Origin: Maridesulfovibrio salexigens DSM 2638
GTDB taxonomy: Bacteria; Desulfobacterota; Desulfovibrionia; Desulfovibrionales; Desulfovibrionaceae
Assembly: GCF_000023445.1 (NCBI RefSeq)
Contig: NC_012881.1
Coordinates: 439,501 to 503,500 of the forward strand
DNA length: 64,000 bases
Direction of reading: 5' to 3'
The notes under the pieces are model-generated. The model did not search any database and had not been told where the DNA came from. It worked only from the letters and a program-made list of their open reading frames with translations. Below are positions 1 to 64,000 of this stretch, piece after piece; positions within the stretch are counted from its first letter, which is position 1; each line of letters opens with the position of its first letter. The position numbers and the translations under genes were made by a program.

Positions 1-471
1 TTCGTCAAAAGCACTGTTTCCGCCGCCAACGACCAGAACGCGCTTGCCCTTGTATGGGCCGCCGTCGCAAATAGCGCAGTGGTGGACCTGATCGCATTCG
101 GTGGGAACATCAAGGGGAATGGGCTTGCGTCCGGTGCAGATGATGACTGTTTTGGCTTTGAGTGTGCCTTCGTCTGTTTCCACGGTCTTCAGCTCACCTT
201 CAAGGTCCATGCTTTCGATTTCGCAGACTTCTTCAACCTCAACTTCAAGGCTGTCCACATGGGCGCGCATCTTTTTCATCAAATCCATGCCGTGGATTGT
301 GGGGTAGGATGGAAAGTTTTCTACAGTGTAAGTAGAGTTTACCAGTCCTCCGGTGATGTTTTCTTCGAGGATTACTGCTTTCAGTCCGGCGCGTGCAGCG
401 TAAATTCCTGCGGTCATCCCTGCGGGACCGCCGCCGACAATCACCATATCGTATATTGTGCTTTCACTCAT
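1..471 (-). CDS. trxB: Thioredoxin reductase (partial, C-terminal part outside window)
   Basis: FAD-dependent reductase that passes NADPH electrons to thioredoxin in the cytoplasm. The visible part is the N-terminal ~157 residues. It starts MSESTIYDMVIVGGGPAG, with the FAD-binding GxGxxG-type motif, and ends just after the redox-active CAICDG (usually CATCDG) and the start of the NADPH-binding GGGNSA motif. The ATG at 469-471 has an upstream GGAGAG. It lies 28 bp downstream of a thioredoxin gene on the same strand, so the pair is probably one trx/trxB operon. The stop codon lies beyond position 1. Confidence 0.93.
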   Translation of the reverse strand, partial: MSESTIYDMVIVGGGPAGMTAGIYAARAGLKAVILEENITGGLVNSTYTVENFPSYPTIHGMDLMKKMRAHVDSLEVEVEEVCEIESMDLEGELKTVETDEGTLKAKTVIICTGRKPIPLDVPTECDQVHHCAICDGGPYKGKRVLVVGGGNSAFDE

Positions 472-498
472 GATCTCTCCCGTTGCTCGAAATTGCTT

Positions 499-807
499 TT
501 AAGCAGAAGCGAAGAACGCTTTCATTTCTTTGGGGTTCATCAGGCCGCCTTTGCGGGCAACCATTGTTCCGCCCTTGATGACGAAGATGGTCGGTGCGCG
601 TTCGGAATCAAGCTCAGCCAGTGCTTCAGGATTGGCTTCGCTGTCCAGTTTGAACAGGCTTACATCGGGATTTTTCTTGCTGAATTTTTCCAGCACCTTT
701 TCCATATTTTTGCAGTGGGGGCACTGTTGCTTGTAGCAGATAAGCACACCGGATTCGGTGTCTGCCATGGTCTGGGCGTAGTTTGCATCGGTAAGTTCGG
801 TAAACAT
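499..807 (-). CDS. Thioredoxin-family protein
   Basis: A 102-residue thioredoxin fold protein with an active site CPHC near residue 29, where canonical thioredoxin has CGPC. The cis-proline loop is present (RAPTIFV), so the fold is complete and single-domain with no signal peptide. A CPHC centre is typical of glutaredoxin-like or DsbA-like redox proteins, so its potential may differ from that of TrxA. It lies directly upstream of trxB on the same strand, which suggests the reductase is its electron donor. GGAGAA precedes the ATG. I leave out a symbol because the active site is non-canonical. Confidence 0.9.
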   Translation of the reverse strand: MFTELTDANYAQTMADTESGVLICYKQQCPHCKNMEKVLEKFSKKNPDVSLFKLDSEANPEALAELDSERAPTIFVIKGGTMVARKGGLMNPKEMKAFFASA

Positions 808-832
808 GATTTCTCCAGTGAAATATTCTTAT

Positions 833-858
833 GGGCGGTCCTGATCAGCGGACCGCCC
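833..858 (-). terminator. Stem-loop between sulfatase-like gene and thioredoxin
   Basis: Perfect 9-bp inverted repeat GGGCGGTCC / GGACCGCCC with an 8-nt loop, just downstream of the sulfatase-like stop codon. It probably ends that transcript before the trx genes. There is no long U run. Confidence 0.6.
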
Positions 859-871
859 TTGAAGTTATTAA

Positions 872-2395
872 TTAGGAAGTGCGCAGTTCGCCGATGACGA
901 GTTTGAGCTTCTGGAGCAACTCTTCGGCTTTTTCGGGATTCTCTTCGGCAATGTTGTTCAGCTGGAAGGGGTCCTTGCGGCGGTCGTAAAGTTCGTTGTG
1001 CTGGGGCACTTCAATCTTTGCTCCGGCAGTGCAGGTCCACATGTCTTCAGACATTACCTTGTCCGCACCTTCCACGCAGTCGGCATTGTTCTTTTCATCT
1101 TCGCTGACCAGCCAATGTACGTAGCTGTAATCATCAGTGATGATGGACCATGACATGCCGTAGTAACCGGCAATGGCGTAATCGCGGATTTTGTCCACTT
1201 CGCCCTGCATCATGGGCAGCAGGCTTTCGCCCTGATAATCTTCTGCACCGAAGGTTTTCATGCCGTGATCGCTGACACCGTCTTCGGTATCAATCAGGCC
1301 GAGTACGTCCATGATGGTGGCGGTTACGTCCACGTTCTGTACAAAAGAGGAAATGCGCTGGCCGCCTTCAACTCCGGGAATGTGCATCATGAGAGGTACG
1401 TGAACCAGCTCTTCGTAAGGCCAGGGGCGGGATTTACGCATGATGCCGTGCCCGTGCTCGCCTTCGCCCATGGGCTGTCCGTGGTCGGACATGACTACTA
1501 CCATGGTTTCGTCCATGAGACCCTGCTCGCGAAGGGAATCCAGAGTACGGCCTACCCAGCGGTCAACATCGGTGATTTTTTCCATGTACAGTGCGCGGAT
1601 GTGTTCGCACTCGCGCTCAGTAATACGGCCTTCCACAGGAACCCAAGGAGCGAGCATGATGGGGTTGCCTTCGTACTCGGGGTCGTAGGGGCAGGGCTCA
1701 CCTTTCCATACGGACGGCGGATCCCAAGGCTCGTGGGGATCAAATGAGTCGATCCAGAGGAAGAACGGGCGGTTCTTATCGCGGCGTTCTTTGAGCCAGT
1801 GGTCGGTACGGTTCATGACCTTGGCAACGTAGCTGTCTGCTTCGGTGCGGCGGTGCTGCTGCTGGCGCAGGAAGCAGCCGATTTCGTCCAGAAGCTGCGG
1901 GCTTTCGTCATCAATGTATTCGCCGTTTTCATCCCAGACCATGGTGGCGGAGGTGAAATCTTCGGGCTTGAGGGCCGGATCGAGAGGCTCGTTTTCAAAA
2001 GTGGTGTGGTCCAGTTCCTGACCGGGGCAGAAATCCACGTAATCGAAACCGCGAGAGTAGCCGAACTTGGCAAGTCTCATGGGAGCGGTGTCGTAAATGA
2101 GCGCGGTCTGCATGTTGCGGCCCCACATGATGTCGGTGATGGTGGTGTCATCAGCGCCCAGAGGCTGCCAGCCGCCGTAAGGGAGGGTGAAGCGTCCGGT
2201 CATGAGTGCACGGCGAACCGGAATGGTCGGTACGCCTTCGCTGTATGCGTTTTCGAAAAGAACGGACTGACGTGCGAAACGATCAAGATTCGGTGTCTTG
2301 ACGGTCTCGTTGCCATAGCATCCGAGATAGTTGAATTGCAGGGTATCCAGCATGATGAATACCACGTTTTTGATTTTGCTTCTGTCAAAGGACAT
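872..2395 (-). CDS. Sulfatase-family (alkaline phosphatase superfamily) hydrolase with Thr nucleophile
   Basis: A 507-residue protein of the sulfatase/phosphoesterase superfamily. The N terminus carries the metal-binding LDT motif (D17). The central region has the metal-binding SDHGQPMGEGEHGHG block, followed later by a typical sulfatase C-terminal tail. The catalytic signature reads T57-I-P-V-R61, where true sulfatases have C/S-x-P-S-R. No formylglycine-forming residue is therefore present. Thr is the nucleophile in related phosphoglycerol transferases and phosphonate/phosphodiester hydrolases, so the substrate may be a phospho- rather than a sulfo-ester. The ATG at 2395 has AAGGAG upstream; an in-frame ATG at 2455 lacks a site. 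No signal peptide, so probably cytoplasmic. Confidence 0.85.
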   Translation of the reverse strand: MSFDRSKIKNVVFIMLDTLQFNYLGCYGNETVKTPNLDRFARQSVLFENAYSEGVPTIPVRRALMTGRFTLPYGGWQPLGADDTTITDIMWGRNMQTALIYDTAPMRLAKFGYSRGFDYVDFCPGQELDHTTFENEPLDPALKPEDFTSATMVWDENGEYIDDESPQLLDEIGCFLRQQQHRRTEADSYVAKVMNRTDHWLKERRDKNRPFFLWIDSFDPHEPWDPPSVWKGEPCPYDPEYEGNPIMLAPWVPVEGRITERECEHIRALYMEKITDVDRWVGRTLDSLREQGLMDETMVVVMSDHGQPMGEGEHGHGIMRKSRPWPYEELVHVPLMMHIPGVEGGQRISSFVQNVDVTATIMDVLGLIDTEDGVSDHGMKTFGAEDYQGESLLPMMQGEVDKIRDYAIAGYYGMSWSIITDDYSYVHWLVSEDEKNNADCVEGADKVMSEDMWTCTAGAKIEVPQHNELYDRRKDPFQLNNIAEENPEKAEELLQKLKLVIGELRTS

Positions 2396-2481
2396 TGTGC
2401 AGCTCCTTGAAAAATGTTTGCGAAGAATTTGATTTCGCCTCGCGCTTTTTTTCACATATGGAGCAGGGAAGGGAAAAATTC

Positions 2482-2497
2482 TGTCTCATATGAGACA
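2482..2497. promoter_or_regulatory. Perfect 16-bp palindrome, possible Crp/Fnr-family operator
   Basis: TGTCTCATATGAGACA lies 87 bp upstream of the sulfatase-like start, between it and the Crp/Fnr-type regulator gene. TGT...ACA ends and twofold symmetry fit Crp/Fnr-family sites. Assignment to the neighbouring regulator is inference. Confidence 0.5.
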
Positions 2498-2587
2498 AAA
2501 AAACAATTGAGTTTAAATTTATTTGCACGGATCAGAAGAGCAATCCAGCGGGAAAGAGATCATTCTTAGAAATGATTGCTGATTATA

Positions 2588-3295
2588 TCACAAGCTTAAG
2601 TGCTGGAAGAGCATGCCGCCAGCTTCGCGGGATAGGGCTTCAGGATCGAGAATTTCAAGGGTGGTTTTAGTGAACTTCCCGATAATGCCCTGCTGACGCA
2701 GGGCCTTGATCACACGGCAGAGCGAACTGCGATGGACACCGAGGGTAGAGGCAAGGTCACTTTGAGTCAGTCCAGGCGAGAAAGATTCGGACTCACCGTT
2801 TTCCTGCCAAAGCTGGTACAAGGAGCGGCTGACCCGCGTACTTACTTCCAACAGGCCGGAATCAAAAAGCTGGGCAAAGAAAGCCCCGGCCTTGATACCC
2901 AGTGAATGGATCAGGTTGCAGGCCAATTCCGGGTTCTGGCGAAAGAAATCCTTGTCTTCAAGGATTGATTTGGGAAAGCGGGCCACAACGCACTCTTCCA
3001 GTGTGTGCAGGCTGTGACTTTGGAACAAAGAAGTGTGGATGTGCGAAACTTCGTTGAAAAGGGTACCCGGACCGATGCGCATGACCACCCGTTCCTGACC
3101 GCTTTCAGACAGGCAGGAAAGTTTGACAGCCCCTTTGAGCAGGAAAAAGAAATAGTCAGGATGGTTTGCTTCTATCTCATGATCTTTGGGCAGGGAGCTT
3201 TGTACCGCTTTATCAAGTACTGCTTCCCAGATGGAATTAATGCCTTCGATGCTGAAGAACGCTTTTTCCTGACGAAAGATTTTTTCTGTGCTCAT
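2588..3295 (-). CDS. Crp/Fnr-family transcriptional regulator
   Basis: A 235-residue regulator. Residues ~30-140 form a cyclic-nucleotide-binding-type beta roll, and the C terminus has a winged helix of the Crp type (recognition region DLASTLGVHRSSLCRVIKAL). There is no N-terminal Fnr-type four-cysteine cluster, so direct oxygen sensing through an iron-sulfur cluster is unlikely; the effector is unknown. It starts 7 bp after the stop of the NtrC-type regulator and is probably co-transcribed with that two-component system. The perfect palindrome at 2482-2497 downstream of it, in front of the sulfatase-like gene, is a candidate target. Confidence 0.88.
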   Translation of the reverse strand: MSTEKIFRQEKAFFSIEGINSIWEAVLDKAVQSSLPKDHEIEANHPDYFFFLLKGAVKLSCLSESGQERVVMRIGPGTLFNEVSHIHTSLFQSHSLHTLEECVVARFPKSILEDKDFFRQNPELACNLIHSLGIKAGAFFAQLFDSGLLEVSTRVSRSLYQLWQENGESESFSPGLTQSDLASTLGVHRSSLCRVIKALRQQGIIGKFTKTTLEILDPEALSREAGGMLFQHLSL

Positions 3296-3301
3296 GACGG
3301 C

Positions 3302-4705
3302 TTAATCTTTTTTAAATAGGGAAGATTTAAGGTCGAATCTGGCCAGCATTTTTTGCACTGCCACCCGTGACAGGCCGGAATTGCGGGCCGCTTCTGAAAC
3401 ATTGCCGCCGGTACGGGATAATAGATCACTGATGTAGCTTCTGCTGAAGCTATCCACCAGCTGCTGTTTGGCTTCTTTGTATGGCAGGGAAGACATGGAG
3501 TCACTTCCGGCATCAGCTGACATCTTACCTTCGGCCAAGTCTACAGCCAGCATGGTTATGGATTCCCCGGTGCTGAACACTGCCAGTTTGCGCATGGTAT
3601 TTTGCAGCTCGCGGACATTGCCTGTCCAGCTCTGTGCGCTTAAGTGGCCTACTACTGCCGGGTCCAGCTCTTTTTCCGGCAATCCCAGTTCAATGCAGGC
3701 TTTTTGGGCAAAATACCGGGCCAGCAAAGGAATATCCCCGGTCCGCTGTTTCAGCGGCGGCAGATTTAAGGGAAGAACATTCAGACGGTGGTAAAGGTCT
3801 TCGCGAAAAGTCTTTTCAGATACCCGTTGCGGCAGGTCCTGATTTGTGGAGGCAAGAACTCTTACGTCTATGTTCTTGGAGGTGTCTGAACCAACAGGGC
3901 GGATTTCGCCTTCCTGCAATACGCGTAACAGCTTGGCTTGGGTTTCCAGTGGAATATCACCGATTTCATCGAGCAGGATTGTGCCACCGTCTGCACGCAG
4001 GAAAAGACCTTCTCGGTCATTGTCGGCTCCACTGAAAGCGCCCTTAACGTGCCCGAAGAGTTCACTTTCCAGCAGGTTTTCAGGGATGGCGGTGCAGTTG
4101 ACCGTTACATAAGGTTTATCTGCACGGGAACTCAGGTCGCGGACCATTCCGGCTACCAGTTCCTTGCCTGTTCCGGATTCACCCATAATCAGGACATTGT
4201 AGTCTGTGCGGGCCACAGCTCCGATGGATTGCTTCAGTTGCTGCATTAGCGGGCTTTGGCCCAGCAAGCGGTCTTTGTGCTGTTCTATCTGTGCTCGCAG
4301 CAGCCGGTTTTCTTCAAGCAAACGGCTACGTTCGAGACCTTTGCTGATGACCCGGAACAGGTTTTCCTGCTCAATAGGCTTGGTTACGAAATCGTAGGCT
4401 CCGGCCTTGAGTGCATCTACTGCTGTCTCTACCGTTCCATGTGCGGTGAGCATGACCGCGGAAAGAACGTCATTTTGCGCTAGTGCTGTTTTTAAAAGCT
4501 CAAGACCGCTCATTCCGGGCATTTGCAGGTCGCTGACCATCAGGCTGATCTGCTGGGAATTGAGCACAGCAAGAGCCTGCTCGCCGTTAAAAGCTGCGAG
4601 TACTTCATTTTCGGGGAAGGCCACTTCAATCAGCCTTTTAATCCCCCGGGCAAAGTCTTCCTGATCATCAACTATCAGTATTTTCTGCTGGTTTGTTTCA
4701 ACCAT
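3302..4705 (-). CDS. Sigma-54-dependent response regulator, NtrC family
   Basis: A 467-residue enhancer-binding protein with the full domain order. The receiver has acidic D13/D14 and probable phosphoacceptor D59. The AAA+ domain has Walker A GESGTGKE and Walker B ILLDEIGD. A Fis-type helix-turn-helix lies at the C terminus (GGNVSEAARNSGLSRVAVQ). The sigma-54 contact loop reads GAFSGA, not GAFTGA. The start codon overlaps the stop of the sensor kinase (TAATG), so the two are translationally coupled cognate partners. A strong sigma-54 promoter upstream of the nearby YeiH gene (9792-9807) is the best candidate target in the window. Confidence 0.95.
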   Translation of the reverse strand: MVETNQQKILIVDDQEDFARGIKRLIEVAFPENEVLAAFNGEQALAVLNSQQISLMVSDLQMPGMSGLELLKTALAQNDVLSAVMLTAHGTVETAVDALKAGAYDFVTKPIEQENLFRVISKGLERSRLLEENRLLRAQIEQHKDRLLGQSPLMQQLKQSIGAVARTDYNVLIMGESGTGKELVAGMVRDLSSRADKPYVTVNCTAIPENLLESELFGHVKGAFSGADNDREGLFLRADGGTILLDEIGDIPLETQAKLLRVLQEGEIRPVGSDTSKNIDVRVLASTNQDLPQRVSEKTFREDLYHRLNVLPLNLPPLKQRTGDIPLLARYFAQKACIELGLPEKELDPAVVGHLSAQSWTGNVRELQNTMRKLAVFSTGESITMLAVDLAEGKMSADAGSDSMSSLPYKEAKQQLVDSFSRSYISDLLSRTGGNVSEAARNSGLSRVAVQKMLARFDLKSSLFKKD

Positions 4706-7140
4706 TACTTATCCTTAGCGGTGAGGGGAAATTTCAGGGTGAACACGGCGCCGGACAATTCTCCTTTGTCTTCATCACCGTTTTCAACTTCAATGGAACC
4801 GCCGATGTCGCTCATAAATCCAAATACCACAGCCAGCCCCAGCCCGGAACCTTTGTTTACTTCTTTAGTGGTGTAGAACGGGTCGAAAACATATTGCAAA
4901 TCTTCTTGTGCGATACCGGGACCGTTATCCATAATCTTGAACACGACCTGTTCAGCCCCTTCCATAGCGAGGGATACTTTTAATCTGCCTTCATTTTCCG
5001 GCACTGCGTCAAGGCCGTTCAGAAGCAGGTTGGCAACAATATGCTCCAGTGCCTGCGGTTCAACATTGAGTTTGGGAACAGATTCATCAAGATCAAGGTC
5101 AATTCTTGCGCCCTGTTTGTCTGCCTGAATGCGGAAAACATCAGCGACTTCGCGGATGATCCCGGAAAATTCAGTCCCGGTTGTCGAAGAAACCTTTGGA
5201 CGTGCAAAGTTCAACAGATCTTTAAGCACGGTCTGGGCTTGTCTGGTGTGCTTGAGGATGACTTCAATATCTTCTGCACTCTGTCCGCTGGCCCCTTTTT
5301 TCAAGAGTTCGGCATAGCAGAGAATTACTCCCAATGGATTGTTGATCTCATGGGCCAGTCCTGCGGAAAGCTTACCTACTGTGGCCATTTTTTCAGCCTG
5401 AGTCATCTGGGCCAGCATTTTCTTCTGGCTTGTTGTTTCATGGACGTAGACAACAACCCTGCGTTCATGCGGATTTTCCGTATGGTGAATTGGGTAGATA
5501 TTGATGGCAAACGAACGTCCTTCAGGAAGGGATACTTCTCGTGAAAGGGCTTCGTTCATAAGCAATGATTTGGAAATACCGCAATTCGCTGAATCTCCCC
5601 AGCCTTGGCAGAGCAGGCTTACAACCCCTCCGTCTGTGATGCAGCCTTCGGACAGTTCTTCCCCAAGTTTTCGGGCGGACTCGTTGGCAACAATTGGGGC
5701 TCCAGTTCCGTCTGCAAGCAGAAGCGGGTCGCTGATGCCTTCGAAGATTGATTGCAGGTTGGTGTTGTGGCGCACAATACTGTTCAGAGCGGAAATACTG
5801 TCCGCCGCAATCCCAAGCTGGCGGCCGATTGCTCGTAATATTCCACGGTCTTTTTCACGGAAGGATGAGCCTTCCTTGCGGAACAGGCAGAGCAGGCCTT
5901 CGGCACTTCCTGACGAAGATTCCACGGGAATATAGGCCCGGTCATCAAGGATGAGTGAAACCGAATCAGTCAGCAGTTCAACCCAGTTGTCCGGAAGTTC
6001 CGGACGTTCCGGGGTTTCAGGTATGGAATAGAAATTTTTGCTGGAAAAAGTGCAGACGTAAGCTGTCCGTTCAAGATTAAATCTCTTGTGGATCAGGGGC
6101 AATGCCACTTTCCATAATTCTCCGCGTGACTGGCTGCTGCTTGATCCGGCCAGAAGCTGCACAAAGAGTTCTACATCTGACTGGCGTGCAGTGGCTTCCT
6201 GTTCAAGTTCCCCGGTCCTTTCCTCGACCATATGCTCAAGGTTGGAGGCGTAATCCTGAAGTTTTTGACGGGCATCGAACATGTAATCGCTGAGTTTTTC
6301 AATACCGCCGATCATCTCTCCTACTTCATCTTCCTGTTCCACTTCACGAAACAGGGCCACGCCTTTTTCATCACTGAAATTGCGGCGGAAGTTGGTGGTC
6401 AGGATGCGGATGTTGTTGGCTACGATGCGCTTGAAAAGCATATTGGTGGCACCAAGATAGAGAAGTACTGCCAGCAGGAAAACGCCTATGTAGCTCATGA
6501 TGGTCTCTTGGATATGGGCTACGGATGCGCTGACCGGAAGTCCTACGAAATCAATGCCGCCGATACTGTCCTGCGTGTGATTGAAGCCGCGGTTGCCGTA
6601 AAGTTCAATCAGTTCCACCGGGGCATCTTCGATTTTGCCGTGACAGCGCAGGCAGCTCTTTTTGAATACTGCCGGACGGGCCATGACAAAATGCTTTTCG
6701 CCTTTGATATTTTTATAGCCTTCCCAAAGCTGTTGCTGCGGGTTTTCCCGGAAATATTTAATCAGCTCCAGTTCAATCCCTTTTGCTTCATAGGAGGGAT
6801 TGCGGGATTTTTCAGCCACGCGGCGATAGGTGAAGGTTGACGGCTCATTTTCATCACGGGCCATGATATTGCGGGTTACAAATGAGGAGGACATGGCCTG
6901 AATAATGAATTTATCCGGCAATTCCTCGTACATCTGAGGGCGGAGTATGCCGCGTACGTAGTTCTGTACTGAATCTACCTGTCCGAAAACCATGCGCGCT
7001 TTTTCGCGTACAACGTTTTCGAGTACCTGGCTCATGTGTGTGGAGAAGCCCGCAAAAAGCACACCACCGATGACCAGAGAGGTCAGGATGAGGCTCAGCA
7101 GAAATTTGCTTTGAATGGAGTATGGTCTGGGAAGTTTCAT
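4705..7140 (-). CDS. Sensor histidine kinase with periplasmic DUF3365 domain and heme c motif
   Basis: An 811-residue membrane sensor. TM1 spans ~12-32. A periplasmic DUF3365 (Tll0287-like) domain carries C163-L-R-C166-H167, a c-type heme attachment motif. TM2 spans ~214-236. A HAMP-like linker and coiled coil follow, then GAF- and PAS-like regions, HisKA (H-box GLAHEINNP) and HATPase_c with N, G1 (DNGPGI) and G2 (GSGLGLAVV) boxes. The heme motif suggests sensing of a redox-active or gaseous ligand in the periplasm. Coupled to the downstream NtrC-type regulator. The ligand is unknown. Confidence 0.94.
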   Translation of the reverse strand: MKLPRPYSIQSKFLLSLILTSLVIGGVLFAGFSTHMSQVLENVVREKARMVFGQVDSVQNYVRGILRPQMYEELPDKFIIQAMSSSFVTRNIMARDENEPSTFTYRRVAEKSRNPSYEAKGIELELIKYFRENPQQQLWEGYKNIKGEKHFVMARPAVFKKSCLRCHGKIEDAPVELIELYGNRGFNHTQDSIGGIDFVGLPVSASVAHIQETIMSYIGVFLLAVLLYLGATNMLFKRIVANNIRILTTNFRRNFSDEKGVALFREVEQEDEVGEMIGGIEKLSDYMFDARQKLQDYASNLEHMVEERTGELEQEATARQSDVELFVQLLAGSSSSQSRGELWKVALPLIHKRFNLERTAYVCTFSSKNFYSIPETPERPELPDNWVELLTDSVSLILDDRAYIPVESSSGSAEGLLCLFRKEGSSFREKDRGILRAIGRQLGIAADSISALNSIVRHNTNLQSIFEGISDPLLLADGTGAPIVANESARKLGEELSEGCITDGGVVSLLCQGWGDSANCGISKSLLMNEALSREVSLPEGRSFAINIYPIHHTENPHERRVVVYVHETTSQKKMLAQMTQAEKMATVGKLSAGLAHEINNPLGVILCYAELLKKGASGQSAEDIEVILKHTRQAQTVLKDLLNFARPKVSSTTGTEFSGIIREVADVFRIQADKQGARIDLDLDESVPKLNVEPQALEHIVANLLLNGLDAVPENEGRLKVSLAMEGAEQVVFKIMDNGPGIAQEDLQYVFDPFYTTKEVNKGSGLGLAVVFGFMSDIGGSIEVENGDEDKGELSGAVFTLKFPLTAKDK

Positions 7141-7163
7141 ATTTTGCCGCCTGTTCAGAACAC

Positions 7164-7188
7164 TACAACCGGGATAACCGTTGTCAAG
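7164..7188 (-). promoter_or_regulatory. Possible sigma-70 promoter of the sensor kinase operon
   Basis: On the minus strand TTGACA is followed after 16 nt by TAGTGT, about 25-45 bp upstream of the kinase ATG. A TCAAG...CTTGA inverted repeat overlaps the -35 region. Confidence 0.4.
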
Positions 7189-7280
7189 ACCGTAATTCTT
7201 GACCGTTATCGCCTGCGATGGTTATTATCTTATTAAATGGGGTTGTCTTTTGGGCGGACTGATAAAGGGCAGGGGGAGCC

Positions 7281-7625
7281 ATGAACAGTTTATTCCTTTT
7301 TTTTGCGGCGGTTCTGGCTGGTGTCATCAGTGCGGATATGTTTGTCCGGGGCTGGAACGGATTTCTTGAATGTGCTGCTTCTCTGGTTCTTTTTTTTCAA
7401 AAGAAAATTCCTGTTAAGACATTTCTGTCTCGCTTGGGTGGATCATGTCCTGTGACCATTCTGTGCTTTTTACTCCTTATACTCTGCTTTAAAGTTTATT
7501 TTTCCATTCTGGGATTCGGAGCCAGTGAGCTTGAACAGCTCGGCTTTTTCCTCGGAGCAGTTCCGCGCACCGGGTATTACCTGATCAGTGCAGGTAAGAT
7601 GATAGATGGCATGTTCAAACCCTGA
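7281..7625 (+). CDS. Small hypothetical membrane protein
   Basis: A 114-residue ORF preceded by a good ribosome site (GGGGGAG). Two hydrophobic stretches (about residues 3-20 and 55-72) suggest an inner-membrane protein with two helices. I recognise no family. It is the only plus-strand gene between the sensor kinase and the YeiH cluster, and it converges with the small 85-residue gene, 16 bp from its end. A link to the transporter is possible but unsupported. Confidence 0.6.
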   Translation: MNSLFLFFAAVLAGVISADMFVRGWNGFLECAASLVLFFQKKIPVKTFLSRLGGSCPVTILCFLLLILCFKVYFSILGFGASELEQLGFFLGAVPRTGYYLISAGKMIDGMFKP

Positions 7626-7641
7626 TTCATAGAACCGGGCT

Positions 7642-7899
7642 CTACTCCGGTCCGGGACCGTGGGGCAGGTATTCCATGGAGCTGCGTGCGTTATGGTCTG
7701 CATGTCCCACTATTTCCACGTCTGTGTAATAAAATTCACCTGTTTCAATATCAGATTCGGTTACGAAGTCTGCCAGTGTGCGGAAGGCCGGGGTTGTGTC
7801 TATGAGCATGGGACCGGCTACAAAGACCATGGCCCAGATTACGGAACATGTGGCGAAGAAAGAAATAATTCTGAAGCCGAGTGTTTTATTTTCCATCAT
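7642..7899 (-). CDS. Small single-helix membrane protein downstream of the YeiH transporter
   Basis: An 85-residue protein with one N-terminal hydrophobic segment (~residues 8-30) and a hydrophilic C-terminal tail ending in PHGPGPE. An AGGA ribosome site precedes the ATG. It follows the YeiH gene by 71 bp on the same strand, with a hairpin between them, so it may be a small accessory subunit made at a lower level. I know no function for it. Confidence 0.65.
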   Translation of the reverse strand: MMENKTLGFRIISFFATCSVIWAMVFVAGPMLIDTTPAFRTLADFVTESDIETGEFYYTDVEIVGHADHNARSSMEYLPHGPGPE

Positions 7900-7918
7900 A
7901 AATTCCTCGTTTTAGGGG

Positions 7919-7949
7919 GCGGAGGGAAGCGACATGCGCCTCCCTCCTT
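7919..7949 (-). terminator. GC-rich hairpin between yeiH and the small downstream gene
   Basis: GGAGGGA ... TCCCTCC arms with an inner GCG/CGC pairing, lying 22 bp beyond the yeiH stop. It could be a partial terminator or an mRNA-stabilising hairpin; there is no U run. Confidence 0.5.
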
Positions 7950-7970
7950 TGGTGGGGTGATTTCAATTGT

Positions 7971-9722
7971 CTAGATTTTAGAAGTAATGTCCGGGAAGAC
8001 CACGTAGAACATGAGGTAAGCCATGATCAGGGTCAGGCACAGGTTGAGGGACTGGCCGCATACGTAAAGGATGAGCGGCTTTCCGCCTTTGAAGTAGTGC
8101 TTGAGTTCACGGAAGTTGGTTGCCAGTCCGATTGCTGCAAAGGAGAGGCAGAAGAACCATCCACGGAAGATGCGGGAGAAGCCGCGCAGTACACCCTGGT
8201 CGATCATGGTGAATCCGGCGTCGGAACCGAGTGAGGTGTAGACGATGGAGAAGATCACGGATGCAGTCAGGAAGCCGAGCACGAATTTAGGGAAGCGGTG
8301 CCAGATTTCCATAGCGTGTACTTTCTGTCCTTCAACAGCTTCAACCTTGGTTGCCCAGTAGATTGCAATACCGAATGCGGTAACACCGATAAGCACGTTC
8401 TGGATCATTTTGATGGTCGCTGCCACGTAGAGAGCCTTTTCGGAAAGGAAGGCCCCGGCTGCTGCAACAGCACCGGTGGCGTCGATGGTACCACCCATCC
8501 ATGCTCCGCCAAGAATAAAGGGCATTCCGGTTCCCTTAATGATAGCGGGCATGACGATCATCATGATGGAAGTGAAGACAAGGGAAAGACCGATTGCGAG
8601 GGTAAGTTCCTCTTTCTTGGCCTTACATGCCGCAGCCGCTGCAATAGCTGCGGAGGTACCGCAAACGGACATGTCAGCGGAGATAACCATGTTCAGGGTT
8701 TTGGAAGGTACCTTGATAACTTTCTGACCGAAGATGAAGGTAGTGATCAGAACAACAGGGGTAACTACCCATGCTACGAAGATACCGGGAATGCCGATAG
8801 CGACAACCTTGTTGAACAGAACTTCCGCACCAAGCAGAACCAGACCGGTCTTGATGAAAAATTCAACCTGCAAGGCTTTCTTAGCCCAAGTAGGTGTTCC
8901 GATGGTGTTTGAGATAACCAGACCGATGGCAATAGCCCATGCAGCATAACCGATACCGTATTGCTTCATGGTTGCCTGACTGGCCATAAGGTAGGATGCG
9001 ATAGCAACAGCGAAGACCAGACCGAAACCTTTGAGGAAGGGCTTGGCGTCACCATCGATGAAACGCATACCTATTGCGAAGAACAATCCGAAACCGATCA
9101 TGAGCACAAAGAGAGACGGGATCAGGTTAAAAGGCTTGTTCTTGATTTTCTTTTTGGCAGAGCTTTCTTTAGCGCGCAGTTTCAACCAGGATTCAATGGA
9201 TGCAGAAGCAGCTGTGTTCAGGCTGGCATCTTTAAATCCGGCCTGTTCAGCTTTCAGCTGTGCTGCGAGAGCTGCTGTTTTCGCAGTGTCTGCTGCTGCT
9301 TTTGCTTTCAGGTATTTAGGCATGGCTGCTGCGTTCTTGGCATCAGCCTGTTCCTGAGTCTGGATAAAAGCGTCCAGCGGGTTGGTGGTCCATTTCTGAG
9401 GCTTATTCATGAACCCTTTGATAGCCTTACCAATGGGTGCATTCTTAGCTTTAATTTTTTCTTTTGCGGTCTGGGCCTCGTACCAGGCTACGGTCTTAAA
9501 GGGAGCACGGGCGGCTTCCTCGGTCATGATCGCATTTTGCTTGGCGAACATTTCTTCCATGCCCGCAGGCTTGTTGTTGAAGAAGATTATTGCGCCAACG
9601 GTCAGGATCAGGAATCCCAGCCAGATGGCCCAGTAATCTTCTTTTTTCCAGAGGTCGGACCAAGAGCTTTGAGCCTTGTCGACCACTACGTCGCTATTCT
9701 GTTTAGCTGCATTTTCTGCCAT
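7971..9722 (-). CDS. YeiH-family putative sulfate exporter with long N-terminal extension
   Basis: A 583-residue inner-membrane protein of the YeiH/UPF0324 (Cons_hypoth698) family, often labelled a sulfate exporter although the substrate is not firmly established. The C-terminal ~370 residues hold the multi-helix transporter core, including the glycine/alanine-rich [21 protein letters not shown] segment region. The N terminus adds one membrane helix (~residues 30-50) and ~130 mostly hydrophilic Ala/Lys-rich residues not found in the ~350-residue members. Start at 9722: GGAGGA lies 9 nt upstream, and the sigma-54 promoter at 9792-9807 would place the first nucleotide downstream of the more distal ATG at 9785. 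Confidence 0.88.
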
Positions 9723-9791
9723 TTCTAACATTCCTCCAAAAGTATTTTGCAAAACAGGCCTAGACCTGCGTGTGTCCGTAGGCATGCTTTA

Positions 9792-9807
9792 GGCAAAAGG
9801 CGGGCCA
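9792..9807 (-). promoter_or_regulatory. Sigma-54 promoter of yeiH
   Basis: Minus strand TGGCCC-GCCTT-TTGCC matches the -24/-12 consensus (TGGCAC-N5-TTGC) with exact GG/GC spacing. The predicted start near 9780 leaves a ~58-nt leader before the yeiH ATG. Confidence 0.75.
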
Positions 9808-9867
9808 GAATTTTACACTTCTTAAGTTGTTGAAAATAAAAGATTATTTCTTGAAGGGGTGATTACT

Positions 9868-9883
9868 TGGGCTTGCAGTTGCC
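9868..9883 (+). promoter_or_regulatory. Possible sigma-54 promoter of the T6SS operon
   Basis: TGGGCT-TGCAG-TTGCC keeps the invariant TGG and TTGC with correct spacing, ~170 bp upstream of tssA. The -24 half is imperfect. The 331-bp gap 9723-10053 holds this site, the divergent yeiH promoter and the inverted repeat at 9893-9912; I see nothing else in it. Confidence 0.42.
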
Positions 9884-9892
9884 TATTGTGGA

Positions 9893-9912
9893 CTGCAAAG
9901 CAAAGTTTGCAG
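9893..9912. promoter_or_regulatory. Inverted repeat near the predicted T6SS transcription start
   Basis: CTGCAAA-N6-TTTGCAG is a perfect 7-bp inverted repeat about 10 nt downstream of the possible -12 element. It could be an operator or a 5' mRNA hairpin. Confidence 0.4.
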
Positions 9913-10053
9913 TTGTTTTCTCCGCCGGGACTGATCTTTGTTTCCCGAAGCGGCCAAGTATGATACTGTTTATTTGGCCTCTAGTCTGTTTATGCCTGTT
10001 GCAGTCAGGATATCTATCTGATTTTCCAGCACGTATTCGAAAGCGGAGGAAGC

Positions 10054-11598
10054 ATGGAACTACTCGATCTGGGCAGGAAACCTGTAAGTGAAGCAAAACC
10101 GGCCGGTGCGGATGCCCGTTACGAACCGGAGTATGACCTTTTGCAGCAGGAAATCGACAAGCTTGCCAGCGCCACAGCGGGCGGTGCGGTGGACTGGAAG
10201 CGGGTGGTTAAGCTCGGCTCTGTCATCCTGAGCAGCAAATCCAAGGATCTGAAAGTAGCCTCATATCTGGCTGTAGCGCTTTTGCATCTCAAGGGTGTGG
10301 AAGGTCTTTCGGCAGGGGCGCAACTGCTGCTCGATTTGATTTCCAACTTTTGGGATACCCTTTATCCGGCTAAGAAACGCATGCGCGGAAGATTCGGAGC
10401 CATCAGCTGGTGGGACGAGAATGCCGAGAAATTTTTGAAAAATTATGACGGTGACGAGCTGCCCAAAGAAGTTGTCGATCTCTTGGATAAGAGGATTAAC
10501 GATCTTGATGCAGCCTTGGCGGAGAAGTCTGAGGACGCGCCTATTCTTCACGATCTGTCCAGTTATGTGCAACATCTTCCCGTGACCGCCCCAGTTGAAC
10601 CGGAACAGTCTGCTCCCGTTGCAGATGAGTCTCCAACGGTTTCAACTCCTTCAGCCCCTGTCGCCTCCGCTGATCCTGTTGTGGTAAATGCGGGTAATAT
10701 CTCTTCTCCTGAAGAATGCTCTGCCGTACTCAAAAGCGGGCTTTCTGTCCTCGCTCCTGTTTCTGAATATTTCCTTGCAAATGATCTGGCTGCAGCCGAG
10801 GGCTACAGGCTGCGGCGCATGATCGCGTGGACGTCCATTTCCGCTCTTCCTCCGGCGGAAAATGGACGGACCATGATCCCTGCACCGGACGGTCCGGTTA
10901 AAGATTCCATTGCCAGTCAGCTTAAGTCTGCTGATTTTGCCGGGGCCTTGCGCGAAGCCGAATCCCGTATCGGTGAGTATCTGTTCTGGCTGGACCTAAG
11001 CCGCATGTCTGCTGAAGCCCTTAAAGGACTGGGTGAAAATCACGCCGCAGCGATTGCTGCTCTTGAACTGGAGACACAGTTTTACGTGCAGCGCTTGCCT
11101 GCTTTGGCTTCTTTGAGTTTTGCCGACGGCACTCCTTTTGCCGATCCCAAGACCCGCTCATGGTTGCAGTCCCTTGGTAGTTCAGGGGCAGTCGATTCCG
11201 GTGCTGAGAGCGATGAAGTGTCTGAAATAATGGTTAAAGCCAATCATCTTGCTGCGGATAAAAAATTATTCGAGGCAGTTTCCCTAATTTGTGATAGGAT
11301 CAATACATCTCCCTCCCTGCGCGCTGCTTTTCGGCTGCGTTCCGGTTTGACCGGACTTCTTACTGCGGAAGGGCAGGCAGGAGTGGCTCATGTGCACGCA
11401 ATTGAGTTGCTTGAACAAATTGACAGTTCCGGGCTTGCTGAATGGGAGCCGGAACTGGCTTTAACCGGATTGCGGGCAGCCTATGAAGCGGTAGTCGCGG
11501 AGGGCGGGCCGGATTCAGCAGTAAAAAGTATTGAGATTCTACAGCGTATCAGCAGGCTCAGCCCTGTTGAAGCGTTGAAGTTAAACGGTGTTAATTAA
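10054..11598 (+). CDS. tssA: T6SS assembly cap protein TssA
   Basis: A 514-residue protein with an N-terminal ImpA_N domain (~residues 15-130) followed by a Pro/Ala-rich linker (~170-205) and a helical VasJ-like C-terminal half. TssA primes baseplate and sheath polymerisation and stays at the distal end of the tail. GGAGGA precedes the ATG. It is the first gene of the operon, 45 bp before tssB. Confidence 0.9.
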   Translation: MELLDLGRKPVSEAKPAGADARYEPEYDLLQQEIDKLASATAGGAVDWKRVVKLGSVILSSKSKDLKVASYLAVALLHLKGVEGLSAGAQLLLDLISNFWDTLYPAKKRMRGRFGAISWWDENAEKFLKNYDGDELPKEVVDLLDKRINDLDAALAEKSEDAPILHDLSSYVQHLPVTAPVEPEQSAPVADESPTVSTPSAPVASADPVVVNAGNISSPEECSAVLKSGLSVLAPVSEYFLANDLAAAEGYRLRRMIAWTSISALPPAENGRTMIPAPDGPVKDSIASQLKSADFAGALREAESRIGEYLFWLDLSRMSAEALKGLGENHAAAIAALELETQFYVQRLPALASLSFADGTPFADPKTRSWLQSLGSSGAVDSGAESDEVSEIMVKANHLAADKKLFEAVSLICDRINTSPSLRAAFRLRSGLTGLLTAEGQAGVAHVHAIELLEQIDSSGLAEWEPELALTGLRAAYEAVVAEGGPDSAVKSIEILQRISRLSPVEALKLNGVN

Positions 11599-11643
11599 AC
11601 AGTTTGGACTGTTCCCAGAAACTTTTCAGCGGAGGGCTTAAAT

Positions 11644-12126
11644 ATGGCTAAAGAAGGTTCCGTAGCTCCAAAAGAGCGGGTCAATATTGTTTACAAGCCT
11701 GATACCGGAGATGCCAAGGAAGAGGTCGAGCTTCCTCTCAAACTGCTGGTGGTCGGCGATTTTACCCAGAAAGACGATGACCGCATGGTCGAGGATCGTG
11801 ATCCGGTAAACATCGACAAGGATAATTTCAACGAAGTTCTCAAGGCTCAGGATCTTGAACTGAACATGGGCGTTGAGGACAAGCTTAGCGGTGATTCTGA
11901 TGCTCAGATGGCGGTCAAGCTCAAGTTTGAAAGTCTCAAGGACTTTGATCCGGACCGGATCATCAGTCAGGTTCCTGAATTGCAAAAGCTCATGGAACTC
12001 CGCGAAGCCTTGAAAGCACTGAAGAGTCCGCTCTCCAATGTACCGGAATTCAGGAAAAAGGTTCAGGAATTGGTCAAGGATGACGGCGCACGCGAAAAGC
12101 TGCTTAAAGAACTTGGAATCGAGTAA
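11644..12126 (+). CDS. tssB: T6SS contractile sheath small subunit TssB
   Basis: A 160-residue protein of usual TssB/VipA length. Typical segments are the N-terminal basic stretch with RVNIVYKP, then LKLLVVGDF, the PVNIDKDNF block, and a C-terminal helix. It forms the cytoplasmic contractile sheath with TssC, whose gene begins 12 bp later. The strong GGAGGG site fits high expression. A diverged copy of this domain reappears fused to a TssC-like domain at 29587-31041. Confidence 0.96.
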   Translation: MAKEGSVAPKERVNIVYKPDTGDAKEEVELPLKLLVVGDFTQKDDDRMVEDRDPVNIDKDNFNEVLKAQDLELNMGVEDKLSGDSDAQMAVKLKFESLKDFDPDRIISQVPELQKLMELREALKALKSPLSNVPEFRKKVQELVKDDGAREKLLKELGIE

Positions 12127-12138
12127 GGGAGATTATCC

Positions 12139-13620
12139 ATGGCAGAAGAAAAACTTGAACAACAGCAGGCTGAGCAATCAACAGCCGAAGTTTCGCTTCT
12201 TGATGACATCGTGGAGGCTACCAAGCTCAAGCCCGAAGACGAAGCTTATTCCGTAACCAAAGCGGGCTTGCAGGCTTTTCTTGAAGAAATGGTCAAACCT
12301 GAGCGCGCGGGAGCCAAAGTTTCCGGCAATCTCGTTGACGACATGCTGGCCCAGATTGATGAAAAACTTTCTGCGCAGATGGACAGCATCATTCACAACA
12401 AGGAATTCCAGAAAATGGAATCCTCATGGCGGTCGCTCAAGTTTCTGATAGACCGCACGGATTTCCGGGAAAACGTACGTATCCAGATGATGAATGTCTC
12501 TAAGGAAGACTTGCTGGACGATTTTGATGATGCCCCGGAAATCACCAAATCCGGTCTCTACAAACAAGCCTATACCGCAGAATACGGTCAGTTCGGTGGT
12601 CAGCCCTTCGGAGCCATTATCGGTAACTATGATTTCGGGCCCGGACCGCAGGATATGAAACTGCTGCAATACACAGCGTCAGTTTCAGCCATGTCCCACG
12701 CGCCATTTATTGCCGCAGCGGGACCGGAATTTTTCGGCATTGAAAAATGGAGCGAACTGCCCAATCTCAAGGATCTTAAATCCATTTTTGAGATGCCGCA
12801 GTATGCGAAGTGGAATTCATTCCGTGAATCTGACGATTCTCGCAATGTCGGGCTGACCCTGCCTAAATTCCTGCTTCGTCTTCCTTACGGTCCGGAAACC
12901 CTTCCGGCCAAGAGCTTCAATTATCAGGAAACCGTCTCGGATGGCGATGATGATTTCTGCTGGGGCAATACTGCGTTCGCATTTGCTTCCAAGCTGACAG
13001 ATTCATTCGCCAAGTACCGCTGGTGCGCAAACATCATCGGTCCGCAGGGCGGCGGGGCTGTGGAAGACCTGCCCCTCTATCAGTATGAGGCCATGGGAGC
13101 AGTTCAGACCAAGATTCCCACACAGGTGCTTCTCTCAGAGCGCAGGGAATTCGAACTTGCCGAGGAAGGTTTCATCGGTCTGACCATGCGTAAGGGCAGC
13201 GATAACGCGGCTTTCTTCTCAGCCAACTCCTGCCAGAAGCCTAAGTTCTTCGGCACCAGCAAGGAAGGCAAGGAAGCGGAGCTCAACTACAAGCTCTCCA
13301 CCCAGTTGCCTTATATGATGATCATGGACCGTCTGGCTCACTACATTAAAGTTATCCAGCGTGAGAATATCGGCACATGGAAGGAACGTGGCGATCTTGA
13401 GCGCGAACTCAATACGTGGATTTCCCAGTATGTCACCGAGATGGACAATCCTGCTCCAAGTGTGCGCAGCCGCCGTCCTTTACGTATGGCCAAGATTGAG
13501 GTCAGCGATGTGGAAGGCGATCCCGGCTGGTATCAGGTTTCCCTGAAGGCCCGCCCGCACTTCAAGTACATGGGTGCATCCTTCACCCTTTCATTGGTGG
13601 GCAAGCTGGAGAAGGAATAG
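12139..13620 (+). CDS. tssC: T6SS contractile sheath large subunit TssC
   Basis: A 493-residue TssC/VipB protein of full length. Family marks include FQKMESSWRSLKFL, the GAIIGNYDF segment, the RLPYG motif, and the C-terminal ARPHFKYMG segment. It assembles with TssB into the sheath that contracts around the Hcp tube and is later disassembled by ClpV (TssH). GGGAG precedes the ATG. Confidence 0.97.
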   Translation: MAEEKLEQQQAEQSTAEVSLLDDIVEATKLKPEDEAYSVTKAGLQAFLEEMVKPERAGAKVSGNLVDDMLAQIDEKLSAQMDSIIHNKEFQKMESSWRSLKFLIDRTDFRENVRIQMMNVSKEDLLDDFDDAPEITKSGLYKQAYTAEYGQFGGQPFGAIIGNYDFGPGPQDMKLLQYTASVSAMSHAPFIAAAGPEFFGIEKWSELPNLKDLKSIFEMPQYAKWNSFRESDDSRNVGLTLPKFLLRLPYGPETLPAKSFNYQETVSDGDDDFCWGNTAFAFASKLTDSFAKYRWCANIIGPQGGGAVEDLPLYQYEAMGAVQTKIPTQVLLSERREFELAEEGFIGLTMRKGSDNAAFFSANSCQKPKFFGTSKEGKEAELNYKLSTQLPYMMIMDRLAHYIKVIQRENIGTWKERGDLERELNTWISQYVTEMDNPAPSVRSRRPLRMAKIEVSDVEGDPGWYQVSLKARPHFKYMGASFTLSLVGKLEKE

Positions 13621-13705
13621 TTAGTCGAAAGAGTCCGGCTGTTGTTTTCGTACGGCAGCCGCTGCATTGGGCAACCTTTAATCATGAATTTTGAGGAGAA
13701 AGGTT

Positions 13706-14188
13706 ATGGCACTTACTTCGTATATGAAAGTAACAGGAAAGACTCAGGGACAGATCAAGGGTGATTGCACCCAGACCGGCGATAAAAAAGATACCATGCT
13801 TATCTATGCGCTGGATCACAATGTGGAAATCCCCAAAGATACCCATACCGGACTGCCCACCGGACAGCGTATCCATAAGCCGTTCACTGTGACCAAACAC
13901 GTGGACAACGGTTCTCCGAAACTCGCTCAGGCCTGCTGTAAGGGTGAGCAGCTTACCGTTGAAATTGATCATTATCATATCGATCCCACCGGAATCGAAA
14001 AGAAATATTACACCATCAAGATGGAAGAGGCGATTATCGTCAATCTGCACAGCTACAAGCCTGTTACCTTCCTGCCCGACAACAAAGGTTACCATGACAT
14101 GGAAGATGTCAGCTTTACCTATTCCAAGATTACTTGGACCTACGCTGACGGCAATATCGAATACACTGACGATTGGAAGTCCAGCTAA
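13706..14188 (+). CDS. hcp: T6SS inner tube protein Hcp (TssD)
   Basis: A 160-residue Hcp, which stacks as hexameric rings to form the inner tube inside the sheath and is secreted. The start is set at the ATG of MALTSYMKV, with GAGGAG 7 nt upstream; an upstream in-frame TTG at 13691 would overlap the ribosome site and is rejected. Typical features are the N-terminal beta strand with GQIKG and the KPFTVTKHVD segment. The 85-bp gap before it and 51-bp gap after it leave room for extra expression signals, as is usual for hcp. Confidence 0.95.
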   Translation: MALTSYMKVTGKTQGQIKGDCTQTGDKKDTMLIYALDHNVEIPKDTHTGLPTGQRIHKPFTVTKHVDNGSPKLAQACCKGEQLTVEIDHYHIDPTGIEKKYYTIKMEEAIIVNLHSYKPVTFLPDNKGYHDMEDVSFTYSKITWTYADGNIEYTDDWKSS

Positions 14189-14239
14189 AAATGATATTCA
14201 GGACAGGGGAGCCCCCTGTCCTGAATAAAGGAGAAAATC

Positions 14240-14659
14240 TTGACCACTCAGCGACTTCTTGAACGTATCCGTTTTATGGAAGAGGACCCGGATTGGCGCG
14301 ATTCTGCCGATCCGAGTCAGGTGGTCAAGTCTGTGCTCGATTATTTGCGTATGATCCTGAACACCCGTCAGGGTAATGCCCAGATCGCGCCGGATTTCGG
14401 GGTACCGGATTTTACTTCAATGATTGGGGCCACAGGGCTGGATGCAGTGCGGTCTATTGAAGAATCCATGACCGAGGTTGTTCTCAAGTATGAACCCCGT
14501 CTGGCAAACGTACACATCGAATTCGTTCCCATGGAGGATAACCCGCTGGCTCTGCATTTCAAGTTGCAAGCAAAGCTGGCACTCGAAGGCCAGGATATGC
14601 CCGTAGTGTTCGAGACGGTACTTGATCCGGACGGCCAGATTTCAGTGAAAGATAACTAA
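14240..14659 (+). CDS. tssE: T6SS baseplate protein TssE (gp25-like)
   Basis: A 139-residue gp25/lysozyme-fold baseplate wedge protein. The family EPRL motif is present as YEPRLANVHIEF, which joins sheath and baseplate. Translation appears to start at TTG (14240), with AAAGGAG 6-8 nt upstream; no nearer ATG would keep the N-terminal helix. Confidence 0.93.
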   Translation: MTTQRLLERIRFMEEDPDWRDSADPSQVVKSVLDYLRMILNTRQGNAQIAPDFGVPDFTSMIGATGLDAVRSIEESMTEVVLKYEPRLANVHIEFVPMEDNPLALHFKLQAKLALEGQDMPVVFETVLDPDGQISVKDN

Positions 14660-14693
14660 CGCCTTAAATAGGGCTGCCGGAGGCATATCATTC

Positions 14694-16424
14694 ATGATAG
14701 AAAAGTATTATCAGAGGGAACTGAGCCACTTGCGCGAACTGGCGGTGGAATTTTCCAAGACCCACCCCGCGCTGGCTCCCATGCTGACCGGATCAGGAGC
14801 TGATCCAGACGTGGAACGGCTTCTGGAAGGTTCGGCTTTTTTGTCCGGCATGATCAACCAGAAGCTGGATGATGAATTTCCTGAGATAGTACACGGTCTG
14901 GTGCAGTTGGTTTTCCCGCATTACTTACGCCCCATCCCTTCAACCACCATAGTAAAATTTACTCCTAAACCTAGCCTGATGGAAAGCATCCGCGTTCCGG
15001 CAGGAGCGCAGATCGGATCAATCCCGGTCAGCGGAACATCATGCATATTTTCAACAACCTATGATGTTGATTTACATCCTCTTTCCATCACTGATGTGGA
15101 GCTGGTCAAAAGCGCAGGTACCTCCGGTTCTCTGATTATCAATCTGGAATTGAGCGGTCTTCCACTGGAAGAGTGGGATAATTCCAGCTTGCGCTTCCAC
15201 CTGACAGGAGACTCAGCTTCAGCCTCAATGCGCTATAAGTTTTTGTTCAATTATATCCGTGAGATTCAGATCAGCGGTGAAGACGGAAGCTTGTGCGTAC
15301 TTGGGAAGAGCAATTTCAAGGCAGTCGGCTTTGAGGATGACGAAGCACTGTTGCCTTATCCTTCGCAATCCTTTCCGGGTTACAGGATTTTACAGGAATA
15401 TTTTATCCTGCCGGAAAAGTTTCTTTTTTTCGAGATTACAGGACTGGACAACTGGCGTAACCGGGGCAGCAACGGAAAATTCAAGATAGTTCTGGAGCTG
15501 GAAAAGGTTCCGCAGACCTTTGACCGCTTCACTAAAGACGATCTTTGCTTGTTTGCAACCCCGGCAATCAATTTGTTCAAGCGTGATGCCGAGCCGGTGA
15601 TTCTGGATCATAAGCGCCCGGAATATCAGGTTCGTCCTTCTGGAGATTCCGGTGGTGATTATCAGGTCTACTCCGTGGATAACGTGGTCGGTTATGTTCA
15701 GGGTACTGTAGAGGAAAAGCCGTACAAACCATTTCATATGTTCAATCCGCAGGCCGGGGAAATGCCTGTCTATACAGTGCACCACCGCCGTTCTCCGGTA
15801 CGGGATAAAACGGATATTTTTGTTTCCGTGGCTTATCCGGCGCAGGGGGAGGAACCTGTTACCGAAACCCTGTCCATGGCCTTGACCTGCACCAACGGAA
15901 CCTTGCCGGAAAAGCTGCGTTACGGGGATATCAACAAACCAACCGGAACTTCACCGGAGCTGGCTTCATTTGAAAATATCCGCCAACCCACTTCCCCTGT
16001 ACAGCCTCCGCTGGGACGGAACCTGCTCTGGCGACTGCTTTCTCATCTTTACCTCAATTATCTTTCTGTTGCGGATATGGAAAGCCTGCGGGCCATGGTC
16101 AAACTTTATATTTTTACTGATACCCGCGACCGCAGTTCGGTGGTCGCCAATACCAAACGAGTTGAGGCCATTTCCGGCATGGAGGTCAGTGAGGGAGACC
16201 GTCTGGTACGCGGACTGGTCATGCGCGGCCGGGAGATCAAGATGTCGCTCAGCTGTGACGGATTTGCCAACAGCGGCGATCTCTATCTGTTCAGTTCGGT
16301 GATGAACCGCTTTTTTTCCGGCTATGCCTCGGTCAATTGTTTCACCCGTCTGACTGTTGAGGACACCTTAAACAAGGAGATCTACAAGTGGACTGCGATG
16401 ATCGGAAACCGTCCTCTTCTGTAA
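14694..16424 (+). CDS. tssF: T6SS baseplate protein TssF
   Basis: A 576-residue VasA/ImpG-family baseplate wedge subunit. The N terminus MIEKYYQRELSHLRELA and the region around DPDVERLLEGSAFLSG are family hallmarks. It forms the wedge heterotrimer (TssF2-TssG) with the next gene. The start has CCGGAGG 11 nt upstream. Its last 37 bp overlap tssG. Confidence 0.96.
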   Translation: MIEKYYQRELSHLRELAVEFSKTHPALAPMLTGSGADPDVERLLEGSAFLSGMINQKLDDEFPEIVHGLVQLVFPHYLRPIPSTTIVKFTPKPSLMESIRVPAGAQIGSIPVSGTSCIFSTTYDVDLHPLSITDVELVKSAGTSGSLIINLELSGLPLEEWDNSSLRFHLTGDSASASMRYKFLFNYIREIQISGEDGSLCVLGKSNFKAVGFEDDEALLPYPSQSFPGYRILQEYFILPEKFLFFEITGLDNWRNRGSNGKFKIVLELEKVPQTFDRFTKDDLCLFATPAINLFKRDAEPVILDHKRPEYQVRPSGDSGGDYQVYSVDNVVGYVQGTVEEKPYKPFHMFNPQAGEMPVYTVHHRRSPVRDKTDIFVSVAYPAQGEEPVTETLSMALTCTNGTLPEKLRYGDINKPTGTSPELASFENIRQPTSPVQPPLGRNLLWRLLSHLYLNYLSVADMESLRAMVKLYIFTDTRDRSSVVANTKRVEAISGMEVSEGDRLVRGLVMRGREIKMSLSCDGFANSGDLYLFSSVMNRFFSGYASVNCFTRLTVEDTLNKEIYKWTAMIGNRPLL

Positions 16425-17428
16425 CCGGAAACCTGTTTAATACACCGACCGGGTATTCCTTTTTTCAGGCCATCCGTCTGCTGCGGCTGCATTCGCATCA
16501 TTGCACGGGTAAGGAGCTTGAAGAATTTTTCCGTGATCACCTGCGGGTGCGTCCGCAGCTTTCACTCGGCTTTCCGGCAACCGATCTGACCGACATTGAG
16601 CAGGAAGAAGGTGAAGATGGCGATCTTTACCATCTGGAAGCGACCTTTCTGGGGCTTTATGGAGCTTCCTCGCCGCTGCCTGTTTTTTATACAGAGGAAT
16701 TGCTGTCCGAGGCTTCGGAAGACAAGTCCGTTACCCGCGATTTCCTGAATATTGTAAACAACAACGCGTATATACAGTTTTTCCGTGCTTGGAGCCGTTC
16801 AAGGCTGATGATTAAGGCTGTGGATGAGCAAGACCATTCATGGCTGGAGCGTTTGGACAGTCTGCTTGGTTACGGACACTATAAGGCATTTTCCCATGTT
16901 CCGCCCGAGTGTCGCCGTTATCGCCACATCGGACTCTTAACCCAGTACCCGAGAAGTGCTCTGGGCCTTGAAACCCTGCTTAAGGATTCTTTGCAGCATG
17001 CAAAAATCCATGTGGAGCAATGCGTGTTGCGTAAAGTTAAGATTCCAGAAGACCAGCGTTTTTGCCTTGGAGAAAGTTCCAACACGCTTGGTGAACGATC
17101 TTGGGTCGGAGAGGAACTGGAAGACCGTAACAGCAAGTTCGCGGTACATTTGCAGGGGCTTGATTCAGCCCGTTATCACAGGCTGCTGCCCGGTGCTGAG
17201 GGCGGGGATAAATTGGATAATCTGGTGCGTGGCTATCTGGTGGAGCCGTTCAAGTATGATCTGGTTCTTGAAATGAAACCCGGCGAGGCAAACACGGCTG
17301 TCCTAGGCGGAGATAAGTGGTCTGGTCTTGGCTGCGATACCTGGGTTTTTGCCGGGGATCATCTAGAATATGCAAAAGCGTCTTTTCCCAATAAAGGCGG
17401 ACACATCCATGAGAGGTATGAAGCATGA
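16388..17428 (+). CDS. tssG: T6SS baseplate protein TssG
   Basis: A 346-residue VasB/ImpH-family baseplate subunit. The early SFFQAIRLLRLH and the middle segment LEATFLGLYGASSPLP are typical. It starts at GTG (16388) inside the end of tssF, with AAGGAG 8 nt upstream, which indicates tight translational coupling for fixed stoichiometry. Its stop overlaps the tssH start (ATGA). Confidence 0.95.
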   Translation: MDCDDRKPSSSVTGNLFNTPTGYSFFQAIRLLRLHSHHCTGKELEEFFRDHLRVRPQLSLGFPATDLTDIEQEEGEDGDLYHLEATFLGLYGASSPLPVFYTEELLSEASEDKSVTRDFLNIVNNNAYIQFFRAWSRSRLMIKAVDEQDHSWLERLDSLLGYGHYKAFSHVPPECRRYRHIGLLTQYPRSALGLETLLKDSLQHAKIHVEQCVLRKVKIPEDQRFCLGESSNTLGERSWVGEELEDRNSKFAVHLQGLDSARYHRLLPGAEGGDKLDNLVRGYLVEPFKYDLVLEMKPGEANTAVLGGDKWSGLGCDTWVFAGDHLEYAKASFPNKGGHIHERYEA

Positions 17429-20070
17429 TCAATGTAGACATAAGAAATCTTCTTTCAAAGCTGGACACCTTCTGCACCAATGCATTGCATAACGCAGCAG
17501 GCTTGAGTGTTTCGCTCAGCAATTACGAAGTTTCAGTGGAGCATTTTTTCATCAAATGTGTTGAGGAAGTGAACAGCGATCTGCCGCTTATTTTCCGTCA
17601 ATACGGAGTGGAAACCCCGCGTATTACTGCCGCCCTTACGGATGTGTTGCAGGATTTCAAGACCGGAAATTCCGGCAAGCCCGTGTTTTCGCCCATGCTG
17701 CTGGAGCTTTTTGAAGACGCATGGCTGATTTCTTCAGTGGAGCTTGGTGAAACCCGCATTCGTTCCGGTGCTGTACTCTTGGCCTTTCTGGGGAAACCTA
17801 ATTTTTATGCTTCCGGCAATTACGCAGATTTGTTCTCAGCCATCAATCGCGAGACTTTGCTCAAGGAATTCTGGACCGTAACCAAGGGATCAGTGGAATA
17901 CAAAATGCCCGCTGCCGCTCCCGGTGAAGCATCTGCTCCAGCCAAGGGTGAAGGCGGATTTATTGAGCGGTTCTGCATTGATTTTACTGCCAAGGCCCGT
18001 GAAGGCGGTATTGATCCTGTTTTCGGACGTGATCCGGAAATGCGCCAGATGGTGGATATTCTTGCCCGCCGCCGCAAGAATAATCCTATTCTTGTTGGTG
18101 AACCGGGGGTCGGTAAGACTGCGGTCATCGAGGGGCTGGCCTTGCGCATCACTGAAGGCGATGTGCCGGAAATTTTAAGCGATGTGACCCTGCTCGGTCT
18201 GGACATGGGACTGCTGGAAGCCGGAGCCGGAATGAAGGGCGAGTTTGAGAACCGTCTCAAGGGCGTAATTGATGAAATCAAATCCAGCGAGACTCCGATC
18301 ATCCTTTTTATTGATGAAGCGCATACTCTTGTTGGTGCCGGAGGTTCCGCCGGGGGTGCGGACGCTGCTAACCTGCTTAAGCCTGCACTTGCCCGCGGGG
18401 AGCTGAAAACCTGCGCTGCCACCACTTGGACCGAATACAAGAAATATTTTGAGAAAGACCCTGCTCTTGCCCGTCGCTTTCAACTGGTCAAGCTGGATGA
18501 GCCGTCCGTTGATACTTCGACCATCATCCTGCGCGGTCTGCGTGAAAGCTATGAAAAGGCTCACAACGTGATCATCCGTGATGATGCTAACGTTGCTGCC
18601 GCTGTTTACTCAGATCGCTATATCGCCGGACGTTTTCTGCCGGATAAAGCCATTGATCTGCTGGATACAACCTGTGCGCGGGTGAAGGTTAATCTTTCGG
18701 CCAAACCCGGACGGCTGGAGGATTGCCAGCGCGTGGTGCAGGCTCTTGAACGCGAAAAGAAGGCAGTTGATCGGGATCGCAGTAACGCGGTCGAAGTGGA
18801 CGAGGATCATTACAAGGATTTGCTGGCGCAGATTGAAGCGAAGAATGCTGAGGCCGCAGAAATCAGCGAAAAATGGCTTAAGGAAAAGGATGCCGCCCAT
18901 GCTGTTCTGGATGTGCGGGCGCAGATTCAGGAAGCTCGCAACGCTGAACCGATAGATGAAGACGGTCTTAGCAAGCTCAAGGATGATTTGGACAAGGCTG
19001 ACGCTGCGCTTACTAATCTTCAGTCTGATGATCCTATGGTCCAGATTGAAGTCACTCCTGATTTAGTGGGCCGCGTTGTTTCCGACTGGACCGGAATTCC
19101 GGTGGGCAAGATGGCCCGTGACGAGGCCGCAACAGTTGCGGATCTTGACGATAAACTCAAAGTCCGCATTAAGGGACAGGATCAGGGGCTTGCCTCCATC
19201 GCCGAAGTCATCCGTGCTTCCAAGGCCGGAATCAAGAACCCGGATCAACCCATCGGGGTGTTTCTGCTGGTCGGTCCTTCCGGTGTGGGTAAGACCGAGA
19301 CCGGACTTTCATTGGCTGATTTACTTTTCGGCGATGAACGTTCCGTGGTCACCGTGAATATGAGTGAATTTCAGGAGAAGCATACCGTATCAAGGCTGAT
19401 CGGTTCGCCTCCCGGTTATGTTGGTTACGGTGAAGGCGGCATGCTTACCGAGGCCGTGCGCCGTCAGCCTTATTCCGTTGTTTTGCTGGATGAGGTGGAA
19501 AAGGCACATCTGGATGTGATGAACACTTTTTATCAGGTCTTTGACAAGGGCGTGCTCACCGATGGCGAGGGCAAGGATATCAATTTCAGAAACACCATTC
19601 TTATTCTGACCTCCAACCTCGGCACGGATGTCATTCAGGAAATGACTGCCAGTCTTGATCCGGGTGATGAAATGCCCATGGACGCTGTGCTTTCCGCTGT
19701 GCGGCCTATCCTTTCCCAGCACTTCAAGCCCGCATTGCTGGCTCGCATGAATGTGGTGCCTTACTTCAGCCTCAACCCTGAAGCCATGAAGCTGATCACT
19801 AAGCTCAAGCTGGGCAAGCTGGAAAAGATGCTTCTCGCCAACAACAAAATGAAGCTGAGTTATGATGATTCCGTGGTGGATCAAATCGCGGCCCGTTGTA
19901 CCGAGGTGGAAACCGGAGCAAGAAATATTGAATATATCCTGAACGGCAATGTGCTGCCGAAGATGTCCAAGGAAATCCTGATACATATGACCGAGGGCGG
20001 TATGCCTGCGGCAGTGCATCTGGGCGTGGATGAAGACGGTTCCTTTAATATGGAATTTTCCGCTGAATAA
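17425..20070 (+). CDS. clpV: T6SS sheath-disassembly ATPase TssH/ClpV
   Basis: An 881-residue ClpV of full length. The N-domain (~1-160) binds contracted sheath. Two AAA+ modules follow, with Walker A motifs GEPGVGKT at residue 225 and GPSGVGKT at residue 617, and a coiled-coil middle domain between them. The sensor and arginine-finger regions look intact. It recycles TssB/TssC after firing. It overlaps tssG by 4 bp. Confidence 0.96.
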   Translation: MINVDIRNLLSKLDTFCTNALHNAAGLSVSLSNYEVSVEHFFIKCVEEVNSDLPLIFRQYGVETPRITAALTDVLQDFKTGNSGKPVFSPMLLELFEDAWLISSVELGETRIRSGAVLLAFLGKPNFYASGNYADLFSAINRETLLKEFWTVTKGSVEYKMPAAAPGEASAPAKGEGGFIERFCIDFTAKAREGGIDPVFGRDPEMRQMVDILARRRKNNPILVGEPGVGKTAVIEGLALRITEGDVPEILSDVTLLGLDMGLLEAGAGMKGEFENRLKGVIDEIKSSETPIILFIDEAHTLVGAGGSAGGADAANLLKPALARGELKTCAATTWTEYKKYFEKDPALARRFQLVKLDEPSVDTSTIILRGLRESYEKAHNVIIRDDANVAAAVYSDRYIAGRFLPDKAIDLLDTTCARVKVNLSAKPGRLEDCQRVVQALEREKKAVDRDRSNAVEVDEDHYKDLLAQIEAKNAEAAEISEKWLKEKDAAHAVLDVRAQIQEARNAEPIDEDGLSKLKDDLDKADAALTNLQSDDPMVQIEVTPDLVGRVVSDWTGIPVGKMARDEAATVADLDDKLKVRIKGQDQGLASIAEVIRASKAGIKNPDQPIGVFLLVGPSGVGKTETGLSLADLLFGDERSVVTVNMSEFQEKHTVSRLIGSPPGYVGYGEGGMLTEAVRRQPYSVVLLDEVEKAHLDVMNTFYQVFDKGVLTDGEGKDINFRNTILILTSNLGTDVIQEMTASLDPGDEMPMDAVLSAVRPILSQHFKPALLARMNVVPYFSLNPEAMKLITKLKLGKLEKMLLANNKMKLSYDDSVVDQIAARCTEVETGARNIEYILNGNVLPKMSKEILIHMTEGGMPAAVHLGVDEDGSFNMEFSAE

Positions 20071-20091
20071 TGAGCATGAGAGGGTAGTTTT

Positions 20092-22401
20092 ATGGCAGAT
20101 ACTTCCAAACCCAAATTTGTGTTTGAGTCCAAGGGGGCGGATAAGAATACCTTCAGCGTGGTCCGGTTCAAGGGCACCGAAGGCTTATCGACCATTTACC
20201 GTTTCAGTATCATGTTGATTTCGGAAAAGAATGACCTCGATATCGGTTCCATTCTTCAGAACCCTGCGGAATTCACCATCAAGCGTGATGACGGGGATAT
20301 TCCGTTTAAGGGTATGCTCAGTTCTTTTGAACAGCTTCATCAGGCCGGAAAGATTTGTTTCTACCGTGCAGAACTTGTCCCGAAGCTCTGGTGGGCGACC
20401 CTGACTCATTGCAATCAGATATTCCTGAACGAAAATGCGCAGGGATTCTTAGGTGATGTGCTCAAGAAGGCCGGACTTAAGGAAGGCCTGAATTTTGATT
20501 TCAAACTTCAAGGATCGTATCCCTCATGGGAGTATATCTGCCAGTATGATGAATCCCATTTCAATTTTGTCTCCCGCTGGATGGAACGGGACGGCATGTA
20601 TTATTATTTTGAGCAGACCGATCAGGGCGAGAAGATGGTTATCACCGATACCCATATTTCTCATTCACCCATGAAGGAAGGGACCAGCCTGACCTATTCC
20701 CCACCGAGCAATCTTGACCACACCCACCGTGAGGAGATCGTCAAGAATTTCATGCTCAAGCAGCAGCCTCTGCCTAAAAAAGTGCTGCTCAAGGATTACA
20801 ACTACCGCAAGCCCAGTCTTGAAATGAAAGCCGAGGCCCTCGTTTCCCAACAGGGGATGGGTGAAATCTACATTTACGGTGAACATTTCAAGACTCCGGG
20901 TGAAGGAAACACGCTGGCCCAGATCAGGGCGCAGGAATTCCTTTGCCGTGAAAAGGTTTTTCACGGCGTTTCCACTGTTCCCTACATCCGCACCGGATAT
21001 ATTTTCGAATTGAAGGATCATTACCGTCAGGATTTCAACCAGCGCTACCTGACCACGGAAGTTGTGCACGAGGGTAGTCAGGAAGCTTATCTTGTTTCCG
21101 GTCTGGGATTGAATCTCGCTGAAGACGCGGATCGTCTTTACTATCGCAATTCATTCACCTGCATACCTGCGAACACGCAGTTTCGTGCTGAGCGCAAGGC
21201 TGTGAAGCCTAAGTTTGCAGGCACCATTAATGCCAAGGTCGATGCTTCGGGCAGCGGGCAATATGCCGAGCTGGATGGAGAGGGCCGCTACAAGGTGATC
21301 ATGCCTTTTGACGAATCCGGGCGCAGCGGCGGCAAGGCCACCACTTGGTTGCGCATGGCTCAACCTTACGGTGGTTCCAACCACGGCATGCATTTCCCGC
21401 TGCATAAAGGCACAGAGGTATTGATCACATGTGTGGAGGGCGATCCGGACAGACCTATTATCCAGTCTGCGGCTCCCAACCCGGAAAACCCCAGTATGGT
21501 CAAAGATGCCAACCAGACCAAGTGCATCATTGTTACCGGAGGCCAGAACCTTTTCCATATTCAGGATAAGCAGGGCAGTGAGGGTATGCACCTCAAAACT
21601 CCCAAAGATAACACCTATGTGCGGCTTGGCTCAGCAGCAGCGGAACCTGCAGGCAGCTCCAGTTCAATGACTGAGGAAAAAGTAAAGCAGATAGCTGACG
21701 AGCAGATCGAAGCGAAAAAGAAAGAAGAAAGTCTAGCTCTCTCCACCGAGGGTAATATCAAAATTAACGGTAAGAACATTGCCAGCTATATCCTCGGTAA
21801 CGAGAGCAAGGTAGTTGTCGGATTTTCGCAGCTTGTGAACATCGGTAACGATACCAAGTTCTTCGGTGCGCTTAAGGAGGATATCGTTGTCGGCATGGAG
21901 ACCGGAATAAAACTCGCCCTGCTCAATGAGATAACTGCCACAAAGAATGGTCTGGTGGCGGGTACGGCCCTTAAAGCCGAGACAGAGCGAGAGGAGTTGA
22001 TAGCCGATCATCATCGTATGAACATAGATATGACTAAGCTTAATGCTACCTGTGCTGAAATTAATGGCGATTTGAGCACTATCCGTGAAGCTCACACCAA
22101 CTTAGCCATGGATTTTGATGATTTGAAAGGAGCTACCGCAGAGTTGGCAGGTGAGTCCAGCAAGCTTGCTGGAGAGGTGGAAAATCTTGGCGGTCAGTTA
22201 ACAGAAGTTGCCGGTGATGTCTCTGAAGTTTGTGGAGAATTGACTAAGATTGCCGGAAGTAAAACTAAGGTGTCTGGAGAAGTTATTAAGGCATGTGGAG
22301 ACAAGACTTCTGCAGTTGCGGCTTTCTCTCAGGTTTCGGCTGAATCAAGCCAAATTTCAGGTGAAATGAATAATATCGCAGGTCTCATTAGCAATATTTA
22401 G
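20092..22401 (+). CDS. vgrG: T6SS spike protein VgrG (TssI) with long heptad-repeat tail
   Basis: A 769-residue VgrG. Residues ~1-490 form the gp27/gp5-like trimeric spike, with the OB-fold region around GEGRYKVIMPFD and the gp5 needle motif WLRMAQPYGG. The remaining ~270 residues are an extension. From ~632 to 764 it consists of about 19 heptads in perfect phase. Each has a hydrophobic residue at position 5, often one at position 2, and later units end in small-Gly (KLAG, EVAG, KIAG, QISG). This suggests a trimeric coiled coil extending the spike, perhaps as a docking site for the adaptor genes that follow. No enzymatic domain is recognised. Confidence 0.95.
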   Translation: MADTSKPKFVFESKGADKNTFSVVRFKGTEGLSTIYRFSIMLISEKNDLDIGSILQNPAEFTIKRDDGDIPFKGMLSSFEQLHQAGKICFYRAELVPKLWWATLTHCNQIFLNENAQGFLGDVLKKAGLKEGLNFDFKLQGSYPSWEYICQYDESHFNFVSRWMERDGMYYYFEQTDQGEKMVITDTHISHSPMKEGTSLTYSPPSNLDHTHREEIVKNFMLKQQPLPKKVLLKDYNYRKPSLEMKAEALVSQQGMGEIYIYGEHFKTPGEGNTLAQIRAQEFLCREKVFHGVSTVPYIRTGYIFELKDHYRQDFNQRYLTTEVVHEGSQEAYLVSGLGLNLAEDADRLYYRNSFTCIPANTQFRAERKAVKPKFAGTINAKVDASGSGQYAELDGEGRYKVIMPFDESGRSGGKATTWLRMAQPYGGSNHGMHFPLHKGTEVLITCVEGDPDRPIIQSAAPNPENPSMVKDANQTKCIIVTGGQNLFHIQDKQGSEGMHLKTPKDNTYVRLGSAAAEPAGSSSSMTEEKVKQIADEQIEAKKKEESLALSTEGNIKINGKNIASYILGNESKVVVGFSQLVNIGNDTKFFGALKEDIVVGMETGIKLALLNEITATKNGLVAGTALKAETEREELIADHHRMNIDMTKLNATCAEINGDLSTIREAHTNLAMDFDDLKGATAELAGESSKLAGEVENLGGQLTEVAGDVSEVCGELTKIAGSKTKVSGEVIKACGDKTSAVAAFSQVSAESSQISGEMNNIAGLISNI

Positions 22402-22413
22402 CCCCGGAGCCAC

Positions 22414-25400
22414 ATGAAGATATTCAAGGAAAAGCAGCATTCCTTTTTTCCGCGCCCGCTCGGTATAGGGGATAAATTCTACCTCAGTGTCGGGGTCATG
22501 GCTTTTTTTGACCTCAATGATCCCGGCAATCTGCTGGATGAGCAGGAGCTTTGGAAGACAGTCCCCGGTGAGCTTGGCCCCAAACCGATCATTGATCAGG
22601 GTGTGCCTAAGCCGCGCGGTGAGTTTCTGGTTAGTGGATCATGTTTTGCTCCACGTGGACAGTTACGTCCGGCTTCACAGGTGCAGGTGCGTGTTGGTGA
22701 AAAGGAAAAAACGCTGAATATCTTCGGAGATCGTTATTGGAAAAACGGTCTGATCACCGAACCGGAACCGTTCGTGGAAATGCCCGTGGTCTGGGCAAAT
22801 GCATTCGGAGGATCGGATTACGCTAAGAATCCGCTTGGCAAAGGTATGGACAAAGTTCCTATGCCGGACGGTTCCGAGGTTATTCCGTTGCCTAATGTGG
22901 AGTTGCCGCAGCAGCAGATCGGTTCGCCGTCGCAGAAAGTTGATCCTGCCAGTTTCGGTCCTCTTGACCTGATGTGGCCGCAGCGGGCGAAGAAGAACGG
23001 CACTTATGATGAAAAATGGAAGAATGAGCGTTGGCCTTTTTACCCGGATGACATGAATTACGAATTCTTCAATGTTGCCGGTGAAGACCAGTTCATGGAT
23101 GGTTATTTCAAGGGTGGGGAATCAGTATTAATCAAGAATATGCACCCCGATTTTCCGCTTATAGAGAGTTCGTTGCCGCGCTTGCGCATGCGTTGTTTTG
23201 TGACTGTAAATAAGAATTTTAAGCCGCATCAATTTCCGGTGGGACCGCTGCCATCCCACCAGATACAAGAAGATGAGGAGTTCCGCGAAGTTTCCACCCG
23301 TCTGGAGACAGTGTGGTTTTTTCCTAAGATCATGCGCGGGCTCCTCATCTATCGCGGAACAACTGAGGTTGTTGATGATGAAGGCGCAGACGTGTTGCGA
23401 GTTATGATCCGTCACGAAACTCAGGATGAGGAAGCCAAGTCCCTTGAGCACTATCGGGATTTACAGATCAAGCTTCTTGATCGCGGTGTGGATATTGATC
23501 TGTCCAAGGCTGAGGAAGTTATGCAGCAGGCTAAAAAGTCTCTGCTCAAAATTAAAAATATTCCCAAATTCGCGGACGAAATACGTCAGAAGGCTCTTGG
23601 AAACCGTCCCAAAATGCCTGCGCAAGAACCGGAGGAGGTAATTGCCGGGGCGCAGAAAATGATCGCCGGACATTACAAGACGTTGGATAAGCTTGAATCC
23701 ATAGCTCGCAAGGCCCATGCAGAGCACGGTCATCTGGTTAAAATTAATCTTGGTGTCTTTGACAAATTCCGGGGCAAAATCGCCGATATTGAAAAGAAGC
23801 TGGATGCAACCGGAACAAAAATATCCGCTACCAAGAAGAAGCTGGAAGAATCCCGTAAGGCCATGGTCAAGAATGCTTCGACCAAGCTGAAAGGCGTTAA
23901 GCCTGAACATCTTAAGGAAAGCGGTTTTGATCCAGATGAACCTCTTCCTAAGGACTTCCCTTTTCATAAGAAAGTTAATCCATGGCATGATCGTGGTTTT
24001 CCATTGGTGGCGCAGTGGCGCAGGGCACTGGAAAATGATCGCGAGACCATGAAAAAGCTTACTGATTTAGGCCTCGAGCGCAAGACCATTAAGCGCATGT
24101 GGATGGGGGTGAATGCTGAAGCCCTGAGCGAATCCCCGGCGGATTGGGGCTTGGAAGGTGATGATGAATTTGTCATCCCCGTAGGATTGATGCTGCCACG
24201 TTTTGACGGTCCGGTTCTTAATCACATCAAGATCAATCCGGGTAATTTTGCTGAAGCTGAGCCGGAGCTCGTTCCCGGTTCAAATGAAGAACCCTTATTT
24301 CTGCCCAGTTCCACTCTGATTGATCTGCCGACTATGCCTGCGGCTGCTGCGGCTCCGGTAGTCTGCGTTGCTGATGAATTACAGGCTCTGTTTATGGAGC
24401 AGGAAGTTGGTGATTTTTGCTCCATCCTGACTCTTGGTTCAGCCAAGGAAAAGCCTGGTAAGCATGCAGCTAAGGAACTGAAGAACGCATTGGCAGTGCT
24501 GGTTGTCCGTCCTGAAAAATGGAGCACGGACAGCGAACTAAGGAAAGAATGGGCCGATTGGCAGTCGGCATTAAAAACAGCTCAGCCGTTGGAGCTTGAG
24601 CATGGGCGTACTGTTTTTGAATCCAGCAAGAAAGGCAGCGATATCCGCCAATGGGTGCTGGATCATCTGCCTGAAGAGCATGCTGCGGAACATGCCATGC
24701 CTATGGCTATGCCCGAAAAAGGTGAGCTGCCGGATGGCGAATTTCTGAAAGGTTTCATGCCTCCATTCCCGGACGTTAAGGGCTTGGCAAAAGGTATCCA
24801 CGCCGAGGTTAAAAAGAGTATTGAGGCTAAGTTTGAGCCTGTCAAAGCCAAGCAGAAGGAGATGCTCAACCTGATGCGCGAGAAGGCCGAGAAATACTCC
24901 AAATTGGGAGCAGATCCCTCAAAAGTAGTACTTGAACCCACAAGACCGAAGTCGACAGCTACGCAAGTAGGCAAGGATGCCGCAGCTAAGGTCAGGGCCA
25001 AAGCAGCTGAATTGAAGCGGCGTAACTTGCTGACCCCGGAAGATGCCCAGAAAATGGAAGCTGAGGCTGCAAGGATGGAAAAGACTGGCGCAAAGCTTGA
25101 TGCCGAGAATGCAAAGCTGCTTAAGAAATTTGAGGCCAAAAAAATTGAAATGGCTGAAGGTTTGAAGAAGCTTGAAGCCAAGGAATTACCTGATGCAGCC
25201 AAGGCCAAACTTGCCGAGCACGGACTCAGTGCGGATTCTCTGCGTGCGCTGACTCGTGAGGAAGTCCAGCGCTATCATGAACAGGGCAAATCATTAGTCG
25301 GTGCAGTGCTTAGCGGAGTGGATCTTTCCGGTCTTGATCTCAGTGGAGCGGATTTAAGCAAATGCCAGCTCCAGAAGACTAATTTCAAAGGCGCAATTCT

Positions 25401-26247
25401 TGACAATGTTAAGTTCGTTCAAGCTATTGGAATGTCTGCCGACTTTAGCAAAGCTTCCCTCAGAAGGGCGGATCTAAGTCGTGGGTTATTCAATAAAGCT
25501 TTGTTCGTTGAAAGTGACTTGAGTGAGGCAAATGGAGCGCAGGCTATTTTCAAAGGTGCGCAATTTCCAAAAGCAGTGCTGCGCGATACCAATTTTGACA
25601 TGGCCATTCTTGAGAAAACCGACTTCAGCGAAGCCGAGCTTAAGGGTGCACGAATCAACATGTGCATGATCAGCGGGAAGGCAGACAAAGCCGATTTCAG
25701 TCAGTCGAATATTAAGAAATCCATCTTTAAAGCGTCTTCACTTACCGGAGCTGATTTCAGCGAAGCCTCGGTAAACGAATCTCTATTTAATGATGTTGAT
25801 GCACACAAGGTCAACTTCACTGATGCCAATCTGGATAAGTTGCGTACCGGACGTAATTCCAACTTCAAGGATTCGGATTTCCGCCATGCCACCTTGCATG
25901 GTGCAGCCCTGCGTGAATCTGATTTTACCGGATCGGATTTCCGGGGTGCGGACTTTGAGAATGGTCTGATTGATAATTCGCAATTGGTTCGGGCCAACTT
26001 GAACGGTGTTTCTGCCAAGGGTGCACGGTTTACCAAGAGTAATCTTGAAGGAGCTTCCATGCGCGCTGCAAACGTTCACATGGGGGGGATGCGTAAGGCC
26101 CGCTTAGTGGATACTGACTTACGCGGATCCAACCTTTTTGCCGTGGATTTCTACAAATCCGTGCTCGGCGATACCCGTTTCGAGGCTGCCAACTTAAAGC
26201 GCAGCCAGCTGCACGGAAAACTAGAACTGCTGGATGACGACTTATGA
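22414..26247 (+). CDS. DUF2169 T6SS adaptor fused to a long helical region and pentapeptide repeats
   Basis: A 1277-residue protein. Residues ~1-330 are a DUF2169 domain (PVVWANAFGGSDYAKNP), a family that helps load PAAR-type effectors onto VgrG. A large mostly helical charged middle (~340-960) contains Lys/Glu/Ala-rich stretches likely to be coiled coil. The C terminus (~965-1270) is an array of pentapeptide repeats (A-[DN]-[LF]-x-x) expected to form a right-handed quadrilateral beta helix. It starts 12 bp after vgrG and overlaps the next gene by 4 bp. The repeat domain could be cargo, a cargo holder or a spike-tip fold; no toxin motif is seen. Confidence 0.88.
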   Translation: MKIFKEKQHSFFPRPLGIGDKFYLSVGVMAFFDLNDPGNLLDEQELWKTVPGELGPKPIIDQGVPKPRGEFLVSGSCFAPRGQLRPASQVQVRVGEKEKTLNIFGDRYWKNGLITEPEPFVEMPVVWANAFGGSDYAKNPLGKGMDKVPMPDGSEVIPLPNVELPQQQIGSPSQKVDPASFGPLDLMWPQRAKKNGTYDEKWKNERWPFYPDDMNYEFFNVAGEDQFMDGYFKGGESVLIKNMHPDFPLIESSLPRLRMRCFVTVNKNFKPHQFPVGPLPSHQIQEDEEFREVSTRLETVWFFPKIMRGLLIYRGTTEVVDDEGADVLRVMIRHETQDEEAKSLEHYRDLQIKLLDRGVDIDLSKAEEVMQQAKKSLLKIKNIPKFADEIRQKALGNRPKMPAQEPEEVIAGAQKMIAGHYKTLDKLESIARKAHAEHGHLVKINLGVFDKFRGKIADIEKKLDATGTKISATKKKLEESRKAMVKNASTKLKGVKPEHLKESGFDPDEPLPKDFPFHKKVNPWHDRGFPLVAQWRRALENDRETMKKLTDLGLERKTIKRMWMGVNAEALSESPADWGLEGDDEFVIPVGLMLPRFDGPVLNHIKINPGNFAEAEPELVPGSNEEPLFLPSSTLIDLPTMPAAAAAPVVCVADELQALFMEQEVGDFCSILTLGSAKEKPGKHAAKELKNALAVLVVRPEKWSTDSELRKEWADWQSALKTAQPLELEHGRTVFESSKKGSDIRQWVLDHLPEEHAAEHAMPMAMPEKGELPDGEFLKGFMPPFPDVKGLAKGIHAEVKKSIEAKFEPVKAKQKEMLNLMREKAEKYSKLGADPSKVVLEPTRPKSTATQVGKDAAAKVRAKAAELKRRNLLTPEDAQKMEAEAARMEKTGAKLDAENAKLLKKFEAKKIEMAEGLKKLEAKELPDAAKAKLAEHGLSADSLRALTREEVQRYHEQGKSLVGAVLSGVDLSGLDLSGADLSKCQLQKTNFKGAILDNVKFVQAIGMSADFSKASLRRADLSRGLFNKALFVESDLSEANGAQAIFKGAQFPKAVLRDTNFDMAILEKTDFSEAELKGARINMCMISGKADKADFSQSNIKKSIFKASSLTGADFSEASVNESLFNDVDAHKVNFTDANLDKLRTGRNSNFKDSDFRHATLHGAALRESDFTGSDFRGADFENGLIDNSQLVRANLNGVSAKGARFTKSNLEGASMRAANVHMGGMRKARLVDTDLRGSNLFAVDFYKSVLGDTRFEAANLKRSQLHGKLELLDDDL

Positions 26248-27305
26248 GCACACTGAATCGCGAACAGATACTTGCGGCCATTGCCGACAACCAGACCTTG
26301 CAGGATATAGACCTTTCCGGGGCCGATCTCTCCGGTGTTGATCTGACCGGAGGGCGTTTCCGCAATGTTAAATTTCACGGGGCTGACCTTTCCGGGGCTA
26401 ACATCCTCAAGACAGGATTCAAAAATTGCGAATTTAACGAAGCCCGTTTTGATGGAACTGACCTGACCAAGGTTAATTTCCAAGGAATGAGCTTCCCCGG
26501 TGCCTCTTTCAAGGAAGCCAAAATCCACATGGCCATGCTTCAGAAAGCAGATTTCAGTGAGGTTGATTTCAGCGGGGCGGAACTTACGTGGTCCATGGCT
26601 CAGCATTCCAGCTTCACGGGCGCGAACATGCGTTCCATGAAGATCGTCAAGACTGTACTTTCCCATTCCAACCTGGACGGAGCCGATTTCTTCGGGGCCA
26701 ATTTTGATCGGGTTGTCTGTAACGGTTCTTCTTTCAAAGGTACTAAGTTCAAGGGTGGAACATATTTCAAGATGATGATGCGTGAAGCGGACTTGGAGAA
26801 TCAGGATATTTCCGGTCAGCTCTTTTCACAGGTGTTGCTGGACAGTGCCAATCTGCGGGGAGCGAACCTTTCAGGTGCAGACATGACCATGTCCAATTTC
26901 ATGGGCGCGGACTTAACCGGAGCAAATCTGTCCGGCGCAGTTCTGCGCAGTTGCATGCTCAGCGGTGCCGTCCTGCGCGAAGCTGATTTCACGCGTGCCG
27001 ATCTCACCAAGGCTTATCTGGGCGGGGCAGATGCGACCATTGCGGATTTTTCCGGTGCTACTATGGTTCACTCAATTTTCACCAAGGCTATTTGTCAGGC
27101 CACAAAATTTAATGGGGCCAGTTTACAGCATTCAGATTTTTCGCATGCCGACCTGACCCATGCGGATTTCAGCAGGGCCTTCATGTATCGGGCCAAGTTG
27201 CATCGCATAATCGAGAAAGATACACGCTGGGATGGAGCGACTCTGATTATGCTGCAAGGTACGGACAAAGATATGGAGGAAGCCGAAAACTGGGTGCATG
27301 GTTAG
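26244..27305 (+). CDS. Pentapeptide-repeat protein of the T6SS module
   Basis: A 353-residue protein that is nearly all pentapeptide repeats of the A-D-L/F-S-G type, from ~residue 22 to 325 (for example LSGADLSGVDLTGG). It is expected to form a rod-like beta helix. The short C-terminal tail reads KDMEEAENWVHG. It overlaps the DUF2169-pentapeptide gene (ATGA), so the two are co-translated and may interact through their repeat domains. No signal peptide. The role in secretion is inferred only from location. Confidence 0.9.
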   Translation: MSTLNREQILAAIADNQTLQDIDLSGADLSGVDLTGGRFRNVKFHGADLSGANILKTGFKNCEFNEARFDGTDLTKVNFQGMSFPGASFKEAKIHMAMLQKADFSEVDFSGAELTWSMAQHSSFTGANMRSMKIVKTVLSHSNLDGADFFGANFDRVVCNGSSFKGTKFKGGTYFKMMMREADLENQDISGQLFSQVLLDSANLRGANLSGADMTMSNFMGADLTGANLSGAVLRSCMLSGAVLREADFTRADLTKAYLGGADATIADFSGATMVHSIFTKAICQATKFNGASLQHSDFSHADLTHADFSRAFMYRAKLHRIIEKDTRWDGATLIMLQGTDKDMEEAENWVHG

Positions 27306-27400
27306 GCATGCCTTCGGCGACCCTGCCGGGGGCCTTAAACCCTTTTGGAAAAAGGGTTTAAGAATCCCAAAACTTTTTATTAGCCGCTTCGCGGCGGTTT
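27306..27400 (+). repeat. Dispersed hairpin repeat, copy 1 (terminator-like)
   Basis: GC-rich segment, then stem CTTAAACCC-TTTT / AAAAGGGTTTAAG at 27334-27362, then AATCCCAAAACTTTTTATT with a T run, then a short GCCGCTTCGCGGC hairpin. It may attenuate transcription between the pentapeptide gene and the DUF3540 gene. Confidence 0.7.
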
Positions 27401-27457
27401 TTAGTTAAGTGTTGTGCGATGGAAAAGAAATACGGTTCTTCAATTACGGGAGGATAT

Positions 27458-28081
27458 ATGAATAATCTGGCTGAAAAACATGAAGCGGTTACACCCCAGC
27501 TTGAGTACGGGCGGGTGATTCTGGCTGATGGCGGTGTTGTGGTTGAGACTTCCCTTGGAGAACTTGAGGCGCAGAAGGCGGCCAGTTGTCTGGTCAGTCC
27601 TGAAGCGGGTGATAGTGTGCTTGTGTCTGTGGACACAAAGGGCGGGGTCTGGATTCTATCCGTGCTTGCTCGTGCTGCTGATACTGCTACATCACTAGAA
27701 GTTGATGGCGATGTTACTCTGCGAAGTAAAAATGGAAGTCTGACCATTGCCGCTGACGATGAATTAAACTGCATCAGCGATAAGGCTGCCTTGCATTCCA
27801 ATGAGGTTGAAATTTCAGCTGGCAAGGTTTCGCTTACCTCGCGCTTGTTCAGCAGTAATGTGGAGCGGGTGAAGAAGGTCGCCGGGAATGTGGATGAGGT
27901 CAGCCGGGAGTTTACCCGCCGGGTGGTCAACTATTTCCGCTTCACCAAGGAGCATGAAGATTGTCAGGCCGAATCGCGCAGGCAGTTAGTGGATGAGACC
28001 CTGACCATACAGAGCAAGAATGCCATGATCGTTTCAGAGGAACACGTTAAAATAGACGGTGAACTGATTCATATGGGCTAA
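27458..28081 (+). CDS. DUF3540 domain protein (T6SS adaptor module)
   Basis: A 207-residue protein of the DUF3540 family, which is found next to DUF2169, pentapeptide and DUF4150 genes in T6SS loci. The N-terminal half has an OB-like beta-rich look (YGRVILADGGVVVETSLGEL). The C-terminal half is predicted helical. The start at 27458 is chosen because GGGAGG lies just upstream; the ATG at 27419 has no site. Probably part of the VgrG-tip loading complex. Confidence 0.8.
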   Translation: MNNLAEKHEAVTPQLEYGRVILADGGVVVETSLGELEAQKAASCLVSPEAGDSVLVSVDTKGGVWILSVLARAADTATSLEVDGDVTLRSKNGSLTIAADDELNCISDKAALHSNEVEISAGKVSLTSRLFSSNVERVKKVAGNVDEVSREFTRRVVNYFRFTKEHEDCQAESRRQLVDETLTIQSKNAMIVSEEHVKIDGELIHMG

Positions 28082-28098
28082 AAATCAAGGAGTATCAT

Positions 28099-28503
28099 AT
28101 GTTTGCGCTTACCATGGGAGCAGGGATGGACATGGGCTTCCCGGATGTCTGTCTGACCCCGGCAGGTCCGGTTCCGGTGCCGGTTCCGTATCCGAATATT
28201 GCTGAGTCAGCGACATCGGCCCCGGCAGCATACAACGTGCTTTGCGATTGCATGCCGACCCTTAATCAGGTTTCGCTTGGGCTGGTCAGTGAAGGAGATG
28301 AGCCCGGTGTTGAAATGGGCGTTGTCTCGCATCTGGAGTCCGGTCAGACAGAGTACATTGTCGGCTGTATTACCATCCTTGCGGACGGCATACCCGTGCA
28401 GCGGCTGACCAGCGTGACAGGACAGAACTGCCTTGCGGTTTTACCCAACGCCCCCGGAGTTTGCGCTGTTCCCAGTCAGGTAACGGTTTTGACTCTGGGA
28501 TGA
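28099..28503 (+). CDS. DUF4150 (PAAR-like) spike tip protein
   Basis: A 134-residue DUF4150 protein. The MDMGFPDVCLTPAGPVPVPVPYPNIAES segment region is the family hallmark, and a proline-rich hairpin follows. DUF4150 proteins are PAAR-like and sharpen the VgrG tip. No C-terminal toxin extension is fused, so cargo must be a separate protein. It is 17 bp downstream of the DUF3540 gene, with AAGGAG upstream. It is the only PAAR-type candidate in this cluster. Confidence 0.88.
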   Translation: MFALTMGAGMDMGFPDVCLTPAGPVPVPVPYPNIAESATSAPAAYNVLCDCMPTLNQVSLGLVSEGDEPGVEMGVVSHLESGQTEYIVGCITILADGIPVQRLTSVTGQNCLAVLPNAPGVCAVPSQVTVLTLG

Positions 28504-28570
28504 TGCCTCCAGCGGCTTAAACCCTTTTGCAAAAGGGTTTAAGAATCCCAAAACCTTTTAATAATTTTAG
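28504..28570 (+). repeat. Dispersed hairpin repeat, copy 2 (terminator-like)
   Basis: GCCTCCAGCGGC, then the stem CTTAAACCCTTTT / AAAAGGGTTTAAG at 28516-28543, then AATCCCAAAACCTTTTAAT. Nearly identical in its core to copy 1 and lies directly behind the DUF4150 stop. Confidence 0.75.
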
Positions 28571-28602
28571 TTGATTTTTGTCGTGGAAAACTCGTGGTTA
28601 AT

Positions 28603-28691
28603 AGTGGCGAAGTCCTAATAAAAGTTTTTGAAGTGTCCAGAGAAACTTTTTTCAAAAAGTTTCTTTGGCCCTCGGAGAGCCGCCGGAGGCA
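28603..28691 (+). repeat. Dispersed hairpin repeat, copy 3
   Basis: GTGGCGAAGTCCTAATAAAAG, stem AGAAACTTTTTT/AAAAAGTTTCT (28641-28664), then GCCGCCGGAGGC ending 4 bp before an ATG. The GGAGG inside the repeat serves as the ribosome site of the next gene. Confidence 0.75.
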
Positions 28692-28694
28692 TAT

Positions 28695-29468
28695 ATGTCA
28701 AAAAGCATCTTCATTTCTATTCTTGAAAAAGACGAAGCCAAGGGTAAGGGCCTTTTCCAGACCGTTACCCGCTACGGCCTTGGCGTGAACGGTCATTTCT
28801 GGTCCGACAATCTTGAAAAGATGGAATGGGCCGGCCCCATTGGTGAGATGGACAAGCCGGAAGTCGGCGTCTGGCTGATCAAGGGCGGCAAGGCCAGCTA
28901 TGAGAATCCGGACATCCGTTTTGGACTGGGACTATTGGCAGCGGCAGTGCAGGCTAGGCGCGGTCACGGATTCCCGATCCTGTGCATCTGTGATGACGGC
29001 GACCTTGATTCCGCAACTTTGCCGACCATGCTGCGGGGCGCGGAAGTTGTGGATGAAGCCAAGCTCGGTGCGAAGCTGGCAGCCAAAGCCAATATGCCGA
29101 TCAAAAAAGTTGATACGGAATACCGTTTTGATCTTTACCCTTTGCCGAGTCTGGGGCTGTGGATCGAGGTCGGTCCTGCTCCGGGTCATAAATGGAGTGG
29201 GGCTTTGCTCGGTGTAAGCGATGGCGACATAGCTGCGCACGGCGTAGGTCCTGCCGGACAATTGCCGGATAAATGCGTGCTTAACTATCCCATGAAGGGC
29301 TTGAAAATGGAAATGGGTGGCAAGAATTTCATCGGCTGGGCCGTGAAAAACGAGCTGGGCGAAGATGAATCATATTTTGTAAAAGTAACAGGAACACCGG
29401 ACGCACTTATTTTCGGTGAATTTCCGGACGGCGATGATGCCGAGTTCTATTCTTTAGAATTCAAGTGA
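28695..29468 (+). CDS. Hypothetical protein of the T6SS cluster, possible cargo
   Basis: A 257-residue protein with no signal peptide or membrane helix and no family I recognise. The start at 28695 uses the GGAGG of the preceding repeat. Mixed alpha/beta composition, Gly-rich, acidic C terminus (FPDGDDAEFYSLEFK). It follows the PAAR-like gene and is flanked on both sides by dispersed hairpin repeats, so it may be an exchangeable cassette. Its position is where a T6SS cargo or its chaperone is often found, but no toxin or immunity motif is visible. Confidence 0.7.
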   Translation: MSKSIFISILEKDEAKGKGLFQTVTRYGLGVNGHFWSDNLEKMEWAGPIGEMDKPEVGVWLIKGGKASYENPDIRFGLGLLAAAVQARRGHGFPILCICDDGDLDSATLPTMLRGAEVVDEAKLGAKLAAKANMPIKKVDTEYRFDLYPLPSLGLWIEVGPAPGHKWSGALLGVSDGDIAAHGVGPAGQLPDKCVLNYPMKGLKMEMGGKNFIGWAVKNELGEDESYFVKVTGTPDALIFGEFPDGDDAEFYSLEFK

Positions 29469-29481
29469 AATTCGTTAAGTA

Positions 29482-29552
29482 AAGTGGCGAAGCCTAATAA
29501 ATAAGTTTGGGATTCTTAAACCCTTTTTAAAGGGGTTAAGCCGCCGGAGGCA
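29482..29552 (-). repeat. Dispersed hairpin repeat, copy 4
   Basis: GTGGCGAAGCCTAATAAATA, stem CTTAAACCCCTTT-like at 29514-29539, then GCCGCCGGAGGC. It lies between two convergent genes (257-residue ORF and the TssB-TssC fusion) and could terminate both. Confidence 0.75.
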
Positions 29553-29586
29553 TACTCGTTCATCAAAAAGCGCGAAGCGCACCAAA

Positions 29587-31041
29587 TCACCAATTAAATC
29601 CAAAGCTAATGGGTGCATTCCCGGGCAGGATTTCCGCGCCCGGAGTAATGGAAATCTCAAGGGGAATCGTCTCGCCGGACGGTTCTCCTTTTTTGATGCT
29701 CAAATCCTGCGGTTGCGGATATCCCTGCTGCTGGAGGAACAGTGCAATTGCTTCGGTTAATTGCGATTCAATGTCGCTGAATTCTTTGCGCTTTGCCGTT
29801 GATAATAGAATCAGAAAATGAATCAATCCTGAAAGATAGAACCGCAGATTTGCCGGACCACCGTCTATGGTTGTTGCGCCGATTAGAAAAGCCTGATCGC
29901 CGTTAAAGGCGAGGACGTTTATGCCAGCCTGTCGGAAATCCTTGATTCGTTCTGTTCCTAGGGGCGGATTGATCGGTGCAGGTCTTGGGCCTTCGGCAAG
30001 GGGTAATCCGTCCAGCCGAGTGCTGGAATGGTCTGCAAAAAGGGTGGACCTGCCGTGTTCGGAAAGGCTGCGGGTGCAGAGGGCTGCTGCGCCCCATACG
30101 GAGTTAGTCCAGAGTGGCCCCCGTTCGGAAAGGGACGTTTGTTCAAATCCGGCTTCAGGTGAGTGCATGGTCCTGCCCATGATGGTTCCGGCACAACCGA
30201 TTATCCATCCGGCGGAAGGCTGCGGGCGCAGAGTTTTCCAGCGTCCGTATTCCGCGCCTTCCAGCAGGGTTGGGATGAAGGGCAGTTTGTCTGCTTCGGC
30301 CCAGTTTTCCAGCTCAAGGAATTTCGGCCCGAAAGCCACCATTGCCGGGGCGATCATGGATTCCGCAAAATCCATGATCCGTTCCAGAATTTCCATTGAC
30401 CGTGGCGAATTGTTCAGGCTGTGATCGACCAGAATTAACTCCGGTGGGGAATCAGCAAGCTCCTGCTCCAGTTTATCCAGAACTGGAATCAGGTTGTTCT
30501 CGGAAATGGGGACGAGCATGAATTCAACACTGACCTTGCTGCCGGAAGGAACCTGCCGGGACAGCAATTCCAGACCGCGCCATGGGGACTCCATTTTTCT
30601 GAAAACTGAATCAGCGAAAACTGCTTGCAACAGTTCGCTTTTGGGGCGTTCGTGTCGACTGGACGTGGCTGTGGGGTGATCGTTCTGTCCGCTGTTGACC
30701 ATGGAAAGGATGTCATCAAGAACGGCGGAACTTCTGGGAGTGGGCGTTGTTTGTTTTGAAGGGGGTGAGTCTTCTGCCATCTGGCTGGTGATATTTTTAA
30801 ATTCCGGGGTTCGGCTGATATTCTTGGGCCTGAAATCCGCCATTCTGCTGATGGAAATATTGATGGATGCAGCGGGGAAATGGTTGCGGTCCAGAGAGAT
30901 ATCAAGACTGGGGTTAATCTCAGCCAGAGCTTGGTCTATGGAAGATGGATCGGCCTTTATGCGCGGGGGATTGTCTGTTGCCAGAGTCGGGGAAAAGGGG
31001 GCCAGCATTAATAATTTGAAAGACGGAAGCTCGATATGCAT
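29587..31041 (-). CDS. Divergent TssB-TssC fusion protein (sheath-like paralogue)
   Basis: A 484-residue protein. Residues ~1-95 align by eye with TssB of this cluster (LLMLAPFSP with LLVVGDFTQ; ISISRMADFRPKNIS with LKFESLKDFDPDRII). A polar Ser/Thr/Pro linker follows (~95-120). Residues ~125-484 align with TssC (FRKMESPWRGLELLSRQ with FQKMESSWRSLKFLIDR; a matching fixed order to the C terminus). It lacks the long middle insertions and is more diverged than the true tssB/tssC at 11644-13620. It is the only minus-strand gene in the T6SS locus. The ATG at 31041 has GAGGT upstream, better than the ATG at 31068. Possible roles: sheath cap, regulator, or relic still under selection. Confidence 0.8.
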   Translation of the reverse strand: MHIELPSFKLLMLAPFSPTLATDNPPRIKADPSSIDQALAEINPSLDISLDRNHFPAASINISISRMADFRPKNISRTPEFKNITSQMAEDSPPSKQTTPTPRSSAVLDDILSMVNSGQNDHPTATSSRHERPKSELLQAVFADSVFRKMESPWRGLELLSRQVPSGSKVSVEFMLVPISENNLIPVLDKLEQELADSPPELILVDHSLNNSPRSMEILERIMDFAESMIAPAMVAFGPKFLELENWAEADKLPFIPTLLEGAEYGRWKTLRPQPSAGWIIGCAGTIMGRTMHSPEAGFEQTSLSERGPLWTNSVWGAAALCTRSLSEHGRSTLFADHSSTRLDGLPLAEGPRPAPINPPLGTERIKDFRQAGINVLAFNGDQAFLIGATTIDGGPANLRFYLSGLIHFLILLSTAKRKEFSDIESQLTEAIALFLQQQGYPQPQDLSIKKGEPSGETIPLEISITPGAEILPGNAPISFGFNW

Positions 31042-31238
31042 GAAGACCTCACTGCGGTTATATTGCAAACAGGAATCGAAGCCATATTAACGCAGATTAC
31101 GCTTCGGGGGCAATAAGGTGTTTTGCTTTTGTGCTTAAATTGCATCTGTCATCGACATAAAGTTATTTTACGTGTAAATTGCTGTTAAGTACTGAATTCT
31201 CTTTTGGTGGCTCCAACTATGCAATCGGAGGGCGGATT

Positions 31239-31811
31239 GTGCGCGGCAGATTATTGATACTCCTGTTACTCCTGCTAGTGGCTGTTTGCAGTTGCGGTGG
31301 CAAACAAAAGCCGGTTAACCCGACAACTGTGACCACTCCGGCTTCAAGTCCGGATCAGATGAAGTGGACTTACCAGATCAATGCCATTTCCTTTAAGCTG
31401 GGTGTGGATAAGAATCTCAATGAATATGATGATGCTCCACATACCTTGCTGCTCTGTTTTTATCAGCTTTCAAATCTAAGTAAATTCAATGAATTGGCAG
31501 GCACTTCCACCGGTGTGGAAAAGATGCTCAATTGCACCAGCTTTGACCAGAGTGTTACGCAGGTCAAACGTGAGTTTGTACAGCCGGGACGCAATTCGAC
31601 CATCACCATGGACCGTGCCGAGGGTACCAAGTTCGTGGGTGTGGTTGCCGGATATTATGATTTACAGGGCAAGGCTTCACGCACTTGGCAGATTCCCATG
31701 GATGTGAGTGAGACGGGCATGCTTTGGTGGGGAGATACCTGGTACGCCCCTGCCAAGCTGGATGCAATGATCATTCTCGGACCCCATGAAATTCAAAAGG
31801 TGGGGGAGTAG
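31239..31811 (+). CDS. tssJ: T6SS outer-membrane lipoprotein TssJ
   Basis: A 190-residue lipoprotein. The N terminus has a hydrophobic stretch ending in a lipobox V-C-S-C followed by GG. The mature part is a transthyretin-like beta sandwich typical of TssJ/VasD, which anchors TssM to the outer membrane. Start set at GTG (31239) with GGAGGG 7 nt upstream; the ATG at 31179 would put 20 polar residues before the signal peptide. The 197-bp gap shared with the divergent TssB-TssC fusion (31042-31238) should carry promoters for both; I could not assign a clear one. Confidence 0.88.
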   Translation: MRGRLLILLLLLLVAVCSCGGKQKPVNPTTVTTPASSPDQMKWTYQINAISFKLGVDKNLNEYDDAPHTLLLCFYQLSNLSKFNELAGTSTGVEKMLNCTSFDQSVTQVKREFVQPGRNSTITMDRAEGTKFVGVVAGYYDLQGKASRTWQIPMDVSETGMLWWGDTWYAPAKLDAMIILGPHEIQKVGE

Positions 31812-31814
31812 GAT

Positions 31815-33194
31815 ATGCATGCAGATAAGCCATTGTTCTGGCATCAGGGACTGTTCCTGCAACCCCAGCATTTCCAGCTTTCGGACCTGCATCAGCTGCA
31901 TCGTTTCCGGGCTATGCGCCAGTACGGATTGCCGTATTTCTGGGGGGTCTCCGGGTTAAAAGTCCGTGAGGGTGCCCTTGAACGCAAAAAATTTGAAGTT
32001 ACTGAAATTGAAGTCTTCTTTGATGATGGTAATCTTGTGACCTTTCCGGGCAATGCCCATATTGAACCCCGTTCCTTTGAGGACGCATGGGAAGAGGGCG
32101 GAAAGCCTTTCACTGTCTATCTGGGGCTGCGCAAGTGGAATCCGGAAGGCGGCAATGTTGCGCAGGTTGAAGATACCGCCGCTTCGGTGAATACTATGTA
32201 CGCAGTTTCCCCGGATCCGGTTGAACAACCGGACCTGCTGGGCAGCGGGCCTGCGGCCCAGATCAAGCCCATGCGCTATGTTTTGCGTTTATTCTGGGAA
32301 AATGAACTGGATGATCTGGGGGCCTACAACATTATTCCCTTGGCCCGTTTGGAGCGTGATGTTCAGGAAGTGTGCCTTGATGAAAGCTTTGTTCCTCCTT
32401 GCATCACCCTGAGTGCTTCAAGATGGCTGCGCCATGTTTTCAGTGACATCAGTGATCAGGTTGCTTCGCGTTGCCGCAGGCTGGAACAGTATAAGAATCC
32501 TGCCGGACTCGGGTCCGGTGATCTTGATTTTACTTCCACCGTTTTCCTGCTGGTTTTGCGTACCTTGAACCGTTACGCCCCGCAGCTGGATCATTTTGCT
32601 GCGGCTCCGCATATCCATCCGTGGCACGCTTATGGGCTGCTGCGGCAGATTATCGGGGAGCTGTCATCATTCTCACGGGAAATGTCCGCTCTTGGGGAAG
32701 GCCCTGACGGAAAGAAGGTCCTGCCCGATTACGACCATGAAAATATTGGGCCCTGTTTTGAAAAGGCTCGCGAGATTATCACAAATATTTTGGACAGCCT
32801 GACTGCCGGACCGGAATTCATGAGCCAGTTCGTGTTCAGTGATCCTTACTTCACCGTGGAATTGCCGGAACGTGCCTTTGTTGCCGGGAACAGCTTCTGG
32901 CTGCTGATAAAGACCGAGAATCCGGAACAGGCTTTGCCGGAACTCATGAATATCGCCAAGCTTTCCGCAACCCACGGCATGAGTAATCTGCTGGCCCGAG
33001 CGGTACAGGGTATAGGCATGGTTCATATGGAAAATCTGCCTCCCGGATTGCCTAGGTCCAAGGATGCCCTGTGCTTCCGCATTGATACCGAATCCCCGCA
33101 TTGGGAGGACGTGGTCCGTTCAGGAAGTCTTTCTCTTTATTGGGATAGCGCGCCCAGTGACCTTGCGGTCTATATAGCCGCCATGAGGGGATAG
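31815..33194 (+). CDS. tssK: T6SS baseplate-membrane connector TssK
   Basis: A 459-residue TssK/VasE/ImpJ protein. The early motif FWHQGLFLQPQHFQ is a family signature. It trimerises and links the baseplate wedges to TssL/TssM at the inner membrane. It starts 3 bp after tssJ. Confidence 0.96.
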   Translation: MHADKPLFWHQGLFLQPQHFQLSDLHQLHRFRAMRQYGLPYFWGVSGLKVREGALERKKFEVTEIEVFFDDGNLVTFPGNAHIEPRSFEDAWEEGGKPFTVYLGLRKWNPEGGNVAQVEDTAASVNTMYAVSPDPVEQPDLLGSGPAAQIKPMRYVLRLFWENELDDLGAYNIIPLARLERDVQEVCLDESFVPPCITLSASRWLRHVFSDISDQVASRCRRLEQYKNPAGLGSGDLDFTSTVFLLVLRTLNRYAPQLDHFAAAPHIHPWHAYGLLRQIIGELSSFSREMSALGEGPDGKKVLPDYDHENIGPCFEKAREIITNILDSLTAGPEFMSQFVFSDPYFTVELPERAFVAGNSFWLLIKTENPEQALPELMNIAKLSATHGMSNLLARAVQGIGMVHMENLPPGLPRSKDALCFRIDTESPHWEDVVRSGSLSLYWDSAPSDLAVYIAAMRG

Positions 33195-33262
33195 GTGATG
33201 AATCTTACTGGTTGTTTATATTTTAAAATTCAAAATACAAAATTATTTTAGGGGATTATTCC

Positions 33263-33988
33263 ATGCATCTCTCTGATTGCTTCCTCGAACTCTTCACCTA
33301 CATAAGGCTATTGACCGAATCTGCGGAAATGGCTGGCGCTGAGTATGAGCAGGTGCGTGATGATGTGAGGACGCTGATCACCCGCATGGATGACCGTAGC
33401 GATCTAGTGGGGGTACCGGAAGATCTTTACAACGATGCACGTTTTGCGGTTTTTGCCTGGGCCGATGAAGCTGTGCTGATTTCGAAATGGGCCGGGGTGC
33501 GTGATTGGCTTAAACATCCTTTGCAGCGCGAGTTTTACGGAACAGCCAATGCGGGCGAGGAATTCTTTGAGCGACTGGATAAGCTTTTCAACCGCAACAA
33601 CGGTCCGGTGGATCAAAGCCTTTTTGCTGATATGGAAAAGGAAGGTCAACCGGTCAATGACAATGGATTGTCCGAAGTTCTGGAAGTTTACGCCCTCTGC
33701 CTCTCCTTAGGTTTTACCGGGAAGTATTTCAGTGAATCCGGGGAAGAGCGTTTGGAAGAGCTGCACCGGGAGTGCGTGGCCCGCATACCCGGAAGTGAAA
33801 AGGGGAGCGGTCCGTTTTTTCCACAATCTTACGGGACAGGTGAGGCTGCGCCGCGAAAATGCTGTTACGGGCGCATTTTTGATCCTGTTTCCCTGATCTT
33901 TTTTATCCTGCCTGTGCTTGTAGTTGGCGGGATGTACTTTGCTTACAAGGTTCTGCTTGAGCAGAGCTTAAAGCTCTGGTTCGGTTAG
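33263..33988 (+). CDS. tssL: T6SS inner-membrane protein TssL (DotU-like)
   Basis: A 241-residue TssL with a cytoplasmic helical DotU domain (~1-200; LYNDARFAVFAWADEAVL is typical) and one C-terminal transmembrane helix (~210-232). There is no periplasmic OmpA-like peptidoglycan-binding domain, so anchoring to the cell wall must come from another protein. The 68-bp AT-rich gap after tssK is unusually wide for this cluster. GGGGA precedes the ATG. Confidence 0.94.
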   Translation: MHLSDCFLELFTYIRLLTESAEMAGAEYEQVRDDVRTLITRMDDRSDLVGVPEDLYNDARFAVFAWADEAVLISKWAGVRDWLKHPLQREFYGTANAGEEFFERLDKLFNRNNGPVDQSLFADMEKEGQPVNDNGLSEVLEVYALCLSLGFTGKYFSESGEERLEELHRECVARIPGSEKGSGPFFPQSYGTGEAAPRKCCYGRIFDPVSLIFFILPVLVVGGMYFAYKVLLEQSLKLWFG

Positions 33989-34081
33989 TGTTGGGGCTTT
34001 AATAGAGTGTTTTGATTTCAATAAATATGAAATAATTTGAGGGTATGGCACTAGATTTCAAAGGGGTGAAAAGGCCAAAGC

Positions 34082-37000
34082 ATGAAGAAATTTCTACTCA
34101 ATCTGCTCAAGATCATCTTTATTGTGCTGCTTTTTGTGCTGGCGGCAGTAGCCTCCTATGCCCTTGTTACTTATATGGGCTGGCCGTGGTGGGCCGGAGC
34201 TTGTCTTTTCGGCGGGGTGATCGGGCTGGTTGCAGCTTTCTTTTTCATCCGCAAATGGATGTTGCGCAGGCGGGAGAAGAAGTTTGTAAAACGCATTGTG
34301 GATCAGGATGATTCGGCCATTGCCGCCGCCCCGCTGCATGAGCGTTCCCGCTTGCAGGAACTTCAGACCCGCTGGACTGAGGCTGTGCAACTGCTCCAGA
34401 ATTCGGAACTGCGCAGGCATGGCAACCCCTTGTACGCTCTGCCGTGGTTTATGGTTTTCGGTGAATCTGATTCCGGTAAGAGCACTGCGGTCGCCAGCAG
34501 CAGGCTGACCTCTATTCTTTCAGATGTAGGGCCTACTCCCGGAGTTTCCGCTACACGCAATTGTGACTGGTGGTTTTTTGAAGAGGCGGTCATCCTTGAT
34601 ACTGCCGGACGTTACGCCATTCCCATTGATGAATCACGGGATAAGGAAGAGTGGGAGAAATTCCTGACACTGCTGGTCAAATACCGCAAACGTGAGCCTC
34701 TCAACGGGTTGATCATCACTCTGCCTGCCGACCGTCTGCAATCCGGAGATGAAGACAGTCTGAACGAATACGGGCGCAGTCTGCGGCGGCGGGTCAATGA
34801 ACTTATGCGCGTGCTGGGTGTGCGTTTTCCTGTCTACGTATTGCTGACCAAGATGGATCTTGTTTTCGGGCTCAAAGGGCTGACTGAGGTTCTTCCTGAT
34901 GAGGCCCGTTCGCAAGCAATGGGCATGGTAAATGAGTCCATGACTTCCGACCCCGAAGAATTTGTGGATACTGCTGTTTCCGGTGTTATCGAACGTCTGC
35001 GTGCTCTGCGTATGACCCTGTTGGATCGGGAGAACAGCTTTGATCCCGCTTTCCTGCTCTTTGCCGAGGAACTGGACCGTTTACGCCCGCGCATCCGGGC
35101 TTTTGCGGACGGTGTGTTCGAGGAGAATCCCTATCAGGAGCAACCGCTGTTCCGGGGAATTTATTTTTCCAGCGGCGAACAGAGCGGTGAGCAGAGTTCC
35201 GCTTTTCTGGACAGTCTTCCTTCTTTGCAGAACGTTGAAACAAAGCTTCCGGGCACTCGTCAGGGTTTGTTCCTGCACGACTTCTTTTCCAAGGTCCTGA
35301 CCCGTGACCGCAATTTGTTTACCCCCATAATTGAATTCCTCAAATGGAAGCTGCTCACCCGCAATATGGGAATGCTGGTCTGGTTGTTGTTGCTGTTTTT
35401 CGTTTGCGGCCTGTTCAGCATGTCCTTTTTGGGCAACCGTCGTGCTCTGGATGATCTTTTTACCGCCTTCCCGAAACCACCAGAGTTCTCTGAAAAGATT
35501 GATGAATGTGTTGTAGAGATGGAAGGTTTCCGTCAGAAAATAGTGCATTTGCACGATTTGAATTCAAACTGGTGGGTTCCGCGTATGGGGCTTGATGTCA
35601 GCCTTGAAGCGGAGCAGAAGGTCCGCAAACTTTATGTTGAAAAGTTTGAATCTGCATTGCTGAAACCTGTGGATACTCAGTTGTCACGAACAATTGAAAG
35701 CTTGCATGCCGGTTCTTCGGAGCAGGAAGTCAGTGATTTCGTCAAGTTGCTCGGCTGGCGCATTGATCTGCTCGATAATCGGATTGAAGGCGGAAAAGTA
35801 AAGCCCTTGGCTCCGTACGAACTACCTTCCGGTCAGGCCATGTCTATGGCTGTTCCGGGGTTCGAGTCGGACCTGATGAAGTATTATGGGCAAACTTATA
35901 GTTCATATCTTGATTGGATTGAAAATGATGAAGGGTTAAAAGAGCAAAGGCTGCTCTTGCAGGCACGTCTGGGTAAAGTCTTCAGTCTTAAGGGATCGGA
36001 TTTTAAGTGGCTGGTGGATTGGGTTGATTCCAATCCTGAAGTGCAGCCGGTGACCCTGCGCGATTTTTGGGGCGGGCCGCGACTGCATTTTGAAAACGAG
36101 GTCCATGTTCCCCCTGCTTACACGACCACCGGACACAAGATGCTTACTGATTTCCTTGGGGAATTACGCAGGGCAATGCCGGATAATACGGATTTCGCAC
36201 AACGAGAAAAGGATTTCTGGAATTGGTATGCAGAGCAATTCTACCGCTCATGGTATTCTTTTTCCGAGCATTTTACCGAAGGTGAGCGTCAGTTGCTGAC
36301 TAAAGATGATTACAGCAGCATGGCTCATACTATGGCTAATGCCGACAACCCTTACTTCAAGCTGCTAGGCAGGATGAAAGAGGAATTTTCGGTAATAAAG
36401 GGATTGGGAACTGCCCCGGATTGGATTGCTGATCTTTTTGATTTCAACATTGTGCTGACCCAGTACAAGGCCATGAAAGCCAAGGGTGTAGAAGAATCTT
36501 CCCAGAAGGCAGAGGAGTCCCTGCGTAAAATCATGGCGGATCTGGGCGGCAAGATGGCTGAAAATATTGAGGCCCGTATTGAGGGAGCCAAACAGCTCGA
36601 TGAGTACATGCAGGTGTTGCATGATCTGGCCGGGTTTACCACCAGTCAGGAAACAGCCTTTAAGAGTGCGGCTGCTCTTTATCCTGCTACCGGACAGAGT
36701 TCTGAAGGCAGCGGGGCGGAGAGCAAGTCTGCCGGAGCAGTGAAGAAGAATCCTGTGGACGGAGCTACCAGAGCTATGGCCGCTTTGCGCACCCGCATGC
36801 GTAGTGGAGGGCAGGGCACCCATATGTTTTGGAATCTTGTGGCCGGACCGCTGGAGTTCATGGTCTACGTGATCACCATGGAAGCTTCCTGCGAATTGCA
36901 GCAGCTTTGGGAAGGCAAAGTGCTGGCTGAAACGGCCCACGTACCTTCGGACAAGCTGCGGACCACTTTGTTCGGCAAAAGCGGAATTGTTAATAAGTTT

Positions 37001-37585
37001 ACTTCAAGCAGTGCTTCTCCTTTCCTGAGCAAAGGAGTTAAGGGCTGGCAAAGCCGTCAATGGCTGGGAATTCCTTTTCCGTTCCGTGAAGAATTCTTTG
37101 TTTTTCTCAATGACGGAGAGCAGGGAGCACAGGAAATTCAGCCTGAATACAAGGTCGGATTGTCTACCATTCCTACTTCCGTGAATTCCAATGCCACGCA
37201 GGAGCCGTACGCCACAACCCTATCCCTTGAATGCGGCAGTGGCAGACAGGAGTTGGTAAACTATAACTATTCCGAAAAGACGACTTTCACATGGAAGCCT
37301 GATCAGTGCGGTACAACCACCCTGACCATCCGTTTTCCGGGTATTGATCTGGTCAAGACCTATGAGGGCAAGCTTGGTTTTGCCAAGTTCTTGTCCGAGT
37401 TCCGTAATGGCGAGGTCAATTTCAGTCCCAAGGATTTTCCGGATCAGGCCAAGGGCTTGCAAGGTCTGGGCGTAAGCAGTGTAAAGGTCGGCTACAATTT
37501 CAGCGGTGCTGTTCCGGTTATCGAGGTCTTACAGATCAAGCCCTTGAACCTGCCCAATTTTATAACCGATTGCTGGGAAAATTAA
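34082..37585 (+). CDS. tssM: T6SS membrane-complex protein TssM (IcmF-like)
   Basis: A 1167-residue IcmF/VasK protein. Two N-terminal membrane helices (~residues 7-30 and 35-58) precede a cytoplasmic NTPase domain with Walker A GESDSGKS at 127-134. A third helix lies near residue 430 (MGMLVWLLLLFFVCGLF), followed by a ~720-residue periplasmic domain that contacts TssJ. The Walker A lysine is intact, which suggests an active NTPase. Its stop is 10 bp before the AMIN-like gene. Confidence 0.96.
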   Translation: MKKFLLNLLKIIFIVLLFVLAAVASYALVTYMGWPWWAGACLFGGVIGLVAAFFFIRKWMLRRREKKFVKRIVDQDDSAIAAAPLHERSRLQELQTRWTEAVQLLQNSELRRHGNPLYALPWFMVFGESDSGKSTAVASSRLTSILSDVGPTPGVSATRNCDWWFFEEAVILDTAGRYAIPIDESRDKEEWEKFLTLLVKYRKREPLNGLIITLPADRLQSGDEDSLNEYGRSLRRRVNELMRVLGVRFPVYVLLTKMDLVFGLKGLTEVLPDEARSQAMGMVNESMTSDPEEFVDTAVSGVIERLRALRMTLLDRENSFDPAFLLFAEELDRLRPRIRAFADGVFEENPYQEQPLFRGIYFSSGEQSGEQSSAFLDSLPSLQNVETKLPGTRQGLFLHDFFSKVLTRDRNLFTPIIEFLKWKLLTRNMGMLVWLLLLFFVCGLFSMSFLGNRRALDDLFTAFPKPPEFSEKIDECVVEMEGFRQKIVHLHDLNSNWWVPRMGLDVSLEAEQKVRKLYVEKFESALLKPVDTQLSRTIESLHAGSSEQEVSDFVKLLGWRIDLLDNRIEGGKVKPLAPYELPSGQAMSMAVPGFESDLMKYYGQTYSSYLDWIENDEGLKEQRLLLQARLGKVFSLKGSDFKWLVDWVDSNPEVQPVTLRDFWGGPRLHFENEVHVPPAYTTTGHKMLTDFLGELRRAMPDNTDFAQREKDFWNWYAEQFYRSWYSFSEHFTEGERQLLTKDDYSSMAHTMANADNPYFKLLGRMKEEFSVIKGLGTAPDWIADLFDFNIVLTQYKAMKAKGVEESSQKAEESLRKIMADLGGKMAENIEARIEGAKQLDEYMQVLHDLAGFTTSQETAFKSAAALYPATGQSSEGSGAESKSAGAVKKNPVDGATRAMAALRTRMRSGGQGTHMFWNLVAGPLEFMVYVITMEASCELQQLWEGKVLAETAHVPSDKLRTTLFGKSGIVNKFTSSSASPFLSKGVKGWQSRQWLGIPFPFREEFFVFLNDGEQGAQEIQPEYKVGLSTIPTSVNSNATQEPYATTLSLECGSGRQELVNYNYSEKTTFTWKPDQCGTTTLTIRFPGIDLVKTYEGKLGFAKFLSEFRNGEVNFSPKDFPDQAKGLQGLGVSSVKVGYNFSGAVPVIEVLQIKPLNLPNFITDCWEN

Positions 37586-37595
37586 GGAGGCGGAT

Positions 37596-38315
37596 GTGCT
37601 GACTGTCTTTTACAGAAGATTTTACATCCTGCTCTTCCTGATTTGGCTGGGTGCAGTTTCCGGTTTGTTTGTACTTACCGTGTGGGGCGATTTTGATACT
37701 TTTATCAGTGATTTCAATAAGCCTGTACAGATGCTTTTTAACGGATCTTCTGCTGTAAACGGCTCAGAGACTCTGCTGCAGGTTGCCACGGAAGAAGCAA
37801 CTTCCGTGCGCAGGGAAGTTATTCACGAAGTCCGCAAAGTTGAACGGGATGTGGAACAGTTTATTGAAGGAAATCAGACCATAAATCAGGCAGATTCCGA
37901 TCCGGTTAAACGCGAAATTCAAGAAGATCTTGCCGCTAACCGCACACAGGCTGTTTCGGCTTCCAAGGTCGGTATGTTGGATAATCTTGAATTTACCCAT
38001 ACGGAAACTGAGTTTTTGGCCCGTTTGCAGACTTCGAGTGAGGTGGGCAGGGTTACGTATTTCTGGATGGACAAACCTTCCAAGCTGGTGGTGGATCTAC
38101 GCGGCAAGTGGCGTTATTCCGTTCCGAGGGTAACTGATTTCATTTCTGGGTTTGTGGGGCAGGTGGTTCTGGGCAGGCATACGGACCGTTTGCGATTGGC
38201 CTTTAATTTCCGCAATCCCGAAGCTGAAAAAGGTCCGTCCCCGCAACTGATACGAACCCCGCAGGGACTTGATATTGTTGTTACCGAAAAGCTTCAGCAA
38301 AAAGAAAAAGAGTAA
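37596..38315 (+). CDS. AMIN-like domain protein, last gene of the T6SS cluster
   Basis: A 239-residue protein with one N-terminal membrane helix (~residues 10-30) and a periplasmic rest. Residues ~130-235 resemble an AMIN domain (strand PSKLVVDLRG, then LRLAFNF and LDIVV). AMIN domains bind peptidoglycan or target proteins to envelope complexes. A GTG start (37596) follows GGAGGCG. Because TssL here lacks an OmpA-like domain, this protein may supply the cell-wall anchor; that is inference. The middle (~45-110) is charged and likely helical. Confidence 0.75.
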   Translation: MLTVFYRRFYILLFLIWLGAVSGLFVLTVWGDFDTFISDFNKPVQMLFNGSSAVNGSETLLQVATEEATSVRREVIHEVRKVERDVEQFIEGNQTINQADSDPVKREIQEDLAANRTQAVSASKVGMLDNLEFTHTETEFLARLQTSSEVGRVTYFWMDKPSKLVVDLRGKWRYSVPRVTDFISGFVGQVVLGRHTDRLRLAFNFRNPEAEKGPSPQLIRTPQGLDIVVTEKLQQKEKE

Positions 38316-38321
38316 AACAGT

Positions 38322-38355
38322 GAAGCCCCGGCCAGAGCAACTTGGCAGGGGCTTC
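38322..38355. terminator. Hairpin at the end of the T6SS cluster
   Basis: GAAGCCCC ... GGGGCTTC with an inner GCCA/TGGC extension, 7 bp beyond the last T6SS stop. It lacks a T run. Confidence 0.65.
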
Positions 38356-38394
38356 GCAGTGTGATTTATAGAAACGGAGCATTCCTATAAAAAT

Positions 38395-38521
38395 CTAATT
38401 TTGTCCATAAGCAGCGATCTGCATCGTCGCTGCGAAAAATTCAAACCCTCACGTATTAAGATACGCTTCGGTCTTGAATTTTTCTTGCTCCTTGCATCTC
38501 ACTACTTCTGAACAAAATTAG
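38395..38521 (-). repeat. 127-bp structured palindromic element, copy A
   Basis: Terminal arms CTAATTTTGT / ACAAAATTAG, an inner AAAAATTCAA / TTGAATTTTT stem, and a central CGTAT/ATACG hairpin. Read on the minus strand it shares conserved blocks GTGAGATG and GCAGATCGCTG with the copy at 46086-46212. It sits 20 bp beyond the nifB stop, between the convergent T6SS and nif operons, and could act as a bidirectional terminator. Confidence 0.75.
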
Positions 38522-38541
38522 CACGGAGCAATTTTTAAATC

Positions 38542-39813
38542 TTAACCGCATTTGGTGCCGGTTCCGGTACAACAGGCGTCTGCGATGCTGCCACGCCGTC
38601 CCTTATGAATATCCATATTTCCGCCACTGTAGACCGTAGCCAGTGCGTCCTCGATGAACCCGCCGATTACGTAAGGTTCCACGCCGTCTTCAGCCAGCAT
38701 TACCTGCGGGGTTTCCCCGATGGCTGCTGCCAGCACTGCGCGACAGTCGCTGAGAGTGGCTGCAAGGTCGGTCCATCGCTGCGGACCGCATCCGGCTTTG
38801 GGTGCGGGCCGTTTTTCAACCAGTTTGAAGCCGCCACTTCCATCTTCGGCCCAGATGTGGAATTCCTTAGCTTCACCAAGATGCTGGTTGACCAACATTC
38901 CTTCGCGGGAGGCAACTGCCACGTAAGGGCGTGGACCTTTCACATCAATAGGTTTCAGTTCAGAACAGGATTTCATGGTTCCGCAGAGGGCAACTGATTT
39001 ATCGTCACCTAAAAGCCCTACAGCATCAGCACGGCAGCGGCGGCAGTGGGTCATCTGTTCGATTACTTTGCATGCTTCTTTGCGCAGGGGACCGATGGTC
39101 TCATGTCCCGGCTCAATTATGTCTGCAAAAGGCGTATCTGCTGTCGGCTTAAGCGGGATCATATTCTGGATGTCCGCGCCGAGATCGGCACATACTTTGG
39201 AAACTTCAGCAATATGATGCTCATTGATACCGGGGATGACGATGGAATTGATTTTTACGGTGATGCCCCGTTCCTTCAGGCCCTTGATCGCTGCAAGCTG
39301 GCGCTCAAGCAGAACTTTCGCGCCTTTTTCGCCGTGATAGACCACCTTGCCGTCCTTGACCCATGAATAAATCTTGGCTCCGATTTTTGGATCGATCGCA
39401 CTGATGGTGATGGTTACGTGGGATACGCCCAGTTCTTTTAGTTCATCCAGATAAGGCAGGATACCCATGCCGTTGGAGGACAGGCAGAAAATCAGGTGCG
39501 GATGTTTTTTATTGAGTAAACGCATGGTTTCCAGAGTCTCTTCCGGGTTGGCAAAAGGGTCGCCCGGTCCTGCTATACCGGCAACGGTGATGCGCGGTTC
39601 TTTCTCCAGTACTGCATCCATGTATTCCGCAGCCTGAAAAGGTTTAAGGACACTGCTGGTCACGCCGGGACGCGATTCGTTAACGCAATCATATTTGCGG
39701 TTGCAGTAGTTGCACTGGATGTTGCACTTGGGGGCTACCGGGAGATGAACACGTCCACAGGAGCCTGCGGTTTCTTTGTTGAAGCACGGGTGTTTAGTAG
39801 TATCTTTCTGCAT
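38542..39813 (-). CDS. nifB: Nitrogenase cofactor biosynthesis radical SAM protein NifB
   Basis: A 423-residue NifB that fuses two [4Fe-4S] clusters with a SAM-derived carbide into the NifB-co precursor of FeMo-co. N-terminal HPCF is followed by the radical SAM motif C30-x3-C34-x2-C37. Other conserved cysteines occur around THCRRCRADA. The C-terminal ~110 residues form a NifX/NafY-like domain (VAVASREGMLVNQHLG). It is the last gene of the nif operon. This is the functional copy; a paralogue lacking the three cysteines is at 43428-44558. Confidence 0.97.
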   Translation of the reverse strand: MQKDTTKHPCFNKETAGSCGRVHLPVAPKCNIQCNYCNRKYDCVNESRPGVTSSVLKPFQAAEYMDAVLEKEPRITVAGIAGPGDPFANPEETLETMRLLNKKHPHLIFCLSSNGMGILPYLDELKELGVSHVTITISAIDPKIGAKIYSWVKDGKVVYHGEKGAKVLLERQLAAIKGLKERGITVKINSIVIPGINEHHIAEVSKVCADLGADIQNMIPLKPTADTPFADIIEPGHETIGPLRKEACKVIEQMTHCRRCRADAVGLLGDDKSVALCGTMKSCSELKPIDVKGPRPYVAVASREGMLVNQHLGEAKEFHIWAEDGSGGFKLVEKRPAPKAGCGPQRWTDLAATLSDCRAVLAAAIGETPQVMLAEDGVEPYVIGGFIEDALATVYSGGNMDIHKGRRGSIADACCTGTGTKCG

Positions 39814-39848
39814 GGTAATTCTCCCAGTATATTAATAGTAATAAATTC

Positions 39849-41207
39849 TTACATGTAGCCGTAGCCAACGGAGTTATCTGCCTGCTTCTTTTCCAGCATG
39901 GCGTTTACAATGCGGTCGAAGAGATGCTGCGTTCCGCGATAGCCGAGGGTCGGGATGCGCTGTCCGCCGAAGCGGTCATGGACTGGAAAACCGACCCTGA
40001 TCAGGGGAATGTCCCATGCTTTGGCGTAGCGGTATCCCTTGGAATGTCCGATAAGCATATCGGGTTTCAGTTCTTCGGCTCTTTCGGAAATGTCGTGGAA
40101 GTCAACGCCTTCATGGATTTCGGGGATGGTTCTGCCCACGCCTTCGGTTACAGCAGTGACTGCTTCGGCCATGCCTTTTTTCTTGGCACCGGAACCGGCA
40201 AGGATAACGTCCACGCCGATTTCAGCCAGAAATGCACACAGTCCGGTTACGAGGTCTTCCTCGCCGTAAACAACCGCCCGTTTACCGAACACGTATTTGT
40301 GTCCGTCAACGTAGGCATCGATCAGTCTGCCGCGTTCACGTTCGTAACGGGCGGGCATTTCCTTGCCGGAAACAGCTTCAAGTGTTTCGAAGAAAATATC
40401 CGACTCGCGCAGTCCCATAGGCAGACCTATGCGGTGGTTTGCCACTCCGAAACGTTCCGCAAGGCTGCTTCCGCCGCTCTTGGCGGGCACGCAGCGACCT
40501 AGTTCGATGGTTGCCTTCGCGCCGGACATTTTCTTGATGTCCTCAACCGGAGTCCCGCCAACCGGGATTTTCATGTAATCCTCAAGAGCCGGACCATCGA
40601 GTGTTTCGGAAATATCAGGCAGAATGGTTGCTTTCAGGCCGAAGTCTTCACAAATATCAAAGAGGTGGCGAACGTCTTCGCAGGAAACCATGTTGGGCAG
40701 GATGTTGATGTGCCCGTCATTTTCTGCCTTCTCAGTGCAAAGCTGCTCAACCATGGAGCGCACTGCCCCGTGCCAGCCGTCCACGTGTGTGCCATTGTAG
40801 CTGGGAGTGGAAACCTGCACTATGTCGGGCAGATTCAGGTCACCGAATTCGTCAAAGAATTCCTTGAGATACATGGGTACATCATCGCCGATGGTTTCAG
40901 TCAGGCAGGTCGTCGCTACGCCGACGATTTTCGGCTCGTACTTTTTCATCACATTGAGGATGCCCTTCTTCAGGTTCGGGCCGCCGCCGTAAATCGCGTG
41001 CTTTTCTCCCAAAGCTGAGGAAGCGATGTCCACAGGTTCCCGGAAATGGCTGATGATATAACGGCGCATGTAAGTAGCGCAGCCCTGTGAGCCGTGCAGG
41101 AAAGGAATGGAGCCTTCTACGCCTCTGAATGCGAGCGATGCGCCAAGGGGTGTGCAGAGTTTGCAGGCATTAGTTGTGGATGTGTAATTTTTACTCTTGG
41201 TAGTCAT
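39849..41207 (-). CDS. nifN: Nitrogenase cofactor scaffold subunit NifN
   Basis: A 452-residue NifK-like protein that forms the NifEN scaffold on which NifB-co matures to FeMo-co. The N-terminal NACKLCTPLGASLAFRGV, the GSQGCATYMRRY segment and CLTETIGDD mirror the P-cluster side of NifK, with family differences. It starts 2 bp after the nifE stop and is translationally coupled. Confidence 0.95.
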   Translation of the reverse strand: MTTKSKNYTSTTNACKLCTPLGASLAFRGVEGSIPFLHGSQGCATYMRRYIISHFREPVDIASSALGEKHAIYGGGPNLKKGILNVMKKYEPKIVGVATTCLTETIGDDVPMYLKEFFDEFGDLNLPDIVQVSTPSYNGTHVDGWHGAVRSMVEQLCTEKAENDGHINILPNMVSCEDVRHLFDICEDFGLKATILPDISETLDGPALEDYMKIPVGGTPVEDIKKMSGAKATIELGRCVPAKSGGSSLAERFGVANHRIGLPMGLRESDIFFETLEAVSGKEMPARYERERGRLIDAYVDGHKYVFGKRAVVYGEEDLVTGLCAFLAEIGVDVILAGSGAKKKGMAEAVTAVTEGVGRTIPEIHEGVDFHDISERAEELKPDMLIGHSKGYRYAKAWDIPLIRVGFPVHDRFGGQRIPTLGYRGTQHLFDRIVNAMLEKKQADNSVGYGYM

Positions 41208-41209
41208 GG

Positions 41210-42574
41210 CTATTCTCCTGTCTTTTTGGCTCTACGGGGTACAAAGTTCCAGACCGGGCTCATGGCTGATGAATGAATTTCACGGGCGAAGTTGAGCATG
41301 CCTTCGAAACCTTCAAGGGCTTCCTTGCGCTCGTGGTTGTGATCGCAGAAACCGACACCCATCTTGAAGGCGATGGGACGTTCTTTTACGCCGCCTACGA
41401 AGATATCAACGTCCTTTTCTTTAATGAACGCTGAGAGTTCGAGTGGGTTGGCGTCATCAACGAGGATGGTGCCGGGATCGGATATGCGTTCCAGCTCAGC
41501 ATAATCTTCCTTGGTTCCGGTCTGGGACCCGACCATAACTACTTTCATACCCAGATGGCGGAAGGCCTTGAGCAGGGAGAATGCCTTGAAAGAACCGCCC
41601 ACGTACATGGCGACTTTTTTGCCTTCGAGGTCTTTGCGCATGCGGGCTAGTTCGGGCATGAGTTTTGAGAGTTCTTCGCGGACGAGATCTTCCGTGCGTT
41701 TGACAATGTCCGGGTCGACATCCTTGAAGAAATCAGCAACCTGATAGAGGGAATCGGCCATGTCTTCGATGCCGAGGTAGGAGACGCGCATAAAGGGCGT
41801 GCCGTATTCCTCTTTCATCATTTTTGCCAAATCCAATGTCGCACCCGAACACTGTACAAGGTTAAGGGCCGCACCGTGGCTGCGCCCGATATCCTTCACA
41901 CGTCCGTCACCGGTAATGTTGGCGACGACCTCCACCCCCATTTTTTTGAAATATTCGCGGATGATCCAGATTTCCCCGGCAAGGTTGAAGTCGCCGAGAA
42001 TGTTCACGGAAAGCGGGGAGATATCCGAGGTGTCCTCGGTTCCCACCAGTTTAAACATGGCTTTGCAGGCCGCGAGATAACCTTCACGCTTGCTGCCCTT
42101 GAATCCTTCAGACTGTACCGGGAGTACGGGGATGCCTTTTTTCGCGCTCATCTTTCTACAGACCGCTTCAAGGTCATCGCCGATGATGCCGACAATGCAG
42201 GTGGAGTAGACAAAGGCTGCCTTGGGGCTATGGCGGTCGATGAGTTCATCAAGGGCGGCTTCAAGTTTTTTTTCGCCGCCGAAGATGACGTCTGTTTCCT
42301 GCAAGTCTGTGGAAAAGGAGAGGCGGTGCAGTTCCGGTCCGCTGGAAAGTGCGCCACGGATGTCCCAGGTGTAAACCGCACAGCCGATAGGCCCGTGCAC
42401 CAGGTGCAGGGCATCGGCTATGGGATAGAGAACGACCCTTGAACCGCAGAAAACACAGGCTCTCTGACTCACTGCTCCGGCAAGTGATTCCCGGTTGCAG
42501 GCCATGTCCAGTGCTCCCTCGCCCGTGCGGTGGATCTGGTCTTTACGTTCTTCTAATATTGTATATTCATTCAT
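41210..42574 (-). CDS. nifE: Nitrogenase cofactor scaffold subunit NifE
   Basis: A 454-residue NifD-like scaffold subunit. Cys motifs RACVFCGSR, HGPIGCA and STCIVGIIGDD hold the [4Fe-4S] cluster shared with NifN. GGAG precedes the ATG. It follows the GNAT gene in the operon and pairs with nifN immediately downstream. Confidence 0.95.
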   Translation of the reverse strand: MNEYTILEERKDQIHRTGEGALDMACNRESLAGAVSQRACVFCGSRVVLYPIADALHLVHGPIGCAVYTWDIRGALSSGPELHRLSFSTDLQETDVIFGGEKKLEAALDELIDRHSPKAAFVYSTCIVGIIGDDLEAVCRKMSAKKGIPVLPVQSEGFKGSKREGYLAACKAMFKLVGTEDTSDISPLSVNILGDFNLAGEIWIIREYFKKMGVEVVANITGDGRVKDIGRSHGAALNLVQCSGATLDLAKMMKEEYGTPFMRVSYLGIEDMADSLYQVADFFKDVDPDIVKRTEDLVREELSKLMPELARMRKDLEGKKVAMYVGGSFKAFSLLKAFRHLGMKVVMVGSQTGTKEDYAELERISDPGTILVDDANPLELSAFIKEKDVDIFVGGVKERPIAFKMGVGFCDHNHERKEALEGFEGMLNFAREIHSSAMSPVWNFVPRRAKKTGE

Positions 42575-42588
42575 GATGTGCTCCGTTG

Positions 42589-43044
42589 CTATGCGTTCGC
42601 CTTGCGAAGGCAGATCAGGCTTGTGTTGCTCCAGCCTATCTTTTCGTAGAATTTCAGGGCCGGGGTATTGTCGCAGTCTGCAAGCAGTTGCAGTCTTGTT
42701 GCTCTGTTCTCTTCTGCGAATTCGAGAATGGCTTCCATAAGCATGGTGCCGATTCCCTCCCCTTGCCGATCGTTGCGGACAACCACGTCTTCAACAAGGA
42801 TAGACGGGCCGCCTTCAGCGGTTGAGATTACAATCTGACCGGTGCACATGCCGACCACTCCACCCTGTTCTTCTGCAACCAGAATGCGTGCCCGGGGATT
42901 GCCTAGCAGCATTCTCAACCCCTTCATCTGTCTGTTCCCATCCGCTGAAAAGTCCTTCTCGACGGAGAAAAGTGACTTCAGCAGATCGGTCATGGGGGCC
43001 AGATCAGCAGAGTTGGCGTTGCGTATATGAACTGTGGCCGGCAT
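42589..43044 (-). CDS. GNAT-family N-acetyltransferase within the nif operon
   Basis: A 151-residue GNAT protein. The acetyl-CoA-binding motif A (VVRNDRQGEGIGTMLM, with Q/R-x-x-G-x-G/A) is intact, and the C-terminal strand has ALKFYEKIGW. It lies between the ferredoxin and nifE, so it is co-transcribed with nif genes. The substrate is unknown; it might acetylate a Nif protein or a small molecule. Confidence 0.88.
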   Translation of the reverse strand: MPATVHIRNANSADLAPMTDLLKSLFSVEKDFSADGNRQMKGLRMLLGNPRARILVAEEQGGVVGMCTGQIVISTAEGGPSILVEDVVVRNDRQGEGIGTMLMEAILEFAEENRATRLQLLADCDNTPALKFYEKIGWSNTSLICLRKANA

Positions 43045-43108
43045 ATGCTCCCTCTATGGTTTCCAAAATTCAGAAGCGTGAATTTTGAAATGTTGATGAT
43101 AAAGTTAA

Positions 43109-43411
43109 TTAATCCAGCAGATAGTCTGCGCAGGGTTCGCCGTCTTCAAGGCCATCAAGGATTTCATCAATGGCTTCTTCGGAATCCACACCCTTGAACC
43201 ACCAGTTCTCAGGTTGAACCACGAGGATGGGGCCGTTATCGCACTGCTTAAGACAGCTGGTGGCTACCACCAGTGCGTCTATGCCGCGGTCGATGATTTC
43301 TTCTTCAATGTATTGCAGGAAACCATCGGTCTGTTTGTGACAGATACCTTTGGGTGCGCCGGCAGCGCGGAAACTCTGACAACAGATGATCATTCTTTCA
43401 GGGGTAGCCAT
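43109..43411 (-). CDS. Thioredoxin-like [2Fe-2S] ferredoxin
   Basis: A 100-residue ferredoxin of the thioredoxin-like [2Fe-2S] class known from Clostridium pasteurianum and nif regions. Candidate cluster ligands are C10 or C11, C24, C53 and C57 (C-x3-C in SCLKQC). The start at 43411 is chosen because GAGGAG lies 6 nt upstream, which also removes an out-of-place basic N terminus. It probably carries electrons for cofactor assembly or nitrogenase. Confidence 0.88.
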   Translation of the reverse strand: MATPERMIICCQSFRAAGAPKGICHKQTDGFLQYIEEEIIDRGIDALVVATSCLKQCDNGPILVVQPENWWFKGVDSEEAIDEILDGLEDGEPCADYLLD

Positions 43412-43427
43412 ATTCTTCTCCTCGTGT

Positions 43428-44558
43428 TTACTTTTTGCACTTGCCTTTTTTGCCGCCGCCGTAGAGCACATCCACTGTGCCTTCGACGTTGTCTTCCGAG
43501 ATCACGGTTCTGATTCCGTTGGCGGCTAGAATTTTTTTCGGAGTTTCCCCTGCTGCGGCGCAGAGCAGTACGAAACAGTCATTCAGAATCTCGGCCAGCT
43601 TTTCCCAGCGGGCTGCTCCTCCGCCCGGTTCCGGGGCCTCTCTTGTCTCAAGCAGGCAGGCCAGACCGTCTTCACGCGGGCCGTAGATCATGATTTTATG
43701 GGCGTGGCCCAGATGCAGGTCGATATCCATTCCGCCGGAACTTGCCACCGCAACATTGGGGCGGCTAACGCTAGGTTTAGGCAGAGAACTTGATGTCGGT
43801 CGTTCCAGCTCCATGTCTGAACCGCATCTGAGCCACGGCTCCATAAGTTCAATATGTTTTGCAGCCAGTTCCCGGGCAGTTTTTATCTGCGCGTCGCTTA
43901 CTGCGGAAAATTCGCTTTTCCTTTCAGGGATGAAAGGAATTAATCCCATGATGTCTGCATCAAGTGTCTTAACTGCGATGGCGATGCTTTCGATCTGGTC
44001 AATATTCTCAGAGTATAGAGTTGTGTTGACCTTCACGGTCAGGCCTGCATTTTTGAAAGCCTTGATGGTTGCTCCCTGTTCTTTCATGAGCATTATGCTG
44101 GCTTCGGGCAGGGGGATGTTTTTGGTGGACGGGCGAATCCATGCATAGATTTTTTCGGCGGTAGCTGAGTCCGCCGCATCCACCAAAACAGTTATGTGGG
44201 AAATATTGAGTTCCGCCAGTTTTTCCGCGTGCTTTTCGCCGCCGATACCCAGAGTGGTCAGGCAGAGGTTCATGCGCGGGTATTTTTCTCTGACCATTTT
44301 CAGGGTTTTGTAGGTGGTTTCAAAATCAGCCAGCGGGTCGCCGGGACCGGTAATGCCTACAACTTTGATCTTTTTGCCGGAGTTGATCAGTTCATCAAGC
44401 ATGGCAACTGCGTCTTCCGGGAGCATGGCTGCGGGAAGCTTGGCGTCAGGAGCGAATCTGGTGCGGGCAAAAGTCTTGGGAGCAACCGGAAGGTGAATGC
44501 GGCCGACTGATGCACGGGCCGAGGGGCCGAAACAGGGATGTGAAGTAGAAGTAGTCAT
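43428..44558 (-). CDS. NifB-like paralogue lacking the radical SAM cysteines
   Basis: A 376-residue protein colinear with NifB along its whole length: HPCF near the start, GRIHLPVAPK, GITGPGDPLADFETT, a TIM-barrel core, and a C-terminal NifX-like domain (VAVASSGGMDIDLHLGHAHKI). At the radical SAM site the C-x3-C-x2-C of NifB reads T29-x3-T33-x2-A36 in the same register, so the SAM-bound [4Fe-4S] cluster cannot form in the usual way. C9 of HPCF is kept; the HCRRC pair of NifB is reduced to one Cys. The frame is intact, so it is not an obvious pseudogene. It may be a carrier or assembly factor for NifB-co. It lies between nifK and the ferredoxin. Confidence 0.9.
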   Translation of the reverse strand: MTTSTSHPCFGPSARASVGRIHLPVAPKTFARTRFAPDAKLPAAMLPEDAVAMLDELINSGKKIKVVGITGPGDPLADFETTYKTLKMVREKYPRMNLCLTTLGIGGEKHAEKLAELNISHITVLVDAADSATAEKIYAWIRPSTKNIPLPEASIMLMKEQGATIKAFKNAGLTVKVNTTLYSENIDQIESIAIAVKTLDADIMGLIPFIPERKSEFSAVSDAQIKTARELAAKHIELMEPWLRCGSDMELERPTSSSLPKPSVSRPNVAVASSGGMDIDLHLGHAHKIMIYGPREDGLACLLETREAPEPGGGAARWEKLAEILNDCFVLLCAAAGETPKKILAANGIRTVISEDNVEGTVDVLYGGGKKGKCKK

Positions 44559-44578
44559 GGTGTTGCTCCGTTTTGTTT

Positions 44579-44645
44579 GGCCTCCGGCGGAAAATCCCCT
44601 ACTAGGGATTCCAAAGGGGCTTAGCTCCTTTGGCCGCCGGAGGCG
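44579..44645. repeat. Dispersed hairpin repeat, copy 5 (nifK/nifB-like junction)
   Basis: GCCTCCGGCGG and CCGCCGGAGGC arms (44580-44590, 44634-44644) enclose two inner hairpins (AATCCCCTACTAGGGATT and CCAAAGGGG...CTCCTTTGG). It lies 20 bp upstream of the NifB-like start and downstream of nifK. Confidence 0.8.
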
Positions 44646-44683
44646 AAATCATCTGGCAGAAGCGCGATAGCGCCTCAAATCAA

Positions 44684-46057
44684 TTAAAGTACAAGTTCAA
44701 AGGTTTCTTCGGGAGTATCGCGGTCAATGCGATCCATGAGCAGTCCGAGGATCTTTTCAAGCAGTCTCAGACCTCCCTTGTAGCCCACGGTGGGGAAGTA
44801 CTGGTGTCCCTGACGGTCTGTGATGGGGAAGCCCCAGCGCAGGAACGGGATGTCTTCGTCGCGGGCAATGTATTTGCCGTAGGAGTTACCCATGAGTAGA
44901 TCCACAGGTTCGTTTTTGATCCACTGATGCATGAGGAACATGTCGCCTTTAGCTTTGACCTTGCATTCGTAAGGCATGTCCGCAGTAAGTTCCTTGATCC
45001 GTTTTTCGAATTTCTTGCCGGGAGTACCGGTAACTACGTAGACCGGGCACATATCGATGGAACGGAGGAATTCCACCATGGAAATGAGCTGGTCGGGATC
45101 ACCGTAAATGGCGACCTTCTTGCCGTAGAGGTACTGGTGCATGTCCGAAATCATATCCACCAGCTGTCCGCGCTCGTAAGATACGGACTCGGGGATGGAT
45201 GCTCCGGCTACGGTGCGCAATACGTCGATGAAACGGTCGGTTGCTTTCAGGCCGAAAGGCATATCCAGCACGGTACAGGGGACCTTGTGCTTGGAGTCGA
45301 GCCAGCGGGCTCCGTCTGCGGAGCACCATTCGCCGAGTGCGATGGTTCCGGTAGCTTGTCCGGCCTCTTTCAGTTCTTTTATGGTTACGCCGCCGTCAGG
45401 GAACATTTTGTATTCGCCGCTAAGGGGACCGTTCAGTACGCCGGAGGTATCCGGGAACATGGTGATGTCCACCCCGATCATGGAGCAGAGACGCTTGATC
45501 TCTTCCATGTCGCAGGGTTCCACCCAACCGGGGATGATGTTGACCTTGCCGTTCTTTTGGGAAGTAGGCTCGGCGAGCTGGGCCATGGCTTTGACCATGT
45601 TGGAGAAACCGGTAACGTGCGATCCCACGTAACTGGGGGTCGGTGCGCCGAAAACAGTTTTGCCTTCGGGGATTTTGCCTTCTTTGCTGGCCTTGGTGAT
45701 GATCTGGGTCAGGTCGTCACCGATGGTTTCGGAAAGGCAGGTGGTGTGCACCGCGATGACTTCCGGTTCGTAGACCGTGAAGATATTGTTGATGGCCTGA
45801 ATGAGGTTGGCCTGTCCGCCGAAAACCGAAGCGCCTTCAGTAAAGGAACTGGTCGCCGCGGAAACGGGTTCTTTATAGTGTCTGGTCAGCATGGACCTGT
45901 GATAGGCACAGCAGCCCTGTGAACCGTGCGAGTGGGGCAGGCAGCCTTTTACTCCCAGAGCGGCGTACATGGCACCGATGGGCTGACAAGTCTTGGCCGG
46001 GTTAATGACCAGTGTCTTGCGATCACTTATTTCTGTGGGGGTGTGTCTGAGTAACAT
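44684..46057 (-). CDS. nifK: Nitrogenase MoFe protein beta subunit NifK
   Basis: A 457-residue NifK, shorter than the ~520-residue Azotobacter type because it lacks the N-terminal extension. It holds the P-cluster cysteines in KTCQPIGAMYA, GSQGCCAY and TTCLSETIGDD. Together with the insertion in NifD this places it in the Clostridium/Desulfovibrio-type (group II) Mo nitrogenases, an inference from lengths and motifs. It is separated from nifD by a 155-bp gap filled by the 127-bp structured repeat. Confidence 0.97.
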   Translation of the reverse strand: MLLRHTPTEISDRKTLVINPAKTCQPIGAMYAALGVKGCLPHSHGSQGCCAYHRSMLTRHYKEPVSAATSSFTEGASVFGGQANLIQAINNIFTVYEPEVIAVHTTCLSETIGDDLTQIITKASKEGKIPEGKTVFGAPTPSYVGSHVTGFSNMVKAMAQLAEPTSQKNGKVNIIPGWVEPCDMEEIKRLCSMIGVDITMFPDTSGVLNGPLSGEYKMFPDGGVTIKELKEAGQATGTIALGEWCSADGARWLDSKHKVPCTVLDMPFGLKATDRFIDVLRTVAGASIPESVSYERGQLVDMISDMHQYLYGKKVAIYGDPDQLISMVEFLRSIDMCPVYVVTGTPGKKFEKRIKELTADMPYECKVKAKGDMFLMHQWIKNEPVDLLMGNSYGKYIARDEDIPFLRWGFPITDRQGHQYFPTVGYKGGLRLLEKILGLLMDRIDRDTPEETFELVL

Positions 46058-46085
46058 TTCTATGTCTCCTTAATCTTTTCTCCGT

Positions 46086-46212
46086 CCAGAGCGTCACAAA
46101 ATGGTGAGATGTGAGGCGTAAGATAAAGGCAGGAACGAAGCATACTAAAGCGTATGTGAGTTTCTGGCTTTACCGCAGCAACGAAGCAGATCGCTGTTTT
46201 GTGGCGCTCTGG
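46086..46212 (+). repeat. 127-bp structured palindromic element, copy B (between nifD and nifK)
   Basis: Terminal arms CCAGAGCGTCACAAAA / TTTTGTGGCGCTCTGG, an inner AAAGGCAGGAAC / GTTTCTGGCTTT stem with one mismatch and one wobble, and a CATAC/GTATG hairpin. It begins right at the nifD stop and ends 28 bp before the nifK start. The stems differ in sequence from copy A but still pair. Confidence 0.8.
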
Positions 46213-47847
46213 TTATTCCCACACGAAAGTAGCGGTGAGCTCGGGGTTTTCCTGCCAGGGGGCTTTCATGTAGCTCCAGACCTTGCTTCCTACGAGACGG
46301 TCAATTTCCTTGTAGAAGTTGATTGCGCCCTTGAATCCTGCGTAAGGTCCGCCGGAATCGTAGCTATGCAGCTGCTTTAAGGGCACGCCCAGTTTCTGGA
46401 TGGAGAACTTTTCCTTGATGCCTGCGCAGAAAAGGTCAGGTTTGAGGAGTTCCACCAGCTTTTCAGCTTCGTACTGGTTCAGGTCATCGATAATAATTGT
46501 GCCTTTATCCATGTCAGGGTTGAGGCCATCGTAATGTTTGAACTCGTATCCTGCGTCTTCAAGAGCTTTGATTTCCGCCTCGGTCTTGCGCGGGCTGTAG
46601 AGTTCCGGATCAGCTTCAACTTCGATTTCTTCAATGTTACGGGAGTCCGCATCAACCTTGATGTCCGGGATTACGCGGCGGCCTTCGTAGTCATCGCGGT
46701 GACCGAATTCGTAACCGGCGGAAAGAGTCTTCATGCCCATTTCATTGAACAGTTCCTGATAGTGGTGTGCACGTGATCCGCCCACGAAAAGCATGGCGGT
46801 CTTGCCTTCAGTGCGTGAACGCACGTCCTTGGCAGTGGCTTCCACTTCGGGCATTTCTTCGGCTATTACAGCTTCGATTTTGTCGATGAGTTTTTTGTCG
46901 CCGAAGTATTCACCGATTTTGCGCAGGGACTTTGCAGTTGCTTCCGCACCGATGAAGTTAACCTTGATCCACGGGATGCCGTATTTTGTTTCCAGCATGT
47001 CGGCCACGTAGTTGATTGAACGGTGGCACATGACACAGCTGAGGTCTGCGTGCTGGGCTGAGGCAAACTGGTCATAGGTTGAGTTGCCGGAGAAGGTTGC
47101 GATGTTGGTGATGCCGCATTTCTTGAGAATGCGGTCAATCTCAAAGCCGTCACCGCCGATGTTGTATTCGCCGAGCAGGTTGATCTTGTATTCCTCGGTG
47201 CGAGGTTCTTTGTTCTCACCAACAAGGTGGGTGAAAACCTGGTTGTTGGCGATATGGTGACCGGCGGACTGGGAAACACCCTTGTAACCTTCACAGGAGA
47301 AGCCGAAGACGTTGCAGTCGCCTAGTTTGGCTTTCATCTTTTTGGCTACGGCGTGTACATCGTCACCGATCAGACCTACCGGACAGGTGGAGAAGATGCA
47401 GATCCCCTTGGGATGGAAGAGATCGTAAGCTTCCTGAATGGCCGCTTCGAGTTTTTTTTCACCACCGAAGATGATGTCCTGATCCTGCATGTCCGTAGAA
47501 AAGCAGTAGGTCATGTAGTTTTCGCCGTCGGGACCGGGAGAGGTCTGGTTACGGCGGGTCAGCCATGAATAGAATCCGCAGCCGATGGGTCCGTGGGTGA
47601 TGTTAACGATGTCGCGGGTCGGGCCCATGATAACGCCCTTACAGCCTGCGTATGTGCAGCCGCGCATGGTGATGATACCGGGAATGGTTCTTACGTTAGC
47701 GACGATTTCGGGCGGTGCCTCGCTTTCAGTCGCTTCGTTGATCATAATCTGTTTGGCGCGCTTGCGGGCTACCTTGGGCGGATACTTCTTCAGAAGTTCT
47801 TCCTTGATGTCCGCCGGGTCCCACTGCACCACTTTGGTCTTACTCAT
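46213..47847 (-). CDS. nifD: Nitrogenase MoFe protein alpha subunit NifD
   Basis: A 544-residue NifD. P-cluster cysteines are in RGCTYAGCKG, GPIGCG and STCPVGLIGDD. The FeMo-co ligand Cys is in VMCHRSINY and the ligand His in LHSYDSGGPYAGF. The GHHIAN motif carries the His near the cofactor. A ~50-residue insertion (~390-440, with acidic and Lys-rich sequence) is the mark of Clostridium-type NifD. No VnfD/AnfD-specific features, so this is the Mo form. The start follows GGAGAG. Confidence 0.97.
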   Translation of the reverse strand: MSKTKVVQWDPADIKEELLKKYPPKVARKRAKQIMINEATESEAPPEIVANVRTIPGIITMRGCTYAGCKGVIMGPTRDIVNITHGPIGCGFYSWLTRRNQTSPGPDGENYMTYCFSTDMQDQDIIFGGEKKLEAAIQEAYDLFHPKGICIFSTCPVGLIGDDVHAVAKKMKAKLGDCNVFGFSCEGYKGVSQSAGHHIANNQVFTHLVGENKEPRTEEYKINLLGEYNIGGDGFEIDRILKKCGITNIATFSGNSTYDQFASAQHADLSCVMCHRSINYVADMLETKYGIPWIKVNFIGAEATAKSLRKIGEYFGDKKLIDKIEAVIAEEMPEVEATAKDVRSRTEGKTAMLFVGGSRAHHYQELFNEMGMKTLSAGYEFGHRDDYEGRRVIPDIKVDADSRNIEEIEVEADPELYSPRKTEAEIKALEDAGYEFKHYDGLNPDMDKGTIIIDDLNQYEAEKLVELLKPDLFCAGIKEKFSIQKLGVPLKQLHSYDSGGPYAGFKGAINFYKEIDRLVGSKVWSYMKAPWQENPELTATFVWE

Positions 47848-47865
47848 TGTTTCTCTCCTTCGTGG

Positions 47866-48240
47866 TTAGGCGATGGACTTCGCGCCTGTTTCTCCGGTTC
47901 TGACCCTGACTGCATCGCCTACGGGACAGATGAATATCTTTCCGTCACCGGGTTTGCCGGTTTTGTTCACTTCAATGATGGTCTCAATTATTGATTCCAC
48001 TGATTCTTCGGGAACAACTGCGGTAAGAACTCGTTTGGGATAAAGTTTGCCTTTTTCGCCGAGAACTGCGGCAGCTTCTTCGTAGCCGGATTCAACTCCC
48101 TCAAGGACTGCCGGATTGATGAAGCCTTTTCCGCGTCCCTGAGCCTCATGTGCGAAGAAGGCATCCAAGCCTGCTTCGGTGAGCGCTTTTTTAGTGCGGT
48201 TCATCATGTCCATCCGCACGACTGCGATGATTTCCTTCAT
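47866..48240 (-). CDS. nifI2: PII-like nitrogenase regulator NifI2
   Basis: A 124-residue GlnB-family protein, second of the tandem PII genes between nifH and nifD. In methanogens NifI1 and NifI2 together bind dinitrogenase and switch off activity when ammonium is present, responding to 2-oxoglutarate and ATP. GDGKIFICPV near the C terminus is the PII signature. The start at 48240 follows GAGG; the upstream in-frame ATG at 48255 overlaps nifI1 and is less likely. Confidence 0.93.
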   Translation of the reverse strand: MKEIIAVVRMDMMNRTKKALTEAGLDAFFAHEAQGRGKGFINPAVLEGVESGYEEAAAVLGEKGKLYPKRVLTAVVPEESVESIIETIIEVNKTGKPGDGKIFICPVGDAVRVRTGETGAKSIA

Positions 48241-48241
48241 G

Positions 48242-48589
48242 CTATGCCTCCTCAACGGGAGCTGCTTCGTTTACGCCTGAGCTGATGGTGTAGACATCCT
48301 CGACATCGGTCACAAAGATCTTGCCGTCACCGAAAGCGCCTTTTGTTCCTGAGCGGGCCGCATCCATGATGGTGTTGATTACGAAGTCCTTGTCATCAGC
48401 TTTGACTACGCTCATGAGCATGGTTTTGGGGATTTCGTCGTAGGTTACTTCGCCGATCTTGATACCGCGCTGTTTACCGCGGCCTGCTACGGAATATTTG
48501 GTTACAGCGGGGTAGCCGTTGTCCATGAGTGCGGCCAGTACGTCGTCCGCTTTTTCCGGTCTTACAATTGCTCTCACCATGATCATCAT
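48242..48589 (-). CDS. nifI1: PII-like nitrogenase regulator NifI1
   Basis: A 115-residue GlnB-family protein immediately downstream of nifH, the usual place of nifI1. The T-loop reads GRGKQRGIKIGEVTYDEIPK and lacks the GlnB uridylylation-site context. The C-terminal PII signature GDGKIFVTDVEDV is present. Start at 48589 (MMIMVRAIV) with GGAGAG upstream; the ORF could run upstream into the repeat at 48647-48734, but that extension is not conserved in character. Acts with NifI2. Confidence 0.94.
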   Translation of the reverse strand: MMIMVRAIVRPEKADDVLAALMDNGYPAVTKYSVAGRGKQRGIKIGEVTYDEIPKTMLMSVVKADDKDFVINTIMDAARSGTKGAFGDGKIFVTDVEDVYTISSGVNEAAPVEEA

Positions 48590-48646
48590 TAGTTCTCTCC
48601 TTGCTCTGCTATTTGATGCGCTGCGCGCTTTTAAGAATGGATTGAT

Positions 48647-48734
48647 ATGCCTCCGGCGGCCCTCCGGGGCCAAAGAAACTTTTTGGGAAAAGTTTCTCTG
48701 GACTCTTCAAAAACATTTATTAGGGCTTCGCCTT
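48647..48734 (-). repeat. Dispersed hairpin repeat, copy 6 (nifH/nifI1 junction)
   Basis: GCCTCCGGCGGC, then stem CCAAAGAAACTTTT / AAAAGTTTCTCTGG, then CTCTTCAAAAACATTTATTAGGGCTTCGCC. It is the reverse-complement relative of copy 3. It may stabilise or partly terminate the nifH message so that NifH exceeds NifDK. Confidence 0.8.
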
Positions 48735-48796
48735 TGTTGACCCTCAATTGTGTGGGATCAGATGTTTTTGCAGGACCGGGAGGTTTGGGGAGTCTT

Positions 48797-49835
<1,039 letters not shown>

Positions 49836-49892
49836 AGTATGAAAGGGGAGGTGATGTTATATAAATTAAGGTAGATAGGATGGTGTAATGTT

Positions 49893-49907
49893 TTGGCATC
49901 AATAATG
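49893..49907 (+). promoter_or_regulatory. Sigma-54 promoter of nifV
   Basis: TGGCAT-CAATA-ATGC has correct -24/-12 spacing with one change in the TTGC half. The predicted start gives a ~30-nt leader before the nifV ATG at 49950. Confidence 0.65.
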
Positions 49908-49949
49908 CTTCATGTATTCTGTAAATTTTAATTCATTTGGAGCACTATT

Positions 49950-51056
49950 ATGTTGATCGATACCACCCTGCGTGAAGGCGCACAGTTGTTCGGGGCTTAT
50001 TTCAATTTGGAAACCCGTAAGCGTATCGCATCTTCCCTCATTTCCATGGGAGTTGATGAGATAGAGATGGGTTGGGTCGGACAAGATGATCTTGCACTTT
50101 TCGCAGGATACGCCCGAACCTTAGGAGGGGACACAGCTCTCAGTGTCTGGTCGCCCTGTCGCGAGAAAGACATTGAGGTTGCAGCGGAATTGGGATTAAA
50201 GCGCATCAATATCGGAGTCCCGGTTTCGGATTTGCACATTGAAAAACGTCTGGATTCTGATCGTCAGGCTATCCTGCGTAAGCTGGCTGCTGCCGTACGG
50301 ACTGCCAAGGATTGCGGATTTGAATATGTTTCCGTGGGGCTTGAGGATATTTCCCGTGCGGATGGTGATTTTGCCCTTTCCATGGCTTTGCATGCCGAGA
50401 TCTGCGGGGCATCAAGGGTTCGTCTGGCGGATTCCCTTGGGCAACTGACTCCTCTTGCCATGGAAAAGCTGGTCAGAAAATTCAGGGAGAAGCTGCATAT
50501 TGATATTGCCGTGCATTGTCATGATGATTTCGGCATGGCTACTGCCAACTCATTTACCGCCCTTGAAGCCGGAGCTGATTACGCGGACTGCTCCGTCATA
50601 GGTATCGGAGAACGCTCCGGTATTGCTGCAACCGAAGAATTAGTGGCGCGGCTGGCTCTGCGTGAAGGCAATACCCGTTATTCCACCACAGTGCTTAAAG
50701 ATGCCTGTATGGTGGTCGGGGCTGCTGCCAAGGTTGCCATTCCGCGTACCAAGGCTGTTGTCGGCACTGATATCTTCGCTTGTGAATCCGGTCTGCATAC
50801 CCATGCACTTAGTAAATCACCTGAACTTTTCGAGCCGTACGATCCTGACTCTGTAGGTACAGTACGCAAGTTGGCTGTGGGCGGTAAAAGCGGACGGGCT
50901 GCCGTTCGTAATGCCCTCGATGAATACGGCATTGATTGCGGAACAGATTCCCTTTCCACTCTTACCGAGGCCGTGCGCCAGCTCTCCCTGCGGCTTGAAC
51001 GTCCCCTGACCCGCAGTGAATTTATCAAGCTCAATGATGAGGAGGTTTATTCATGA
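49950..51056 (+). CDS. nifV: Homocitrate synthase NifV
   Basis: A 368-residue HMGL-like enzyme that condenses acetyl-CoA with 2-oxoglutarate to make homocitrate, the organic ligand of FeMo-co. The N terminus LIDTTLREGAQ (catalytic DTTLREG), the HCHDDFGMATAN metal-binding segment and the ESGLHTHAL motif identify it. TTTGGAG precedes the ATG. Divergent from nifH and probably controlled by its own sigma-54 promoter. Its stop overlaps the next gene (ATGA). Confidence 0.93.
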   Translation: MLIDTTLREGAQLFGAYFNLETRKRIASSLISMGVDEIEMGWVGQDDLALFAGYARTLGGDTALSVWSPCREKDIEVAAELGLKRINIGVPVSDLHIEKRLDSDRQAILRKLAAAVRTAKDCGFEYVSVGLEDISRADGDFALSMALHAEICGASRVRLADSLGQLTPLAMEKLVRKFREKLHIDIAVHCHDDFGMATANSFTALEAGADYADCSVIGIGERSGIAATEELVARLALREGNTRYSTTVLKDACMVVGAAAKVAIPRTKAVVGTDIFACESGLHTHALSKSPELFEPYDPDSVGTVRKLAVGGKSGRAAVRNALDEYGIDCGTDSLSTLTEAVRQLSLRLERPLTRSEFIKLNDEEVYS

Positions 51057-51919
51057 ACACCCTGAGCCGCATCTACTCAACTGAAGCCGGTGAACTTTTG
51101 TCCCAGCACTCCACTGACGATCTTCGCCGCAAGACTTTGCAGCCTGTATCAATGTATTCCAACGGTAAGGTGAAATCCCTGCCCTTGGAAGATCGCACTC
51201 CCGTATTTACCCCTGCGGGAATTATTGAGGCGGAGATGGTAACTTTCTACAAGTCTGGGAAATTAAAGCGTGTTTTTCCGCTCAATGGTAAACTTTCCGG
51301 TTATTGGACGCAGGAAGATGAGGGAAAACTTGCAGATCCGTTGACCCTTGAGACTCCGGTCGGTCCGCTTTGCGTAAAGGTGATCAGCCTTTGTTTTTAT
51401 GAGACCGAAACCTTGCGCTCCATAACTTTTTGGCCGGGAGAAGAACCGATTCTGCAAACTCCCGCAGGTCCGGTCCGGACCCGTATAGGCATAAGCTTCA
51501 GCCCGGAAGGACGAATTCGTTCCCTTGAACCTGCGGAACCGACCCCGCTGCAAACAAGCATCGGCAAGATCACTGCCTATGACTCTGACGCTGTTGGCAT
51601 CAACGGCGATTCAAACTCACTGGTTTTTGATGACGAAGGTCGGGTTGCGGCTGTGAGTTCAACCTTAAATATGATTACAGCTCGTCATTACTCCGGTGCT
51701 GAATTTGTTTTTGTGCCTGAGTTGCGCGACTCTTTGTGTTCGGAAAGTGAGCGGGAGATAGTGCCTATGCGCATGATTTTTGATGAGCAGGGAATTGAAA
51801 TAAGCCTTAGACCGGATTCAGAGCCGTCTTACGTGGATTTTGCAGAATATGAAATATCTGTAACGCCTTTCCTGCCGCAGCTGGATAATCTGTCCAGAGG
51901 ATTGATCTGTTCGGTTTGA
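51053..51919 (+). CDS. Conserved-looking hypothetical protein coupled to nifV
   Basis: A 288-residue protein with no signal peptide or membrane helix. It seems rich in beta strands, with short repeating units of the form GK(V/L)K(S/R)-hydrophobic-P-L (for example NGKVKSLPLEDRTPV and SGKLKRVFPLNGKLSG) and several TP(A/V)GP turns, suggesting a MORN-like or beta-meander fold. I do not recognise the family. It overlaps nifV by 4 bp, so it should be made together with homocitrate synthase and may act in nitrogen fixation. Confidence 0.75.
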   Translation: MNTLSRIYSTEAGELLSQHSTDDLRRKTLQPVSMYSNGKVKSLPLEDRTPVFTPAGIIEAEMVTFYKSGKLKRVFPLNGKLSGYWTQEDEGKLADPLTLETPVGPLCVKVISLCFYETETLRSITFWPGEEPILQTPAGPVRTRIGISFSPEGRIRSLEPAEPTPLQTSIGKITAYDSDAVGINGDSNSLVFDDEGRVAAVSSTLNMITARHYSGAEFVFVPELRDSLCSESEREIVPMRMIFDEQGIEISLRPDSEPSYVDFAEYEISVTPFLPQLDNLSRGLICSV

Positions 51920-51990
51920 TGGTCGGTTTTCACAGGAATGGACTGCGGCACAGCTTAAGTTCCCTGCAATTAACAGGGATAACCAATTTG

Positions 51991-52010
51991 GACATTCTGC
52001 CCGGAATGTT
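51991..52010 (+). terminator. Weak hairpin downstream of the nifV operon
   Basis: ACATTC-N6-GAATGT followed by TCTTTCT; a second small hairpin (CCCTG/CAGGG) lies just upstream. Weak candidate terminator. Confidence 0.35.
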
Positions 52011-52072
52011 CTTTCTACTCTGGGGTGTGAACGTCTTGGTTCTATCATGCAAATGAAATTAAAAGTCTTGCC

Positions 52073-52101
52073 TTGACAGTTAAGCAGCTTAACTTTATTT
52101 T
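52073..52101 (+). promoter_or_regulatory. Sigma-70 promoter of the AraC gene with embedded GTTAAG palindrome
   Basis: TTGACA-17 nt-TATTTT. The spacer holds the perfect palindrome AGTTAAG-CAG-CTTAACT (52078-52094), the best copy of the motif shared with three other promoters. Binding would occlude RNA polymerase. Confidence 0.8.
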
Positions 52102-52160
52102 GGTTCGGCCGAGAAGTTGAAAATCAAAATCAAATAGCTGAGAATTGTCAGGAGTTAATA

Positions 52161-53174
52161 ATGAATAAGGCTTTTTCTGGAATTAATAAAGATTGCTGGG
52201 GAATTGGAGAAGCTTCTGATAATAGCGCAGTGCGTGATTTTGGAGCTGTTAATGATTGTGAATCAGAAGATGCTCCTATGTGGAGGGAGTTCGAACTGAG
52301 GCCGGGGTTACGGGTAAGCGCTTTCGAGGCTAAGCTTTCGCAGGAATATTCTTTCAGTTATCAGAAAAAGAATGATTTTATCGACTTCGGATTCTTCCTT
52401 GAAGGGGCTGTTGTAAATAACATGCATGAAACGTCGCTTGGCCCGCTTCGGATAAATAATGTTGCCGGTAGCGGAGGTTTGGGTTTTTTTCAGGAAATGG
52501 CCGGAGTTGTGGAGTTTGCGCCTTTAGGGTCGACCAGAATCATCCATCTGCATATCAGCCCGGAATTGCTGCACGAATTGTTGAGTGCCGATATGGATGC
52601 GATTCATGAGGATCTTAAGCAGGTTTTAAGTTGCAGGGTCAGGAAGAGCTTTTTCCTCCACCATGTGCTGGACCCGGTTGTACAGGCTGCGGCAAATGAG
52701 CTGTTTCATGCTTTGGTCGGCGGGAATTACAGCAGGGTTTATCTTGTGGGCAAGGCTCTTGAGTTAATCGGTCTTCAGGTAATGAAATACGAAGGTTCTG
52801 CGGTCAGGCAGGGGCTTACTCCCAGTGAAATCGAGCTTATCAGGGATATTCGTAAAGAGTTGACGGAAAATTTTGATTCCGCTCCCACTCTGGCTGAACT
52901 TTCCGGTAAATATTCCTTAAGTGTGAGCAAGATACAGGCAGGCTTTCAAGAACTGTATGGAAGGACTGTCTTCGGTTACTTGAAAGAGTTTAAAATGCGT
53001 AAGGCACGGATGCTTTTTGAAGACGGCGATATGAATGTCAGTGAGGTTGCGTGGGCTTTGGGATACACCAACCTGAGTCACTTCAGCGCAGCTTTTAAGA
53101 AACGGTATGGAGTACTTCCGAAGAAATTTCTTACCTCCGTTCGCGAGAAAAAAACTTCGGCTTTATCATCTTGA
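52161..53174 (+). CDS. AraC-family transcriptional regulator, PchR-like
   Basis: A 337-residue regulator with an N-terminal PchR-type sensing domain (~60-200) and two C-terminal AraC helix-turn-helix motifs (LAELSGKYSLSVSKIQAGF and VSEVAWALGYTNLSHFSAAF). PchR-like proteins activate siderophore receptor genes when the ferri-siderophore is present. It precedes a TonB-dependent receptor on the same strand, with a terminator between, so it is a separate unit. Confidence 0.88.
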   Translation: MNKAFSGINKDCWGIGEASDNSAVRDFGAVNDCESEDAPMWREFELRPGLRVSAFEAKLSQEYSFSYQKKNDFIDFGFFLEGAVVNNMHETSLGPLRINNVAGSGGLGFFQEMAGVVEFAPLGSTRIIHLHISPELLHELLSADMDAIHEDLKQVLSCRVRKSFFLHHVLDPVVQAAANELFHALVGGNYSRVYLVGKALELIGLQVMKYEGSAVRQGLTPSEIELIRDIRKELTENFDSAPTLAELSGKYSLSVSKIQAGFQELYGRTVFGYLKEFKMRKARMLFEDGDMNVSEVAWALGYTNLSHFSAAFKKRYGVLPKKFLTSVREKKTSALSS

Positions 53175-53201
53175 TTTTTAAGAACGATATCTTTCTCTTT
53201 T

Positions 53202-53240
53202 AGGGTTGTACTGTATTTCACGGTGCAACCCTCTTGTTTT
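53202..53240 (+). terminator. Terminator after the AraC gene
   Basis: AGGGTTG...CAACCCT stem followed by CTTGTTTT, ~30 bp beyond the araC-type stop. Confidence 0.7.
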
Positions 53241-53312
53241 GAGGCGCTTAAAATGAGCTAAAATATATTTGTCTTCGGGTAGTTTAAATAGATTTTTTTC
53301 GAATATTGAAAT

Positions 53313-53327
53313 TGAAATTCTTTTTCA
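53313..53327 (+). promoter_or_regulatory. Possible Fur-like box before the TonB receptor
   Basis: TGAAA-TTCTT-TTTCA inverted repeat in an A/T-rich region ~45 bp upstream of the receptor ATG. Only a partial match to known Fur boxes. Confidence 0.35.
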
Positions 53328-53370
53328 TTTACGCATGAAATAGAAATATTCAGCAATATACGGAGAAGGT

Positions 53371-55494
53371 ATGTTTAAACAGAAAATGGTAAGCTTTTTT
53401 ATTACAGGGATTGTGGTGCTGCTGGGAAGTGCATCAATCAGTTTTGCAGCAAATTCAACCTCGCCCGGCCTATATCTGGAGACAGTAACAGTAAAAGCCC
53501 AGAAAAGGAGTCAGAAAGCTCAGGATGTTCCGGCAAGTATCGCCGCTCTTGATGATATTGAGTTAAAAGATATGGACATCAAGGATACCGGTGATCTGGC
53601 GCTTCATGTGCCTAACCTTGAGTTCAGTGATTTTGGTAGCCGTAGGCATGGATTCATGTTTCTACGCGGGATTAAAAGTCTGCCCAATGCTGAGCCTGCC
53701 ACCGGATATTTTGTGGATGGGGTTAATTTTTCCAAATCATATATGTTTAATTTTCCGTTATTTGATGTGGAACAGGTCGAAGTCCTCAAGGGACCGCAGG
53801 GAACTCTTTACGGGCGAAACACTATGGGCGGGGTCATAAACGTTTACACCAAGCAGCCCGGAAATGAAGTTGAAAGTTCACTTGGCGCAGAATTCGGGAA
53901 CTACAACAGCAAGGAGTTCCGGGCCAGCTGGTCCGGTCCTGTTGTTGAGGACAAGTTGTTTCTCGGTGTTTACGGTCTTGGCGCTTTCAAAGACGGTTAT
54001 ATGGAGAACGATACTCCCACGGACGGCGATGACGGCCGCCATCAGGATGGTAAGTCCGGACGTTTAAAATTGCGATATCTGCCTACTGATGATCTGGATA
54101 TGACTCTTTCATTCGATATCCAGAGTCATGATGACGGAGCTTATTCCATGCGCCGTACCGAGCGGAACTCCTTTGTGAAGTCCGGCAAGTACGGGGTGGA
54201 TGATCCCTATCATTATTCCCATGACTACACAGGCAGCCAGAAGAATGATTGCTGGGGCGTGGCCCTTAACTCAGAATACAATACAAATTACGGAAAGCTC
54301 CATTCTGTTACCGGATACAGATATTTTGACAGCAAAGAAAAGATGGACGCAGATTTTACTCCTGCGGATATGCTGCGTAAAAACTATAATCAGGAAGACA
54401 GCGACTTCTCGCAGGAATTCCGTTTCATTTCCCCTGAAGACAGCGGGCCGCTGGCTTGGTTGGCGGGTGGACATTTCTTTCTCTTAAATTCAAATACCGA
54501 GATTACCAACCTTTACGGTGCGGATTCCAAAGCACCGGGCTCAAACCTGAAATTCAAGACTGACAAGGATAATGCCGGCGGAGCTGTTTTCGGGCAGGGA
54601 ACTTACACATTCTGGGATGATTTAGATCTGACTGTTGGGTTGCGCTATGAATATGAATACGCTTCGGCTGACAGCTACAAAGGTCAGACTCCAGCTGGAG
54701 GAGCGGAAACCGGCCTTGTAGACCGCGCTGTTTCCAATAATTTTTCAAAACTCCTGCCGAAGTTCGCATTGGCCTGGCGTCTCAGTGAAGACCAGACTTT
54801 GTACGGAACAGTGGCCCGGGCCCATCGCGCCGGGGGCTTCAACGATGCCTCGGCCCCGGAAGATCATCAGGCTTATGGCGAAGAAGACAGCTGGCTCTAT
54901 GAAGTAGGGGTAAAGTCCGTCTTCTTTGATGACCGTTTAAGCTTTAATATCAGCGGTTTTTACACTGCAATTGATGATGAACAGCTGCCTTTATTCATGA
55001 CCGATTCCATGCAGTCCTACACTGCCAATGCCGGACGTTCCCACCGTATGGGCGTGGAGGTTGATTCACGGTTTGTGCTCATGGAAGGTTTGAACTTGAG
55101 CGGAACCTTTACATGGATGGAAGCCGAATTCGACAAGTATTCTCCGGCAGATGGTGAGGATTACAAAGGCAACCGTGTGTTCGGTGTGCCGGATTACACC
55201 TACACTATTGCCACTGATTACCGCCGCAATATCATCGGTGATTGGGGATTCTTCGGTCGTGCAGAGCTGGTGGGAATCGGCTCCCGCTATTTTGACGATG
55301 CTAATACGGTCAAGGAAGACCCTTATGAGCTGGTCAATCTCAAGCTTGGTGTGGAAGGTGAACATCTTGATGTCTATCTTTGGTCCAAGAACCTGTTGGA
55401 TCGAGAGTACGTACTTATGGAAAACGTTTCTGCCGGACTGGCTGAAGACGGTGAGCCTAGAACTTTTGGAATCTCCATAGATTATAGATTTTAG
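53371..55494 (+). CDS. TonB-dependent outer-membrane receptor
   Basis: A 707-residue receptor. A signal peptide (~1-26, cut after SFA) is followed by a TonB-box-like ETVTVKAQ, a plug domain (~45-165, with VEQVEVLKGPQGTLYGRNTMGG), and a 22-strand-type barrel ending in an aromatic YRF. The most likely substrate is a ferric siderophore, given the PchR-like regulator, Fur-like sites and the RhtX/FptX-like transporter. The exact ligand cannot be read from sequence. Confidence 0.93.
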   Translation: MFKQKMVSFFITGIVVLLGSASISFAANSTSPGLYLETVTVKAQKRSQKAQDVPASIAALDDIELKDMDIKDTGDLALHVPNLEFSDFGSRRHGFMFLRGIKSLPNAEPATGYFVDGVNFSKSYMFNFPLFDVEQVEVLKGPQGTLYGRNTMGGVINVYTKQPGNEVESSLGAEFGNYNSKEFRASWSGPVVEDKLFLGVYGLGAFKDGYMENDTPTDGDDGRHQDGKSGRLKLRYLPTDDLDMTLSFDIQSHDDGAYSMRRTERNSFVKSGKYGVDDPYHYSHDYTGSQKNDCWGVALNSEYNTNYGKLHSVTGYRYFDSKEKMDADFTPADMLRKNYNQEDSDFSQEFRFISPEDSGPLAWLAGGHFFLLNSNTEITNLYGADSKAPGSNLKFKTDKDNAGGAVFGQGTYTFWDDLDLTVGLRYEYEYASADSYKGQTPAGGAETGLVDRAVSNNFSKLLPKFALAWRLSEDQTLYGTVARAHRAGGFNDASAPEDHQAYGEEDSWLYEVGVKSVFFDDRLSFNISGFYTAIDDEQLPLFMTDSMQSYTANAGRSHRMGVEVDSRFVLMEGLNLSGTFTWMEAEFDKYSPADGEDYKGNRVFGVPDYTYTIATDYRRNIIGDWGFFGRAELVGIGSRYFDDANTVKEDPYELVNLKLGVEGEHLDVYLWSKNLLDREYVLMENVSAGLAEDGEPRTFGISIDYRF

Positions 55495-55508
55495 TTTGGT
55501 TGATAATT

Positions 55509-55543
55509 TGTGCACCTGCATTTCGGTGCGGGTGCAGTTTTTT
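55509..55543 (+). terminator. Rho-independent terminator after the TonB receptor
   Basis: TGCACC ... GGTGCA stem followed by GTTTTTTG, 15 bp beyond the stop codon. Confidence 0.8.
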
Positions 55544-55569
55544 GAGTAAAAAACGTCTCTTTGAGAGTG

Positions 55570-55588
55570 GAAATCGTTTTCGATTATC
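55570..55588 (+). promoter_or_regulatory. Probable Fur box before the MFS transporter
   Basis: GAAATCGTTTTCGATTATC is close to the Fur palindrome, with AATCG-TTTT-CGATT symmetry, ~45 bp upstream of the MFS start. Confidence 0.55.
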
Positions 55589-55628
55589 TGTTAATGAAAA
55601 GGTGCAAGGAGCGGAGAGGAGAAATGAG

Positions 55629-56894
55629 ATGAGTGTTTCAAATAACGAAATGATAAAAAAGCCTTCAATTCAGTTCAAGCTTTTCCTGTTGGCCTGCATG
55701 TATTTATGTCAGGCAATTCCGTTAGGTTATGTGTTCGGGTGTCTTCCGGTGATTTTACGCGAACAGGGGGTAAATCTGAAGGCTGTGGGGGCAGTGTTTG
55801 CTTTGCATTTGCCGTGGGCCTTGAAGTTCTTGTGCGCATCATGGGTGGATAGCAAATATATACCTGCTCTGGGACGGCGCAAGTCCTGGATTTTTCCTAT
55901 GCAATGGATCGGCGCTGCGCTGTTGGTCGGTATTTCATATTTCTCGCCTGATCAGAATTTCTCATTGATGTATCTTCTGCTCTTTTTGCTGAGTTGCGTT
56001 ATGGCTACCAATGATATTGCCGTGGACGGCTATGCTACTGACATTCTAGAGGAAAGTGAACGCCCTTGGGGTAATTCAATCCAGTCTGCGGCACGTTTTG
56101 CCGGACTGATGCTCGGTGGCGGTGTCATGCTGTTCATGAATTCAAATTTCGGCTGGCAGACCCTCTGCATGTTTCTTTCTGCTGTCGTTTTCTCCTTCAG
56201 CCTTCCGGTTCTATTTCACCGGGAGATTGATCCCCTCATACACAGCGTGGCAGATGGGGAATGCAGCAGGGAAGGGGTGTGGGCTTTTATTAAGAGGCCT
56301 GAAGTGCTCAGAGTACTCCCCGTGCTGATCGCTCCAACAGCATTTGCTTTCACATCCGTGCAGATGCGCACCCCCTTGCTGGTCGATATGGGGTTTGATT
56401 CCCGTTCCGTGGGGACTATTCTTATGCATTATGCCTACCCTGCAGGATTGGCCGGAACTTTCCTCAGCGGTTGGTTTCTGCACCGTGTCGGAGGGCGGGC
56501 TTTCTTGCGGGGATTTTGCTCTACGGTGATTCTGCTGGCTGCGTGTACTGTCTTTATGGCCCGGTCCGGACCCATTCCGTACTGGCAGGCGGCTTTGTTA
56601 CTGAGCGTTGATAATATTCTGATTGGAGCGGTTATGGTCTGGAGTTTTACCCTGATGATGAAGGTCAGCGCCGGAAGCAATGCCGGAACCGGATTTGCGG
56701 TGCTGAGCAGCCTTTTCATCATCGTACCTATGGCTGCGGCACCGATATTCGGGCATATCGGTGATTTGCTGGGCATGGAGGGGCTTTATATTCTTCTGGG
56801 ACTGCTTTGCTTTGCCGGCTTCATGGTGGCCGAAATTAGCGGTCGTCATGAACGCAGTCCCGGTGCGGCCCGCATGGTTGGGTCTTCCGGTTAG
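55629..56894 (+). CDS. MFS transporter, RhtX/FptX-like siderophore carrier
   Basis: A 421-residue inner-membrane protein with ~12 helices. The early helices (AIPLGYVFGCLPVILREQG and ALHLPWALKFL) and the cytoplasmic DIAVDGYATDIL loop resemble AmpG/RhtX/FptX carriers, which move intact siderophores across the inner membrane in place of an ABC system. The start at 55629 is chosen with GGAGAGGAG upstream; an earlier in-frame ATG at 55500 would read through the terminator and the Fur box. Works with the TonB receptor upstream. Confidence 0.85.
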   Translation: MSVSNNEMIKKPSIQFKLFLLACMYLCQAIPLGYVFGCLPVILREQGVNLKAVGAVFALHLPWALKFLCASWVDSKYIPALGRRKSWIFPMQWIGAALLVGISYFSPDQNFSLMYLLLFLLSCVMATNDIAVDGYATDILEESERPWGNSIQSAARFAGLMLGGGVMLFMNSNFGWQTLCMFLSAVVFSFSLPVLFHREIDPLIHSVADGECSREGVWAFIKRPEVLRVLPVLIAPTAFAFTSVQMRTPLLVDMGFDSRSVGTILMHYAYPAGLAGTFLSGWFLHRVGGRAFLRGFCSTVILLAACTVFMARSGPIPYWQAALLLSVDNILIGAVMVWSFTLMMKVSAGSNAGTGFAVLSSLFIIVPMAAAPIFGHIGDLLGMEGLYILLGLLCFAGFMVAEISGRHERSPGAARMVGSSG

Positions 56895-56941
56895 TGGATT
56901 GATTGTGAATGACTAGTCACGGGCTTGTAGCCCGGGGCGGT

Positions 56942-56979
56942 AAAGGCTGCACGGGTTCTCTGGTGCAGCCTTTATTTTG
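56942..56979 (+). terminator. Rho-independent terminator after the MFS gene
   Basis: AAAGGCTGCAC / GTGCAGCCTTT perfect 11-bp stem followed by ATTTTG. Confidence 0.85.
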
Positions 56980-57086
56980 ACTGCGTAAAATGGGGTGGTT
57001 TTCGTCGTTTTAGGAGTAGTTTCGATCATAAGATCGGGCTATTGCTATGGCAGAGGATGTTTTGTTTAGGTGTAATCTAAAACAAT

Positions 57087-57103
57087 GGTTAAGCTACTTA
57101 ACT
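57087..57103 (+). promoter_or_regulatory. GTTAAG-N3-CTTAAC operator of the MMPL operon
   Basis: GGTTAAG-CTA-CTTAACT, ~30 bp upstream of the MMPL start. Same motif as at 52078, 62064 and 62620. The -35 region is weak here (TCTAAA). Confidence 0.7.
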
Positions 57104-57131
57104 AAATTAAATAAAAACAGAGGAACAATAA

Positions 57132-59816
57132 ATGAATAAACTAAAACAAATGCTGATTTCATTCGCCACCAGACGAAGCTGGATGACTATTGTCCTGCTT
57201 CTGGTGTTGGCGGTTTTCTGCGGTTCCTTTTTCCCGAAGGTGGTCATCGATACTGACCCGGAGCATATGCTTCCAGCGGATGAACCTTCACGGGTATTTC
57301 ATAATGAAGCTAAAAAGAAATTTTCTCTTTCTGAAATAGTGGTTCTCGGAGTCATTAACGAAAAGAATCCGCACGGTGTCTTCAATCCCGATACGCTGAG
57401 TCGAATCTATGAACTGGCAGAATTTTCCCGCACTTTGCGTTGGGAAAATCCTGATGATCCCGCAAAAAAGGACGGCGTTATTGAAGTGGATATGATTGCT
57501 CCGTCCATGGTGGAGCATATCACTCAGGAAGGTCCGGGAACCATTTCATTTGACTGGCTCATGCCGCATCCGCCGTCCAATCAGGCTCAGGCTGATGCAG
57601 TGCGCGAAAAGATCTTTTCCAACCCAATGCTGACCGGACAGCTGGCTTCTGAGGATGGAAAAGCCATGTGCATCCTCCTGCCCCTGACTGACAAATACCA
57701 GAGTTACCGTGTCTACACTGCATTGCAGGAAAAGATAAAAGAGCTGGGCGGCGATGATGAGTTTCATATCACAGGACTGCCTGTGGCGCAGGATGCCATC
57801 GGCATTGAGATGTTCACTGAAATGAGCCTTGCCTCGCCGCTGGCTATGGGCACTATCTTCCTGCTTCTCTATTTCTTCTTCCGCAAACTTTCTCTGACCT
57901 TTCTGCCCATGATTATCGCTACTCTCTCTGTAGTCATGACTATGGGCACCATGATCGGTTGCGGATTCGAAGTACATATCATGAGTTCCATGATTCCGGT
58001 CTTCTTAATGTCCATTGCGGTGGTGGATTCGATCCATATTTTGTCGGAATTTTTCGATCTCTATACGCCGGAGAAGGGCAGGAAAGAGACAATTGTCGAA
58101 GTCCTGAACATCCTGTTCATGCCCATGCTCTATACTTCGCTGACTTCGGCGGCAGGTTTTATTTCTCTTGCACTCACTCCTATTCCCCCGGTCCAGATCT
58201 TCGGTGTGTTTGTGGGGCTGGGCATCATGGTGGCCTGGTTGCTGACCATTATGTTTGTGCCCGCTTATATTATGGTCCTTCCAGCCCGGATTTTCCGTAA
58301 CTTCGGGTTCACCAAACATAATAGCGGCAAGACCACATTGCTGTCCCGTCTTCTGGAAAAAACCGGGGGAATCTCCTACCGCTACGCCAAGCCTTTGCTG
58401 GGGCTGTTTCTGATTCTGCTGGTTGTTTCCGCATGGGGCATCAGCAAGATTCAGATCAACGACAACCCGGTGAAATGGTTTGCACCAAGCCATCCGATCC
58501 GTTTGGCTGATACGGCCCTGAATAAGCATTTTGCCGGGACCTACCCCGCATATTTGATTCTGGAAAGTGAGGATCTTGAAGTCCATTTTTCAAATTCAGA
58601 TAAACGTAAAATTGCAGAAAGATTCGTGTCCTTCAGCAGGGGGCTTTCTTCCGAATTCCCGAATGCAGAGCAGAAAGCCGTGAATTTCATGGCTGTACTG
58701 ATGGATATGTCAGACCGCGCAGCCGATGGTTTATTCCTCGATCAGGCAACAAAACTTGCCGCAGGAATGGCTGAGCAGGCCAAGGGTGACGACTTTTACC
58801 TCTACGAAGAGTTCGGCAGCTTCTTCAGTCTTGAAAAAGAACTCCAGAAACCGTTTAAGAGCCCGGAAATGCTGAGCTACCTTGCCGGATTGCAGCAAGA
58901 GATTTTCAAAGCCGGACTGGTGGGTAAGAGTATTGCCCCGGCCGATCTGGTCAGCAAGATTCATCAGGAACTGACTGATGGCAAGGAAGCAAGTTACCGG
59001 GTGCCGGAAAAAATGCAGACTGTGGGTGAATGCTACATGCAGTTCCAGCAGAGCCACCGTCCTCATGACCTCTGGCATTACGTTACCCCGGATTACAATG
59101 GAGCCTGCGTGGTGTTCATGCTTTCCAGTGGCGATAACATGGTCATGGAAGCAGTGGAGACCTTTGTTGCTGACTACTTCCAGCGTAATCCCCCGCCCAG
59201 CGACATTTCCCACAACTGGGCAGGTCTGACCTATATCAACGTGGCTTGGCAGAGCCAGATGGTGGAAGGCATGCTTCGCTCTTTCCTCGGAAGTTTCGCC
59301 ATTGTCCTGCTCATGGCTGTATTCCTGTTCCGTTCCTTGAAATGGGGAGTCTTGTGCATGGTTCCGCTGACTATCACCATTGCTTTCATTTACGGATTCA
59401 TCGGTATTATCGGGAAGGATTATGACATGCCTGTGGCTGTTCTCGGTGTGCTCACACTGGGAATGTCCGTGGACTTTGCCATCCACTTTGTAGAGCGCAG
59501 CCGGAAGATTTACGCCAAAACCGGATCATGGAAGGAAACCCTGCCCCGCATGTACGGCGCTCCGGCAAGAGCCATCAGCCGAAACGTGCTGGTTATTGCC
59601 ATCGGCTTTCTGCCCATGCTCATTTCCGCCCTTATTCCTTACCGCACCACCAGTCTGCTGCTTTCATCCATCATGCTGACTTCGGGCATCCTGACTCTGG
59701 TAGCCATGCCCGCGATTATAACCGTGGCTTCTAAATGGTTTTTCGCCGGAGCAAAATTGCAGATTCCTGCTCGGTCCTCCAGCGATGCAACTGTAACCGT
59801 GAAAGTAAACCAGTAA
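57132..59816 (+). CDS. MMPL/RND-family exporter
   Basis: An 894-residue inner-membrane RND superfamily protein of the MMPL type (hopanoid- or lipid-exporter-like). It has one N-terminal helix, a periplasmic domain, five or six helices (~225-395), a second periplasmic domain and a final bundle (~720-875). The acidic proton-relay residues typical of RND helix 4/10 appear in VVDSIHILSEF and LGMSVDFAIHF. It is encoded with a LolA-like periplasmic protein and an outer-membrane barrel, so it probably drives export of a lipid or hydrophobic compound to the outer membrane. Confidence 0.9.
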   Translation: MNKLKQMLISFATRRSWMTIVLLLVLAVFCGSFFPKVVIDTDPEHMLPADEPSRVFHNEAKKKFSLSEIVVLGVINEKNPHGVFNPDTLSRIYELAEFSRTLRWENPDDPAKKDGVIEVDMIAPSMVEHITQEGPGTISFDWLMPHPPSNQAQADAVREKIFSNPMLTGQLASEDGKAMCILLPLTDKYQSYRVYTALQEKIKELGGDDEFHITGLPVAQDAIGIEMFTEMSLASPLAMGTIFLLLYFFFRKLSLTFLPMIIATLSVVMTMGTMIGCGFEVHIMSSMIPVFLMSIAVVDSIHILSEFFDLYTPEKGRKETIVEVLNILFMPMLYTSLTSAAGFISLALTPIPPVQIFGVFVGLGIMVAWLLTIMFVPAYIMVLPARIFRNFGFTKHNSGKTTLLSRLLEKTGGISYRYAKPLLGLFLILLVVSAWGISKIQINDNPVKWFAPSHPIRLADTALNKHFAGTYPAYLILESEDLEVHFSNSDKRKIAERFVSFSRGLSSEFPNAEQKAVNFMAVLMDMSDRAADGLFLDQATKLAAGMAEQAKGDDFYLYEEFGSFFSLEKELQKPFKSPEMLSYLAGLQQEIFKAGLVGKSIAPADLVSKIHQELTDGKEASYRVPEKMQTVGECYMQFQQSHRPHDLWHYVTPDYNGACVVFMLSSGDNMVMEAVETFVADYFQRNPPPSDISHNWAGLTYINVAWQSQMVEGMLRSFLGSFAIVLLMAVFLFRSLKWGVLCMVPLTITIAFIYGFIGIIGKDYDMPVAVLGVLTLGMSVDFAIHFVERSRKIYAKTGSWKETLPRMYGAPARAISRNVLVIAIGFLPMLISALIPYRTTSLLLSSIMLTSGILTLVAMPAIITVASKWFFAGAKLQIPARSSSDATVTVKVNQ

Positions 59817-59842
59817 CAAAGATAACGAACTGTCCTCTCAAG

Positions 59843-59911
59843 GCGGCAAAGTCCAAACTATATGGATTCTTAAGACCTTTTTAGAAGAAAGGTCTTAAGC
59901 CGCCGGAGGCA
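59843..59911 (+). repeat. Dispersed hairpin repeat, copy 7
   Basis: Stem CTTAAGACCTTT / AAAGGTCTTAAG (59869-59899) followed by GCCGCCGGAGGC, between the MMPL gene and the LolA-like gene. It may attenuate transcription within the operon. Confidence 0.75.
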
Positions 59912-59928
59912 AATCAAAGAGGATTTAC

Positions 59929-60750
59929 ATGAAATCAATATTATCTCTCATAACAACAGTGGCACTGGTGTCGTTAATGAGTGCGTTTGCTTGGGCAGGA
60001 ACTCCGGACGTTGAAACTATCGTTAATAAATCAAACCATATGGCTTTGTATCAGGGTGAAACCTGCAAAGGTAAAGTGCATCTTGAAATTATCGACAGCC
60101 AAGGGCGCACCAGAGAGCGCGATCTGAACATTCTGCGCAAAGATGTTGGCGAGGGTGATGCGCGGCAGCTTTATATGTCCTATTTCAAATCTCCGGCAGA
60201 CGTACGCAAGATGGTTTTTCTCGTGCACAAGACAGTTGAACCGGGCAAGGACGATTCCCGATGGTTGTATATGCCCAGTCTGGATATGGTCAAAAGGATC
60301 GCCGCCGGAGATAAGCGGACCAGCTTCGCAGGTTCTGACTTTCTGTATGAAGATATTTCCGGACGCAGTCTGCATGAAGATGAGCATGAATTGCTGGGCA
60401 GCGAGAACGGTTTCTATGTGCTCAAAAACACTCCCAAGAATCCCGGTGACGTGGAGTTCTCACATTATGTGGCCTATGTGGATATGAAGACCTATCTGCC
60501 TATGCGCATGGAATATTTCAAGAGTTCTAACAAGCCGTACAGGACTATGGAAGTGCTTAAGGTTGAGGAAATCGCATCTGACAAAAGTGGGCAGACTTAT
60601 CCCACGGTGACCGTTTCAAAAGTTAAGAATCTTGAAACAGGCAGTGAAACTGTGATGACATTTTCCGGTGTGGATTATGATCTTCCGGTTAAGGAATCTA
60701 TCTTTGGTGAAAGGTATCTGCGTCGTCCGCCGAGGGATTTGATGCGATGA
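59929..60750 (+). CDS. LolA-like outer-membrane lipoprotein-sorting family protein
   Basis: A 273-residue periplasmic protein with a signal peptide (~1-23, cut after AWA). The rest is a LolA/LolB-like half-barrel of the type annotated as outer-membrane lipoprotein-sorting protein (DLNILRKDVG, then SRWLYMPSLDMVKRI, then SDFLYEDI). Such proteins accompany MMPL exporters and probably ferry a hydrophobic substrate across the periplasm. It overlaps the barrel gene by 4 bp (ATGA). AGAGGA precedes the ATG. Confidence 0.85.
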   Translation: MKSILSLITTVALVSLMSAFAWAGTPDVETIVNKSNHMALYQGETCKGKVHLEIIDSQGRTRERDLNILRKDVGEGDARQLYMSYFKSPADVRKMVFLVHKTVEPGKDDSRWLYMPSLDMVKRIAAGDKRTSFAGSDFLYEDISGRSLHEDEHELLGSENGFYVLKNTPKNPGDVEFSHYVAYVDMKTYLPMRMEYFKSSNKPYRTMEVLKVEEIASDKSGQTYPTVTVSKVKNLETGSETVMTFSGVDYDLPVKESIFGERYLRRPPRDLMR

Positions 60751-62051
60751 GCTTGATCAGGAGTGTGTGCGTAGTAGTCTGGCTGTTGCTGCTGGCAGTA
60801 TTGCTGGTGGCAACTGCCGGACCTGCCTCGGCAGAGGAAAACGGCGAGAGTTGGTTTGAGTCTTTTAGTGAACAGTTTGCACCGCTGGAATTCAATGGTT
60901 TTGTGGAAGCCCGTGCAGGCGCGCGGACTCAGCAGGACCCGGAGGAAAAGCAGATTTCCATGGCCGAGTTGCGTTTGCAGGGTGAGTTGTTCACCTACAC
61001 TGACTGGGCCGACTTCAAATACAAGGGCGATCTGCGTGTCGACGGCGTGACCAACCGCATAGTTTATGAAACCCGTGAATTATGGATGTTCTCGCGTCCT
61101 ACTGACTTCATGGATATGAAATTCGGTCGGCAGGTGCTGACTTGGGGGACGGGCGGACTGGTTTTCCTGAACGATCTTTTCCCTAAGGACTGGCGTTCAT
61201 TCTTTATGGGTCGGGATGCGGAGTATTTGAAAGCTCCCTGCAATTCGGCAAAGGTCAGTTTCTTTACTGAACTGGCTAACGTCGATCTGGTTTATACGCC
61301 TAAATTCGAGTCGGACCGCTATATTGACGGGGAGTATATCTCCTACTTCAGTGGACTGGAGGACCGTCTGGTAGGGCGGGATAATATCCTCGATACTGAC
61401 GTACCTGACGAATGGTTTGAAAATGATGAGGTTTCGGCCCGTATTTATAAAAATATAAATAACTACGAGTTGGCCCTGTATGGTTACTGGGGGTATTGGA
61501 AAAAGCCCGCCGGAATGAATTCAGAAGATGAAGCCACCTTTCCGGGGTTGAATGTATATGGTGCAAGTGTACGCGGGCAGGTCGGCCCGGGTATCGGTAA
61601 TATGGAAGTTGCCTGGTATGACTCTACTGAAAGTCGCGATGGAACCAATGCACAGGTGGATCATTCCGAGATCCGTTATCTGGTCGGTTACGCACAGGAG
61701 CTCTGGACCGACAGCAATTGTGAGGTTCAGTACTACATTGAGCAGATGCTGGATTACGGAAAATACCTGACGGTGCATAATCCCAAGCATCCTAAGGATG
61801 AATTCCGGCATGTGATCACAATGCAGTTTACCCAGCAGCTGATGAATCAGAACCTGACTTTGAGTTTTGAGGGGTATTATTCACCAAGTGATGAAGATGC
61901 CTATCTGCGTCCCGGAGTGCAGTATAAGGTTTCGGACCGCATGACCGTGGGCTGCGGGGCAAATATATTTATAGGTGCCCATGAGCAGACATTCTTCGGT
62001 CAGTTTACCAATAACTCGAACGTCTACAGTTCAATCCGTTATAGTTTTTAG
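60747..62051 (+). CDS. Outer-membrane beta-barrel protein (DUF1302-like)
   Basis: A 434-residue protein with a signal peptide (~1-28, cut after ASA) and a beta-rich mature part ending in a C-terminal aromatic SSIRYSF, the outer-membrane insertion signal. The strands and the GRQVLTWGTGGLVF motif resemble DUF1302-type or alginate-export-type barrels, which often pair with MMPL and LolA-like genes. Probably the outer-membrane exit or receptor of the export system. Confidence 0.82.
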   Translation: MSLIRSVCVVVWLLLLAVLLVATAGPASAEENGESWFESFSEQFAPLEFNGFVEARAGARTQQDPEEKQISMAELRLQGELFTYTDWADFKYKGDLRVDGVTNRIVYETRELWMFSRPTDFMDMKFGRQVLTWGTGGLVFLNDLFPKDWRSFFMGRDAEYLKAPCNSAKVSFFTELANVDLVYTPKFESDRYIDGEYISYFSGLEDRLVGRDNILDTDVPDEWFENDEVSARIYKNINNYELALYGYWGYWKKPAGMNSEDEATFPGLNVYGASVRGQVGPGIGNMEVAWYDSTESRDGTNAQVDHSEIRYLVGYAQELWTDSNCEVQYYIEQMLDYGKYLTVHNPKHPKDEFRHVITMQFTQQLMNQNLTLSFEGYYSPSDEDAYLRPGVQYKVSDRMTVGCGANIFIGAHEQTFFGQFTNNSNVYSSIRYSF

Positions 62052-62052
62052 C

Positions 62053-62081
62053 TTGACAGTAATGGTTAAGCGTCTTTATCA
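62053..62081 (+). promoter_or_regulatory. marR promoter with GTTAAG-N3 operator
   Basis: TTGACA-17 nt-TTATCA, with GGTTAAG-CGT-CTTTATC in the spacer (imperfect right half). Suggests autorepression. The predicted start falls almost on the chosen ATG. Confidence 0.65.
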
Positions 62082-62088
62082 AATTGTA

Positions 62089-62580
62089 ATGAGTAGTAAA
62101 GAAGAGACCATCAAGCATATGACCGGAAGATTAATGCGTATTATTAACAAGCATTTGCGTATTGAGGGACAACCCATTCCCATAGGTGACGGGGTGGAAC
62201 TCAGGCCCGGAGAAATACATTGCTTGCAGGCCATCGGCCTGAATGAAGGCTCCAATCTAAAGTCTGTTGCCCATGTACTGGGAGTGACCAAAAGCGCGAT
62301 TTCCCAGATGGTCGGCAAACTGGAGAGGCGGGGTTTTGTCCGCAAAGAACGTGCTCCTGATAATAACAAGGAATTGCTAGCCTTTCTGACTGAGGACGGC
62401 TGGGTTGCTTTCAGGAAACATCAGGACTTCCACGAGCGGCATATGCATAATCTGATGGACAGGCTGGATGAGTTTTCCGATCCGCAATTGGCTGCAACTA
62501 CTGCCATTCTTGCGGTGATTGAAACTGTGGTCGATGAACGTATGGAAGAGATTCTTACATCCGGCCGTCCAAAGGGGTAG
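62089..62580 (+). CDS. MarR-family transcriptional regulator
   Basis: A 163-residue winged-helix regulator. LKSVAHVLGVTKSAISQMVGKLERRGFVRKERAPDNNKE, taken in parts, is the MarR helix-turn-helix and wing. The ATG at 62089 is chosen because upstream in-frame starts (61975, 62062) overlap the barrel gene or the promoter; an ATG at 62119 is also possible. With the promoter at 62053-62081 the message would be nearly leaderless. It lies between the export operon and the activase gene, whose promoters carry the same palindrome. Confidence 0.85.
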   Translation: MSSKEETIKHMTGRLMRIINKHLRIEGQPIPIGDGVELRPGEIHCLQAIGLNEGSNLKSVAHVLGVTKSAISQMVGKLERRGFVRKERAPDNNKELLAFLTEDGWVAFRKHQDFHERHMHNLMDRLDEFSDPQLAATTAILAVIETVVDERMEEILTSGRPKG

Positions 62581-62609
62581 TTCCTCTTTGGGCGGTTCTG
62601 GAAAAAAAT

Positions 62610-62638
62610 TTGACACAATGGTTTAGCTTCTTAACTAA
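62610..62638 (+). promoter_or_regulatory. Activase promoter with GTTTAG-N3-CTTAAC operator
   Basis: TTGACA followed by GGTTTAG-CTT-CTTAACT (62620-62636), ~20-40 bp upstream of the activase ATG. Fourth copy of the motif, with one mismatch. Confidence 0.7.
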
Positions 62639-62651
62639 GTCGGAGGATTAT

Positions 62652-64000
62652 ATGCATAGCATAGGTATTGATATCGGTTATTCCTCGGTGAAAGTGGCGG
62701 TTCTAGATGAACAGCGTAATATTGTTTGCAGCAGATATGTGCTTCATAAGGGGCAGGCGGTTTCCGTTCTGGCTGGCATTCTGGATGAATTAAAACCGGA
62801 GTTGGATACTGAAGAGTTTTGCGGAGCCATAACCGGTTCCGGCGGTAAGATTCTATCCGGGGAAGGATCAATTAAGGGTGTGAATGATTTGGCTGCACTG
62901 GTGGAGGGAGCAAAATTGTTGGCCCCTTCTTGCGAGTCAATCATTGAAATCGGCGGGCAGCGAGCCGGATTTATTACAGGTTTTGGTGCTGGGAAACGGT
63001 CCGGTATTGAATTTTCACTTAACCCTGATTGTTCTGCCGGTACAGGATCATTTCTTGAAGAACAGGCTTCACGAATAAGTGTTGAAATTGAGGATTATTC
63101 TCGTATCGAAAATGAAGCAACTTCAACACCCAGAATTGCAGGGCGATGCAGTGTCTTTGCAAAGACTGATATCACCCACCACCAGCAGGAAGGCGTTTCT
63201 ATTCCCGATATCCTGCGCGGGTTGGCGTACGCCACAGCAAGGAATTACCGTAATGCTGTCATGCGTGGGCTACCCAAAAAGCCTCCGTTCTTTTTTTCTG
63301 GCGGAGTCTCGCAAAACAAGGCGATTGTGTCTGCATTGTGTCAGGTCCTGAATTTGAATGAGAATCAGCTCGTTATCCATCAACAAGGTAATGTGGCGGG
63401 AGCCTTGGGCGCGGCTGTTATCGGTCTTAAAGAAAACCGCCCCGTTAATTTCAAGCTGTTGATGGATTCATTGCAGGGCAATTGCGGGCCGTTGTTTTAT
63501 GCCAAAGAGAAGACTTCCCTGCCTGCACTGGCTGGTTACGGAATTGCTGATACATCAGGCAAGCATATTTGCCGGGATATATCTAAGGAGACAGAACCGG
63601 TGGAGTGCTGGGTCGGCGTGGATATCGGTTCCACCAGTACCAATGTGGTTCTGGTTGATTCAACTAACCGTGTATTGGGTTACCGCTACCTGCGCACTGC
63701 CGGAAATCCGGCTAAGGCGGTAAAAACCGGACTTGAGGAACTGGGGCTCGACTTTGCCGGAAAGGTCAAAGTTATGGGCTCTGCCACCACCGGTTCCGGG
63801 CGTAATATGATCGGAAGGATCATTGGCGCGGACGTGGTTAAGGATGAAATTACTGCACAGGCACGGGCTGCGGTTTCGTTTTATCCTGATGTGGATACTG
63901 TTTTTGAGATCGGCGGGCAGGATTCAAAGTTCATTTCCATCAAAGATGGCGCAGTTTCAGATTTCCAGATGAATAAGGTCTGCGCTGCAGGGACAGGATC
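62652..64000 (+). CDS. 2-hydroxyacyl-CoA dehydratase activase-like protein (partial)
   Basis: The first ~449 residues of an ASKHA-fold ATPase (BcrA/BadF/HgdC family), cut by the right edge. Domain 1 has DIGYSSVKVAV, the GSGG loop and EIGGQRAGF. C127 in NPDCSAGTG and C166 in AGRCSVF correspond to the two cysteines that hold the [4Fe-4S] cluster of HgdC. Domain 2 begins at ~residue 318 (VGVDIGSTSTNVVLV) and reaches EIGGQDSKF and NKVCAAGTG at the edge. Tandem activase domains are typical of the ~1400-residue DUF2229-type fusions. Such proteins energise electrons by ATP hydrolysis for radical dehydratases. GGAGG precedes the ATG. Confidence 0.9.
   Translation, partial: MHSIGIDIGYSSVKVAVLDEQRNIVCSRYVLHKGQAVSVLAGILDELKPELDTEEFCGAITGSGGKILSGEGSIKGVNDLAALVEGAKLLAPSCESIIEIGGQRAGFITGFGAGKRSGIEFSLNPDCSAGTGSFLEEQASRISVEIEDYSRIENEATSTPRIAGRCSVFAKTDITHHQQEGVSIPDILRGLAYATARNYRNAVMRGLPKKPPFFFSGGVSQNKAIVSALCQVLNLNENQLVIHQQGNVAGALGAAVIGLKENRPVNFKLLMDSLQGNCGPLFYAKEKTSLPALAGYGIADTSGKHICRDISKETEPVECWVGVDIGSTSTNVVLVDSTNRVLGYRYLRTAGNPAKAVKTGLEELGLDFAGKVKVMGSATTGSGRNMIGRIIGADVVKDEITAQARAAVSFYPDVDTVFEIGGQDSKFISIKDGAVSDFQMNKVCAAGTG

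Follow-up and report, generated by a model that had tools for sequence, protein, structure and literature searches.

A NifB-derived protein without radical-SAM cysteines in the nif operon of Maridesulfovibrio salexigens, a possible cofactor carrier

The nif operon of Maridesulfovibrio salexigens DSM 2638 contains two genes of the NifB family. One of them encodes a protein, here called pseudo-NifB, in which the three cysteines of the radical-SAM motif are replaced. What could such a protein do, and is it retained or decaying? The locus lies in a 64,000-nucleotide stretch of the genome (the window; positions 439,501 to 503,500 of NC_012881.1), and coordinates below refer to the window.

The pseudo-NifB gene and its operon

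The gene order is nifH-nifI1-nifI2-nifD-nifK-[pseudo-NifB]-2Fe-2S ferredoxin-GNAT-nifE-nifN-nifB, with a divergent nifV-like gene whose model match is below the curated cut-off. The operon genes from nifH to nifB are on the minus strand. Family matches identify nifD (46213..47847), nifK (44684..46057), nifE (41210..42574), and nifH (48797..49624; the open reading frame is listed to 49798, and the match begins at residue 60). The names nifI1 (48242..48673, from the position of the reading frame) and nifI2 (47866..48255) were given by place; P-II family membership of the latter comes from Pfam. The product of nifN (39849..41207) scores 325.8 bits, just below the 326.8 cut-off. The ferredoxin gene (43109..43411) matches ferredoxin models below their cut-offs; its reading frame is listed from 43471, but the likely start is 43411, 16 bases past the pseudo-NifB stop. 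The Pfam-identified GNAT acetyltransferase gene (42589..43044) recurs in related nif operons. The operon nifB (38542..39813) alone in the genome scores over the NifB cut-off (TIGR01290), and the cluster ligands are intact in its alignment. Its C-terminal tail contains conserved glycines and cysteines, with C415 in 56 of 57 aligned rows and C422 in all 57. A run of large plus-strand reading frames lies beside the operon (10054-38315), including a 1167-amino acid protein (34082-37585) that we take to resemble the type VI secretion TssM/IcmF protein.

The pseudo-NifB gene (43428..44558, minus strand) is an open, intact frame of 376 amino acids located between nifK and the ferredoxin gene. The gap that separates it from nifK is predicted to form a strong branched stem-loop (−57.5 kcal/mol for 44559-44690, z = −4.5), and the stretch 44578-44650 within this gap has 23 matches genome-wide, itself included. 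Pseudo-NifB is 32% identical to the operon NifB over 391 columns (194 bits, E = 2e-62). The CX3CX2C motif of NifB provides the ligands of the SAM-bound cluster. In the pairwise alignment, C30, C34, and C37 of NifB become T29, T33, and A36 of pseudo-NifB (codons at 44451..44474, which also encode R32 and R34), in register and without a frameshift, just as an earlier note on this DNA had claimed. The same note had described the HPCF motif and the NifX-like tail as kept; the alignment agrees, and both Pfam domains are still recognized, PF04055 just over its cut-off (31.3 bits against 29.5) and PF02579 (Nitro_FeMo-Co) at 39.3 bits against 26.3. Also kept are GPGDP, the histidine of GR(V/I)HLP, and residues C9, H22, C99, and C245, which correspond to C10, H23, C110, and C260 of NifB. 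Three further losses had been overlooked: ~10 residues directly after the CX3CX2C site are deleted, which in NifB form a flexible loop, NRKYDCVNESRPG, that contains C43 and leads into ExRPG, also absent from pseudo-NifB; the first cysteine of CRRCRADAxG is gone; and most of the cysteine-containing C-terminal tail is missing.

Scores with the equivalog models place the protein in neither NifB nor NifX. It scores 164.2 bits with the NifB equivalog model TIGR01290, below the 343.65 needed, and 21.2 bits with the nifX model TIGR02663, far below the 112 needed. The three radical-SAM cysteine ligands are absent, and so is the ExRP motif, deleted with the loop. HPC is present in the window's protein and absent from several orthologues (e.g., L044, L087, and L096), the AGPG motif is one residue off (TGPGDP), and only the second cysteine of Cx2CRxDAxG is kept, the first being absent from all 76 proteins of the family counted below. 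The TxTxN motif reads TVLVD; since the window's own NifB reads TITIS, this motif is not strict here. Alignment and the predicted structure point to a degenerate radical-SAM barrel in residues 1-248 (43815..44558), and Pfam and alignment place a NifX-like domain at residues 266-366 (43461..43763). An AlphaFold2 model built from 33 sequences had a mean pLDDT of 86.1 and a pTM of 0.69. Its best Foldseek matches were the NifB structures 6y1x, 7bi7, 7jmb, and 7jma, and NifX (9ian) ranked 25th.

Both trivial explanations of the cysteine loss were rejected. An assembly error is excluded because five congeners (79 to 83% identity) also lack the cysteines. The same congeners, together with the purifying selection described below, rule out a fresh pseudogene.

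Conservation of the slot family

Orthologues were sought at the class and phylum levels. The search of 348 genomes of the class gave NifB-family matches at E ≤ 1e-20 in at least 172, and 60 pseudo-NifB loci were taken from among the matches listed. A phylum sample of 395 genomes contributed 14 further pseudo-NifB loci and six other loci; in this sample, at least 17 genomes carry a slot gene (i.e., a gene in the nifK-ferredoxin slot), and 112 have any match at E ≤ 1e-30. One more relative (L037), from a deltaproteobacterial MAG, came from a search of genome contigs. The homologue search that the earlier note had proposed thus yielded 76 proteins without CX3CX2C, the window's included, from 21 genus-level groups (20 genus codes and the MAG). 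This count set includes L094, which is cut by a contig end, and excludes both L154, which keeps the cysteines, and slot genes obtained later.

Wherever both neighbours of pseudo-NifB could be read, they are nifK on one side and the 2Fe-2S ferredoxin gene on the other. A script that scanned this slot in 118 loci called 88 occupied, 10 empty, 1 with flanks far apart, and 19 unreadable. Two of the occupied calls (L149 and L150) were wrong, as ordinary nif genes are located there, leaving 86 occupied slots; these counts are not frequencies, the loci having mostly been selected for holding a match. Apparent stand-alone domains in genomes G080 and G081 proved to be contig-end artefacts. A search of plasmids gave 243 records, all below 60% identity, 30 of which were viewed. 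On a Nitratidesulfovibrio vulgaris plasmid (L175), the nifK-ferredoxin gap is 190 bases long and contains no gene. Given this plasmid and the 10 empty loci, some nif operons of the group can do without the slot gene.

The CX3CX2C triad is found in none of the 76 slot proteins, nor does such a string occur anywhere in their sequences. In NifB numbering, C30 is present in none, C34 in one, and C37 in two, never together, and C43 and C257 are missing from all. The K-cluster ligands of MthNifB, C18, H31, C115, C260, and C263 (PMC9692996), were equated by alignment with C10, H23, C110, C257, and C260. Four of the five are present in the window's protein, and across the family C10 is found in 63 of 76 proteins (an upper figure, since the alignment near it is loose in divergent rows), H23 in 58, C110 in 57, and C260 in 63. 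The four occur together in 45 proteins from 7 of the 21 groups, and the family as a whole therefore does not depend on the K ligands; a conserved K-cluster site as a family-wide function is not upheld. By comparison, C10, H23, the triad, C43, C110, C257, C260, and H311 are present in all 72 NifB rows.

Conservation of the NifX-like domain is of a different order. H311, R346, W347, D356, and C357 are each present in 75 of 76 slot proteins and in 21 of 21 groups, the sole exception being the truncated L094, so that the cofactor-binding histidine is found in every counted copy that reaches its position. When columns conserved at ≥95% were counted, the barrel had 25 of 248 in the 76 slot proteins versus 105 of 270 in 67 NifBs from the same loci, and the NifX-like domain had 25 of 101 versus 35 of 102. 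The domain in NifB of this phylum mostly reads N-x-H-L-G-E...W, whereas slot proteins mostly read D-x-H-L-G-[HQ]...Y, a pattern closer to NifX and to the three NifBs from other phyla that were compared. Where the slot is empty, inspection by eye of NifB's own domain revealed no pattern and no compensating change at its diagnostic residues.

Residues have also been gained. NifB Q33 is replaced by R or K (position 32) in 72 of 76 slot proteins and N35 by R or K (position 34) in 70. All 76 contain R142-P143 in place of the NifB residues, and N309 has become D in 71, W321 Y in 67, and T136 L in 69. This set of newly conserved residues is different from what plain decay gives.

Nei-Gojobori dN/dS ratios are in line with retention. 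Among six congeners (15 pairs), the median for the slot protein was 0.157 (0.086 to 0.185), with 0.151 for the barrel and 0.114 for the NifX-like domain; medians in the same congeners were 0.051 for NifB, 0.027 for NifE, 0.038 for NifN, 0.041 for NifK, and 0.041 for NifD. In 14 pairs from five other sets, analyzed with trimmed starts, the ratio was 0.072 to 0.437 for the slot protein and 0.026 to 0.277 for NifB, the former exceeding the latter in 13 pairs. The slot protein is thus under purifying selection, weaker than that on NifB. Neutral decay, the outcome for which the earlier note had put forward a dN/dS comparison, is not indicated by a ratio of ~0.16 in the window's genus against 0.05 for NifB.

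Variants in the slot and a probable single origin

The same slot is occupied by other forms of the gene. In genus g46, all three genomes examined encode there the NifX-like domain alone, ~115 to 120 amino acids (L165, 13645-14016; L166, 5342-5692; L160, 7258-8466). The slot barrel of genus g2 (L159, L191, and L192) lacks a complete triad, with one of the three cysteines in two aligned rows. Three slot genes keep CX3CX2C: L193 (10026-11426, genome G272), L154 (6499-7860, G274), and L174 (4157-5521, G275). The products of the latter two also keep C43 but lack the HPC cysteine, H23, C110, C257, and C260; in that of G272, the triad, the loop, H23, and CxxCRADAxG remain, and the HPC cysteine, C110, and the cysteine of FC(L/V)S are missing. 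The cysteine-keeping genes have thus lost K-cluster ligands, the converse of the loss in pseudo-NifB.

A careful tree was built from 310 columns, with the motif, the loop, and the CxxC left out. All 32 slot rows formed one clade (support 100/100), within which the three cysteine-keeping rows were a subclade (100/100) and the stand-alone domains grouped with the main slot group (80/96). A quick tree of the domain (104 columns) separated the stand-alone and pseudo-NifB domains, together 49 rows, from the rest by a branch with an SH-aLRT of 99.5, and another quick tree (support 93) added two further groups to the slot clade. The clade is on a long branch, and the careful tree does not fix the point at which it joins the NifB proteins of the phylum. 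A recent lineage-specific duplication is rejected, as the slot rows of this one clade come from six family-level groups. The simplest history would be one duplication of a full nifB, after which its descendants shed parts in different orders; all slot lineages read have retained the NifX-like domain, and no other part is shared in this way. Purifying selection, the conserved place, and this single origin together bear out the earlier proposal of a NifB without SAM-cluster ligands that is retained in a nif operon.

Possible function and relation to known cofactor carriers

We propose, at a probability of about one half, that pseudo-NifB is a cofactor carrier of the NifX/NafY type derived from NifB. 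In the phylum to which these sulfate reducers belong, an old nifB duplicate would have become fixed in the nifK-ferredoxin slot and given up NifB chemistry to become a carrier of cofactor clusters. H282 of its NifX-like domain aligns with NifX H35, which binds an apex of NifB-co before NifX hands NifB-co to NifEN (PMC13128457). By analogy, H282 may take an apex of NifB-co or FeMo-co, and pseudo-NifB may hold the cluster between its synthesis on NifB and its delivery. The barrel, rebuilt around a conserved Arg-x-Arg, could serve docking or shielding, with the basic residues R32 and R34 in the former SAM-cluster site perhaps facing the anionic cluster. The client would be either NifEN, which NifX serves, or apo-NifDK, which NafY serves. 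A carrier of NifB-co had already been suggested in the earlier note; conservation of the NifX-like domain and its histidine throughout the family supports that suggestion, and the function itself is deduced from sequence. Against the carrier reading stand the presence of the same NifX-like domain in NifB itself, where Klebsiella oxytoca does not need it for NifB function (PMC5715403), the empty slots, and the lack of a compensating change in NifB at slot-empty loci.

The distribution of NifX is relevant here. None of the 348 class genomes contains a nifX over the TIGR02663 cut-off. Weaker matches (E ≤ 1e-12) were found in three of them: L179 (G329) at 95.8 bits, L180 (G197) at 93.6, and L181 (G048) at 51.5. 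The absence may reflect distant members missed by the model, which at E ≤ 0.001 does not report the stand-alone slot protein that was tried. Genomes with an empty slot also lack nifX, so these can have no strict need of a separate carrier. Azotobacter can dispense with NifX and has other NifX-like proteins, including the NifB tail and NafY (PMC13128457). When PDB chains were searched with the slot profile, 1p90 (3.8e-5) came above NifX (1e-3), whereas the NifB profile at E ≤ 1 lists NifX and not 1p90. We take 1p90 to be the NafY core. As the place after nifK recalls nifY/nafY and 1p90 is slightly ahead of NifX, NifDK is as plausible a recipient as NifEN; the evidence for a likeness to NafY rather than NifX is thin.

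A bolder version of the carrier reading, which we regard as rather unlikely, is that a radical-SAM enzyme became the chaperone of its own product. A conserved Arg-x-Arg pocket rebuilt from the SAM site, the surviving K-site ligands, and the NifX-like histidine would hold a cofactor precursor in two places during hand-over, and one lineage would then have discarded the barrel, yielding a newly made NifX. Alternatively, the carrier could be centred on the barrel, storing a [4Fe-4S] or [8Fe-8S] K-type cluster at C9, H22, C99, and C245 and passing it to NifB. These residues pair with C18, H31, C115, and C263 of MthNifB (PMC9692996), and MaNifB variants with a K1-only or K2-only module and without the SAM cluster could be reconstituted with clusters (PMC6053413). 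The window's protein retains these four ligands, as do 45 of 76 orthologues (7 of 21 groups), which gives this idea, also raised in the earlier note, some weak support, but it remains unlikely: the fifth ligand is missing in 76 of 76 proteins, at least one of the other four in 31, the loop with the K1 glutamate ligand is deleted, and the congener L044 has lost two of the four (H23 and C110).

We think it equally unlikely that the protein is a structural or regulatory partner, an inactive subunit complexed with NifB or NifEN that tunes activity. The retained barrel fold, as predicted with a mean pLDDT of 86.1 and NifB as the best Foldseek matches, and the 32% identity to NifB would suit such a role; slot genes without a barrel speak against it, as does the report that MaNifB is monomeric (PMC6053413). 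The appearance of R32-x-R34 and R142-P143 as conserved replacements of NifB residues, with GPGDP largely kept, could also mean that the old SAM-cluster pocket now binds another anion, such as homocitrate, a nucleotide, or an S-adenosyl compound. Stand-alone slot proteins lack the R32/R34 region, however, and we consider this new ligand or chemistry improbable. Slow decay of a dispensable duplicate appears very improbable. It would account for a slot dN/dS that is about threefold the NifB value in the window's genus and above NifB in 13 of 14 pairs elsewhere, up to 0.44, for the empty slots, and for the loss of parts in different orders; it fits poorly with frames that remain open in 76 proteins from 21 groups, ratios well below 1, a constant position, and residues newly conserved in the family.

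In the literature searched, subscription papers being outside its scope, we recognized no description of a cysteine-less NifB copy. A paper on Pseudodesulfovibrio methanolicus places nifB_1 and nifB_2 in the nif cluster, with orthologous clusters in the genus, and glosses both as NifB; cysteines are unmentioned in the available part of the text (PMC11505543). One of the two is probably the slot gene. Arragain et al. 2017 removed NifB candidates without all motifs (390 sequences, reduced by 28%, to a stated 289; PMC5715403), and a filter of this kind, as described in the available part of that paper, would hide the slot family. Some genes annotated as nifB in this phylum encode copies without catalytic cluster ligands, a caution for anyone counting nitrogen-fixation genes or choosing a NifB for engineering. 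How NifB-co travels from NifB to NifEN, and FeMo-co to NifDK, are current questions. The slot family provides a NifB scaffold from which nature has removed the chemistry, and the slot also holds natural intermediates, with the SAM cysteines kept, the cysteines lost, or the barrel lost, so that the role of each part is testable singly.

Overall, the slot protein would be a NifX/NafY-type carrier by inference and NifB by descent, but not NifB by membership. With two-domain bacterial NifB (TIGR01290) it is colinear and shares domain order, GPGDP, the NifX-like tail, and common ancestry, as well as HPC in the window's copy; it differs in lacking CX3CX2C, the ExRP loop, and Cx2CRxDAxG and in scoring far below the model cut-off. 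With NifX (TIGR02663; 9ian) it shares the D-x-H-[LF]-G domain with the cofactor-binding histidine in the same column, but it is far below the nifX cut-off, is fused to a NifB barrel, and is located after nifK, whereas nifX usually follows nifEN. The Paenibacillus NifX-like proteins that are nearer to the NifB tail than to NifX are also encoded beside nif genes, and split NifB3 copies there have one motif missing (PMC8287671); a two-domain NifB without SAM cysteines is unmentioned in the available part of that paper. The layout of NafY/NifY is shared too: a NifX-like domain, with a histidine, comes after a partner domain. Among NifX-type PDB chains, the slot profile matches 1p90 best. Klebsiella nifY is located after nifHDK. 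The N-terminal part of pseudo-NifB, unlike that of NafY, is a NifB barrel and not the NafY N-terminal domain.
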